Positions 1 to 45,148 of a stretch of 45,148 nt of DNA are shown here, piece by piece; position 1 is the first letter of the stretch; the number at the start of each line of letters is the position of its first letter. Under the pieces are notes generated by a model. It was given only the letters and a program-made list of their open reading frames with translations, ran no database searches and had not been told where the DNA came from. A program made the translations under genes and the position numbers. Origin of the DNA: Acidilobaceae archaeon. Its GTDB lineage: Archaea; Thermoproteota; Thermoprotei_A; Sulfolobales; Acidilobaceae. The DNA lies in NCBI GenBank assembly GCA_027046245.1, contig JALTZJ010000050.1:1-45148 (forward strand), given 5' to 3'.

Positions 1-1
1 G

Positions 2-1027
2 TTATATATTTATTATATTTTTAAAACTAATATGATAGTCAAATTCAAAGTTAATATTAAATACTGAGGATTGTCTTCTTAATAGCTTTGCTATTTCTTT
101 TATAGCGCATTCACCATACATGTAGCTAGCTAGCGGGTACGAAGCCGCTAGTCTTGATGCTATCCGACGTTGCTCGTAATAGAGAGCCTTAATCGGGTCA
201 TCGCTGCCAGCATGCAGGTATTCTATATAGCGGTTAATGGTTTCTGCTTGCGAAGCGAGTCCGCCCCCAGTTAATGGCTTTACTAGCCTGCTTGCATCGC
301 CAAAGGAGACTAGTTTATTAGATATGATGGGTTTCGGGGGACCAAGAATTATAACTCCTCCATGTATACCTTTAGCGTCACCAGGTATATTGAGTGGCTT
401 CATTTTAGAGCCATAGCCCTCTAGCACGTGGTTTCCTAGTGGTATACGCCATGAGAAAAAGCATTCAGCTCTAGGATCTAGAGTTTCAACAATTATATAA
501 TCTTTGTTTCCAATTATTTTGCCTGATAGGTAGTTGACTCCGTATACTAATAGGGGAGTGGAGACGGGGAGGCCGGCTTCCCTTAACAGACGTGCTCTCC
601 ATCCTTCAGCAACTATTATCCCCTCGAAGGATAACGACGTATTATTCACTTTTATTGAGCCATTGGGTTTCACACTTTTTACCTGGGCTCTTAGTACCGC
701 TTCAACGCCTTCTTTTTCGGCGATTCTAAGTAGCTCCTCCTCTAGGGCTACCCTGTTTATCCTGTATATCTGGGCTTTGAGTACCGCTACTTCTCTTCCA
801 TTGACTAGAATCTTTACACCGCGGTACGCTCGTAGTCCTACCCTTTCCGGGTTAACACCCACTCTCCTGAGAATAGACACGTAACGGTGAGATACGATTC
901 CTGTGCAATGAGGAGGCCGGCCTACCCTTCTGTGTTCCTCATACAATGTTACGTTGTAGCCGCTCCTGGCAAGCGCTATCGACGCTAGCAGGCCCGCATG
1001 TCCTCCCCCCACCACTGCTACACGCAT
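2..1027 (-). CDS. Geranylgeranyl reductase-family FAD oxidoreductase
   Basis: A 341-residue flavoprotein of the archaeal geranylgeranyl reductase (GGR) type, a family that saturates isoprenoid chains of membrane lipids or related substrates. The N-terminus is a Rossmann FAD site (GGGHAG, residues 7-12) followed by the family motif PPHCTG (38-43). Near residues 245-260 lies FGDASRLVKPLTGGG, the second FAD-contact motif of this group. The ATG at 1027 immediately precedes the Rossmann strand, so the start is firm, and the stop lies at the window edge (2-4), so the gene is complete. It is somewhat short for the family (often 380-450 residues). It diverges from the aconitase gene across about 90 bases. 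The exact substrate cannot be read from sequence. Confidence 0.8.
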   Translation of the reverse strand: MRVAVVGGGHAGLLASIALARSGYNVTLYEEHRRVGRPPHCTGIVSHRYVSILRRVGVNPERVGLRAYRGVKILVNGREVAVLKAQIYRINRVALEEELLRIAEKEGVEAVLRAQVKSVKPNGSIKVNNTSLSFEGIIVAEGWRARLLREAGLPVSTPLLVYGVNYLSGKIIGNKDYIIVETLDPRAECFFSWRIPLGNHVLEGYGSKMKPLNIPGDAKGIHGGVIILGPPKPIISNKLVSFGDASRLVKPLTGGGLASQAETINRYIEYLHAGSDDPIKALYYEQRRIASRLAASYPLASYMYGECAIKEIAKLLRRQSSVFNINFEFDYHISFKNIINI

Positions 1028-1117
1028 ACTGCCTTACCAGTAACTCATGTGTGCAGTCACTGGCAAGCTACTTACGATTCTCTTTAATCCCTAGTTTCAG
1101 CATATACAAACCCTCGG

Positions 1118-3844
1118 GTGCCTTGCTGGATGCCGCGTGATGCCCCCTGGAAGGAGCTTGTAAGTGAGATAGAGACGCCGCTAGGCAAGGCCAAGATAAT
1201 AGAGGCTCATCGCGTAGAGGAAATAGGGCTAGGAGACTATTCTAAGCTACCATACTCTATTAGGGTTCTCGTAGAGAACGTCATTAGAAACTATGACGGG
1301 TTTAAGGTTAGAGACGTCGACGTTGAATCGGCCGCGGGCTGGCTCAAATACGCCGGCAAGAAGGAGGTCCCCTTCCACCCAGCCAGGGTGATAATGCAGG
1401 ATTTCACGGGAGTTCCAGCTGTAGTGGACCTAGCGGCTATGAGGGATGCAATAAAGGACTTCGGAGGCGATCCTGAAAGGGTCAACCCTATTATACCTGT
1501 GGACTTGATAATAGACCATAGCCTGCAGGTAGAATACTATGGAACTGCGTACGCATTCGAGATGAACCTAAGGAGGGAGTATGAGCGAAACAAGGAGAGG
1601 TATCAGCTACTAAAGTGGGCTCAGAACGCCTTCAGAAACTTCAGAGTAGTGCCTCCAGGCAAGGGGATAATACATCAAGTCAACCTTGAGTACCTGGCCA
1701 AGGTCGTATGGCTGGGCAGAAGTAATGGCAGTCTCTGGGCTTTCCCCGACAGCTTGCTCGGCACCGACAGCCATACCACTATGATTAATGCTCTAGGCGT
1801 GTTTGGCTGGGGCGTCGGCGGTATAGAAGCAGAAGCAGTTATACTAGGGCAGCCGTACTATATGCTGCTACCAGAGGTCGTCGGTGTAAGGCTAATAGGC
1901 GAGCTAAGGGAGGGCGTGACACCCACGGACCTAGTACTCTATATAACGGAGAAGCTGAGGAAGAAGGGAGTCGTAGGCAAGTTCGTAGAATTCTTCGGTG
2001 AGGGCGTAAAGAAGCTGAGTGTACCCGACAGGGCCACAATAGCTAACATGGCGCCCGAGTACGGGGCTACAATGGGTTACTTCCCCATAGACGAGGCGAC
2101 AATCAACTACCTTCTAGGAACTGGGAGAGACCCGGCATATGTTAGGTTTGTGGAGGAATACGCGAAGAGGATAGGCCTATGGTATAGCCTGGAGGCTCCG
2201 GAGCCCGCATACACGGAGGTAGTAGAGATAGACCTTGCCGATGTAGAGCCTAGTATAAGCGGGCCGAGCCATCCAGAGGATAGGATACCACTCAGGGAGG
2301 CCAAGAAGAGAGTTAGGGAGATAATAGAGGAATACCTGAGAAGTAAGGGTAGAGGGCCTAGGATAGTAGAGCTTAAACTAGACGGTGAAGAAGCCGAGCT
2401 AACCGATGGTAGCATAGTATATGCTGCAGTGACAAGCTGTACTAACACCAGCAATCCGACGCTTATGATAGCAGCAGGCCTCCTCGCTAAGAAAGCCGTA
2501 GAACACGGCCTCACGGTGAAGCCGTGGGTTAAGACCAGCAACGCTCCAGGCAGCAGAGTGGTCCCTGAGTATTGGAAGAGGCTAGGCCTGATGCCTTATC
2601 TAGAGGCTCTAAGATTCCACATAACCGGCTTCGGCTGCACAGTATGTATAGGTAACAGTGGGCCCCTAAGACCCGAGATAGAGAAAGCAATAAAGGAGAA
2701 CGATCTCTGGGTAGCGACAGTACTTAGCGGTAACAGGAACTTCAGCGGCAGGATACACCCTCTAGCACGTGGCAATTTCCTAGCTAGCCCGCCACTAGTG
2801 ATAGCCTATGCACTAGCGGGCAGAATAGACATCGACTTCGAGAGCGAGCCGCTAGGCCTCGATCCCAACGGCCAGCCCGTATACCTGAAAGATATCTGGC
2901 CGAGCCAGGAGGAGATAAGGCGGGCAATAGAAGAAGCATTAGATCCCAGCCTCTTCAAGGAGAAGTATAAGGATATATTCAAGGGTGACAAGTTCTGGGA
3001 TAGGCTGCAGGCGCCTAGCGGCGTTACCTACGCCTGGGACCCGAAGAGCACGTACATAAAGAAGCCCCCATACTTTGACGGCATGCCGCTAGAGCCTCCG
3101 CCTCTCAGAGACATAAGAGGGGCTAGGGTACTAGTCTGGGCTCCCGATAGAACCAGTACAGACCATATAAGCCCAGCAGGCAGGATAATCCCAGAGAGCA
3201 AGGCAGGCCAATACCTGATACAGCAGGGAGTACCGCCTAGCCAGCTCAACACGTGCGGCGCCAGAAGGGGTAACCACGAGGTAATGATGCGCTGTACATT
3301 CGACAACCCGAGATTCAGGAACCTCCTAGTGCCTGACAGAGAAGGGGGATGGACTATATTCTGGCCTACCGGAGAGGTAATGCATGTGTACGACGCAGCG
3401 ATGAAGTACAAGGAAATGGGTATACCACTGATAATATTGGCAGGTAAACAATACGGTATGGGGAGCAGCAGAGACTGGGCAGCCAAGGGCCCAGCACTCC
3501 TAGGAGTAAAAGCAGTAATAGCAGAGAGCTACGAGAGAATACACAGAAGCAACCTAGTAGGAATGGGCATACTGCCTCTAGAATTCATGCCGGGCGAAAA
3601 CGCTAAGACCCTAGGACTAGACGGCAGCGAAGTATACGACATAATAGGTATAGAAGAAGGGCTGCATCCAGGAAAAATACTAACAGTCAGAGCGGCGAAG
3701 AGCGATGGCAGAGTCATAGAGTTCAAGGCTAAAGCAAGGCTAGACACACCCATCGAGGTAGAGTATTATAGGCATGGAGGTATACTACAATACGTTCTAA
3801 GGAAATTAATAAAGGAGCAAGGTATAATAAGCAAAAAGAACTAG
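1118..3844 (+). CDS. acnA: Aconitate hydratase (AcnA/IRP1-type)
   Basis: Interconverts citrate and isocitrate through a [4Fe-4S] cluster in the cytosol. At 908 residues it matches the AcnA/IRP family. The three cluster-ligand cysteines are visible: C441 in SCTNTSNP, and C507 and C510 in GFGCTVCIGNSGP. The C-terminal swivel domain contains GMGSSRDWAAKG. Two starts are possible: GTG at 1118 or ATG at 1130. Neither has a clear Shine-Dalgarno. A TATA-like catata at about 1101-1106 would place transcription start close to 1130, so leaderless translation from that ATG is plausible. It stands alone as a transcription unit, divergent from the GGR-like gene. In this context it probably supplies citrate-cycle or 2-oxoglutarate synthesis. 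Very secure assignment. Confidence 0.96.
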   Translation: MPCWMPRDAPWKELVSEIETPLGKAKIIEAHRVEEIGLGDYSKLPYSIRVLVENVIRNYDGFKVRDVDVESAAGWLKYAGKKEVPFHPARVIMQDFTGVPAVVDLAAMRDAIKDFGGDPERVNPIIPVDLIIDHSLQVEYYGTAYAFEMNLRREYERNKERYQLLKWAQNAFRNFRVVPPGKGIIHQVNLEYLAKVVWLGRSNGSLWAFPDSLLGTDSHTTMINALGVFGWGVGGIEAEAVILGQPYYMLLPEVVGVRLIGELREGVTPTDLVLYITEKLRKKGVVGKFVEFFGEGVKKLSVPDRATIANMAPEYGATMGYFPIDEATINYLLGTGRDPAYVRFVEEYAKRIGLWYSLEAPEPAYTEVVEIDLADVEPSISGPSHPEDRIPLREAKKRVREIIEEYLRSKGRGPRIVELKLDGEEAELTDGSIVYAAVTSCTNTSNPTLMIAAGLLAKKAVEHGLTVKPWVKTSNAPGSRVVPEYWKRLGLMPYLEALRFHITGFGCTVCIGNSGPLRPEIEKAIKENDLWVATVLSGNRNFSGRIHPLARGNFLASPPLVIAYALAGRIDIDFESEPLGLDPNGQPVYLKDIWPSQEEIRRAIEEALDPSLFKEKYKDIFKGDKFWDRLQAPSGVTYAWDPKSTYIKKPPYFDGMPLEPPPLRDIRGARVLVWAPDRTSTDHISPAGRIIPESKAGQYLIQQGVPPSQLNTCGARRGNHEVMMRCTFDNPRFRNLLVPDREGGWTIFWPTGEVMHVYDAAMKYKEMGIPLIILAGKQYGMGSSRDWAAKGPALLGVKAVIAESYERIHRSNLVGMGILPLEFMPGENAKTLGLDGSEVYDIIGIEEGLHPGKILTVRAAKSDGRVIEFKAKARLDTPIEVEYYRHGGILQYVLRKLIKEQGIISKKN

Positions 3845-3884
3845 GACGTTAATAATAAAAATAAAACAATGAAGGATTGAGCAT

Positions 3885-4289
3885 TTATTCTTCTATACCT
3901 AAGACCCTCCTAACAAGTGAAACCCTAAACCTCATTTTACCCCCACTAGTACACCCTTTTATAACGTATTCAAAGGGCACGGTGAACCACTTCACTCTCC
4001 TCCTAAGAGGCCTAGCTGCAATAACCGTGTCACCAATAACCGCGACATAATATCCATAGCCACGCCTAACGTCGATATCGCATTCACCTGAAACACGTAA
4101 AATTGAAACGCCGCTAGCTTCAATGAAGCTGGTGTTAACTAGCTGTCTAAAAAGAGACGAAGCTAATCTCCTAGGTACGTCAAGAGCAGCAGCAAGATCA
4201 CCAACACTACTAGCATCGCCGAAGCAAATAGCCGCAACAGCAGGCAATAGCCACGGCTTCTCTAATACTAGCCTTCGAGCTGACACCAT
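3885..4289 (-). CDS. Small protein with possible winged-helix N-terminus, unknown function
   Basis: A 134-residue protein that I do not recognise. Residues 25-60 (SVGDLAAALDVPRRLASSLF and the following helix) have the spacing of a helix-turn-helix or winged-helix unit. The C-terminal half is beta-rich and basic (RPLRRRVKW), with two cysteines that do not form a clear zinc site. It converges with aconitase, with 40 AT-rich bases between the stops. Upstream, at 4330-4430, lies a strongly foldable sequence that would be part of its leader if transcribed from the minus strand. That could mean autoregulation, but nothing proves it. A DNA-binding role is inference from the helix pattern only. Confidence 0.6.
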   Translation of the reverse strand: MVSARRLVLEKPWLLPAVAAICFGDASSVGDLAAALDVPRRLASSLFRQLVNTSFIEASGVSILRVSGECDIDVRRGYGYYVAVIGDTVIAARPLRRRVKWFTVPFEYVIKGCTSGGKMRFRVSLVRRVLGIEE

Positions 4290-4329
4290 AGTAACACAAA
4301 CCCTCCCCTCCCCCTATCTTATATGAATT

Positions 4330-4430
4330 GGGCGGCAATGAGTAGACGCTGGGTTGCCCGAGGGCCGGCTTGAACCCTAATAAGGGGTTCAAAGGCCCGA
4401 TGGAGACATCACGGACCGAACGAGCCGCCC
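4330..4430. ncRNA. Candidate structured RNA closed by GGGCGGC/GCCGCCC
   Basis: A 101-base segment closed by a perfect 7-bp stem (4330-4336 with 4424-4430). Inside are a perfect 8-bp hairpin TTGAACCC/GGGTTCAA with a 7-base loop (about 4370-4392), enclosed by GGGCC/GGCCC, and a smaller GATG/CATC hairpin at about 4399-4410. The layout is reminiscent of a multi-arm junction, but it is not a tRNA: no T-arm, D-arm or anticodon arm fits. The strand is uncertain. A minus-strand TATA at about 4463-4470 has the better spacing. It could be an independent sRNA or the leader of the 3885-4289 gene. I cannot match it to a known family. Confidence 0.4.
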
Positions 4431-4513
4431 ACGTCTATGCCTAAGCTTATCTATCATGAAGCTTTAAGGCCTGCTAGTAGATGGGGGCCTCATAAAGGCT
4501 GCACTTATTACTG

Positions 4514-4550
4514 GCTCTTCACAGGGCCCATATGATCCGGCCCTCCGAGC
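4514..4550 (-). ncRNA. Kink-turn-like hairpin, candidate L7Ae-bound sRNA
   Basis: Read on the minus strand, this segment folds as stem GCTC/GAGC, then an asymmetric loop GGA opposite TGTGAA, then stem GGGCC/GGCCC capped by a 10-base loop. The loop follows the kink-turn rule: a three-base bulge (TGT) followed by GA opposite a GA flanking the C-stem. Kink-turns of this kind bind L7Ae in archaeal H/ACA and C/D guide RNAs and RNase P RNA. Flanking sequence can extend the pairing (TGCA repeats and GGGGG/CCCCC further out), so the full RNA may span roughly 4485-4562. No ACA, C or D box is clear, so the class is open. Confidence 0.4.
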
Positions 4551-4609
4551 TTGCACCCCCCTTTCATCGACCCCCGTACTTAATTGGAGCAACACGATTT
4601 AATTGATCA

Positions 4610-5305
4610 TCACTCATTGAATGACTCTTCGCTTTCAAGCGCGGCGGCTTCAATCATACTCCGTATCTCGTAGACTATTCTGTCTGCTTCTCGTTTCTCA
4701 ACGTTTTGACCCCGCTCTACTAGGTCGCGTATCTTTTCACTAAGCGAATTCTCGAGATCCCCTTCTAAGTCAATAATGGTCTTGGGTATCTTGAGTGGTG
4801 TCGGCTCCGAGAGTGCTCCTCTTACAACGGCCTTTCCGTCGAGAGGAGTAACCAGCAATATGCCCACAGGCTTACCGTTCAAGGTGACCTCAAATACAAC
4901 ATCGCCTGTATCAGTCTCACCAAGCCTTCGTAGATCAACGTTCATCTGGGCCTCGATTAGATCAGCACGGTGCTCAACTACGAATGCTATGTGAGGCTTA
5001 ATCTCCTCCTCAGGAACGCGGCGCCAGGCCTCTATAGAGAGTGTGTCTAGCTTAAACGATATTGACCCGTTATCAACGTCGTACTCAACAGTTATCCTAA
5101 CAACATCGCCTTTATCAAGTCGCAGCTTATTAACGATTATCTCGTAGAGAAGCCTGTTTAGTTCTCCCGCGGCCCTAGCAACTTCCTGGTTACTAAGCTC
5201 GCCTGACTTAATGCGATCACGTAGCTGAGCGAAGAGCACGCGTCTAACTTTATCTGCGTAGCCACCCGCGATAACTAGGCCTGTGCGGAGCACGTTAGTC
5301 GCCAT
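4610..5305 (-). CDS. DUF2258-like conserved archaeal protein
   Basis: A 231-residue acidic protein that I associate, from memory of the family, with DUF2258, a crenarchaeal family of unknown function. The opening VLRTGLVIAGGYADKVRRVLFAQL is the most characteristic stretch. The rest is mixed alpha/beta, with two similar acidic beta segments and a Glu-rich tail. The reading frame continues upstream to 5362, but ATG 5305 is the better start: a strong GGAGGTG Shine-Dalgarno sits about 6 bases ahead of it and the added residues look non-homologous. A minus-strand AT-rich box (TTAATTTTA, about 5346-5354) could be its promoter. No catalytic motif is visible. It stands alone. Confidence 0.7.
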   Translation of the reverse strand: MATNVLRTGLVIAGGYADKVRRVLFAQLRDRIKSGELSNQEVARAAGELNRLLYEIIVNKLRLDKGDVVRITVEYDVDNGSISFKLDTLSIEAWRRVPEEEIKPHIAFVVEHRADLIEAQMNVDLRRLGETDTGDVVFEVTLNGKPVGILLVTPLDGKAVVRGALSEPTPLKIPKTIIDLEGDLENSLSEKIRDLVERGQNVEKREADRIVYEIRSMIEAAALESEESFNE

Positions 5306-5580
5306 GAAGCCGCACCTCCTCCACACTATTATTATTTGTATAGACGGTAAAATTAATTCCACACCTTGTGCTGTCTATGAAGCACACGTCTTACCATGGA
5401 GGGAAGTAACTTAAAGAGTGATTAAGGACAAGCACTGAACCCCCTTGATCAACTCTTTAACGAATATTTTAGTATATTATAAATGCTAGGCAGTAGTCAG
5501 AGCTCAATTATCAAATATACGGGCCCTATTCAATTAAAAATGGTGCAGAAAAGGATAGATATTGTACGTGGTGAGCTGGA

Positions 5581-5799
5581 TTGCCAGGCAAATCAATAAG
5601 CGTGTGGCTCCACGAATCGATTTATAATAGTGTAAGTGAAATATCGAGGGAGACGGGTTTAAACAGAAGTGCGGTCATTAATGCAATACTTTATAAGGCG
5701 CTAAGAGACCTGGGATTAAACTATGACGAGGAGCTGGACCGCGAATTCCGAGGCGCTTTAAACTCGATCGAATACTATGCTGCAGGTAAAAAGAAGTAA
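5581..5799 (+). CDS. Ribbon-helix-helix (CopG/Arc-type) DNA-binding protein
   Basis: A 72-residue protein with the ribbon-helix-helix pattern: a short basic beta strand (KSISVWLHESIY), helix A (residues 13-25) ending in GLNRS, and helix B (SAVINAILYKALRDLG). Such proteins dimerise and bind operators, often as autoregulators or antitoxins. The start is TTG at 5581, preceded by GGTGAG at a suitable distance. An AT-rich stretch at about 5505-5540 may carry its promoter. No toxin-like partner is adjacent. It lies about 115 bases from the 3' end of tRNA-Leu. RHH proteins are common in crenarchaeal mobile elements, so it may be a relic, but no attachment-site duplication was seen. Confidence 0.75.
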   Translation: MPGKSISVWLHESIYNSVSEISRETGLNRSAVINAILYKALRDLGLNYDEELDREFRGALNSIEYYAAGKKK

Positions 5800-5914
5800 G
5801 CTAGTAATTATACGCGATTATATTTTAGGATTAACTAGTTATGAGTATTTTGGTCTAAAGTAGACTATCGAGGCTGGTATCAATGTATATAGTAGAGTAG
5901 GATTAGGAAATAGG

Positions 5915-6002
5915 TGGTGCGGGGGGTGGGATTTGAACCCACGCAGGCCTACGCCATCGGGTCCTGAGCCCGACCCCTTTGGCCAGGCTCGGGCACCCCC
6001 GC
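5915..6002 (-). tRNA. tRNA-Leu, anticodon CAG, CCA encoded
   Basis: An 88-base type II tRNA read on the minus strand. The acceptor stem is GCGGGGG pairing with CCCCCGC, the discriminator is A, and CCA is encoded at 5915-5917. The D-arm region is CCCGAGCCTGG. The anticodon loop CTCAGGA gives anticodon CAG for Leu codon CUG. A long variable arm and the T-arm GTGGGTTCAAATCCCAC follow. No intron is present. A TATA box at 6031-6040 lies at the spacing expected for a start about 8 bases ahead of the mature 5' end. Confidence 0.97.
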
Positions 6003-6030
6003 ACCGTGTTACCTCGCAATAGCATGTGGG

Positions 6031-6040
6031 GATTATAAAT
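6031..6040 (-). promoter_or_regulatory. TATA box of tRNA-Leu
   Basis: The minus-strand sequence ATTTATAATC is centred about 34 bases from the mature tRNA 5' end, so transcription would begin near 6010 and leave a short leader. The assignment rests on spacing and TATA consensus only. Confidence 0.65.
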
Positions 6041-6103
6041 AGTGCGGGGCGTCTAACGGCCACAATCACCAGCTAGTAATAAACTTCCCTGTTAAATTAG
6101 GCT

Positions 6104-6117
6104 GAAAAGGTTTAAAG
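6104..6117 (+). promoter_or_regulatory. BRE/TATA promoter without a downstream gene
   Basis: GAAAAGG followed directly by TTTAAAG is a textbook archaeal BRE plus TATA pair. Transcription is predicted to start near 6139-6141. The next plus-strand protein gene is almost 2 kb away, whereas a 7-bp closed RNA stem begins at 6149, so the promoter most likely serves the candidate non-coding RNA. Confidence 0.55.
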
Positions 6118-6139
6118 TAGATTATATGAGGTGCTGCTA

Positions 6140-6252
6140 ACAAAGAATGTGGTCGAGCCCGGCGCTGAAGGGTCTGCGGCTCCAAGCAGACCCGGTGAAG
6201 AGCCGACCACCGCCGCTAGGAGGAGCCCCGCTACTATAACTAGGGGCTATGA
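6140..6252 (+). ncRNA. Candidate two-domain structured RNA with kink-turn-like loop
   Basis: Domain 1 is closed by the perfect 7-bp stem GTGGTCG/CGACCAC (6149-6155 with 6204-6210) and contains a 7-bp hairpin GGGTCTG/CAGACCC (6170-6176 with 6187-6193). Between them the bulged strand GGTGAAGAGC faces GCTGAA, close to a kink-turn. The decamer GTGAAGAGCC (6195-6204) also occurs in the 4514-4550 hairpin on the other strand. Domain 2 is a 6-bp hairpin AGCCCC/GGGGCT (6224-6229 with 6243-6248). A good BRE/TATA lies at the correct distance upstream. The 3' end is unknown and may run to the convergent MscS stop at 6292. H/ACA-like is one option, but no ACA box is clear. Confidence 0.5.
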
Positions 6253-6291
6253 CGTTGTCGTGGCGAGTCAGCCGGCATATGTAGCTAAGGT

Positions 6292-7134
6292 TCAGTTACC
6301 TTGCTCTCCCGCACTATTATTGTCTTGTTCGCCGCCTTGTTCTTCTAGTTCTACTATTCTTCTTGGCGCGGCGATTTCTATGCCTTCCTCCTTCAATGCT
6401 TTTCTCACGTTCTCGATTACGCTAATCTTTGCGTCAAACCATCTCTTTGAAGGAGACCAGTATCTTACCGTGATTAAGGTTCCATATTCACCCATCGACT
6501 CTATGTATACTTCAGGAGGTGGCTCGGCTAGTACTAGGCCGTGCTTTTCTAGCTCTCTCAGTATTGCTTCCCGGGCCCTGGCTACGTCTGCCCCTCTAGC
6601 TAGTGGTATCTGATAGTCTATTCTTCTTGCTAGGCTTCTAGCAGGCATTTCAATTATGCTCTTGAACACCTCCTCGTTAGGTATTCTTACTAGTACGCCG
6701 TCCCATCTTCTTATCTTCGTACTGAAAACGGATACATCGTGTAGGACTCCGCCGACACCGTTTATTTCTACGGGTTCCCCCTGTTTAAAGGGTCTGTCTA
6801 AATAGAGGAAGATGCCTGATAATAGGTTGGCAGCTATAGTCTGGCTAGCAAAGCCTATTACTATACCCGCGACTCCTCCTGCCAACAGGAAAACGTTTAC
6901 GTTAACTCCTAGCTGGCTAAGTGCCGCGATGACGCCTAACGAGTAGATTGCGTAGCTAACAGCTCTCGATATGATTAGGGCTAGGTCTCTGCTAACGCGT
7001 GCCTGGAGGAGGAGTCTTACTCTCCTGCCTATTAGGAATCCCGTTATTATGCTTGATAGCAGTATAGCTAGTGCTGTAGCGGCATCGTATACCAGTGGAG
7101 GCGGCTCTAGGGATCCTATCACGGGAAGGGCCAT
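6292..7134 (-). CDS. mscS: Small mechanosensitive channel (MscS family)
   Basis: A 280-residue integral membrane protein of the MscS type, which releases solutes on hypo-osmotic shock. There are three hydrophobic segments at about residues 16-36, 52-72 and 78-95. The third continues into the pore helix and beta-domain signature (GIVIGFASQTIAANLLSGI, then RPFKQGEPVEINGVGG and IPNEEV). The C-terminal alpha/beta domain follows, ending in a hydrophilic Glu/Gln-rich tail. The length matches the minimal MscS core. The upstream DUF432-like gene ends 1 base before this start, so the two are co-transcribed and probably translationally coupled. Its stop converges with the candidate RNA at 6140-6252. 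Confidence 0.92.
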   Translation of the reverse strand: MALPVIGSLEPPPLVYDAATALAILLSSIITGFLIGRRVRLLLQARVSRDLALIISRAVSYAIYSLGVIAALSQLGVNVNVFLLAGGVAGIVIGFASQTIAANLLSGIFLYLDRPFKQGEPVEINGVGGVLHDVSVFSTKIRRWDGVLVRIPNEEVFKSIIEMPARSLARRIDYQIPLARGADVARAREAILRELEKHGLVLAEPPPEVYIESMGEYGTLITVRYWSPSKRWFDAKISVIENVRKALKEEGIEIAAPRRIVELEEQGGEQDNNSAGEQGN

Positions 7135-7135
7135 T

Positions 7136-7885
7136 CTAGAATCCCCACCTCATGACTAGCTTCTCGTGAAGGCGGTACGGTACTGCCTCTAGTAGTCGTC
7201 TCTCTCGTTGCACCATGGGAACCCTCACAGAGCCTCTAGGGAGTCTAGGTTCTTCGTACTCGATCTCCGCTAGAGCGGCCCCTTTAATAGTCATGACTAC
7301 ATCGCTAGCCCTTACCGTGCCTCCAGGCAAATGATAATAATTAAGGCCGCTTCGGGGTAGTACTACTCGCGATATGGAGGCTGCATCATCGATTTGGTTT
7401 ATTATGTGGAGTACCGTTGTAGCGGTTCCCGGCCTAGGCTCATTATCTACGGGGCTCTTGTGGAATCTGCATAGCATGCCTTCAACTAGGTCGCCGTATA
7501 CGGCTAGCTTGGGGGGTCCGGCTTCGCTGGGGAATACGTCTACGAGGATGTGGCTGTCTCCGCTTTCAGCTATGACTGCGTAGTCGAACGGAGACTCTAT
7601 TATAACCTTTGTTACGCTTCGCTGGTGCACTACTACGGGCTCAGATAACCTGATGTATATGCAGTTGAATAGGCCTTGCTCTGGTAAAAGAAATGGAGGG
7701 TAACTAGCTAGCAGTAGTCTCATGCCTGGCGCGAGCTTCCTGCGCGCAGCCACAGAGCCTTCGGGGGATAGCCGAATATACTCCTGCCAACCGCGAAACC
7801 TCCTCACTATAATGGTATTTCCGGCTACCTTGTAGGAGCCCTCGTCTAGCGGGCCTAGCCGGGTTTCCCCCTCTGAACCGTTCAA
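7136..7885 (-). CDS. DUF432-like protein paired with MscS
   Basis: A 249-residue soluble protein that I place tentatively in DUF432, an archaeal family of unknown function that I recall as a frequent neighbour of MscS genes. It is beta-rich, with no signal peptide, no membrane span and no catalytic signature. Features include a basic strand near residues 25-33 (IIVRRFRGW), a Gly/Pro-rich centre and an Arg-rich C-terminus. It begins at ATG 7885 and ends 1 base before the mscS start, giving a two-gene operon. A regulatory or accessory role for the channel is inference from that pairing. Confidence 0.65.
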   Translation of the reverse strand: MNGSEGETRLGPLDEGSYKVAGNTIIVRRFRGWQEYIRLSPEGSVAARRKLAPGMRLLLASYPPFLLPEQGLFNCIYIRLSEPVVVHQRSVTKVIIESPFDYAVIAESGDSHILVDVFPSEAGPPKLAVYGDLVEGMLCRFHKSPVDNEPRPGTATTVLHIINQIDDAASISRVVLPRSGLNYYHLPGGTVRASDVVMTIKGAALAEIEYEEPRLPRGSVRVPMVQRERRLLEAVPYRLHEKLVMRWGF

Positions 7886-8034
7886 CTCTCTAGTACCCTT
7901 TAGAGCGTGGTGTCTACCAGGATTGTTAGGGGTTATAAAGTAAATGTGTGGAGGCTGGGCTTAGACGCTAATACTCTCACTATTAGGGTTCTCCCAGTTA
8001 GTCCACTGTTAGCGGCCCGCGGGAGGCAAGGGTG

Positions 8035-8325
8035 ATGGATAGGGTACAGCTAAAGGGCAAGTGTGGGTCGTGCGACATGTGGCGCCCGCACGTTATGTAC
8101 GGTTATATAGGATACTGTAAGCTTCATTCGAAAATAACCTTTGAGGATGACTCCTGCAGTAGCTACAGGCCTTTACAGCTCGACTCTGAATATTACTGGT
8201 GCCTCACTTGTAGGATGAGGCTGACTCGCGAGGAGGCACCACTTCATATCTCCCGCGGGCACCGCGTATATAAATCTGCATATGTGGATCCGGATATTAG
8301 AGAGGAGATATACGATGCATTTTGA
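8035..8325 (+). CDS. Small crenarchaeal zinc-binding protein
   Basis: A 96-residue protein with two apparent zinc-ligand groups. The first is CGSC, then CKLH about 16 residues later. The second is CLTC followed by H..........H-type histidines (APLHISRGH). GGGAGG at 8021-8026 sits about 8 bases ahead of ATG 8035; GTG 8032 is also in frame but less well placed. The stop codon overlaps the TTG start of the oxidoreductase alpha subunit (TTGA), so the three genes form one operon. I do not recognise a named family. A role in assembly or regulation of the oxidoreductase is possible from context only. Confidence 0.75.
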   Translation: MDRVQLKGKCGSCDMWRPHVMYGYIGYCKLHSKITFEDDSCSSYRPLQLDSEYYWCLTCRMRLTREEAPLHISRGHRVYKSAYVDPDIREEIYDAF

Positions 8326-10277
8326 AATCGATAGTGGGGGTGAAGAACACGTTGGTTGACCTCACGCTGATAATAGCAGGCCCTCAGGGGGGAGGAATCG
8401 AAAGCGCTGGACAGATAGCTTTGAAGACCTTTGTGATAAAGGGATACAATGTAATTGGGACGAGAGAGTACCATAGCAACATAATGGGGGCCCACAGCTA
8501 CTACCTCATGAGAGTCAAGGACCGGAGACCAGGTAGTGTTAGGCTCCCTGTAGACGCCCTACTAGCCTTGGACGCCGAAAGCGTGTTTACCCACTTCAGC
8601 GATGTTAGAGAAGGCGGCTTCATAGTTTACGATCCAGCGACGGCGAAAAGCAGGATAGACCAGATACAACCTATGGCAACGCCCTTAAAGGAAAGACTTC
8701 GCCGCTTCTTCGCCGAAAGAGGAGAGAAGCCTACAGTAGAGGCAGCCATAAAGGCTGCAGAGGAGCACGGCGTAATTCCCGTCGGCCTCCCTCTTAAAAC
8801 GTTGCTAAAGCGTGTAGCGGAGGAGGCTAAAACGCCGCCTGCGAGCGTCAGCAAGACAGTGAACACTATGGGTCTAGCCGCAACGCTATACCTTCTGGGA
8901 GTAGAGCCTGAGATAGTCGAGAAGGCGATAGCACTTCAATTCGCCAGGAAGGAGAAGGTAGTCAAGGTTAACATTATAGCGGCTAGAATCGCAGTTGAAT
9001 ACGTTAAAGAGGTCATCGGGGCGAAGGCTAGGCTGCCTGACGGGCCACACAAAGGTAAACAGAGAATGATAGCGAGCGGTAACGACGTAGTGGGCATGGG
9101 TAAAATAGTGGCTGGCCTCGGGTTTATAAGCTACTACCCGATAACTCCTAGCAGCGACGAAGCGTTATACATAGAGAAGCATAACTATATAGCAGTGCCC
9201 TCTGATGCCGTGGGCGAGCTAGGGTATGACAAGCTTTCGATAGTCTCAATACAAACGGAAGACGAGCTCGCCGCAGTAAACATGGCTATAGGAGCAGCTC
9301 TCGCCGGAGCCAGGGCGACAACAACTACCAGCGGACCCGGATTCAGCTTAATGAACGAGGCCCTAAGCCTGGCAGTAGAAGCCGAGGTGCCGCTAGTCGT
9401 CACCCTCTGGATGAGAGCGGGGCCTAGTACGGGCATGCCAACAAGGACAGGACAACAGGACGTGCTCCACGCAATATTCTCAGGTCATGGAGACGCGCCC
9501 AAGATAGTTATAGCTAGCGGCGACCACGTTGAAGCCTACTACGACGCGATCAAAGCCTTCAACTGGGCAGAGAAATTCCAGGTGCCAGTTATACATCTAC
9601 TAGATAAGTATCTAGCCTCTACAATGGTTAGCCTAGACAGGGAAGATCTAGACCCTGAAAAGATAGTAATAGATAGAGGTAAACTAGTTGAAAAACCTGG
9701 CGAAGGCTACAAGAGGTACGAGATAACGGAAGATGGAATAAGTCCGAGAGCAAGAGTAGGAGACGCAGTTATGTATGTAACGGGCCTCGAACACACGCCC
9801 GATGGAAAGGCTACTGAGGACCCCGTAGCAAGAGAGGAAATGATGTTCAAGAGGGAGAGTAAGATGAAGGTCGTCGAGGAGGAGATACCCGAGGAAGACA
9901 AAGCTGTTCTATTGGGAGACAAGAATTCGGAGATAGCGCTAGTGAGCTTCGGCAGTAACAAGCCAATAATACTAGATGCGCTCGAGCTATTGAGAGACGA
10001 AGGAGTAACAGCTAGATTCGTTCACGTGAGGCTGCTAAGCCCCTTCCCTGGGCGGCTAGTAGCTGAAATTCTTGAAGGAGTAGAGAAAGTTATAGTAATC
10101 GAGGCAAACCTATGGGGCCAACTAGCCACCCTCCTAAGGGCATACGCTGGGATAAAGCCGCAGCACAGCATTGTTAAGATAAACGGGCGTCCGTTCTACG
10201 ACAACGAGCTTGCAGGCGCCATAAAGAGGGTGCTTGAGACCGGAGAGGAAAGGGTGGTGGTGCGCGGTGGCGCGTAG
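8322..10277 (+). CDS. 2-oxoacid:ferredoxin oxidoreductase, alpha subunit (gamma-alpha fusion)
   Basis: Subunit of the coenzyme-A acylating oxidoreductase that decarboxylates 2-oxoacids and passes electrons to ferredoxin. The 651-residue protein starts with the gamma domain (IIAGPQGGGIESAGQ, residues 17-31) fused to the alpha domain. The diagnostic YPITP motif is at residues 272-276. This two-subunit arrangement is the one known from Sulfolobus and Aeropyrum enzymes, which have broad 2-oxoacid specificity. The TTG start at 8322 overlaps the upstream stop. Internal GTG codons at 8334 and 8340 are alternatives, and the true start may be a few residues later. Its 3' end overlaps the beta subunit. 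Substrate (pyruvate versus 2-oxoglutarate) cannot be decided here. Confidence 0.93.
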   Translation: MKSIVGVKNTLVDLTLIIAGPQGGGIESAGQIALKTFVIKGYNVIGTREYHSNIMGAHSYYLMRVKDRRPGSVRLPVDALLALDAESVFTHFSDVREGGFIVYDPATAKSRIDQIQPMATPLKERLRRFFAERGEKPTVEAAIKAAEEHGVIPVGLPLKTLLKRVAEEAKTPPASVSKTVNTMGLAATLYLLGVEPEIVEKAIALQFARKEKVVKVNIIAARIAVEYVKEVIGAKARLPDGPHKGKQRMIASGNDVVGMGKIVAGLGFISYYPITPSSDEALYIEKHNYIAVPSDAVGELGYDKLSIVSIQTEDELAAVNMAIGAALAGARATTTTSGPGFSLMNEALSLAVEAEVPLVVTLWMRAGPSTGMPTRTGQQDVLHAIFSGHGDAPKIVIASGDHVEAYYDAIKAFNWAEKFQVPVIHLLDKYLASTMVSLDREDLDPEKIVIDRGKLVEKPGEGYKRYEITEDGISPRARVGDAVMYVTGLEHTPDGKATEDPVAREEMMFKRESKMKVVEEEIPEEDKAVLLGDKNSEIALVSFGSNKPIILDALELLRDEGVTARFVHVRLLSPFPGRLVAEILEGVEKVIVIEANLWGQLATLLRAYAGIKPQHSIVKINGRPFYDNELAGAIKRVLETGEERVVVRGGA

Positions 10278-11202
10278 CTGGTTAGATTACAAGAGCCCCG
10301 CCTGGGTACAGTGGTGCCCAGGATGCGGCGACTTCGGCATACTCAACAGTATCTATAGGGCACTAGCAGAGCTAAACATAGACCCAGAGAAGCTTGTAGT
10401 GGTAGGCGGCATCGGTTGCAGCGGTCGTACCACGTTCTACGTTAAGGGAAGCAATGCACATGCATTGCATGGAAGAGCTATACCTCTAGCAACAGGCATC
10501 AAACTCTCCAGGCCCGAGCTCACCGTAATAGTGTCCGCGGGAGATGGAGATTTACTAGGAATAGGAGGTGGCCACTTCGTAGCACTAGGAAGGAGAAACG
10601 TAGACATAACAGTGCTTCTATACGACAATGCAGTCTACGGGCTGACCAAGGGCCAGGCGGCTCCAACTCTTCCAGCATGGATACAGACCAAGGCGCTGGC
10701 TCACCCCAACATACATGATAACGTGAACCCTGTTCTTCTGGCGTTTGCTAGCGGCTATACATTCATAGCCAGAGGCTATGCGTACCACACTAATCAGCTA
10801 AAGGAGATAATAAAGGCTGCCATAAGGCATCGCGGCGCCTCGCTAGTAGATATACTGCAGCCATGTCCGACCTACAATAATGTGATGACTAACAAGTGGT
10901 ACGAGGAACGAGTATATTATGTTGACCAAGACGATCCGAGCTACGATCCAATAATAAGGACGGCGGAGGACTATAAGATAAAACTGCCAAAGATAATGGA
11001 AAAGTTGATGGAGTTCGGTGATAGGATACCACTAGGCATACTATACTGGAACCAGGCGAAGGAGCCCTTAGAAGATAGGCTAGAAAAGCTAATGCCCGGC
11101 TTCAAGGACGCCCCGCCGGGTACAAGGAAAATAAGTGTCAATGGAAAACCATTCCTTCATCCATTCGACGTGTTCAAGGACAGAGTAATAGAGGTTCCAT
11201 AG
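10267..11202 (+). CDS. 2-oxoacid:ferredoxin oxidoreductase, beta subunit
   Basis: A 311-residue TPP-binding subunit. WCPGCGDFG near the N-terminus carries two cysteines of the [4Fe-4S] site, with a further one in GGIGCSGR. The TPP/Mg motif is GDGDLLGIGGGH, followed by DNAVYGLTKGQ. The frame extends to 10234, but GTG 10267 is favoured because it directly precedes ARSWLDYKSPAWVQWCPGC, the usual start of this family, and GGTGGT lies upstream. The start overlaps the alpha-subunit stop by 11 bases. It converges with the AbrB-PhoU gene, only 6 bases away. No separate delta ferredoxin subunit is present. Confidence 0.94.
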   Translation: MARSWLDYKSPAWVQWCPGCGDFGILNSIYRALAELNIDPEKLVVVGGIGCSGRTTFYVKGSNAHALHGRAIPLATGIKLSRPELTVIVSAGDGDLLGIGGGHFVALGRRNVDITVLLYDNAVYGLTKGQAAPTLPAWIQTKALAHPNIHDNVNPVLLAFASGYTFIARGYAYHTNQLKEIIKAAIRHRGASLVDILQPCPTYNNVMTNKWYEERVYYVDQDDPSYDPIIRTAEDYKIKLPKIMEKLMEFGDRIPLGILYWNQAKEPLEDRLEKLMPGFKDAPPGTRKISVNGKPFLHPFDVFKDRVIEVP

Positions 11203-11208
11203 GCAGCC

Positions 11209-12231
11209 TCACACGGGCCTTTCTCGTGCCACATTCTTCTTTAATGGCAACTCCCCCCTGAGCACTGCAACGTCTATAGCAGCTTCACTTATATCAAGGC
11301 TATATCCAACGATTCGCTTAACATTTTCAAGGAGGTACGCTGGTATATCGGGTCCTCTCCTAAGCATAGCATCTATTTCATCTCGGATCATCTCTCCTCT
11401 GGCGGCAGCGGCCGACGCCAGAGAGACGTCTAAGCGTGTAAGCGACTCGGCTGAGTCGTGGAAAAGCGAGGTTACATTCTGGAGTAAGCGTCTTAGCCCG
11501 GCATTTACGCTCGCTGAGCCGCTGAGCTTGCCAGCGAGTATGACGGCGTGGTCAGCAACGCGTTCGATACTCTTCGATGCCACGATGTAATGTAGCGCCT
11601 CAGCCTGGCTTGAAAGGCCTAGCCTGTAGGGCGCCACTATGCCCTGTAACACTAGAGATAGTTGCCTAGCAATGTAGAGGTAGAGCCTGTCCACTACCTG
11701 ATCTCTTTCGGCCACCAGCCCGAGCCTGTAGGAGTCGCCTTCCAGAGCCGCAGCCACGTCTTTAAGCATGGAGTATGCAACCCTGGCTTGTCTGGAAAGG
11801 GCTCCTAGTAGGTCTATGCGGCCTACATCAGCTATACTCTGAAATATAACTGTGTTGCCGGTTTCCTCTACAGCAACAAAGCCCAGCATAATAGACTCTG
11901 CTATGCGTCTTGCTTCATCAACGCTGGGCTTACTTGTAGCAGTGAAAGAAACTCGTATAACGTCGAAGCCAGCTATGTAGCCGGAGACAAGCAGTCTAAC
12001 TAGAGTTCCCGTGCCCCCCCTTAGTGCATCAACATCTATAACTAGCTCCCTGTCATCGGGCTCTTTGTCTTCGGCAGCCGGAGCTACTCTAATACTTCCA
12101 TCAGGTAGCCTCTCGACCAAGAGAGGAGTGCCCTTGCTCCATCCCAGCGACTCGACCCACTCCTTGGGTAGCGTGACGGCGAAGGTGGATTTACCTACGA
12201 TCTGTAGCCGCCTCACTTCTTTACCAGCCAT
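11209..12231 (-). CDS. SpoVT/AbrB-PhoU fusion, phosphate-uptake regulator
   Basis: A 340-residue protein with an N-terminal SpoVT/AbrB swapped-hairpin domain (residues 1-48; EVRRLQIVGKSTFAVTLPKE) joined to two PhoU-like helical repeats. The repeats carry the metal-ligand style motif SIERVADHAVILAGKL around residues 220-235 and a second DISEAAIDVA near the C-terminus. AbrB domains bind DNA and PhoU domains sense transporter or phosphate state, so a phosphate-responsive regulator is the natural reading. It diverges from the pst operon with a shared 139-base intergenic region. A minus-strand TATA-like GATTAAAT at 12270-12277 fits its promoter. It differs from the stand-alone PhoU at the end of the pst operon. 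Confidence 0.88.
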   Translation of the reverse strand: MAGKEVRRLQIVGKSTFAVTLPKEWVESLGWSKGTPLLVERLPDGSIRVAPAAEDKEPDDRELVIDVDALRGGTGTLVRLLVSGYIAGFDVIRVSFTATSKPSVDEARRIAESIMLGFVAVEETGNTVIFQSIADVGRIDLLGALSRQARVAYSMLKDVAAALEGDSYRLGLVAERDQVVDRLYLYIARQLSLVLQGIVAPYRLGLSSQAEALHYIVASKSIERVADHAVILAGKLSGSASVNAGLRRLLQNVTSLFHDSAESLTRLDVSLASAAAARGEMIRDEIDAMLRRGPDIPAYLLENVKRIVGYSLDISEAAIDVAVLRGELPLKKNVARERPV

Positions 12232-12370
12232 ACTCTAAGTACCCATCGATAGGTATCTCTACTTACGGCATTTAATCTACGTTGTCATATCTTAACAGGC
12301 CTGCAACGCGCTCTCCACAACCCGGGAAGGGGGAAACGCGGGTTAGCGTCTCTACTTGGGGAGAAGCGTC
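12232..12370. promoter_or_regulatory. Divergent control region of the phosphate regulon
   Basis: The 139-base interval separates the AbrB-PhoU gene from pstS. It holds a minus-strand TATA-like element (12270-12277) and a plus-strand one (catatctta, about 12286-12294), only some 10 bases apart, so the two promoters overlap. A short inverted pair AACCCG/CGGGTT lies in the pstS leader (about 12318-12343). GGGGAG at 12358-12363 is the likely pstS ribosome-binding site. The layout would allow one bound regulator to control both directions. Confidence 0.5.
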
Positions 12371-13444
12371 ATGAGGATAGTCATAATAGGGATAACGTTG
12401 ATAGCTGTTCTAGCTATTGCAGTATTTATTCTACTCACTGCTGGAGGCGGGGAAGGCGAGGTTAGACTAGTAGGTAGCGGCTCCACCTTTATCTATCCCC
12501 AGTTGCAGGCTTGGATACAAGCCTTCACCCAGGCCAACTCAAATATACTAATTGAGTATACGCCTACAGGTAGTGGCGCAGGCCAAGCCCAGATGCTAGT
12601 AGACAAAACAGTAGACTTCGCCGGAAGCGATCCACCATTAACTAGGGATCAGTACGAGAAGTACAAGGGCCAGGTAGTACAGATACCAGTGATCCTTGGC
12701 GCTGTAGCCGTGGTATACAATATCCCTGGAGTCAATGAACTGCGGTTGAATGGCGAAGTACTAGCCCTGATATACCTAGGGGAAATAGAGTACTGGGACG
12801 ACCCCAGGATAACAGAGTTAAACCCAGGAGTGAATCTACCTCACGAGAGAATCGTGGCAATTCACAGAAGCGACAGCAGTGGAACAACCCACGTATTCAC
12901 GCTCTTCCTGAGTAAAGCGAGCAACGGCGCCTGGCCACAGGATCTAGTAGGTAAGAGCATCGAGTGGAGAGTAGATGCTACTGGGAGGGGCGTGGGCGCT
13001 AAGGGCAACCAGGGAGTGGCTCAGGCCGTCCAGGCTACCGAGTTCAGCCTGGGCTACGTGGAGTACTCATATGCTCTTGGGGCAGGCCTGAAAATGGCTT
13101 ATATAGAGAATGCCGCCGGTGAATTCCTTCAGCCAACCCCAGAGTCTATTCAGGCCGCAGCTAGGGCAGCGCTCCCGGCGATGCCTGACTCGCCCGCTGG
13201 AGATTGGAGTGGAGTACTTGATGCAGTTGTCTACGCCGAAGGAGAGGGGGTTTATCCAATAACGAGTTTCAGCTTTCTAATATTCTGGACTGAGTATCCG
13301 CAGGATAAAGCTGAAGCCGTGAAGAAGTTCGTAAACTTTATATTGAATGAGGGGGATAACTATATAGTTGAAGGGTACGTGGTGGTGCCTGACGAAGTGA
13401 AGGAGATCAATCGAAAAGCGGTGGAATTAATACGTACCGGGTAA
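12371..13444 (+). CDS. pstS: Phosphate ABC transporter, substrate-binding protein
   Basis: The extracytoplasmic phosphate-binding protein of the Pst system. A single hydrophobic anchor (about residues 2-22) has no lipobox cysteine, so the protein is probably tethered by this helix, as is common in archaea. The mature part has the PstS ligand motifs GSGSTFIYPQ, YTPTGSGAGQ, FAGSDPP and HRSDSSGTTHVF. TTG 12356 lies upstream in frame, but ATG 12371 has a GGGGAG Shine-Dalgarno at correct spacing and starts the signal anchor directly. First gene of pstSCAB-phoU. Confidence 0.95.
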   Translation: MRIVIIGITLIAVLAIAVFILLTAGGGEGEVRLVGSGSTFIYPQLQAWIQAFTQANSNILIEYTPTGSGAGQAQMLVDKTVDFAGSDPPLTRDQYEKYKGQVVQIPVILGAVAVVYNIPGVNELRLNGEVLALIYLGEIEYWDDPRITELNPGVNLPHERIVAIHRSDSSGTTHVFTLFLSKASNGAWPQDLVGKSIEWRVDATGRGVGAKGNQGVAQAVQATEFSLGYVEYSYALGAGLKMAYIENAAGEFLQPTPESIQAAARAALPAMPDSPAGDWSGVLDAVVYAEGEGVYPITSFSFLIFWTEYPQDKAEAVKKFVNFILNEGDNYIVEGYVVVPDEVKEINRKAVELIRTG

Positions 13445-13465
13445 AGAGGTAGAGGGGATTTTCTA

Positions 13466-14404
13466 TTGGCTCAAAAACGGCCTGCAGAGGCGCGGAGCGA
13501 CAAGCTTTTCTACTATGCACTAATCCCTTTCGCGAGCACTGCATTCCTAATAATACTATTAACTCTATTTGTGTTGACGGCTAAAGGGCTTCCAGCCCTC
13601 GAATTCTACGGTCTTAAGGTACTCACCTCTACTCGCTGGCTACCCAACGAATTCGATCCAGAGAAAGCCGTGTACGGCCTCTTACCCGCGATTGCCGGCA
13701 CACTAGTAACAGCTATTATAGCTGTAGTAATAGCGTTACCACTAAGCTTATCGCTTACCGTTCTAGTGGAGGAGCTAGCCCCTTCTAGGGTTAGGGATAT
13801 ACTATCAAGCCTTGTAGACGTGATGGCGGGGATGCCTACTATAGTATATGGTGTGTGGGGGATAGGATTCCTAGCGCCAATCCTAGCCCCGATATACTCG
13901 GGCCTTCAGTCGACTCTAGGTTCTCTACCGTTATTCTCCTGCGAACCCACAGGAGGGTTCAGCATACTGACGGCAGGACTCCTACTGGCTATAATGATTA
14001 TACCCTTCATTTTTGCAGTCGTGAAGGAAGCATACAGAGCGATACCGGCTACCTACAGGGAAGCAGCACTTAGCCTAGGAATGACCAGGTACGAGTATAC
14101 CAGGCTCCTCATGGGCATGATAAAGCCGGCCATAATAGCTGGGGTACTCCTAGGCTTTGGAAGGGCTGCTAGCGAGACCGTGGCGGTGGCATTAGTAGTC
14201 GGAAACGCCTTCAACTTGCCACTATGCATAATAGGGCCCGGGATCACAGTAAGTAGCCTCATAGCTAACCAGTTTGGAGAAGCAAACCTCTACCCCCTAA
14301 TGCAGAACGTGTTATACCTGGGTGGCCTTGTACTCCTCGTCCTAGGTCTGGCAAGTAACTTCCTGGGGATACTCATGCTCACCAGGGTGAGGGTACGTGT
14401 ATAA
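13466..14404 (+). CDS. pstC: Phosphate ABC transporter permease PstC
   Basis: A 312-residue inner-membrane permease with six predicted spans. The first is at about residues 17-43, followed by a periplasmic loop containing TSTRWLPNEFDPEKA. The ABC-interaction EAA loop is present as YREAALSLGMTRYEY. It starts at TTG 13466 with GAGGGG about 8 bases upstream. Its stop overlaps the pstA start region by 8 bases, implying coupled translation. It forms the translocation channel with PstA. Confidence 0.94.
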   Translation: MAQKRPAEARSDKLFYYALIPFASTAFLIILLTLFVLTAKGLPALEFYGLKVLTSTRWLPNEFDPEKAVYGLLPAIAGTLVTAIIAVVIALPLSLSLTVLVEELAPSRVRDILSSLVDVMAGMPTIVYGVWGIGFLAPILAPIYSGLQSTLGSLPLFSCEPTGGFSILTAGLLLAIMIIPFIFAVVKEAYRAIPATYREAALSLGMTRYEYTRLLMGMIKPAIIAGVLLGFGRAASETVAVALVVGNAFNLPLCIIGPGITVSSLIANQFGEANLYPLMQNVLYLGGLVLLVLGLASNFLGILMLTRVRVRV

Positions 14405-15239
14405 ACGTAGAATCATGAAGGATAGACTCTTCACTCTGGCAGTATCGGTATTAGGCCTCCTAGCGCTTGCCCCGTTATTCCATATAATCTACACCGTTAC
14501 AGTAAGAGGCGTTCCAGCGATACTAGAGGCGGGCCCCTCATTCTTCACAGAACCCCCTGCTCCCCCAGGCTCTGAGAGGCTAGGGGGCATAGCGCCGGCG
14601 CTGCTAGGCAGCTTCTGGCTTGCCCTGATCTCGACGATGCTAGGAATACCGTTGGCGTTCCTAGTGGGCCTCTTCCTCTATGAATTCAAGGAGTCGCGTC
14701 TAGCCAGGCTAGTAAGGGTCTTCACGATGAGTCTACTCGAGATTCCCACGATACTAGTAGGTATGCTAGTCTACACTATAGTGGTTATACCGTTAGGAGG
14801 ATTCAGCGTGGCGGCAGGCGCGATAGCACTAGCAATAGTTATGCTCCCCTACGTAGCAACCTACGTTGAAAGAGCCCTCGACTCTGTACCAGCTACATAC
14901 AGAGAGGCTGCACTGGGGCTAGGATTATCAAGGGCGAGAACCTCATTGATAATAGCGGGGATAGCAAGAAGAGGCGTACTAGCTGGCTTCCTTATAGGCT
15001 TTGCAAAGGCCATAGGCGAGACAGCACCGCTGCTCTTCACTGTAGGCAGTGCAAGAAACAGTTTAAACCCGTCCCCCTTCGAGCCTGGAGACGCTGTGCC
15101 GCTACTAGTCTTCCAATTCATAGCGACTCCCTACGAGAACTGGATTAAACTGGCCTGGGGGGCGGCATTCGTCCTCACAGTAACTGTTCTAACGGTATTT
15201 ATAGCTCTTAGAGTCGTGGTAAGGGAGGTGAGGCTCTAA
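14397..15239 (+). CDS. pstA: Phosphate ABC transporter permease PstA
   Basis: A 280-residue permease partner of PstC. It has about six hydrophobic spans and a canonical EAA loop (YREAALGLGLSRARTSLI). The periplasmic loop includes FFTEPPAPPGSERLGGIAPA, which resembles the PstA signature. The opening GTG 14397 overlaps pstC; ATG 14415 (residue 7) is an alternative with the basic residues then trimmed. The downstream pstB start follows its stop after one base. Confidence 0.94.
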   Translation: MYKRRIMKDRLFTLAVSVLGLLALAPLFHIIYTVTVRGVPAILEAGPSFFTEPPAPPGSERLGGIAPALLGSFWLALISTMLGIPLAFLVGLFLYEFKESRLARLVRVFTMSLLEIPTILVGMLVYTIVVIPLGGFSVAAGAIALAIVMLPYVATYVERALDSVPATYREAALGLGLSRARTSLIIAGIARRGVLAGFLIGFAKAIGETAPLLFTVGSARNSLNPSPFEPGDAVPLLVFQFIATPYENWIKLAWGAAFVLTVTVLTVFIALRVVVREVRL

Positions 15240-15240
15240 G

Positions 15241-16026
15241 TTGGAGAAGGCGGTTACAGAGCTGAAACCACCCCTCGAAGTCCAGATTAGGGAGTTAAGG
15301 GTTAAGCTAGAGGGTAGAGAGATACTCAAGGGTGTTTCTCTCTCGGCGAAGCCAGGCGCGGTAACGGCGGTTATGGGGCCTAGCGGTAGCGGTAAGAGCA
15401 CGCTCCTGAAAACAATTAACAGACTAATAGAATACTATCCAGGCGTCGAAGTAGAAGGCGACGTAGTAGTAGGAGGCGTTAGCGCCTTCGAGATGGACCC
15501 CTACCTACTTAGGAGATACGTTGCGATGGTGTTCCAGACCCCAAACCCCTTCCCACACCTAACAATATACGACAATGTTGCATTGGGGCCCAGAATACAT
15601 GGCTTGGCAAAGTCTAAGAAGGAGCTAGACGAGATAGTACGGTGGGCTCTAGAGAAGGCAATGCTGTGGGACGAGGTCAAGGACAGACTAAATGATTACC
15701 CGTCTAAGCTAAGCGGCGGACAGCAACAGAGGCTCAGCCTAGCACGCGCACTGGCCCTACGCCCGCCAGTGCTGCTCCTCGACGAACCGACAGCTAACAT
15801 AGACCCGGTGAACACTAAGAAGATAGAGGAGGCGATCATAGGGCTCGCACGTGAAGAGGGCACAACAGTTTTGATTGTCACGCATACGCCCCAGCAAGCG
15901 GCTAGGATAAGCGACTACATAGCAGTCCTATACGAAGGCAGACTAGTCGAGTGGGGACCCACGAAGGAAGTTGTGCTAAGACCGCGCCACGAGATAACTA
16001 GGGCATACCTGAAGGGTGAGATATAG
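15241..16026 (+). CDS. pstB: Phosphate ABC transporter ATPase PstB
   Basis: A 261-residue ABC ATPase that powers phosphate import. Walker A is GPSGSGKST (residues 46-54), the signature is LSGGQQQR (about 157), Walker B is VLLLDEPTANIDP (about 177) and the switch histidine is in VTHTPQQA. The Q-loop VFQTPNPFPHLTIYDN is typical of PstB. TTG 15241 is preceded by a strong GGAGGTGAGG at 15222-15231, which lies inside the end of pstA. Confidence 0.96.
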   Translation: MEKAVTELKPPLEVQIRELRVKLEGREILKGVSLSAKPGAVTAVMGPSGSGKSTLLKTINRLIEYYPGVEVEGDVVVGGVSAFEMDPYLLRRYVAMVFQTPNPFPHLTIYDNVALGPRIHGLAKSKKELDEIVRWALEKAMLWDEVKDRLNDYPSKLSGGQQQRLSLARALALRPPVLLLDEPTANIDPVNTKKIEEAIIGLAREEGTTVLIVTHTPQQAARISDYIAVLYEGRLVEWGPTKEVVLRPRHEITRAYLKGEI

Positions 16027-16042
16027 CGGGTGAGCTGTGGCC

Positions 16043-16630
16043 ATGTCTACTCCAGACGCTGAGGCCGAGAGGCTAAAGGACAGCCTCAGGAGGATGTACG
16101 GTCATGTAACACGGTTAAACAGGGTGACAATGGCTTCGCTCAAATCATGGGAGCCGCGAGACGTAAGCGACGATGTAGCCATAACAGAGGTTCTAAGAGA
16201 TAACATCGAGGTTCAGGCGACGCTGTTCATAGCCAAGTTCCAGCCCCTAGGCCCGGAGCTAGTACTCGCAAAGGCCGTGATAAGAGTAAGCTACGACCTA
16301 TATAGAATAGCAAGGTATGACCGCGAGATAATAAGGATAATAGAACTTTCAAAGGGTAGGCACAAGCCGTCGCAAAGCCTGATAGAAGTAGCTGGGCACG
16401 TCTTCAACATGGTTGACCTCGCCTTTCAAGCATTCGACAAGGGAGATAAGAGTCTATTCGAGCAAGTCAAGAACCTAGACAATCAGGTAGACGAGGCATA
16501 TCTTTCGGCGCTACGGAGGGTCTCAACCCTGGAGAGTATTGCCCCCGGCGATGCGTTAGAGCTGCTAGTGTTGAGGCACTTGGAGAGGATAGCGGATCAT
16601 AGTGTATACATAGCGGCTTCGATGCTCTAA
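16043..16630 (+). CDS. phoU: PhoU-family phosphate regulator
   Basis: A 195-residue all-helical PhoU protein. The two PhoU repeats carry the characteristic acidic/Asp motifs, seen in RVSYDLYRIARYDREI (about 95-110) and in RHLERIADHSVYIA at the C-terminus. PhoU proteins modulate Pst activity. GTG 16037 is in frame two codons earlier, but ATG 16043 has GGTGAG (16029-16034) at better spacing. It closes the pst operon, 16 bases after pstB, and is distinct from the longer AbrB-PhoU protein at 11209-12231. Confidence 0.92.
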   Translation: MSTPDAEAERLKDSLRRMYGHVTRLNRVTMASLKSWEPRDVSDDVAITEVLRDNIEVQATLFIAKFQPLGPELVLAKAVIRVSYDLYRIARYDREIIRIIELSKGRHKPSQSLIEVAGHVFNMVDLAFQAFDKGDKSLFEQVKNLDNQVDEAYLSALRRVSTLESIAPGDALELLVLRHLERIADHSVYIAASML

Positions 16631-16669
16631 CACCCCGGAGCAACTAGACCCATATAAAGGCAAGGGTGT

Positions 16670-17806
16670 ATGCTCGCCTTGGTCGAGCGCGTAGCGTTGG
16701 TTATGGACTGGCATCCAGAAAGCATAGGCGGTGTCCAGGCTCATGTTAGAGACTTGGCCTATAGGCTGAAAAAGAGGGGCAAGGAAGTTGTGATTATCTC
16801 TAGGAAGGTGGGTGCCGGCGATGTCAGGGCCCTCGAGGAGGAAGGGCATATACTGGTCAAGCCGTTGATGCCCCTCGACAGTATACTGGTGCCGCCTGAT
16901 CCTTCAAGCCTAGAGGATGCCATAAGAAGCTTTAGGCCCGATGTCGTGCATAGCCACCATATATTTACGTTGACAAGTCTAATGGCGTTGAAAGCCGCGC
17001 ATAAACTGGGTGTCGCTAGGCTAATAACTAATCATACTATACAGATAGGCTATGAAAAAGAGGAGCTATGGAGGCTCCTGAGCTTGCTGCTCCCGACGCG
17101 CTACTTCCTGAGGTACGCTCAACTAGTGGTATCGGTGAGTAAGGCGGCAGACAAACTAGTAAAGGCCATAATAGATGATGCGGTTCCTCGCCGAGTTATC
17201 CCTAATGCTGTGGATACTGACAGGTTTAGGCCGCCTGAGAGGGAGCCAGAAGAGCCCGTCGTGTTATTCGTGGGTAGGCTAGTCTATAGAAAGGGGCCTC
17301 ACGTACTCGTTCGCGCATTCAAACAAGTATCAGAGGAAGTGCCTGAGGCTAAGCTAGTGATCGTAGGTAAAGGAAGTATGGAGCCTCTTCTCAGAGCCTT
17401 AATCACGAAACTTGATTTATCAGACAAAGTAGTGCTAGCAGGGGCTATCGACGAGGAAGAAAAGCCAGCATACTATCGCTCCTCCTGGATAGTAGCTGTT
17501 CCCAGTATACTGAATGAAAGCTTCGGGATAGTAGCGCTAGAGGGCATGGCCTCTGGAAGGCCAGTAATAGCTACAAGGCATGGAGGCCTAGCGGAGGTAG
17601 TAGAGCATGGACGCACCGGCTTATTAGTAAAACCCGGTGACCATAAAGAGCTTGCAGAGGCATTGATATCGTTGCTTCAAGATGAGAATGCTAGGAGAAG
17701 GATGGGGTTGGAGGCTCGCAGGGTAGCGGAGGAACGATACAGCTGGGATGTGGTGCTAGACGCTATAACTGGGACCTACGGAGAGTTGGCAAGTAGGGGC
17801 GGATGA
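16670..17806 (+). CDS. GT4-family glycosyltransferase
   Basis: A 378-residue GT-B fold glycosyltransferase of family GT4. The N-terminal half opens with the acceptor-side motif GGVQAHVRDLA (residues 20-30) and has HSHH at about residue 95. The C-terminal half has LFVGRLVYRKGPHVL and the retaining E-x7-E donor motif NESFGIVALEGMASGRP (about 283-299). The family moves a sugar from a nucleotide donor to lipid, protein or sugar acceptors, and the resemblance to PigA-like enzymes is only general. A catataaagg TATA box lies about 20 bases before ATG 16670, and GGGTG serves as a weak ribosome site. Donor and acceptor are unknown. Confidence 0.88.
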   Translation: MLALVERVALVMDWHPESIGGVQAHVRDLAYRLKKRGKEVVIISRKVGAGDVRALEEEGHILVKPLMPLDSILVPPDPSSLEDAIRSFRPDVVHSHHIFTLTSLMALKAAHKLGVARLITNHTIQIGYEKEELWRLLSLLLPTRYFLRYAQLVVSVSKAADKLVKAIIDDAVPRRVIPNAVDTDRFRPPEREPEEPVVLFVGRLVYRKGPHVLVRAFKQVSEEVPEAKLVIVGKGSMEPLLRALITKLDLSDKVVLAGAIDEEEKPAYYRSSWIVAVPSILNESFGIVALEGMASGRPVIATRHGGLAEVVEHGRTGLLVKPGDHKELAEALISLLQDENARRRMGLEARRVAEERYSWDVVLDAITGTYGELASRGG

Positions 17807-17823
17807 GCGGGGCTAGAACCCGG

Positions 17824-17879
17824 AAGCCCCGCCACACCAAGCTACTCCTAGTACTATTGCATTGGGTGTGGCGGGGCTT
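17824..17879. repeat. Perfect 15-bp inverted repeat ahead of queC
   Basis: The arms AAGCCCCGCCACACC (17824-17838) and GGTGTGGCGGGGCTT (17865-17879) are exact reverse complements separated by 26 bases. The element sits between the glycosyltransferase stop and the queC start, about 100 bases ahead of the latter. Archaeal terminators normally depend on T-runs rather than GC hairpins, and no T-run follows, so a simple terminator is unlikely. It may be an RNA leader, a protein-binding palindrome or a small RNA. Confidence 0.6.
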
Positions 17880-17977
17880 ATGTGGAGGGTCTCAAGCGGC
17901 GACGCCCCCTTGTCGGGCCAAGGATTCACCTATTTACCTTTTCGCCCCTCCTAGGCGTGTCGGTGTGGTGCTGCGGT

Positions 17978-18811
17978 ATGCCGGCGCCGGTCGTTGCTAA
18001 GCCCTGCAGGGCTGTAGCTATAGTGAGCGGCGGGCCTGACAGTTTTGGGTATATGCTTCGCTGGCTCGAGAGGGGTTGTGATGTTCATGCGTTGAGCTTT
18101 ATCTACGGGCAGAAGGCTCCTAAGGAGGTTGAGGTGGCTTCTAAGCTCATAGCGAAAGTTAATGAGTTGGCTGCCAGTAAGGGTTGGGGCAGGGTAGTGG
18201 AGCATAAGATCCTCGATATTAGTTTTATGAAGGACTTGTGGCGTGGAACACAGTTAACCGATGAGCAGGTGGAAGTTGAAGGGGAGTATGAGCCTAGCGT
18301 AGTGGTTCCAATAAGGAACGTTGTCATGCTTAGCATAGCTGCAGCTTATGCTTACACCGTGAAGCAGATGCACGGAGGCCATGTGTACGTAGTCTACGGG
18401 GCACACGCGGACGATATTAAGCCTAGGCTGGACACTGGGGAGCCTATGTACCCGGATTGCAGCCCGGAGTGCATAGAGGCGCTACAAACGGCGTTCAGGG
18501 TGTGCCACGAGAGGGCAGCTAGGACCCTTGAAGTATGGAGCTGGAGCAGGGAAGGCTTTGGCAAGAGTGATGGCCTAAAAGCGACATATAGCACGGTGGG
18601 CGACCTAATCTATGAGACCTGGAGCTGTTATCTCAACGGGAAATACCACTGCGGCAAGTGCGAGAGCTGCAGGAACAGGCACCGCGGCTTCCTAAGGGCA
18701 GGCCTGCCGGACTGTACTAAGTATGAGCACCCACCGGGTGATCCCAAGGAATTCGAGAGGATAGGAGACTACTACGTGCATAAGAGCTGCCTGGAGGCGG
18801 GGAAGAAGTGA
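17978..18811 (+). CDS. queC: 7-cyano-7-deazaguanine (preQ0) synthase, QueC type
   Basis: ATP-dependent conversion of 7-carboxy-7-deazaguanine to preQ0, the precursor of archaeosine in tRNA. The 277-residue protein has the PP-loop SGGPDS (residues 17-22), an SFIYGQKAP strand and the zinc site C217, C225, C228 and C231 (CGKCESC). The frame extends upstream to 17882, but the added 32 residues look unlike the family, whereas ATG 17978 begins just before the PP-loop and has GGTG at about 7 bases. The stop overlaps the next gene (GTGA), which encodes the QueF-like enzyme using the product. A preceding inverted repeat is listed separately. Confidence 0.93.
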
Positions 18812-19149
18812 GGCCCGAGAGCTTCCAGTGCCCTAGGGGGATACACGTAACATTAGAAGCGCATGTAAGGTCTAGGTGCCCCTTCACCGACGCCCCAGAC
18901 AGCTACGACGTTCAGATAGAATACATATCGGGGGGACTATGTATAGAGGCACATAGCCTCCAAGAGTACCTAGACAGCTTCAAGGATCAAAGGATAAGCC
19001 AGGAAGAGCTAACAGCCAGGATAAACGAGGACCTCAAAAAACTCATAGAACCCGACGTGATATGCACAAGGCTAACCGGAACCCATGGAAGCATTGCCAT
19101 AACTACAGAGGTATGCGGCGAAGCAAACCCCGGAATACAGCCGGTCTAG
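18808..19149 (+). CDS. QueF-like amidinotransferase for archaeosine synthesis
   Basis: A 113-residue tunnelling-fold protein related to bacterial QueF. The catalytic pair is visible: C24 and D31 in RCPFTDAPD, the same seven-residue spacing as Cys55 and Asp62 of the Bacillus nitrile reductase. The NADPH-binding segment of QueF (E-S/Y-K-S/A-x-K type) is not conserved; the corresponding place reads [16 protein letters not shown]. This is the pattern of QueF-like enzymes, which in crenarchaea convert preQ0 in tRNA to archaeosine with ammonia. The GTG start at 18808 overlaps the queC stop, so the two are translated together. Confidence 0.85.
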
Positions 19150-19162
19150 GCCCCTCCAAGCC

Positions 19163-20176
19163 TCACCGGGGCACCCAATCCCATAACCCCGGTATATCCT
19201 TAGCCTCCCTACAGGTACTCCTAGTAACAGGATTCCAAACCTCGCCCTTCTCAAGGTAGAAGCGAGCCTGCCTCGCAGCCAGAACGGAGGTCATACGGCT
19301 GCTGAGCCCGCTGTAGCCAGCGAAGTGAGGCGATAACAGGGCTTGGCCAGCGTAATCTAGTAGCCTGCTATCCCGGGGTAAAGGCTCCTCCCAGTAAACG
19401 TCAAGGGCAACTCTCACGTCCTTGCGCTCCTCTAGTAGAGTCTCGATCGCTCCATCCTCGACGACACGGCCACGACCCACATTTACTAGGACGGCTCCTT
19501 CAGGGAGAAGCCTTAAATAGTCGAGCTTAATTAAACCCTCAGTATCCCTAGTCAAGGGCAACGCTATGAATACTACCCTAGACTCTGAGAAGAGCCGCTC
19601 CAGGCTGGCGGGCTCCAGTAACAGGAGCAACTCGAGCTCTGGCTTCCTCCGCCTACTCCAATAAAGTATCCTAGAAGCTCCCATCATCCTGGAGTAGAAA
19701 GCTAGCAACGAGCCTATTCTGCCCAAACCCACAATACCGACAGTAGCTCCACGCAAGAGAAAACCTCTCAAGTGAGTGGGAAACCCGCTCCACTCACCCC
19801 CAGCAACTAGGTAATGACCTTCGAGGACGCGCTTAGCCTGAACGATAGCCATACCCAAAGCGTGCTCTGCAACGCTGAATGCTATAGCTTCGGGCTGATT
19901 AGCAACACAGATGCCAAGATCCTCAGCAGCCTCAACATCGATATGGTCGTAACCGCTACTACGCGTAACTACAAGCTCTAGAGACCCACCACTAGCTTCA
20001 AGAACCTCGCGGTCAACCTTGACGAAACCAGCGATAAGGACACGGGCACCCCTCACAGCCTCCAGAAGGCGCTCGCGGCCACCAGAACCCTCAACAACAA
20101 CAGCGATATCCTCGAGAACGCGTCGAGCATCTCCAGGCAAAGGAGGAAACACGGCAACCCGGCCCAGCAATACCAC
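19163..20176 (-). CDS. D-isomer 2-hydroxyacid dehydrogenase
   Basis: A 337-residue NAD(P)-dependent dehydrogenase of the SerA/GyaR superfamily. The Rossmann motif is GIVGLGRIG (about residues 147-155). The catalytic triad is present: Arg in NVGRGRVVEDGA, Glu in DVYWEEPLP and His in LSPHFAGYSG. Residues VTRSSGYDHIDVEAA match the substrate-side motif. The substrate may be glyoxylate, hydroxypyruvate, phosphoglycerate or another 2-oxoacid, and no ACT domain is present. Start at ATG 20176; tail-to-tail with the QueF-like gene, 13 bases apart. Confidence 0.9.
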   Translation of the reverse strand: MVLLGRVAVFPPLPGDARRVLEDIAVVVEGSGGRERLLEAVRGARVLIAGFVKVDREVLEASGGSLELVVTRSSGYDHIDVEAAEDLGICVANQPEAIAFSVAEHALGMAIVQAKRVLEGHYLVAGGEWSGFPTHLRGFLLRGATVGIVGLGRIGSLLAFYSRMMGASRILYWSRRRKPELELLLLLEPASLERLFSESRVVFIALPLTRDTEGLIKLDYLRLLPEGAVLVNVGRGRVVEDGAIETLLEERKDVRVALDVYWEEPLPRDSRLLDYAGQALLSPHFAGYSGLSSRMTSVLAARQARFYLEKGEVWNPVTRSTCREAKDIPGLWDWVPR

Positions 20177-20250
20177 ACACCCAATACCAATATCGCTAGC
20201 AGTGCAGCGGAGAAACTAATAGGGAAGAGGGAATTACTAGCTTTACAGAG

Positions 20251-21207
20251 CTAAGAAGAGGAAGACTCAATTGCTACACCATGCGCGCGAAGGACCCTCT
20301 CAGCCTCCTCAACTGGAATCTCCCTCAGACTCGTGATACCTTCGTTACCTACTTCTCCAAGTAGGGCAACATTGTCAGCCAGCACCACCAGCATAGGTTT
20401 CGCTTCTTTGTAGCTGCGGGAAAAGATTTTTATAATCCTTAGAAAGATATAAGCTATAATATCAAGTAACGTCCATACTATCGACATGAAAGCTACAATT
20501 AGACCTATAAATATGTATCCCGCGATAAAATAGTGGCTTACCAATATTAATGTACCTCGTATTATATCACTTTCTTCGTAGAGAAATAAAACTGTGTCAT
20601 TAATGTATTGCGTTAATTCTGAAATAAATAAAAATAAATACGGCTCAAGCCAAGCTAATAATTCATTTAATTCATTTTTCTGTACTTCAACAAGGTACCT
20701 ATAATTATTTATTATAGATGTAGATAAAAACTCGAAATTAGTCACAAGTGGGAATCCTATTAATGTCGGAAATACATAATAAGAAATAATGTATGAAATG
20801 AGAGATGGATTACGTTTTTTCCGAGTTAAATAAGATCTCTTAGTTAAGCCGAATAAAATTAAATCCAGAATCAGAGAAAGACCTACATACACTGCTCTCA
20901 TTAATTCAACGAAGTTTCTACTATATAACTTTAAAAGAATAAAGGGTAAAAATGGAAGCAAATTAACAGTATTAACTATATTATTTAATACAGTTGATTT
21001 AACTTGTTCTTTATATGATGTTGTGCATTGTTTGTTTTCCTCGGATGTAAATGACAACACTTTAACATTAATATTATTAGATAAAGTAAGGCGTGTAAGC
21101 CACTTGCAGAGGTTTTCTGGTATAATGTCGGAGACCACTATGATCTTATTTCTTGCTCGTGTGAGGGCGTTGAATAGCTTTAAGTTAGCACGTGTTTGTC
21201 TTTCCAT
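20251..21207 (-). CDS. AT-rich orphan membrane protein
   Basis: A 318-residue protein that I do not recognise. Residues 1-55 are soluble, and ARNKIIVVSDIIPENLCKW with VKVLSF resembles the first strands of phospholipase-D-fold proteins, though no HKD motif is present. Hydrophobic segments follow at about 83-97, 105-122, 143-160 and 195-205, with a pair at about 232-258. A soluble acidic C-terminus ends in ESSSS. Most of the gene is clearly richer in A and T than its neighbours and uses many Ile, Asn and Lys codons ending in A/T, while the C-terminal 45 residues return to the local composition. That suggests acquired DNA. Strength of evidence: an intact long frame only. Confidence 0.65.
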   Translation of the reverse strand: MERQTRANLKLFNALTRARNKIIVVSDIIPENLCKWLTRLTLSNNINVKVLSFTSEENKQCTTSYKEQVKSTVLNNIVNTVNLLPFLPFILLKLYSRNFVELMRAVYVGLSLILDLILFGLTKRSYLTRKKRNPSLISYIISYYVFPTLIGFPLVTNFEFLSTSIINNYRYLVEVQKNELNELLAWLEPYLFLFISELTQYINDTVLFLYEESDIIRGTLILVSHYFIAGYIFIGLIVAFMSIVWTLLDIIAYIFLRIIKIFSRSYKEAKPMLVVLADNVALLGEVGNEGITSLREIPVEEAERVLRAHGVAIESSSS

Positions 21208-21286
21208 GGCTCTGATATCCCTAGTTATCCTAATTTAGGCGGGTCACTGTTTTATTTATTATTAGTTGTGACTTGTAATGATTTCG

Positions 21287-24238
21287 TCATATGTGGCAGG
21301 TCTTACAGGTGCTGTTCTCGGTTAGTTCTACTACTACTTCGTTTCCGCTTCTTTCTTCTTTTACCTCGAATACTTGTTTTAGTTTAGGGTCCCTGCGCAG
21401 CTCTCTCTCGCTTAGCTTCTTTTTGGGTAGGGCCATTCCTAGCTTTCGCTTGCGCTCTTTCTTCTTTAGTAGCTTTGCTTGTCCTTGTCCGGCCTCGCCG
21501 CCGAAGACTATGACTTGGCGGCCCTTGCTCTCGTCCCTGTAGACCGTGATGCCCTTGAGGCCTCCGAGCCATGCTAGCAGGTAGGCTGTCTCCACGTCCT
21601 CGGGCCTCGCCTCCCTCGGCAGGTTCACGGTCTTGCTTATCGCCTGGTCGACGTAGAGCTGGGCCGCGACCTGGTGGGCTAGGTGGTACCATAGTGGGAA
21701 GTCCATGCTCGTAGCGTACTTCCTCGCGAGCCCTGCGACTCCGGCTATGAACGGTTCGGGCGCCCCCTCCTCTTCTAGGCGCTTGGCTAGGCGCTGGAGA
21801 GCCCAGCGCAGGCTACCCTTACTCCTCCTAACCTCCTCGTATACTAGCTCAACGTGCCTTCTCTCAGCGCCGGTACGCTTGGCTAGCTCGAGTAGGTCGT
21901 CCCTGAACTTTCTCACGACCTCTATGAAGGTGCCCACCGCGACCTGCCTCAGGTAGACAAGGGCGAAGTACGGCTCTATCCCGCTACTCGTGCCAGCAAT
22001 AATGCTTATCGTGCCCGTCGGAGCCACCGTAGTCGTCACAGTGTTCCTCGGCGCCCGAGCACCGAGGGCCCTACCGTACTCAACCAGTAGCCTCCAGGCG
22101 TCGCTCGGCCTGTAGAGGGCTAGGCTCCACAGGTGCCTCGGGCTGTGGACAGCCTTGATTCCCAGCCTGGGGGCCTCCTCCGCTAGCTCCCTAGTCAAGC
22201 CGAAGGCCTCCCTAGCGACCCTCTCTAGGGTCTCCATGCTTACTAGGCGCAGGCTCCCGTCCCTCTCGACCCTCAGATTCGAGCCTCCCCTTAGACTATT
22301 GACAACGCTCTCCGGCACATCAACATCATGGTACTTCACCTTCACCCAGCCATCACTGAACCTCAGCACTCTAGAGGCCTTCAACAGGGCGGGCGTGTGA
22401 ATCTCGACCAGCTCCTCCGGGCTAGCCTTCTCGACGCACTCCATCCTGCGCCAGTCGAAGCGGCGGCACTCGAAGGCAGGGGCATGACCTAGCCTAGCCG
22501 CCATCTCCCAGCTACGCTTCCAGCTGAACACCTCGAGTCCCGCCATAACAATCAAGGTGAAAGCCACGGCCTCGTCACTGTCATACGGGAAGCCTAGCGA
22601 CGCAAGCGCATCCGCAAGCCCCATGATGCCCAGGCCAACCTTCCTAGTAAACCTGTTAGCCATTTCCTGTCGCTCATCCGGGTGCCTGTTAAAGTCGATG
22701 ACAGCGTCTAAAGCCTCAGTGAATAACTCGACGTCGTGAGCAAACGATTCAACATCGAACCTCCCATCAGCAGCATACTTATCCACACTAATACTACCAA
22801 GATTACAGCTCTCAAAGGGATAGAGAGGCTGCTCTCCGCAGGGGTTGGTTGCGGTTACTACGCCTAGCCAGGGTGTTGGGTTCCATTTGCTGTGGTTGTC
22901 TACTAGGTAGAGGCCTGGGTCTCCCCCGCCCCACGCTGCCTCAACTATCTCCCGCCAGAGCTGCTTAGCCTTGATGCGCCATGTGTGCACGTTCTTCTGG
23001 CTCGGGTCCGGCTTGAAGCCCTGTGCCTCTGCCTGCTCTCTGAGGGCTTTCAGGGCCTTGGGAAGCGCTTCTTCCGCTACGTCCTCGTATATATTTAGGT
23101 AGGGGTTCTTGAGTAGCCAGGGGTGTTTTTCTAGTAGCTCGCCTAGCCTGCCCAGCCCGGTCGCCTTGGAGACGCTGTAGTGTATCCTGTAGACTTCTCC
23201 GTCCAAGGTGTGCCTCGGGTTTATGAACCACCAGTCCCCGTCTCTCAGAACCGCCTCCATGAAGGCGTCGTTAACGCCCACGCTTATGTTGAAGTTGGTG
23301 AGGTTGGCGTCCTGTAGCGGGGGCTTCTTAGCCTGAATGAACCCAGCGTCCTCCACGGTCCACCAGCCGCTCCTGGCGAGCCTCTCAACCTCCTCCCTCA
23401 GCTCACCGGGCACCTCGTAGCTCTCCTCCTCAAGCTCGTCCAGTAGCTTCTTGAAGGCGTCTATGAGGCCCTGGAGCTGTGGGGGCAGGCTGTTTCTGAG
23501 GGCGGCGTAGCCGTCGAAGCCTGGCGTGTAGATGTCGGGGTGCCACACGTGCATTATCCCCATGTTGGCGCCCCTGCGCTTCCCGCCCTGCTTGACCAGC
23601 TCGGTTACAGTGTCGTAGAGGCGCATGAAGCTTAGGGGCCCGCTGCTGTAGCCGCTAGTCCCTTTGACTATGTCCCAGCGGGGCCTGAGCTCGCTGAAGC
23701 TGAAGCCCTGGCCGCCGCCCCACTTGAAGGTTAGGGCCTGAACGGTTGCAGCATCCATTATCGCCTCCATATCGTCGTAGACGGGAGTGACGTAGCACGC
23801 GCTCAGGGTGCCCCTAGCGCCGTCAACGTACATGTTGAAGAGCGTGGGGCTGTTGAACATGAAGCGCCTCTCCACAAGCCTCCTGTAGAGAGCCTCCGGG
23901 TCTAGCCTGGCAGAGAAGCCCTCCGCTACCCTGCGCATAACCATGCTAGGTGTTTCCAGGTAGAGGCCCCTCTCGTCCCTACTCATGTACCTTGCCATCA
24001 GCACTCTTATCGCGTTGTAGGTGAAGCCCCAGTCGTCATCGCACACCTCGCCCTTCATTACGCAATCGGGCACCGGGGCGAGGAAGCCTCCGTTTAGCGC
24101 CCTATCCCTGCCCCTCCTAGCCTCGGCGACCTGCCTGTAGATGCGATGGAGAAGGCTACGCTTAGCCTCAGCCTCCGCCTCGGGCCTAACAACGCTCTCC
24201 CTAATCTTCTCAAGCTCGAACACGTCACCGCTCAACAC
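21287..24238 (-). CDS. nrdJ: Adenosylcobalamin-dependent ribonucleotide reductase (class II)
   Basis: Makes deoxyribonucleotides using adenosylcobalamin. Numbered from the longest frame (24310), motifs include FNSPTLFNMY, the redox cysteine in SACYVTP (about 171), the active-site NPCGEQ (488-493), a loop with SGIEPYFALVY and the C-terminal reducing pair CKTC (1002-1005). A basic Lys/Arg-rich linker precedes that tail. No intein is apparent. The frame opens at 24310, but a minus-strand TATA-like GTGTATAG at about 24303-24310 would put transcription start inside it. The GGGGTGA at about 24241-24247 favours GTG 24238 or TTG 24235 as the start. It stands alone. Confidence 0.93.
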   Translation of the reverse strand: MLSGDVFELEKIRESVVRPEAEAEAKRSLLHRIYRQVAEARRGRDRALNGGFLAPVPDCVMKGEVCDDDWGFTYNAIRVLMARYMSRDERGLYLETPSMVMRRVAEGFSARLDPEALYRRLVERRFMFNSPTLFNMYVDGARGTLSACYVTPVYDDMEAIMDAATVQALTFKWGGGQGFSFSELRPRWDIVKGTSGYSSGPLSFMRLYDTVTELVKQGGKRRGANMGIMHVWHPDIYTPGFDGYAALRNSLPPQLQGLIDAFKKLLDELEEESYEVPGELREEVERLARSGWWTVEDAGFIQAKKPPLQDANLTNFNISVGVNDAFMEAVLRDGDWWFINPRHTLDGEVYRIHYSVSKATGLGRLGELLEKHPWLLKNPYLNIYEDVAEEALPKALKALREQAEAQGFKPDPSQKNVHTWRIKAKQLWREIVEAAWGGGDPGLYLVDNHSKWNPTPWLGVVTATNPCGEQPLYPFESCNLGSISVDKYAADGRFDVESFAHDVELFTEALDAVIDFNRHPDERQEMANRFTRKVGLGIMGLADALASLGFPYDSDEAVAFTLIVMAGLEVFSWKRSWEMAARLGHAPAFECRRFDWRRMECVEKASPEELVEIHTPALLKASRVLRFSDGWVKVKYHDVDVPESVVNSLRGGSNLRVERDGSLRLVSMETLERVAREAFGLTRELAEEAPRLGIKAVHSPRHLWSLALYRPSDAWRLLVEYGRALGARAPRNTVTTTVAPTGTISIIAGTSSGIEPYFALVYLRQVAVGTFIEVVRKFRDDLLELAKRTGAERRHVELVYEEVRRSKGSLRWALQRLAKRLEEEGAPEPFIAGVAGLARKYATSMDFPLWYHLAHQVAAQLYVDQAISKTVNLPREARPEDVETAYLLAWLGGLKGITVYRDESKGRQVIVFGGEAGQGQAKLLKKKERKRKLGMALPKKKLSERELRRDPKLKQVFEVKEERSGNEVVVELTENSTCKTCHI

Positions 24239-24288
24239 ATTCACCCCTTTTTTACCATTGGTATTGATTATTATGCGTCCACCCGGGG

Positions 24289-24304
24289 AGGGGTGGTCAC
24301 CCCT
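24289..24304. promoter_or_regulatory. Palindrome at the nrdJ promoter
   Basis: AGGGGTG-GT-CACCCCT is a palindrome with 7-bp arms just downstream of the TATA-like element facing nrdJ. It overlaps the region where transcription would begin if the start codon is 24238 or 24235. That position suits a repressor operator. If translation really begins at 24310 it would instead be coding sequence. Confidence 0.35.
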
Positions 24305-24310
24305 ATACAC

Positions 24311-24691
24311 TATTGTCGCTGCTAGGCACAGGAGCTTTCGCCCGCAGTAATCCGTGGGTACTCACCAGCGTTAGTGCAGTGATCATACACGGTCAACACC
24401 GGCATTGACGTTTCCGGGAGCCGCCCGTTCTTTGTCTGCACTCTTAGCCCCGTGATAGTATAAGTGGAGTAGTACGGTCTATCTTGCGCTCTATAGGAGC
24501 GAAAGCCGGTAGAGGGGTGAGGGTATCAATGTTTTCAGCCCCCGAAAGTATTATTGCTGAGTCTTTTCTAGTCTCGCGGTTTCTAGCGTAACTCCAATTT
24601 ACTTACTAGTGTATATACTAGGGGCGGATTTAAAGCGTAGCTTCCGCGACTCATTTACCTATTATAGTGTTACTACGGCTAGTGTCTATAT
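24311..24691. other. 380-base divergent intergenic region
   Basis: Between nrdJ and the zinc protein. The right part has two plus-strand TATA-like elements (gtatatac at about 24610-24617 and gatttaaag at about 24628-24636). The latter predicts a start near 24657 and a leader of about 35 bases for the 24692 gene. The centre (24330-24560) is of normal base composition, with short local pairings such as CGCTC/GAGCG, but nothing that I can call an RNA gene. No protein frame with a family signature is visible. Confidence 0.45.
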
Positions 24692-25531
24692 GTGTGGGTG
24701 GCGGGATCGCCTAGAAGGAGGAAGAGCAGCAAGTCGTCGAGTGGCTCCTCGTCGCGCCAGTCGAGTAGGAGGAAGCGATCCACTGGCGGGTATAGGAGAA
24801 AGCCTCTCTCAAAGGAGCAGATAGAGGCCATTTACACTTATGTCGCTAAGCGAGTGTACGAGGAGCTAGGTCTCGACTTGTACGGCATAGATGAACGCGT
24901 TCTCAGAGATGTACTTGAACCTATTGTACTCGACATTGTACAGCAAGTGAGCAGGCCAAACCCCGATAGTATAGTCAAGAGGGTGATAGCGGGTAAGCAG
25001 CACTTCCTAAAGGGGCTAGCAGCGCGCTTGTTAGACCTTGGAGACGAATTAGCGAGGGAGCAGTTAGACTTTATACTTGTAAATGCTCCCGACATAGCTG
25101 GCAGAGCGGCGCCGCTCCTATATCATGTAGCCGTGAGGCATGGAGCACTCTACGCTGTGGAGGCGCTAAGGGATCTCTGGACATCATACGGTAACCCTAC
25201 AGCAGCTCCGTGTCCTCGCTGCAGATTCAAGGCTTTAACCCCAGACTACTCGTGCATCGTCTGCGGATCCTCGATCAGCGAGGACGAGTTCAAGGCCTAC
25301 GTAGGCCTCAGGAGTCTCTTGCAGCGCCTGAAAATCAGGGCACCCAGGCTAGCTATAGAGGCAGCACGGGCAGGGTACATCTACTACGACGATGGCGAGG
25401 TTAAGGCGCCTAGCGAGCCTCATAGTCCTTTAGCTTTACAAGTCTATCTTAGCCGTGGCGAGAAAGAGGAGTTACTGTCTGCTGAGGAGTCTGCCGCTAT
25501 GAAGTCCGAGCCTGGAACACGTAGGGCATAG
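24692..25531 (+). CDS. Basic Ser/Arg-tailed zinc-ribbon protein, unknown function
   Basis: A 279-residue protein. Residues 7-37 are a low-complexity basic run of Arg, Lys and Ser that is probably disordered and could bind nucleic acid. Residues 40-165 are helical, and a four-cysteine zinc site follows (CPRC at 174-177 and CIVC at about 188-191). The remainder is helical and acidic at the end. Start GTG 24692; GTG 24698 is also possible. Its last 60 bases overlap the 3' end of the opposing gene. I do not recognise the family. A role with RNA or ribosomes is speculation from the basic tail and zinc site. Confidence 0.75.
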   Translation: MWVAGSPRRRKSSKSSSGSSSRQSSRRKRSTGGYRRKPLSKEQIEAIYTYVAKRVYEELGLDLYGIDERVLRDVLEPIVLDIVQQVSRPNPDSIVKRVIAGKQHFLKGLAARLLDLGDELAREQLDFILVNAPDIAGRAAPLLYHVAVRHGALYAVEALRDLWTSYGNPTAAPCPRCRFKALTPDYSCIVCGSSISEDEFKAYVGLRSLLQRLKIRAPRLAIEAARAGYIYYDDGEVKAPSEPHSPLALQVYLSRGEKEELLSAEESAAMKSEPGTRRA

Positions 25532-26296
25532 ACCTTCATAGCCAGGAGCGCCGCAACTCAGGCACGAGCCTGTAGCTCTCTTCAGCAACGCCTCACTCAG
25601 CTGCCTCGCAGATGCAAGCCCTCCATAAAGCAGCTCAGGCCCCCTACCCCTAGTAACACTCTTGAATACATAGCTAAATGAGAACCTAGCCCTCCAGGGC
25701 GGCGTGCACGGTTCTAGCCCTCTCAAAGCGGCATAGGCCGCTACTGCTTCGGCCTCGACGGATGAGAGGGAATACGCTACCTTGACCCCTCTAACTGTGA
25801 ACGCAGTCCTAGCAGAATCTATAATGTAATCAAGCCTGCCTCCGAGAAGCGCTTCAACACCCAAGAGGCTGAGAGTAGTCGCGTCTACCGGAAGCAGAGC
25901 AGCCGAAGCGCCGGCTAGCCTTGCCGCTTCAGCGGCGTAAACGCGTTCAAGCCTTATCACGTCTAGTGCCTCGTATTCACCGATAAGTCTCTCATCTACG
26001 GGCGCTCTAGTAGAGGCGATACAGCCGCTCGGGGCTACGGTCTCTAACCTGGCTCCCGCAGACTTAGCGGAGGGTTCGAGGAGGCGGTGCGTGACTTGGA
26101 GGCCATAGGGGTTCAGGGAGGAAGGAAGTATAGCTATAGTGGATCCCCTCTCTAGTACGCCGAGGCCCCGAAGGCTTCTCTTAATGGAGCGCGCCAGGCT
26201 CCTCTCAAGGCAGTAAAGGCATAGGGGCTTGCCGCTGGCAGTCCTTAAATAACTAGCTGGCCTCTTGCCGCATGAGGCGCATAGCGGCCTGGCCAC
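25472..26296 (-). CDS. TtuA/Ncs6-like protein lacking the PP-loop
   Basis: A 274-residue protein with the outline of TtuA/Ncs6 tRNA 2-thiolation enzymes. There is an N-terminal zinc site (C6, C9, C26 and C29), a following basic helix (LARSIKRSLRGLGVL), a Rossmann-like domain, and a C-terminal zinc site (C245, C248, C257 and C260). In active enzymes the strand after the helix leads into the ATP-binding SGGKDS. Here that place reads GSTIAILPSSLNPYG (about 52-66), so the PP-loop is gone and ATP adenylation is unlikely. It may be a paralog with a binding or regulatory role. Starts at ATG 26296 and overlaps the convergent zinc protein by 60 bases at the 3' end. Confidence 0.7.
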   Translation of the reverse strand: MARPLCASCGKRPASYLRTASGKPLCLYCLERSLARSIKRSLRGLGVLERGSTIAILPSSLNPYGLQVTHRLLEPSAKSAGARLETVAPSGCIASTRAPVDERLIGEYEALDVIRLERVYAAEAARLAGASAALLPVDATTLSLLGVEALLGGRLDYIIDSARTAFTVRGVKVAYSLSSVEAEAVAAYAALRGLEPCTPPWRARFSFSYVFKSVTRGRGPELLYGGLASARQLSEALLKRATGSCLSCGAPGYEGLCPTCSRLGLHSGRLLSRQ

Positions 26297-26374
26297 GGCG
26301 CCGATTCACCCCCAGGCACCCATGTTATGGGGGTATTTAGATGGGGTGTTGAGGGCCGGCATAACAATGAGGAG

Positions 26375-26390
26375 GCGAAACATTTATATA
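26375..26390 (+). promoter_or_regulatory. Strong BRE/TATA promoter of the thermosome gene
   Basis: A purine-rich BRE (GCGAAAC) lies directly upstream of TTTATATA. The predicted start near 26412 leaves a leader of about 40 bases that ends with GGGGTGA, 6 bases ahead of the ATG. Thermosome promoters are typically strong and heat-inducible; the sequence itself shows only the core elements. Confidence 0.7.
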
Positions 26391-26452
26391 GAAGTGTGTG
26401 TACGTTAGTGTCTCGGAGGCTGAGGAGGCTCCGGGTAACGGGGTGAGTGGTG

Positions 26453-28099
26453 ATGGCCGCGACTGGAGTACCCATACTGGTGCTAAAGGAGGGCACCCAG
26501 AGGACCTACGGTAGAGAGGCTCTCAGAGCCAACATACTAGCCGCTAGGGTGTTGGCAGAGCTACTGAAAACCAGCCTAGGCCCTAGAGGCCTAGACAAAA
26601 TGCTAGTAGACGCCTTCGGAGACATAACAGTGACCAACGATGGAGCGACGATTGTAAAAGAAATGGAGGTTCAGCACCCTGCTGCGAAGCTGCTAGTGGA
26701 GGTTGCAAAGGCTCAGGACGCTGAGGTGGGCGACGGCACCACCAGCGTTGTAATTCTAGCAGGCAGCCTGCTAGAGAAAGCTGAAAAGATGCTAGACGAG
26801 AACATACACCCGACAACAATCATAGAGGGATACACCAAGGCTCTCAAGAAGTCCCTGGAGATCCTAGAGGAGATCGCGACGCCAGTTAACGTAGACGATG
26901 ATGCTGTCCTCAGGAGAATCGTTGAGACCACTCTAGCAAGCAAGTACGTGGGCAGCGGCGCCGAGAAAGAGAAGATAGTGAAGATGGTGATAGACGCTAT
27001 AAGGACCGTCGCAGAGAAGAGGCCCGACGGAGGCTACGACGTAGACCTAGACTATATAAAGATTGAGAAGAAGAAGGGTGGCAGCCTGCTAGACAGCCAG
27101 CTAGTGAGGGGCGTCGTACTAGACAAGGAGGTAGTCCACCCGGCTATGCCCAAGAGGGTGGAGAACGCCAAGATACTAGTACTAGACGCCCCGCTAGAGG
27201 TGCAGAAGCCCGAGCTAACTGCCAAGATAAGGGTCACCGACCTGGAGAAGCTAGAGCAGTTCCTAGAGGAGGAGACCAGGCTGCTCAAGGAGATGGTTGA
27301 CAAGATCGCTGCCACTGGCGCTAATGTGGTGATCACCCAGAAGGGTATCGACGAAGTGGCACAGCACTTCCTAGCCAAGAAGGGCATCATGGCTATCAGA
27401 AGGGTCAAGAGGAGCGACATAGAGAAGGTAGCTAAGGCCACCGGAGCTAAGATAGTTACTAGCCTGAGGGACCTCAAGCCCGAGTACCTTGGCGAGGCCG
27501 AGCTAGTAGAGGAGAGGAGGGTCGGCGAGGACAAGATGGTCTTCATCGAGGGCGCCAAGAACCCGAGGAGCGTCACCATACTCCTCAGAGGCGCCAACGA
27601 CATGCTCCTAGACGAGGCAGAAAGGAATATCAAGGACGCTCTCCACGCTCTAAGGAACATAATGAGGGAGCCCAAGATCGTCGGCGGCGGAGGCGCTACG
27701 GAAGTAGAACTAGCAGTCAGGCTAAGGGACTACGCTAGAACCGTGGGAGGAAAGGAGCAGCTAGCCATAGAGGCCTACGCCGACGCACTAGAGGTAATAC
27801 CGACAGTGCTAGCTGAGAGCGCGGGCATGGACAGCCTGGAGACCCTACTGAACCTCAGAAGCCTGCACAGCCAGGGCTTCAAGTACGCCGGCGTCAATGT
27901 GATAGAGGGCAAGGTAGAGAAGGACATGACGTCGATAAACGTGTACGAGCCTATACTAGTGAAGAAGCAGGTAATCAAGAGCGCAAGCGAAGCAGCGATA
28001 AGCCTACTGAAGATCGACGACGTAATCGCAGCAGCACCGCCGAAGAAGAAGGAGAAGAAGGGTAAGGGAGGAGAGGGAGGCGAGGACTTCGAATTCTAA
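26453..28099 (+). CDS. thsA: Thermosome subunit (group II chaperonin)
   Basis: A 548-residue ATP-dependent protein-folding chaperonin subunit that forms double-ring complexes. Signatures include [16 protein letters not shown] and [10 protein letters not shown] near the N-terminus, the nucleotide motif GDGTTS (about residue 93), and [15 protein letters not shown] in the C-terminal equatorial domain. The tail is Lys/Gly/Glu-rich (GEGGEDFEF) rather than the methionine-rich GGM tail of some homologs. GTG 26447 is in frame, but ATG 26453 has GGGGTGA at 6 bases. Whether it is the alpha or beta paralog cannot be settled; the symbol is a guess at the subunit. No other subunit is in the window. Confidence 0.95.
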
Positions 28100-28260
28100 G
28101 CCTCTCGCTCTATTTTAAACAAGCGCCACATAGATACCAGATAAAGTCTAATCTATCTTTATCTTAAAAGAGTTTTACAATACTGTTTTCTATGTTATCC
28201 CTCTTAATAATTAGTGTAATAAAAACAATTTATTTACTTTGCTCGTGATGTAGTTGAACA
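28100..28260 (+). terminator. AT-rich, T-run region after the thermosome
   Basis: The 180 bases between the thermosome stop and the convergent SDR gene are unusually AT-rich and contain several T-runs (at about 28112-28116, 28170-28175 and 28185-28190), with A-runs further on. T-tracts are the intrinsic termination signal of archaeal RNA polymerase, so this is a plausible two-way terminator zone. No gene is seen here. Confidence 0.4.
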
Positions 28261-28282
28261 GTGATGCTAGCATTGAGGGGCG

Positions 28283-29071
28283 TTAATCCTTTATGCTGGC
28301 TCCACCATCGACGGGAATCAGAGCCCCAGTAATGAAGCTGGCTTGCTCACTAGCTAGGAACGCCACTACCGCGGCTAGCTCCTCGGGCTTCCCAGGCCTG
28401 CCTAGTGGTATCCTCGCTGCAAGCTTCTTCAGTGCTTCTTCGAAGGAGATACCCTCTTCCAGCGCCTTCCTCTCCGCGAGCTGCTTCACCCTATCAGTGA
28501 GTATTAAGCTTGGAAGGACAGCGTTCACGGTGATATTGTAAGGTGCGAGCTCTAGTGCTAGAGTGCGTGTCAATCCGACTATAGGCATCCTCATTATATT
28601 GCTTAGTGCTAACTCTCTCCAAGGTCTAAGGAGAGTCACGCTGCCTATGAATATTATGCGGCCCCATTTTTTACGCATCATTTGTCTAGCAGCTAGCCTA
28701 GCAGTCCAAACGCTACTAAATGCGATTAGCCTATAGGCCTCATCCCAGTCATCAGCTTCGAGATCGAAGAAACGGCCCGGCTTCGGCCCCCCAGTACTAT
28801 ACACTAGTATGTCAGCGCCTCCCAGAAAGTCGGCTTCGCGGAATAGCTTCTCAATGTCATCCTTTCTACGTAGATCCCCCTCTACAACATGCACTTCCGT
28901 CCTAGGAGCCTCGGAAAGTATTCGCTCCCTAGCCGATTCAAGCGCCTCTCTGTTCCTAGAAAAGAGGAGGAGCCTAGCGCCTTCTCTTGCAAGCTCTAGA
29001 GCACTAGCAAAGCCTAGCCCCCTACTTCCACCAGTTACTACAGCAAGCTTTCCCTTAATTCCTAGATCCAC
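28283..29071 (-). CDS. Atypical short-chain dehydrogenase/reductase
   Basis: A 262-residue SDR with cofactor motif TGGSRGLG (residues 13-20), GDLR/D near 64-66, and the C-terminal GRPGKPEELAAVVAFLASEQASFITGALIPVDGG. The usual catalytic Y-x3-K is absent: where YxxSK is expected the sequence reads LALSNIMRMPIVGLTRT, so Ser and Arg occupy the Tyr and Lys places. The catalytic Ser (FIGSVT) is kept. I recall similar LALSN-R variants in other SDRs, so this is a subfamily rather than a decayed gene. Starts at GTG 29071 with GGGGGTG about 10 bases upstream. Function unknown; fatty-acid or sugar reductase are the common automatic labels. Confidence 0.85.
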   Translation of the reverse strand: MDLGIKGKLAVVTGGSRGLGFASALELAREGARLLLFSRNREALESARERILSEAPRTEVHVVEGDLRRKDDIEKLFREADFLGGADILVYSTGGPKPGRFFDLEADDWDEAYRLIAFSSVWTARLAARQMMRKKWGRIIFIGSVTLLRPWRELALSNIMRMPIVGLTRTLALELAPYNITVNAVLPSLILTDRVKQLAERKALEEGISFEEALKKLAARIPLGRPGKPEELAAVVAFLASEQASFITGALIPVDGGASIKD

Positions 29072-29217
29072 GATCAGCTACACCCCCTCCCCTCGGGGCA
29101 GTCGGGAGTGCTGCCGTAGGCTCCCTCATCTCCATGTTAAAGGGGTGCAGGGAGACGATACCCTTAAATCGTGGGCGCCTTGGTATCTAGATTCCCAGGG
29201 TGCAGCCCTAGAATGGA

Positions 29218-30447
29218 ATGAGTGCTTCCCTAGGTAGGCTTGAAGGCGTGTCATTACGTTGCGTCTCCTGTGGGTCGCTATATCCAGGTGATCCACGCCT
29301 CTTCCGCTGCCCACGCTGCGGCGGCCTACTCGAGGTCATCTATGATAAGCTCAAAGTCGAGGGGGGAGTAGGCCGCGGCGTCTGGAGATACCAAGGAGCG
29401 CTGCCTAGACTGAGCAGAGTAGTTACACTAGACGAGGGAGGGACGCCTCTCCCAAGACTCGACAATGTGTCCAGGAAGGCCGGCGCTGAGGTTTATGGAA
29501 AGCTCGAGGCAGCGAACCCCACAGGCAGCTTTAAGGATAGAGGCATGAGCGTAGGCGTAAGCGTAGCGTTAAGCGTGGGAGCTAAGATAGTAGTTGCAGC
29601 CAGTACTGGAAACACGGCTGCAAGCATGGCCGCCTATGCATCGAAGGCGGGATTGAAACCTGTGGTGCTACTACCTAAGGGGGCAGTTGCCAAGGGTAAA
29701 CTCGCTCAGGCTCTAGCATACGGTGCTAAGGTTGTGAGTGTTAAAGGAAACTTCGACAAGGCACTGTCCATAGTGAGGAGGCTGGTAGAGGAGGGACTGG
29801 CGTATCCGCTCAACAGCTTCAACCCGTACAGGCTTGAGGGTCAAAAGACTATAGCGTTCGAGGTCGTAGAAGAGATAGGAGTTCCAGACTACGTTGTGGT
29901 TCCTGTGGGCAATGCAGGTAATATAGCGGCTATATGGAAGGGGTTCAAGGAGGCGTATAGCTCTGGCGTAATAGATAGGATGCCAGTCATGATAGGCGTT
30001 CAGGCGCGCGGGGCCAACCCCCTAGAGGAGGCTCTAGCCACAGGCAGCTACAAGCCTGTAGAGAAACCCGAGACAATAGCGACGGCGATAAGGATAGGAG
30101 ACCCTGTAAATAGGGACAAGGCGTTGAAAGCCGTGAAAGAAAGCGGTGGGACCATCATTAGTGTATCCGACGAAGAGATACTTAAAGCCGGAAGGATGCT
30201 AGCTAGAAACGAGGGCCTACTCGTAGAGCCAGCTAGCGCTGCAGCAGTAGCAGGCCTACTGAAACTAGCAAGGAGAGGGCTAATCAAGGAGGGCTCGATA
30301 GCCGTAACAGTTCTAACAGGGCATGGCTTAAAGGATCCAGATTTCCTAGCTACGATAACGGGCGATGAAGCAATAGTGGAGGTAGATGACGAGAAGGGAG
30401 CTGCAAGAGTACTAGAAACACTCACGGATACCCAGGATAACCTGTAG
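29218..30447 (+). CDS. thrC: Threonine synthase
   Basis: PLP enzyme converting O-phosphohomoserine to threonine. At 409 residues it carries an N-terminal zinc-ribbon-like pair (CVSC at 15-18 and CPRC at about 31-34) typical of archaeal ThrC, the PLP lysine K106 in NPTGSFKDRG, the phosphate loop PVGNAGN and the C-terminal VEPASAAAVAG. ATG 29218 is used. A TATA-like cttaaat at about 29162-29168 predicts a start near 29190. It diverges from the SDR gene and converges with the ATPase operon. Other threonine-pathway genes are not in the window. Confidence 0.94.
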   Translation: MSASLGRLEGVSLRCVSCGSLYPGDPRLFRCPRCGGLLEVIYDKLKVEGGVGRGVWRYQGALPRLSRVVTLDEGGTPLPRLDNVSRKAGAEVYGKLEAANPTGSFKDRGMSVGVSVALSVGAKIVVAASTGNTAASMAAYASKAGLKPVVLLPKGAVAKGKLAQALAYGAKVVSVKGNFDKALSIVRRLVEEGLAYPLNSFNPYRLEGQKTIAFEVVEEIGVPDYVVVPVGNAGNIAAIWKGFKEAYSSGVIDRMPVMIGVQARGANPLEEALATGSYKPVEKPETIATAIRIGDPVNRDKALKAVKESGGTIISVSDEEILKAGRMLARNEGLLVEPASAAAVAGLLKLARRGLIKEGSIAVTVLTGHGLKDPDFLATITGDEAIVEVDDEKGAARVLETLTDTQDNL

Positions 30448-30501
30448 GGCTCCTTCTTGAAACTCCCAGGAGAGAGCACGAGTTGCCTGTTAAGACCGTG
30501 G

Positions 30502-31539
30502 TTATAGCACGTTTTGCACACTTAGCTTACCAGCGATTTCCTCGGGCTTCAGCCTCAGGTGGACTGCCCCGCTGAGCAGCACTACGTCTTCTGCCTCTAG
30601 CCTCGTTAGCTCGACTACTCCTGCTAGGAAGCCGGGCTGCATCGGGTAGCTGGCCACAGCGGCTTCTGCGGCATTTCTCGCTTCAAGCTTGTACTGCGTC
30701 TTAGCCGATTCCAGGATGCGTCCTAGGGTTTCGCCTTCAAGCCTCCATCCAGTGTATTCTCTAAGCGAGCCTGCAAGGCCGTAGTAGTCCTCTTCCCTCT
30801 CGTAAACTCCTCTGATGCTGCTCCACTCTATCCCGCAGATTCTAGGCCCCGCCATTATTAAGTCTAGGTGCCTTGCTTCGATTCCGGTAGCCTTGGCTTC
30901 CAGCATTGCCGAGACGAGGACGTATCTAACACGGGGGCAGGTCATTCTGGAGAAGAGCCTGCGCTCGGCTGCCGGCATGCTTTCATAGGCAGACAGGGCA
31001 GAGTCTTTCACAGCCTTGGCGTAGTAGAGGAGTAGAGAGCCGGGCACGCCAACTTGCTTCTCGAAGGCAAGAGCCTCTTCTATTATTTTAGCCGTGGCGG
31101 GATCGGGCGCCACGTCTTGGGGCCTAGAGCCTGGATTCTCCTCTAAAGCCTTGAACAGCATGAGTGACCTGCTCTCAGGGGCATAATAGCTTGGCAGGCT
31201 ACTCGGCGGCGCGCCGCCCCTAGATGAAGCCTGCGCAATCAAGAGTATGTCCTTGTACTCTTCGGCCTCCACGTAGAATCTTAGGGGCCTCCAAGCCTCC
31301 TCCGGAGCCAGACTCTTAATCTTAGAGAGGACGCCAAAGTACCCGCGCCACACGGCGGCCTCAAGAGCCTCAACACTCCTAGCCTCGCCTGCCCCAGGGT
31401 AGAGGCTATCACGGAGAGCAGCCGCGACTTCCTCAACGCTCCTAGACTGCATAACCTCTTTTAGGCGGTCAACGGAGAGCAGCCGCGACAGCACTATTCT
31501 AGCGTATGGGATGACTTTAGCGTAGCCCGCTGCCCCCAC
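30502..31539 (-). CDS. atpC: A-type ATP synthase subunit C
   Basis: Subunit C (V-ATPase d homolog) of the archaeal ATP synthase, the funnel that joins the central stalk to the membrane rotor. The 345-residue helical protein opens with GAAGYAKVIPYARIVLSRLLS and has the EAEEYKDILLIAQA segment near residues 91-104, both typical of the family. It contains a run of helical repeats as expected. The coiled-coil subunit gene ends three bases ahead of its start (31543), so the two are one operon. The catalytic A/B and membrane subunits are elsewhere, so the ATPase genes are split in this genome. Confidence 0.86.
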   Translation of the reverse strand: MGAAGYAKVIPYARIVLSRLLSVDRLKEVMQSRSVEEVAAALRDSLYPGAGEARSVEALEAAVWRGYFGVLSKIKSLAPEEAWRPLRFYVEAEEYKDILLIAQASSRGGAPPSSLPSYYAPESRSLMLFKALEENPGSRPQDVAPDPATAKIIEEALAFEKQVGVPGSLLLYYAKAVKDSALSAYESMPAAERRLFSRMTCPRVRYVLVSAMLEAKATGIEARHLDLIMAGPRICGIEWSSIRGVYEREEDYYGLAGSLREYTGWRLEGETLGRILESAKTQYKLEARNAAEAAVASYPMQPGFLAGVVELTRLEAEDVVLLSGAVHLRLKPEEIAGKLSVQNVL

Positions 31540-31542
31540 TAC

Positions 31543-31884
31543 TCACACCCTCTTCAGGATATCTACTATCTCTCTAAGCACCGCCTCTACAGCTTTTTCC
31601 ATATTAGAAGTAGCGGTCTCTCCTATCTCCTCGACTTTCTCAGACACCTCGCTCTCGAACTCCTCCTTGAGCCTCTCCTCCTCTTCCCGGGCAATATTCT
31701 CTAGCTCCTCAGAGGCGACTGAAAGCACGCTCCTAATCTCGCTCCTCTTCTCCGTAGCCAGCCTCTCGGCAAGACCTGTAAGGTCGTTGCTCAGCTCCAT
31801 AGCTTGTCGTCTAGCAGCTTCGATAGAAGCCTCCAACTCTACTATCGCGTTGGCTAGTCTCTCCACGGCCTTGGCCAAGACCAC
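31543..31884 (-). CDS. atpH: A-type ATP synthase peripheral-stalk subunit (H-like)
   Basis: A 113-residue, almost wholly helical protein with heptad repeats and many Glu, Ala, Arg and Leu residues. It resembles AhaH, the coiled-coil partner of subunit E in the peripheral stalk. The frame extends to 31986, but the extra N-terminus overlaps the next gene, is unlike the family and is not helical. A minus-strand TATA-like AGTTAAAT (about 31916-31923) and GGGTG ahead of GTG 31884 support the shorter form. It lies three bases ahead of subunit C. H versus E cannot be fully separated by eye; the length favours H. Confidence 0.75.
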   Translation of the reverse strand: MVLAKAVERLANAIVELEASIEAARRQAMELSNDLTGLAERLATEKRSEIRSVLSVASEELENIAREEEERLKEEFESEVSEKVEEIGETATSNMEKAVEAVLREIVDILKRV

Positions 31885-31918
31885 TGCACCCAGCGTGCCT
31901 CGCGCACGCCCAGCGGAT

Positions 31919-32764
31919 TTAACTTGGCTTGTCCCTAGCGTCTTGGCTACACTCCTCCAGGCAATGATAGAGTTTAAGGTAGGCATCCCTAGAGCCCTTC
32001 AACTTGCTTCTACGACCATTCATGACGTCATCTAGCGCCTCTTTTAGCTCCCTTAGAACTTCTACGACGTCGGGGTATCCGAGTATCTCGTCTCTCAGAC
32101 TGAGAGAGTCGCTGAGTATCGAGTCGACGAGAACCGAGAGGTACCTATAGGTGGTGCCTGGAAGCAGTGAAGCCGTGTCTATGCCCTCTTTTTCTATAAG
32201 GATTCCTATGGCCTCGGATATGATGTATGTTAGACCTATGGATAGAGACACGAGTCTATCGTGATCCCTCCACTCCATAACCATGACGTTCAGACCTATG
32301 TTAGCTAGTAGCGCTATGGCTTCAGCGGTCCCCTCCTCCTTGCCGGGTACCGGGCAGACTACGGCGTAATGTGCATTAGCGCGGCTGGCGAGAGGCCCGA
32401 AAAGCGGGTGGACCATCGCCACTCTCACGCCATCAGGCGCAGAAGACATGACACCTACGACCCCCCTCTTGAATGTCGAGGTATCGAAAACTAGGCGGCC
32501 ACGGACCTCCGGCATAGAGAATAGCTCCTCCAGCACGCTGGCAGCAACACTGCCAGGAACCGTTACTGCGATCCTTCGCGATAAACTAGCTAGATCTTCA
32601 AGGGAACCGACGGCTACTCCACCGGTCTCGCTGACAGCCTCGCCAGCCTTACCAGGCTCTATATCATAGAAGCAGGGCCTGAGCCCGGCTGCGACAGCGA
32701 GTCTGCCTAGGGCCCTTGCAACGCCTCCTGCCCCAACAAATCCTATATCGCATTTGCTAGCCAC
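31919..32764 (-). CDS. tyrA: Prephenate dehydrogenase-like protein
   Basis: A 281-residue NAD(P)-dependent oxidoreductase. The N-terminal Rossmann motif is GFVGAGGVARALG (residues 8-20). The TyrA-type motif HPLFGPLA lies at about 118-125, followed by an all-helical C-terminal domain. Prephenate dehydrogenase makes 4-hydroxyphenylpyruvate for tyrosine synthesis, which fits the chorismate operon 5 kb away. There is no fused chorismate mutase or ACT domain. It starts at ATG 32764. Its 3' end lies 34 bases ahead of the H-like gene start, possibly in one operon. An arogenate dehydrogenase or other TyrA relative is possible. Confidence 0.8.
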   Translation of the reverse strand: MASKCDIGFVGAGGVARALGRLAVAAGLRPCFYDIEPGKAGEAVSETGGVAVGSLEDLASLSRRIAVTVPGSVAASVLEELFSMPEVRGRLVFDTSTFKRGVVGVMSSAPDGVRVAMVHPLFGPLASRANAHYAVVCPVPGKEEGTAEAIALLANIGLNVMVMEWRDHDRLVSLSIGLTYIISEAIGILIEKEGIDTASLLPGTTYRYLSVLVDSILSDSLSLRDEILGYPDVVEVLRELKEALDDVMNGRRSKLKGSRDAYLKLYHCLEECSQDARDKPS

Positions 32765-32894
32765 GCTCAGACCCCTTACACCCCGTAGCCCCCGCTTCAG
32801 CTCAAATAGTGAACGATACCGTTCATAGTGCGCGAGACTTTACTAGCTTAAGCCCTGATAAATCAATACATTATATCAGTGGGTGGAGCATCCC

Positions 32895-33395
32895 TTGTCG
32901 ACTAGCAATCTAAGGCTTGACGTGGTAGAAATAGAGGTACCAGAGGGGTATAATGTTATCATAGGGAGAGCACACTTCATAAAGACAGTAGAAGACCTCT
33001 ATGAAGCACTGGCAACGAGCTGCCCTTCAGCACGCTTCGGAATAGCTTTCTGCGAGGCCAGCCAGAAGAGGCTGATAAGGCACGATGGAAACGACGAGGA
33101 ACTAGAAGCTAGAGCAGTAGAAGCCTGTAGAAGAATCGCTGCAGGCCACGTATTCGTAGTATACATTAAGAACGCGTGGCCAATAAACGTGTTAAACGCT
33201 ATCAAGCACGTCCAGGAAGTAGTAGCGATAGACGCCGCCACAGCAAACCCCCTCAAGGTAATCGTAGCAGACCTGGGAGAACAGCGGGCTCTACTGGGAG
33301 TAGCTGACGGATTCAAACCGCTAGGCGTAGAGGAGGAAGAAGACGTTAGAGAAAGAATTGAGTTCCTTAGAAAAATAGGGTACAAGAGAGGCTAG
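32895..33395 (+). CDS. Adenosine-specific kinase (DUF355)
   Basis: A 166-residue protein of the archaeal/thermophile family formerly DUF355, reported as adenosine-specific kinase. Recognisable stretches are [29 protein letters not shown] and [15 protein letters not shown], and the Cys/Glu-rich motif is typical. The frame opens at GTG 32883, but GGTGGAG at 32882-32888 is well placed as a Shine-Dalgarno for TTG 32895, so the shorter start is preferred. A TATA-like element (agctta, about 32844-32849) lies upstream. It is a single-gene unit between divergent tyrA and the convergent aminotransferase. Confidence 0.85.
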
Positions 33396-33417
33396 ATCAT
33401 TTATATGAAAGCATTAC

Positions 33418-34635
33418 TTACATTTTCTCTTTTATGTCCCTCGCAGCCTCAACTATTATCCTGGCTCCTTCCTCAACGTCTCTAGTCGATGTAGCAAAGC
33501 TTAGCCTGACGTGCTCAGCCCCTACATTCTCGGGGAAGCTGGTCCCCGGCAGTACTAGAACTCCGTAATCGTATAGCAGTTTGTATACGAGTTTTTCAAC
33601 GTCGCCGTCAAAGGCCTTTAGAAGCTCGCTAACACGCGGGAACATGTAGAAGGCACCCTGGGGCTCGTACGCTTCAATTCCTGGGGCGTCACTTAGGATT
33701 CTATACAGTATCTTGGCCCTTTTCTCGAACTCGGATATCATCTCTCTGACGGGACTCCAGTCTCCTCTTAGGGCCTCGACTGCGGCTTTCTGGGCGAAGC
33801 TAGGGGCGCAGCTATACACGGTTACCGCTAGATTTAGGATTCTCGGGATGATCTCTCGTCTAGCTACCAGGTAGCCCAGTCTCCACCCGGTCATGCTGAA
33901 AGTCTTTGAGAAGCCGTTGACTAGCACTACGTGGTCGCGCCAGTCAGAGAAACTTATGGTGCTCTTGAACTGGACTCCATTAAATACGAAATTGTCGTAG
34001 ATCTCGTCGGCTATTATTACTAGGTTCCTCCTCCTTGCTAGTTCCATAAGCTCGTCTACCTGGTCTGGAGAGAAGATGCTACCAGTAGGGTTATGCGGGT
34101 TATTCAGTACTATCATTCTAGTGCGGCTGCTAACAGCGTCCTCGAGCCTTTCTATATCTAGGCTGAATCCCTCGCCAGCCACGAACTTCATGGGAACGTA
34201 TACCGGTTTGGCCCCGAAGAGCTTAGCCACCTGAGCATACGCATAGTAGCTCGGATCCGGTATGACTACTTCATCCCCGGGTCTCAGGTAGGCAGCCATG
34301 CCGATGAATATAGCAGTCTTGGCCCCCGTGGTGACGACTACCTCATCAGGATCAACGTCGGAACCGTAACGCGAGTTTAGATACCACGCTATTGCCTCTC
34401 TTAGCTCGGGAATCCCCGCGGTTTCCGTGTAGCCTGTGAACCCCTCGTCTAACGCCCTCTTCGCGGCCTCCCTCACGTGGCTAGGAGTAGGGAAGTCGGG
34501 CTGGCCTATGCCAAAGCTTATGACGCGCTTACCCTGCTCTCTAAGCTTCCTAGCTATAGCTAGGAAGGCGAAGGCAGTCTCCCCGATTATCTCATCCATG
34601 ACCGGCTGTAGATCTAGAGTGGGAGCCTTTCCCAT
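33418..34635 (-). CDS. Class I/II aminotransferase (aspartate/aromatic type)
   Basis: A 405-residue PLP aminotransferase. Substrate-side motif is GIGQPDFPTP (residues 44-53), NNPHNPTGSIF lies at about 176-186, and DEIYDNFVF is followed by the PLP lysine in FSKTFSMTGWRLGY (about 240). The family covers aspartate, aromatic and broad-specificity enzymes. With chorismate and prephenate genes close by it could carry out the last step to tyrosine or phenylalanine, but that is inference. GTG 34644 is in frame; ATG 34635 is favoured because GGGTG lies about 8 bases upstream. It converges with the adenosine kinase gene. Confidence 0.92.
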   Translation of the reverse strand: MGKAPTLDLQPVMDEIIGETAFAFLAIARKLREQGKRVISFGIGQPDFPTPSHVREAAKRALDEGFTGYTETAGIPELREAIAWYLNSRYGSDVDPDEVVVTTGAKTAIFIGMAAYLRPGDEVVIPDPSYYAYAQVAKLFGAKPVYVPMKFVAGEGFSLDIERLEDAVSSRTRMIVLNNPHNPTGSIFSPDQVDELMELARRRNLVIIADEIYDNFVFNGVQFKSTISFSDWRDHVVLVNGFSKTFSMTGWRLGYLVARREIIPRILNLAVTVYSCAPSFAQKAAVEALRGDWSPVREMISEFEKRAKILYRILSDAPGIEAYEPQGAFYMFPRVSELLKAFDGDVEKLVYKLLYDYGVLVLPGTSFPENVGAEHVRLSFATSTRDVEEGARIIVEAARDIKEKM

Positions 34636-34704
34636 AAAACGCACCCAAGAGAATCACGTTAACAGGGCGGGTCAATAAGGTGTGACTTAGGGGATGCAAG
34701 GGGG

Positions 34705-35295
34705 ATGCCCGAATTCACCGTTAGAGTACGGATATTCAGGGCAGAGATGGCAAGGCTAGGCCCCCTCAAGCTAGAAGCCTTACGGGTAGTGGAGGAGAAG
34801 ACATGGCGTGAATCGGGCGACCCCCTAGAGACTCTAGCTGCCGTTGCAGACGCCTATAGGGGTAAAGCAAGTTACGTCGAGATAGAAGTGCTAGGCCTAG
34901 ACAAGGAGCCCAGAGTAGTAGTTCTAGGGGTGTCACCTCAATACGAGGGGAGAAAACCGCTCTTTCCCCGGCCGGCGAGGCTTCTCCGGTTAGGAGTATT
35001 AAGAGAGTCTGTAGTCAGGGCTAGAGGCTTCGATGAGAAGGGATACGCTGAAATAAGGGTAGAGGATGACATAGAGTGGGTAAACATTGGTAGTAAGTTG
35101 TTTGTATTCGAGGGCGTAGTAGAGGCGGAACAGGACGTCATGTATGTAATCGTCGACACGGAGTATGGCAGGAAATGGGTTAGAGTGTACCCAAGGCTCA
35201 TCCTCCGACAAGCCTCTCAGCAACCTCAGCAACAAGCCTCTCAAGCTCCTCAGAGTGAACAGAGCTTAAATGGAGATAGTAGCCGCGAGGAGTGA
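34705..35295 (+). CDS. Conserved protein of unknown function with Gln-rich tail
   Basis: A 196-residue protein that I do not recognise. Residues 1-165 look like a beta-rich fold with alternating acidic and basic strands (TVRVRIFRAE, ASYVEIEVLGL, KLFVFEGVV). The last 30 residues are low complexity and rich in Gln, Ser and Ala. Starts at ATG 34705 with GGGGGATG context and an AT-poor leader. Its final 98 bases overlap the opposing zinc-finger frame, so the Gln-rich tail is encoded opposite that gene. It is divergent from the aminotransferase. No catalytic motif is seen. Confidence 0.65.
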   Translation: MPEFTVRVRIFRAEMARLGPLKLEALRVVEEKTWRESGDPLETLAAVADAYRGKASYVEIEVLGLDKEPRVVVLGVSPQYEGRKPLFPRPARLLRLGVLRESVVRARGFDEKGYAEIRVEDDIEWVNIGSKLFVFEGVVEAEQDVMYVIVDTEYGRKWVRVYPRLILRQASQQPQQQASQAPQSEQSLNGDSSREE

Positions 35296-35476
35296 AGCCT
35301 CCTCTCCTGCACAAAGGACAGACACCGCCTTGGTAAGCTACGAGGTCGGCCACTACAGTGACAGCCTTCCTGTAATGTGGTGGCAGAACCTGGAGATCAC
35401 TAGGATTCCCGCCTACCGCAAGGCTAGCAACGACCCTGGCGACTAGGCCTCGCTGCGACGCAGGCACCCTACGCAA
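35198..35476 (-). CDS. Small C2H2-like zinc-finger protein
   Basis: A 92-residue protein. Residues 50-74 contain CPLC...(13)...H....H (CPLCRRGGFTPRGYYLHLSSVH), which fits a C2H2 finger, with basic residues and a helical leucine-rich C-terminus around it. Such small single-finger proteins are common in crenarchaea and often bind DNA or RNA. It overlaps the 3' end of the 34705-35295 gene by 98 bases on the opposite strand, so one of the two could be a shadow. The intact finger argues that this frame is real. No partner gene is evident. Confidence 0.55.
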   Translation of the reverse strand: MRRVPASQRGLVARVVASLAVGGNPSDLQVLPPHYRKAVTVVADLVAYQGGVCPLCRRGGFTPRGYYLHLSSVHSEELERLVAEVAERLVGG

Positions 35477-35685
35477 AGACTATCAATAGAGCCTCAAAGG
35501 GTTTCCCCTCCTCTCATCTAAGCTATTACACGCAGCGCAGGGCAATAATAATGGGAAAATGCGAAGCAGGGCTCGGTGACGCGTCGCCGCGGTAAAGCGG
35601 TTTACCTATGCTAAGAGGCATAATCGCCGCTCCTACTCCTCCAATTTAATATGCGAGAAGAGTTGTGCGGGGGGAGGGCTAGGCT

Positions 35686-36321
35686 GTGGCGTTTGCAAGG
35701 CCTCCCATTGTAGCGATAGTACCCGACGGTAACAGGAGATGGGCTAGGCTTAAGGGAGTGACTCTAGAGGAGTCGTATATGCGTGCTTTGGATGCCATAC
35801 GTGGGTCACTAGAGTACCTCTTCTGGAGTATTGGCTCGCCCTTCGTTTACCTATACTCCTCTAGTCTTGAGAACTGCATCTACCGTAGAGGCCCTGATGC
35901 TAGAGCACTTGAACGTGTGGCCTCTAGGGCCGGAATCCCCGCGTTTCGTCAAATAGAGCGCGAGGGGGTTAACGTTTACTTCTATGGCTGCCTGGAGGCG
36001 GCCCCATTCCCTTTAAGGGAGTATGCCGAGTCTAGGGTGCTCGAGGCACCGCCCAAGCCACCTGCAGCAATAGTTCTAACCTGTTATAGCCTGCTAGCCG
36101 AGACCAGAAGGAGGAGACTACTTGGGTTGAACCCACAGGCTCCGCTAGTGGATTTACTCTATAGAAGCGGTGGTGAGAAGAGGCTTAGCGGTTTTCCTCC
36201 CACACTAGTATCGTATGCTGAATTATTCTTCGACGACGAGTACTGGCCGGCTGCGGGTGTAAGGGGCGTGGCTAGAGCTGTAAAATGGTATCTCGAGAGG
36301 GAAAGAAGGTTCGGAAGGTAA
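35686..36321 (+). CDS. Short cis-prenyltransferase (UppS-like)
   Basis: A 211-residue protein of the undecaprenyl/dolichyl diphosphate synthase family, which builds long cis-isoprenoid diphosphates used as sugar carriers. The first motif PDGNRRWAR (residues 13-21) carries the catalytic Asp. S..EN is retained in YSSSLENC, and the C-terminal motif RSGGEKRLSGF...YAELFF...WP is clear. The usual NYGGR segment is replaced by LTCYSLLAET and the protein is about 30-50 residues shorter than usual. Start GTG 35686 with GGGGGAGGG upstream. It could be a shortened or divergent paralog working on a different chain length. Confidence 0.82.
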   Translation: MAFARPPIVAIVPDGNRRWARLKGVTLEESYMRALDAIRGSLEYLFWSIGSPFVYLYSSSLENCIYRRGPDARALERVASRAGIPAFRQIEREGVNVYFYGCLEAAPFPLREYAESRVLEAPPKPPAAIVLTCYSLLAETRRRRLLGLNPQAPLVDLLYRSGGEKRLSGFPPTLVSYAELFFDDEYWPAAGVRGVARAVKWYLERERRFGR

Positions 36322-36366
36322 GGGTGTCGTCAAGGGAAGGGAAGGCTTCCTCGTAAAGAGTTAGGT

Positions 36367-37413
36367 TTAAGTGGTTGCTGGCGGCTCGCTGCATATTATT
36401 AATTCTAGGTAGCCTGTGAAGGACAGGTTATTTAGAAGGGATCCTCTAACCTTTAATGGTGTACTTACTGTTGCAAGGGGATCGCTTGTAGTCATTAATT
36501 GAAAGTGAAGGTGTGGCGCGGTTGACATGCCAGTGTTTCCTGCTTCGGCTATAGCGTCGCCGGCCTTAACAGTATCTCCCTCCGCGACTCGGAGTGAATC
36601 CTTCTTCAGGTGAGCATAGAGACTGTAAAGTCCGTCGCCGTGACGTATTATTATGTAGTTGCCTAGAAGAGTGGGCGCCTTCAACGAGATACGGCCGACA
36701 GGCTCGTTGTCGTCTACACCGTCAACGGTCGCAACTACAATACCGTCGAGGGCTGCTATTACGGGCGAGCCATAAGTAGACCACTCGCTAAGCCTCCTAT
36801 ACTTGCACTGCTGCTCAAGCTTATTCATATCTTCACGCTTTATTAAGTCGTAAGCGTAGCGCTGGCTTATAAGCTCCCATGAATGAGAATCGCTCTTTTC
36901 AACTCCACCATTAACTACAAGCCAGCACCCTCTCACAGGGAGCATAACAATCGGATCTTCCTCGCTCGGCAGAGGATTAATACCTTTAAGATGAAAGTAG
37001 GCCTCGCTTACTAGCTGCTTAGTAGCGTTGTAGAGACCCCATGGCGTCAATTGCCATAGTAGTATGGAGAGGTAGGCCTCTAGTAGGCAAAGGTTTCTCC
37101 TCTGTCTGAGGGTAATAATGGTGCCGCATATCCATACCAGGCCTAGGACTAGCCCTGAAGCGAGTAGTAATAGGGAAAATGCGGAGGCCTTGTCGAGCCC
37201 TGCGAAGTCTCCTATTAACTTCGCAGCGAGTGCAGCAATAAGCAGTCTGCTGCTAGCTTTGCCCGAGAAGGATATGATTCTCTCGAGGCCCCGCGGGCGC
37301 AAGATTAGGGGGTCACTCCTGAAACGGTGAAGTCCTCTAGTTCTCGCGAGAAATGGATGAAAACCGGGGATTAATGCGTTAACTGTTATGATGATTCTTG
37401 GATCGAGACACAT
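36367..37413 (-). CDS. Membrane-anchored M23-family metallopeptidase
   Basis: A 348-residue protein. Hydrophobic segments lie at about residues 54-70, 78-101 and 110-125, followed by an external domain with M23 (lysostaphin-type) features: QRYAYDL at about 181-187, SPVIAALDGIVV, YSLYAHL and the zinc motif HLHF (H301 and H303). M23 enzymes usually cut peptide crosslinks of bacterial murein, which archaea lack, so the target here is unknown and may be S-layer or pseudo-peptide material. The ATG start overlaps the chorismate mutase stop region by 28 bases, so it is transcribed as the last gene of the aro operon. Confidence 0.82.
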   Translation of the reverse strand: MCLDPRIIITVNALIPGFHPFLARTRGLHRFRSDPLILRPRGLERIISFSGKASSRLLIAALAAKLIGDFAGLDKASAFSLLLLASGLVLGLVWICGTIITLRQRRNLCLLEAYLSILLWQLTPWGLYNATKQLVSEAYFHLKGINPLPSEEDPIVMLPVRGCWLVVNGGVEKSDSHSWELISQRYAYDLIKREDMNKLEQQCKYRRLSEWSTYGSPVIAALDGIVVATVDGVDDNEPVGRISLKAPTLLGNYIIIRHGDGLYSLYAHLKKDSLRVAEGDTVKAGDAIAEAGNTGMSTAPHLHFQLMTTSDPLATVSTPLKVRGSLLNNLSFTGYLELIICSEPPATT

Positions 37414-37628
37414 TCCTCTATTATAATCTTAAATATCCTGTGAAGCCTTGGAGGCACTCTTGATACCACTTCTTTTTCCCTCTCGGGATCTCTCACGGGC
37501 AGTCCTAGGGATCTCTTAAGCTCGCCGAGCTCTCTGCAGATTTCTAGTCTTTCCTGGATAAGGCTCGCGATTTCTCTGTCAATGTAGTCGATCCTCTTTC
37601 TCAGAGCCTCTAAGTCAAGTTCTTTCAC
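37386..37628 (-). CDS. aroQ: Chorismate mutase, AroQ type
   Basis: An 80-residue all-helical AroQ-class chorismate mutase that converts chorismate to prephenate. Helix 1 is LEALRKRIDYIDREIASLIQ with the active-site Arg and Lys/Glu pattern, the second key segment is RDPEREKEVVSR, and the C-terminal helix is present. The length is typical of a monofunctional domain. Start ATG 37628 lies 14 bases inside the end of aroC. It links the chorismate operon to the prephenate dehydrogenase gene at 31919-32764. Confidence 0.9.
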   Translation of the reverse strand: MKELDLEALRKRIDYIDREIASLIQERLEICRELGELKRSLGLPVRDPEREKEVVSRVPPRLHRIFKIIIEECVSIQESS

Positions 37629-38754
37629 TGCCGGCCACCCACGGCCGTTTATCTTCGACCCAGCCGGGCACTAGGGCTTCTCGGAGCAGGAGTAAATCTG
37701 CTAGAACTATTGAGGTGACGGCTTCTACTACAGGAGCCGCCCTGGGCCCTATTACGGGGTCGTGCCTACCTCCCCCTTTTATAGTGGTTTCTTCAAGCAT
37801 CCTTAGATCAACTGTGCGCTGCTCCTTTCTAATCGTAGATGGCGGCTTGAATACTGTGCGGAAGATAATGGGCATGCCGTTCGTCACGCCCCCATTTATC
37901 CCTCCACTATTATTCGTTGTCGTTGCCACTCTACCCTCAGACACTATGAATTCGTCGTTAGACTCGCTTCCGCGCATTCTCGCAAGCGTGAACCCGGCGC
38001 CGAACTCTATCCCCTTAGCGGCGGGTATAGACATGACAGCCCTGGCTATAGCAGCGTCTACTCCTCCTAGCGGTGGATCGCCGAGCCCCGGGGGCACGTT
38101 AAATGCTACGGTCTCTACAATGCTACCCAGGCTATCCCCCTCAGCTCTAGCCCTCACCACGAGTTCTTGCATCAGACGCGAAGCTCCTTTATCGGGGCAT
38201 TTTAGAGGATCCTCGTCTATAGCCTTCCTGAACGCTTCGCTATCCTCGGGTTTGACGTTGGCCCTGACACCGCCTATCTCTATAACATAGCTATACACGT
38301 TGACGTTGTACTTCCGTAGTATTAGTTTGGCAACCGCTCCTGCAGCCACGAGGGCTGCCGTCCTCCTCCCGCTGAACACGCCGCCCCCACGGTAGTCCTG
38401 GAACCCCATGTATCTCTCGTATGCAGCGTAATCAGCGTGTCCAGGCCTAGGCGTGTACTTTATACGCTCGTAGAAGCTCGAGTCGACATCACGGTTCCTT
38501 ATGAAAAGGGCTAGCGGAGCGCCCGTGGTGTACCCTTTGAAAACACCGCTCAGAATCTCGACCCTGTCAGGCTCCTTACGGGGACTAGCAAGTTTACCGC
38601 CAGGCCTCCTACGCTCTAGCTCCCTATTAATATAGTCCTCCGAGAGTTCGAGCCCCGGGGGCACGCCAGTTAGGAGGGCGCCCACACCGGCTCCATGACT
38701 CTCCCCGAAGATAGAGACCCGGAAAACTTCTCCGAGCATCTGGTATCCACTCAC
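37615..38754 (-). CDS. aroC: Chorismate synthase
   Basis: Converts EPSP to chorismate, needing reduced FMN. The 379-residue protein has signature 1 GESHGAGVGALLTGVPPG (residues 17-34), signature 2 in RPGHADYAA, YRGGGVFSGR and the C-terminal RHDPVIGPRAAPVVEA. Start ATG 38754 overlaps the aroA stop by 4 bases (ATGA). Overlaps chorismate mutase at the 3' end. The archaeal context implies a separate FMN reductase, which is not encoded here. Confidence 0.96.
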   Translation of the reverse strand: MSGYQMLGEVFRVSIFGESHGAGVGALLTGVPPGLELSEDYINRELERRRPGGKLASPRKEPDRVEILSGVFKGYTTGAPLALFIRNRDVDSSFYERIKYTPRPGHADYAAYERYMGFQDYRGGGVFSGRRTAALVAAGAVAKLILRKYNVNVYSYVIEIGGVRANVKPEDSEAFRKAIDEDPLKCPDKGASRLMQELVVRARAEGDSLGSIVETVAFNVPPGLGDPPLGGVDAAIARAVMSIPAAKGIEFGAGFTLARMRGSESNDEFIVSEGRVATTTNNSGGINGGVTNGMPIIFRTVFKPPSTIRKEQRTVDLRMLEETTIKGGGRHDPVIGPRAAPVVEAVTSIVLADLLLLREALVPGWVEDKRPWVAGSERT

Positions 38755-40019
38755 TGCTCTACCACCTCTACTATACCGCCTATCCTGCGAAGGTGGCCCA
38801 GGAACTCGGGGTACGAATCAGAGACACGATCAAAACCAATTATGGTGACGGGCCGTCTAGCAGCGAGGCCCGCCACCGCGAACGCCATTGCAATCCTGTG
38901 GTCACCGTATGAGCGGACAACGCCTCCCCTAATAGAGCCCCCGTCGATATAGAGCGTGTCCCCGTCGCGCTTAACCCTGACTCCCAGGGCCGAGAGGTTA
39001 GAAGCTATAGCCTCAAGCCTATCGCTCTCCTTAAAACGAAGCCTTCGTAGTCCTCGGAGAACGCTCTGGCCCCGCGCTGCGGCGGCAAGCACCGCGACAA
39101 CAGGGGCAAGATCCGGTGATTCATCAAGGTCAACGTCAACAGCTGTTAGGCCGTCGCCAGGCGCACTAACGGTAACGCCTTCCCCCGAGACCTTGACGCT
39201 GGCCCCCATGAGATTAAGTATATCTACGATGCGTCTATCAGGTTGAGGGTCGGAGGGTCTCAACCCTTTCACAGCGACGGAGCCCGCTAACGCTCCTGCG
39301 GCGAGTATAAACGAAGCGCTGCTGTAATCGCCGGGAATTCTAACCCTAGCAGGCTTCAAACCACCCTTAACCCAGAACCATTCATAGCCTCGCCTCTCAA
39401 CGACGCCGCCAAACCATTCAATGACCTCTATTGTTATGTCCACGTAGCCCCTACTAGAGATCCTATCGACGAAGACCTCAAGTCCGGGAACAGCGGCTGA
39501 TAGCATGATAAGGGCCGTCACGAACTGGCTGCTAATAGAGCCGTCTATCCTCGCAGCGGCGCCAGCTATAGGCCCAGAAACAGAGACAGGCGGCAACCCT
39601 CCTCGATCACTAACAATTGCTCCCAGCTCTCTGAGCGCCTTACTCAGCGGCGCCACAGGCCTTCTAAGCAGACTCTCGTCGCCGTAGAGCAGCGTAGGAC
39701 CTTCAAGCATGGCAGCCAAAGCCATGGCTATCCTTATAGTTGTTCCGCTGCCAGCAGCATCTATACACCTAACAGTGGGCGGGCGCGCCCGCTCCACTAG
39801 AGCAATACTCCCCTCAGTACTAACCCTTGCACCCAGAGCCTCGACCGCCCTAATCGTTGCCAGCGTGTCGCCACTCAGTAGAGGCCCAATAACGCGGCCG
39901 CCGCCCGCAACTAGGGACGCAAAGAATGCGCGGTGAGTATAGCTCTTCGAGGGAGGAGCCTCGACGGAGCCATAGACCCGACTGGGATGGACGCGTATAA
40001 CTCTAGGCAGCCTGGTCAT
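38751..40019 (-). CDS. aroA: 3-phosphoshikimate 1-carboxyvinyltransferase (EPSP synthase)
   Basis: Transfers enolpyruvyl from PEP to shikimate 3-phosphate. The 422-residue protein has APPSKSYTHRA near residues 21-31, the AGSGTTIRIAMA loop, and the second half with RFKESDRL and YGDHRIAMAFAVAG. The frame extends to 40046, but ATG 40019 is preceded by AGGTGGTG and matches the usual start of the family. The start overlaps the shikimate kinase stop by 17 bases. Confidence 0.95.
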   Translation of the reverse strand: MTRLPRVIRVHPSRVYGSVEAPPSKSYTHRAFFASLVAGGGRVIGPLLSGDTLATIRAVEALGARVSTEGSIALVERARPPTVRCIDAAGSGTTIRIAMALAAMLEGPTLLYGDESLLRRPVAPLSKALRELGAIVSDRGGLPPVSVSGPIAGAAARIDGSISSQFVTALIMLSAAVPGLEVFVDRISSRGYVDITIEVIEWFGGVVERRGYEWFWVKGGLKPARVRIPGDYSSASFILAAGALAGSVAVKGLRPSDPQPDRRIVDILNLMGASVKVSGEGVTVSAPGDGLTAVDVDLDESPDLAPVVAVLAAAARGQSVLRGLRRLRFKESDRLEAIASNLSALGVRVKRDGDTLYIDGGSIRGGVVRSYGDHRIAMAFAVAGLAARRPVTIIGFDRVSDSYPEFLGHLRRIGGIVEVVEQ

Positions 40020-40893
40020 CCACACACCACCTAAAGCGCGATACAAGTACAGAGGAAAACCCGTTATCCTCCAGGAGGCCTACTACATCGTCTACCGAAT
40101 CCCTCCATGTAACCGAGAAAAACGCAGGCCCCTTGCCGGTGACGCCTGCAGCGGCGGCACCCAGCTTCACAGCCCTTAATGCTAGCGAGTCCAAGCCGTA
40201 GACAGCTGCAGTGGCTAGCCCGTTAACCGTCATGGCATTAATCCATTCTCCTCTGAGCGCTAAGCTAGCAGCGGCGGAGTATAGCCTCCTCAGGGCCTCG
40301 AAGGGGGTCTTCTCAAGAGCATGAATAGGGTTAACCTCGCTAGTATACGCTATAACTACCCTGTAACTGCACCCTGCCCGTGGCAACTGCCTCTCTATCA
40401 GGAACCGCGGGTTCATGGTTACCACCGGCGCGTCTATAACACTGGCAGCGTGATCGTCTATAGCCCCTGTTGCTGATAATCGCAAGGGCAGGCTTAGCCT
40501 CGCCGCTTCAACGGCTAGAACCTCGCGAGGTATACTAGCTTTTAGTAGGTCTAGAGCCGCTCCCAGGGATGCCGTTAGTAGAGCAGCACTGCTCTTCAGG
40601 CCCCTGCCGGGGGGTATCTCGCTCTTAACTTCTATCCATAATCCCTCGAGGCTCCTACCAGCGATTCTGGCGGCAGCTCGGGCTATCCGTTCGACGAGGG
40701 GCTCAGGCAGGGGGCCCGAGCCTCCAGGCCACCGGGACTCGCCGCCATATACACCGGCGTCCTCTCTAGCCTCGGCTTCAAGCCAGAGGCTTATGCCTGC
40801 AGCGCCGCCGTAGCCCCCGCTACCTATAGCATTAACTATTGAGACGCCGCCGCTACTCTTGAAGCGGCCTGCTGGCAACCCTTCCACCCCCAA
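40003..40893 (-). CDS. aroK: Shikimate kinase, archaeal GHMP type
   Basis: Phosphorylates shikimate at O3. At 296 residues it is the GHMP-superfamily kinase that replaces bacterial AroK in archaea. The ATP-loop motif is EIPPGRGLKSSAALLTAS (about residues 90-107), and there is a GHMP C-terminal motif AAGVTGKGPAFFSVT. The start is uncertain: the frame opens at TTG 40893, overlapping aroE by 41 bases. GTG 40887 or TTG 40878, with GGGGGTGG just upstream, are alternatives. It sits in operon order between aroE and aroA. Very likely correct. Confidence 0.92.
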   Translation of the reverse strand: MGVEGLPAGRFKSSGGVSIVNAIGSGGYGGAAGISLWLEAEAREDAGVYGGESRWPGGSGPLPEPLVERIARAAARIAGRSLEGLWIEVKSEIPPGRGLKSSAALLTASLGAALDLLKASIPREVLAVEAARLSLPLRLSATGAIDDHAASVIDAPVVTMNPRFLIERQLPRAGCSYRVVIAYTSEVNPIHALEKTPFEALRRLYSAAASLALRGEWINAMTVNGLATAAVYGLDSLALRAVKLGAAAAGVTGKGPAFFSVTWRDSVDDVVGLLEDNGFSSVLVSRFRWCVDDQAA

Positions 40894-41701
40894 GCGAGGA
40901 CAGCGCTATGGATCTGAGCAGGATCGGGTCGGCTGTTATACCCAGCCAGATTCTCAGGTTCTCGGCGGCCTGGAATACTAGCATCCATAGTCCATCCACA
41001 GCTATGCAGCCTCGTGCTGCGGCAGCGCGGAGCAACTCGGTATACAGGGGCCTGTAAACCATGTCAAGAACTGTACATGGAGGCTTGGGTACGCTCTCGA
41101 TGGGCGACGCCCCGGTGCCCCAGCCCACCGGGGTAGCATTGACGAGGAGATCGATGCTATCAACAATAGTTTTTGCCTCGGCTGGCTCGATCGCCTCTAC
41201 GTCGCCCATTTTACTTAGGGCGGATGCTGCCCTCTTGGCGGTGACCCCACCCCTACTAGTCACGTAAACCTTGCTTGCTAGGCCTTCACGTAGGAGGGCA
41301 TAAATGGCTGCACGCCCTGCCCCCCCGGCACCAAGCACTAATACCCGGTCAAAGCCTGATGGATCATGCGTCTCCAGGCTACGGAGAAACCCGATCCAGT
41401 CAGTGTTAAAGGCCTCAATTCCATCGTCTCGAACCGTGAAAGTATTGGCGGCGGCTATGGCCTTTGAGTGTTCATCAAATAGATCAGCGGATCTGAAGGC
41501 TTCCTCCTTGACGGGCTTAGTTGCGTTAAAGCCGTGAAGACCCCTATCTAGCATAGCTCTTAATGAACTCTTAAACTTCTCCTTGCTAGTCTCTACAGGC
41601 TCGTATACCAGTCGCAGCCCCAGCCTGGTAGCTAAACCCTCGTATATAGCCTTACTAAGGCTCATCCTAACCCCTGAACCAAAGAGGGCTAGTCTTATCA
41701 A
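40853..41701 (-). CDS. aroE: Shikimate dehydrogenase
   Basis: NADP-dependent reduction of 3-dehydroshikimate to shikimate. The 282-residue protein has the substrate motif MSLSKAIY (residues 13-20), NATKPVKEE with the catalytic Lys (about 60-65), NTDWIGF with the catalytic Asp (about 100), and the cofactor loop GAGGAGRAAIYAL (about 122-134). Start ATG 41701 overlaps the aroD stop (ATGA), a coupled arrangement. The 3' end overlaps the shikimate kinase. Confidence 0.95.
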   Translation of the reverse strand: MIRLALFGSGVRMSLSKAIYEGLATRLGLRLVYEPVETSKEKFKSSLRAMLDRGLHGFNATKPVKEEAFRSADLFDEHSKAIAAANTFTVRDDGIEAFNTDWIGFLRSLETHDPSGFDRVLVLGAGGAGRAAIYALLREGLASKVYVTSRGGVTAKRAASALSKMGDVEAIEPAEAKTIVDSIDLLVNATPVGWGTGASPIESVPKPPCTVLDMVYRPLYTELLRAAAARGCIAVDGLWMLVFQAAENLRIWLGITADPILLRSIALSSLGGGRVASRPLQE

Positions 41702-42375
41702 GGTAGCACCCCGCCCTCAGCGGGTAGATGTGTGATTATGTCGCTCAGTAATGGCACGCCTCTCAAGGGATCCCGATGGTGGGACACGAATATGAAGGGG
41801 GCTCCTAGCTCAAGTGCGACTACTCTGCTGCATACCCCGAGCTTGCCTACAGTGAAAGAGGTAAGCCACCCGCTCCAATGCGTGACTAGCTTCGCAGCTA
41901 ACGCGGCGGCCCGCGGGCTGCCATCCATGAAAACGACTTTTGCGGCCGATGCATTCATCCTCCTAGCCCTCTTTACAAGCTCTACAGCGGTCTCCTCGCG
42001 AGGCTTCGATAAATGGGCGCTAGCTACGCATGCATCGCACGACTCGGGCGCCCACGGCTTCAGAGCCTCATAGTCTACCCTGATCCCGGAGGACTCTATG
42101 AGCGCTAGAGCCTTGACCGCTACCTCCGGCGAGCCCTGGAATAGACCCCCTTCACTCCTACTCCGCACAGTAGCTATCACGCTTAACCCTCTATCCTCTG
42201 CTTCATCGGCAAGCTTCAACCCCGCGCCGGCTATCGCCTCGGGATTATTAGAGCCTAGGAAGTCTAGGCGTAGCTCTACGCAGCCTGTAGGAGCCGTTGT
42301 TATCAGCTCTAACCCGTGGGAAACGCTTCTCACCGGTATAACTGTGCAGAGCCTAGCCGGCTCGATCAACCCCAT
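41698..42375 (-). CDS. aroD: 3-dehydroquinate dehydratase, type I
   Basis: Dehydrates 3-dehydroquinate to 3-dehydroshikimate by Schiff-base chemistry. The 225-residue protein has ELRLDFLG (conserved Glu and Arg), a histidine in SAHLSKPRE, the Schiff-base lysine in AAKVVFMDG (about residue 146), and the late GKLGVCSRVVALELGAPF, typical of type I enzymes. Start ATG 42375 overlaps aroB by 10 bases. Confidence 0.93.
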   Translation of the reverse strand: MGLIEPARLCTVIPVRSVSHGLELITTAPTGCVELRLDFLGSNNPEAIAGAGLKLADEAEDRGLSVIATVRSRSEGGLFQGSPEVAVKALALIESSGIRVDYEALKPWAPESCDACVASAHLSKPREETAVELVKRARRMNASAAKVVFMDGSPRAAALAAKLVTHWSGWLTSFTVGKLGVCSRVVALELGAPFIFVSHHRDPLRGVPLLSDIITHLPAEGGVLP

Positions 42376-43472
42376 GCCACCTCAATGAGGCTGAGGATAC
42401 GCCCTATACTCACTCTGGCTAGAACTACGTCGCCTGGCTCGCGGAGAAGGGGCATTACTATGGTCTCGCCTACCCGCTTCTTATCAAGTAGCAGCAATCG
42501 TCTGGCATTGGCTAGTATGCTGGGTATGACTTTCTCGGGAGGGGAACGCGGCAGGCCTATAGAATCTATCGTGTTGGCAGTCCATCTAGTCACGGAGGAG
42601 TCTAGCCTCGTCTCTTCCTCGGCGAGCATTAACTCTGCTATGAGGCCCGCAGCCACCGCTTCTCCATGCGTCAACGAATACCTGCTGGCGGCTTCGACTA
42701 CGTGGCCTATTGTATGGCCGAGATTTAGTATTCTCCTAAGGCCCCCCTCGCGGGGATCCTTTACTACTATACTCATCTTAAAGCCGAGACTCCATAGCGC
42801 GAGCTGTGATAGGCTTTCAGGGCTACGAGCTAGGGCACCGCCTATAACTGACTCCAGGAACTTCATGTCACTCCATCCAGAGAGTAGAGAGTGCTTCACG
42901 GCCTCCGCGAACCCGCTCTTGAAGGGCCTCTCGGGCAGGCTAGCCAAGAGGCGCGGCTCCACGAGAACAGCACGGGGGTTATGGAAAGCGCCTACAACGT
43001 TTTTGCCCTCAAGGTTGACGGCAGTTTTGCCCCCAACTGCAGCGTCGAACGCCGAGAGCGTTGTGGTGGGGACGAGAACTGTGGGAAGCCCCCTCATGAA
43101 GGTGGCTGCAGCGAAGCCCGCAGCGTCTAGCAGTGCACCGCCTCCCAGTATGAATACCGTGGTGGCGCGTGAGGCGTTCGCCTGGGCTAGCCAGCGCCAC
43201 GTGTCTACGATCCACTCGATGCTCTTGCAGGATTCACCGCCGCACGAGCGAAGCCCTAGAACCCTGAAACCGGCCTCCTCTATAGAGGAGGCGAGGTGTT
43301 TAGCGGCCTCTGCTACCTGATCCACCGGCTCATGTATCACTATAGCATCGCTGCTGATCAAACCGGGGGGAGGGCTAGATAGGACTCCTTCTCCGGCAGC
43401 TATTATGGTCTCCTCTTCGCATGTAATGCGATACTTTTTGCTGGTTACGTTGCCTATATTAGCCTGTGCCAT
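42366..43472 (-). CDS. aroB: 3-dehydroquinate synthase
   Basis: Cyclises DAHP to 3-dehydroquinate using NAD and zinc. The 368-residue protein has [17 protein letters not shown] (about residues 99-115), [27 protein letters not shown] and the metal-binding [12 protein letters not shown] with further zinc histidines downstream. Start ATG 43472 overlaps DAHP synthase by 19 bases. The canonical enzyme implies a DAHP-based rather than an alternative dehydroquinate route. Confidence 0.95.
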
Positions 43473-44260
43473 CTAAGCTCCCCCATTAGCTTCTTGAACT
43501 GCTCAGGAGTCAGCTGCTGCTTAGCATCGCTCATTGCCTTCTCAGGGTCTGGGTGAACCTCTATGATGAGGCCGTCAGCGCCTGCAGCCATACCTGCCTT
43601 TGCCAGTGCCGGCACGAGGCTACGCCTGCCCGCCGGGTGGCTCGGGTCTACTATGATAGGTAGGTGGCTAAGCTCCTTCACGACCGGCACCGCTGCTACG
43701 TCGAGCGTGAACCTGGTGCTCGACTCGAATGTTCGTATCCCCCTCTCTACTAGCACGACCTGGTCGTTACCCTCGGCTAGTATGTACTCTGCGGCTGCTA
43801 GCAGCTCCTCTACCGTGTTCCCGAAGCCCCTCTTGAGCAGCACTGGCAAGCGTCTCCTGCCTACCTCCCTTAGGAGCGGGAAGTTCTGCATATTTCGGGC
43901 CCCGATCTGTAGCATGTCGGCGTACTCGGCCACAAGGTCTACATGCCTGGGGTCGAGAACCTCCGTGACGACTGGTAGACCAACGGCATCACCAGCTTTC
44001 CTGAGAAGCTTGAGCCCTTCTACCCCGAGGCCCTGGAAGCTGTACGGGCTGGTCCTGGGCTTGAACGCTCCACCCCTAAGTATATGAGCTCCCGCTTCTT
44101 TGACCGCCTCAGCAGCTTTCAATACCTGATCAAGTGATTCTACACTACAGGGCCCGGCTATCACCGCCTTATGCCCTCCCCCTATCTTGACGCCTGAGAC
44201 GTCAACCACGGTATCTTCTTTCTTATGGCTCCGCAATGCGAGCTTCACGCCCTTGACCAT
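43454..44260 (-). CDS. aroF: 3-deoxy-7-phosphoheptulonate (DAHP) synthase, type I-beta
   Basis: Condenses PEP and erythrose 4-phosphate, committing carbon to aromatics. The 268-residue protein has AGPCSVES (about residues 36-43), [16 protein letters not shown] (about 61-76), GARNMQNF and [10 protein letters not shown], the metal and phosphate ligands of the short type I-beta class. No N-terminal ACT domain or fused chorismate mutase is present, so feedback control through those domains is absent. It follows the transketolase gene by one base. Confidence 0.95.
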
Positions 44261-44261
44261 T

Positions 44262-45148
44262 TCACAGCTTCACCCCCAGGAAGCGGGCAATCCGTCGAGC
44301 CACGGAAACAGGGTCAAGCCCCATGTAAGACAAGAGGGTAAGGTAGTCGCGTGAGGAGGCCCCGTAGCGGCCTGGAGGCACGCCTACAAAGAATAGAGGA
44401 GGCCTTTCCCGCAGAGGGGCTAGTGCCTCGCTCACAGCACCCCCCAGGCCCCCGATAATTCGGTGCTCCTCCACCGTTACAATGGCAGACCCCGTGGCGC
44501 CCGCTATCCTAGCGAGTTGCAGTCTCGGCACGGGCTTCACACTGTACAGGTCTACGACCCCCACGCGCAAGCCTGTACCCTGCTCTAGAATTCTTGCCGC
44601 CTCTAGGGATACCCCTACCATGGGTCCAGCCGCTACTATTGTCACGTCACCAGGATCCTTGAGGACCTCGAGGCCTCCGGGTCTAAACCTGAATTCGCCC
44701 TTCTCGTATACTCTGAAGGCGTTATCCCTGCCTAGCCTAACGTAGGCGGGACCGCGGTACCTCTCTACTAGCCATTCAACGGTGGCTTCTGTGGCTTCCT
44801 CGTCAGCAGGCACGAAAACTGCAGTCCTGGCAAGGCTCCGCATTAACGCTATATCCTCTAGTATCTGGTGGCTGCTTCCATCGACGTGCGCGGAGAGACC
44901 AGTGTGTGTGGCTACTATCTTCACGTTAAGCGAGTCTCTGTCAACGGTGTTCCGCACCTGCTCCCAGGCACGCATAAGGAACGCTCCGAACCCTGTAACT
45001 ACGGGTCTTAGACCCTCTATGGCTACGCCGGCAGCGATGCCGATCAAGTCCTGCTCGCTTATCCCAACATTAACCACTCTCTCAGGGTTAACGGAGAGAG
45101 CTTCCTTGCTTCCAGTGCTACGTAGAGTGTCCGCATCTAGCAGCACTA
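44262..45148 (-). CDS. Transketolase C-terminal subunit (5'-truncated by window)
   Basis: The visible 295 codons encode the pyrimidine-binding and C-terminal domains of a split transketolase: [40 protein letters not shown] and the C-terminal [10 protein letters not shown] and [16 protein letters not shown]. The gene runs off the right edge at 45148, so about 20-30 N-terminal residues and the start are missing. The N-terminal TPP-binding subunit is expected just upstream, outside the window. Its place as first visible gene of the aro operon suggests that it supplies erythrose 4-phosphate to DAHP synthase. Confidence 0.92.

Follow-up and report, generated by a model that had tools for sequence, protein, structure and literature searches.

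In box C/D RNAs, L7Ae binds kink-turns and recruits Nop5 and fibrillarin. Archaeal C/D sRNAs that are directed at tRNAs, such as those of Pyrobaculum, have one guide on the tRNA and another without a target, and in Pyrococcus such sRNAs serve wobble methylation of tRNA-Leu, tRNA-Met and tRNA-Trp (PMC7994747). A permuted C/D sRNA, sRNA24, was found as a circle in Nanoarchaeum equitans, where it is one gene beside a split gene; permuted genes are expected to be detectable only when they are recent (PMC3491384). Two further N. equitans sRNAs, sR15 and sR17, have guides for the two strands of one rRNA helix and have been proposed to act as RNA chaperones (PMC4644070). Here we describe a locus that probably encodes two separate C/D-type sRNAs: sRNA 1, with U34 of tRNA-Ala(UGC) as its predicted target, and a permuted sRNA 2, predicted to be directed at the flanks of the tRNA-Asn anticodon.

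The window is the whole stretch of DNA that we analysed: 45,148 nt, positions 1-45,148 of contig JALTZJ010000050.1 (GCA_027046245.1, Acidilobaceae archaeon). The decamer GTGAAGAGCC occurs in it exactly twice, at 4522-4513 on the minus strand and at 6195-6204 on the plus strand. Only 0.13 copies are expected per window, and one of 100 shuffles contains two. The longer form CCC-N-GTGAAGAGCC also occurs twice, against 0.01 expected. The initial annotation had proposed that the two copies mark L7Ae-bound kink-turn RNAs that are independent of protein genes and form one undescribed family. The first part of this proposal holds, with L7Ae binding as a prediction. The two decamers are a genuine pair that chance would rarely produce, and neither hairpin overlaps a conserved protein gene. 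The second part does not hold, and we return to it below.

For comparison we used a sister contig of the same assembly (G000:C57, here C57; 11315 bases) as a close relative. Its gene order follows that of the window, its proteins are about 80% identical, and it probably comes from a co-binned second species of the same genus. Intergenic DNA has diverged in C57 except for three stretches, namely hairpin 1, hairpin 2 and an element X (sRNA 3). A small ribbon-helix-helix-like protein that adjoins tRNA-Leu (window 5581-5799, plus strand) has a diverged homologue in C57.

Both decamer sites are kink-turns in the window, and both are kept in C57. The first copy fits the kink-turn rule, with the stem GGGCC/GGCCC, the bulge UGU and GA opposite GA; in C57 its stem has become GCCCC/GGGGC, a compensatory change. 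The second copy departs from the rule by one base: in the window an additional A (CUGAA) adjoins the stem. In C57 this kink-turn reads CUGA-GGGC and is fully canonical. The basal stem TGGTC:GACCA of the second copy is probably non-functional because it is not conserved in C57. We read each hairpin as the predicted D'/C' kink-turn of an sRNA of its own, of box C/D type, in which the D'/C' loop has grown into a stem (Table 1). What the two copies share is box C' (GUGAAGA), followed by three guide bases that agree by coincidence. An Rfam search of the window returned only tRNA-Leu above the gathering threshold and nothing at either sRNA up to E=5.

Table 1. Positions of the predicted sRNAs and their parts in the window
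Feature	Position	Strand	Description
sRNA 3 (element X)	4331..4429	+	predicted box C/D sRNA beside hairpin 1, two guides for 23S rRNA
sRNA 1	4483..4576	-	predicted box C/D sRNA; terminal stem GGGGGUC/GGCCCCC; C57 homologue, canonical relatives
sRNA 1, box D	4490..4493	-	AUGA; adjoins terminal stem
sRNA 1, box C'	4516..4522	-	GUGAAGA; conserved core of the shared decamer
sRNA 1, enlarged D'/C' stem-loop	4524..4543	-	GGGCC...GGCCC; GCCCC...GGGGC in C57
sRNA 1, box D'	4544..4547	-	CGGA; CUGA or CCGA in relatives
sRNA 1, guide	4548..4560	-	GGGGGUGCAAGCU; complementary to tRNA-Ala(UGC) G30-C40
sRNA 1, box C	4561..4567	-	AUGAAAG (consensus RUGAUGA); preceded by stem and 3-nt bulge; GUGAGCG in C57
sRNA 2, possible TATA box	6111..6116	+	TTTAAA, from sequence only; similar A/T elements upstream of the A. 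camini and A. pernix homologues
sRNA 2	6156..6254	+	predicted permuted box C/D-type RNA
sRNA 2, guide 1	6156..6166	+	AGCCCGGCGCU; complementary to tRNA-Asn A23-U33
sRNA 2, box D'	6165..6168	+	CUGA
sRNA 2, D'/C' hairpin	6170..6193	+	GGGUCUGC...GCAGACCC; sequence varied, pairing mostly kept in relatives
sRNA 2, box C'	6195..6201	+	GUGAAGA
sRNA 2, guide 2	6203..6212	+	CCGACCACCG; complementary to tRNA-Asn C41-G50
sRNA 2, second kink-turn	6221..6254	+	box D AGGA, hairpin GCCCC...GGGGC, box C UAUGACG at 3' end

All four boxes of sRNA 1 (C, D', C' and D) are located in the window and form two kink-turns or k-loops with GA opposite GA; D', D and C are degenerate. Boxes C and D lie just outside the hairpin as first described, for which no clear C or D box had been seen. 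The most conserved stretch of sRNA 1 is its guide, directly 5' of D'; the second guide is long and unconserved. Guide and D' together give the pattern GGTGCAAGCTCNGA, which has 17 matches in 147 genomes versus 3 for the reversed control, and a few of the 17 look protein-coding. For hairpin 1, comparing the folding of the single sequence with shuffles is uninformative (z = -0.01).

The relatives of sRNA 1 in other genera share its guide and are textbook C/D RNAs, a match that the initial annotation itself had named as evidence against its reading. In genome G006 the order is box C ATGATGA, guide, CTGA, ATGAAGA, TGGGTGCAAGCT, CTGA, and this relative has weak Rfam matches to C/D-box families (sR3, E=0.014; sR14, E=0.13). 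Canonical boxes are also found in the relative from G011. In G006 and G019 the guide belongs to a canonical C/D RNA that adjoins element X. By its anatomy, sRNA 1 is thus a predicted box C/D sRNA of the ordinary archaeal kind.

Two side observations concern the guide. One genome (G030; L151 and L157) carries guide and D' twice. In five genomes of one genus (L144-L148; G066, G009, G028, G035 and G021) the guide coincides with the opening codons of a reading frame (GASSEG), and sRNA and coding sequence may overlap there. Because the guide starts a reading frame in these five genomes, coding may explain part of its conservation in them.

The best tRNA for the sRNA 1 guide is tRNA-Ala(UGC), which it matches in the anticodon arm with no mismatch and one G-U pair. 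The fit is of moderate significance for the 11-nt guide (8 of 500 shuffles are as good) and is not significant for the full 14-nt guide of the window (77 of 500). The guide abuts D', and the fifth nucleotide from D' faces U34. tRNA-Ala(UGC) is therefore the likely target, judged by complementarity. sRNA 1 would act as a C/D sRNA with a single guide, the one at D', which would pair with the anticodon loop, and by the N+5 rule it should direct 2'-O-methylation at U34. It resembles the Pyrococcus wobble-methylation sRNAs in having boxes C, D', C' and D, one conserved guide at D' with N+5 on position 34, and another guide without a target (PMC7994747). Unlike them, it has tRNA-Ala(UGC) as its target, an enlarged D'/C' stem and degenerate D boxes.

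Beside hairpin 1 lies sRNA 3, which was not part of the initial annotation. A covariance model built from three sequences of this element matches 30 of 147 related genomes. Its compact members are textbook box C/D RNAs (for example L100: ATGA, guide, CTGA, ATGATGA, guide, GTGA). The guides are complementary to the 23S rRNA of G002, which we take to be A. camini, at GGUCCGUGAA and AACCCGGCG, two sites 20 nt apart. The common guide form matches the GGUCCGUGAA site exactly and the window form has one mismatch at the end; at the AACCCGGCG site the guide pairs with one G-U. For the second guide the common form beats 300 of 300 shuffles and the window form all but 16, whereas the first guide alone is not distinct from shuffles in its pairing with 23S rRNA. 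In the members that we read, the spacing between the guides and boxes D and D' agrees with the N+5 rule. sRNA 3, which has no Rfam match, is thus a predicted ordinary box C/D sRNA. Its D'/C' loop is a stem in the window and in C57; hence enlarged D'/C' stems occur in this genus.

sRNA 2 is built differently. Its homologues share the layout guide 1 (AGCCCGGY), D', loop or hairpin, C', guide 2 (GCCGACCACCG), D, hairpin, C. The members that we read show the linear order D'-C'-D-C and not C-D'-C'-D. Upstream of guide 1, box C is absent in A. camini, A. pernix (G004, again an assumed identity), G013 and G031, and in the first two there is little space for it between the TATA-like element and guide 1. 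The sRNA 2 locus lies at G004:C1:1181091-1181177 in A. pernix and at G002:C1:1128029-1128113 in A. camini. We read sRNA 2 as a putative C/D-type RNA with permuted box order, a variant on a known kind. As in sRNA24, the gene has D before C, and the usual box order appears only if the RNA is read as a circle or over a gap (PMC3491384). Unlike sRNA24, sRNA 2 keeps its permutation in several genera, has hairpins at both D-C joints and has a single tRNA as its predicted target.

The members of sRNA 2 come from several genera of one family (f1), and the core of guide 2 is nearly invariant among them. Several homologues adjoin the same MscS gene as in the window or the neighbour gene found at window 4610-5305. 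A model from ten members finds additional ones that had not been used to build it, for example in G068, G025, G005 and G017. Pairing in the hairpins of sRNA 2 is better within than between species; permutations were as good in 1 of 5000 cases for its hairpin 2 and in 60 of 5000 for its hairpin 1. The second kink-turn, with GA opposite GA, is present in all 11 tabulated members, 9 of which have G-C, A-U or U-A as the 3b-3n pair. The first kink-turn is found in most members, the exceptions being G061 and the C' box of A. camini.

A genome-wide pattern scan with variable gaps yielded one true member, in an Acidilobaceae MAG; the remaining matches are mostly due to chance, in G+C-rich bacteria. 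About half of the matches to GAGCCGACCACCG were rejected by context, as codons of ABC ATPases (DEPTTA) or of other genes. A match to hairpin 2 in G007 was rejected because it falls inside an apparent protein gene, and a later model match in G007 (E=5.7e-8) was left out. Separately, another family of the order contains a related RNA with two kink-turns (L282 in G144, L286 in G072). Its hairpins are kept, its guide 2 is altered (GCCGUCCACCU) and its guide 1 differs from that of sRNA 2.

On either side of its anticodon, tRNA-Asn(GUU) is complementary to one of the two guides of sRNA 2. For sRNA 1 and sRNA 2 alike, the tRNAs were taken from three genomes, and most guides were thus compared with the tRNAs of relatives. 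For 9 of the 11 members tested, tRNA-Asn ranks first of 101 tRNAs. Combined pairing beats 300 of 300 shuffles in three of five members and is weaker in the window (2 of 300 shuffles as good) and in A. pernix (10 of 300), counts that are somewhat optimistic, since the idea of tRNA-Asn came from scanning several guides against all tRNAs. Changes at two positions of guide 2 (in G005, and in G025 and G017) keep the pairing through G-U. The guides of G014 and G018 fit tRNA-Asn poorly, again as compared with the tRNAs of relatives. A simple antisense copy of the tRNA-Asn gene is excluded by the order of the two pairing sites.

From these features, sRNA 2 most likely forms a C/D RNP that would open the tRNA-Asn anticodon arm and hold it, either for methylation or in a chaperone role. 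Both D-C joints would be closed by hairpins, the ends of the RNA would lie between box C and guide 1, and the guides would pair on either side of the anticodon loop. As in the rest of the class, L7Ae would bind each kink-turn of sRNA 1 and sRNA 2 and recruit Nop5 and fibrillarin. Like sR15 and sR17, sRNA 2 has guides that match the two strands of a single stem, here the 5' strand and a portion of the 3' strand (PMC4644070). The stem is that of a tRNA anticodon arm and not an rRNA helix.

We tentatively go one step further, to a proposal that is rather short of an even chance: sRNA 2 may found a conserved, permanently permuted C/D class that clamps both anticodon flanks of tRNA-Asn and serves as a tRNA-folding or modification chaperone and not as an N+5 guide. 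The distance from guide to box varies (by 2 nt at D' and about 5-12 nt at D). Hence no nucleotide is constantly at N+5, and methylation at one set N+5 position lacks support. One could still suppose that sRNA 2 guides N+5 methylation at tRNA-Asn nucleotides that depend on the lineage (G29 or C27, counted from D'). D' does overlap the end of guide 1 in the window, and it directly adjoins that guide in A. camini, A. pernix and G031. A site that wanders while the pairing stays fixed would be unusual, however, and D stands at a variable distance from guide 2, so that we consider this supposition unlikely, if worth keeping in mind.

Still less probable is that sRNA 2 is an H/ACA-like pseudouridine guide, with a kink-turn on a roughly 9-bp stem and with the conserved AGCC and ACCACC flanks as an open pocket. 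Such an RNA would resemble the H/ACA-like RNAs of Pyrobaculum: CGGYNC:GAGCCG can pair in most members, and the stem is close in length to the 8-11 given in PMC4652768. Yet the family shows no conserved ACA/ANA box at 14-16 nt beyond the upper stem on its 3' side, and a second kink-turn comes after. The one weak pocket match to 23S rRNA has a mismatch and is at about chance level, and the sites on tRNA-Asn have the wrong order and spacing for a pocket.

Both remaining readings are very improbable. The idea of one undescribed L7Ae-bound family draws on the rarity of the shared decamer, but sRNA 1 of C57 lacks the GCC that comes after GUGAAGA in the window (it reads GUGAGGA-GUAGC), and the two sRNAs differ in guides, targets, box order and relatives. 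Cis-acting kink-turns in the UTRs of neighbouring mRNAs, as in the L7Ae autoregulation element, have precedent in l7ae and nop5 mRNAs (PMC5539422) and would suit the place of hairpin 1 downstream of a same-strand gene, but hairpin 2 is opposite in strand to both its neighbours (tRNA-Leu and the MscS gene) and is preceded by a TATA-like element, and the relatives of hairpin 1 occur in other contexts, with guide anatomy.

The favoured reading, a C/D-type sRNA 1 and a permuted sRNA 2, bears on the class in several ways. sRNA 2 would put both guides on one tRNA, around the anticodon, and would do so from a permuted gene kept across several genera. It makes the idea of C/D chaperones directly testable on a small, well-defined RNA. 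Moreover, Rfam misses C/D sRNAs whose D'/C' stems are enlarged, whose boxes are degenerate or whose order is permuted.
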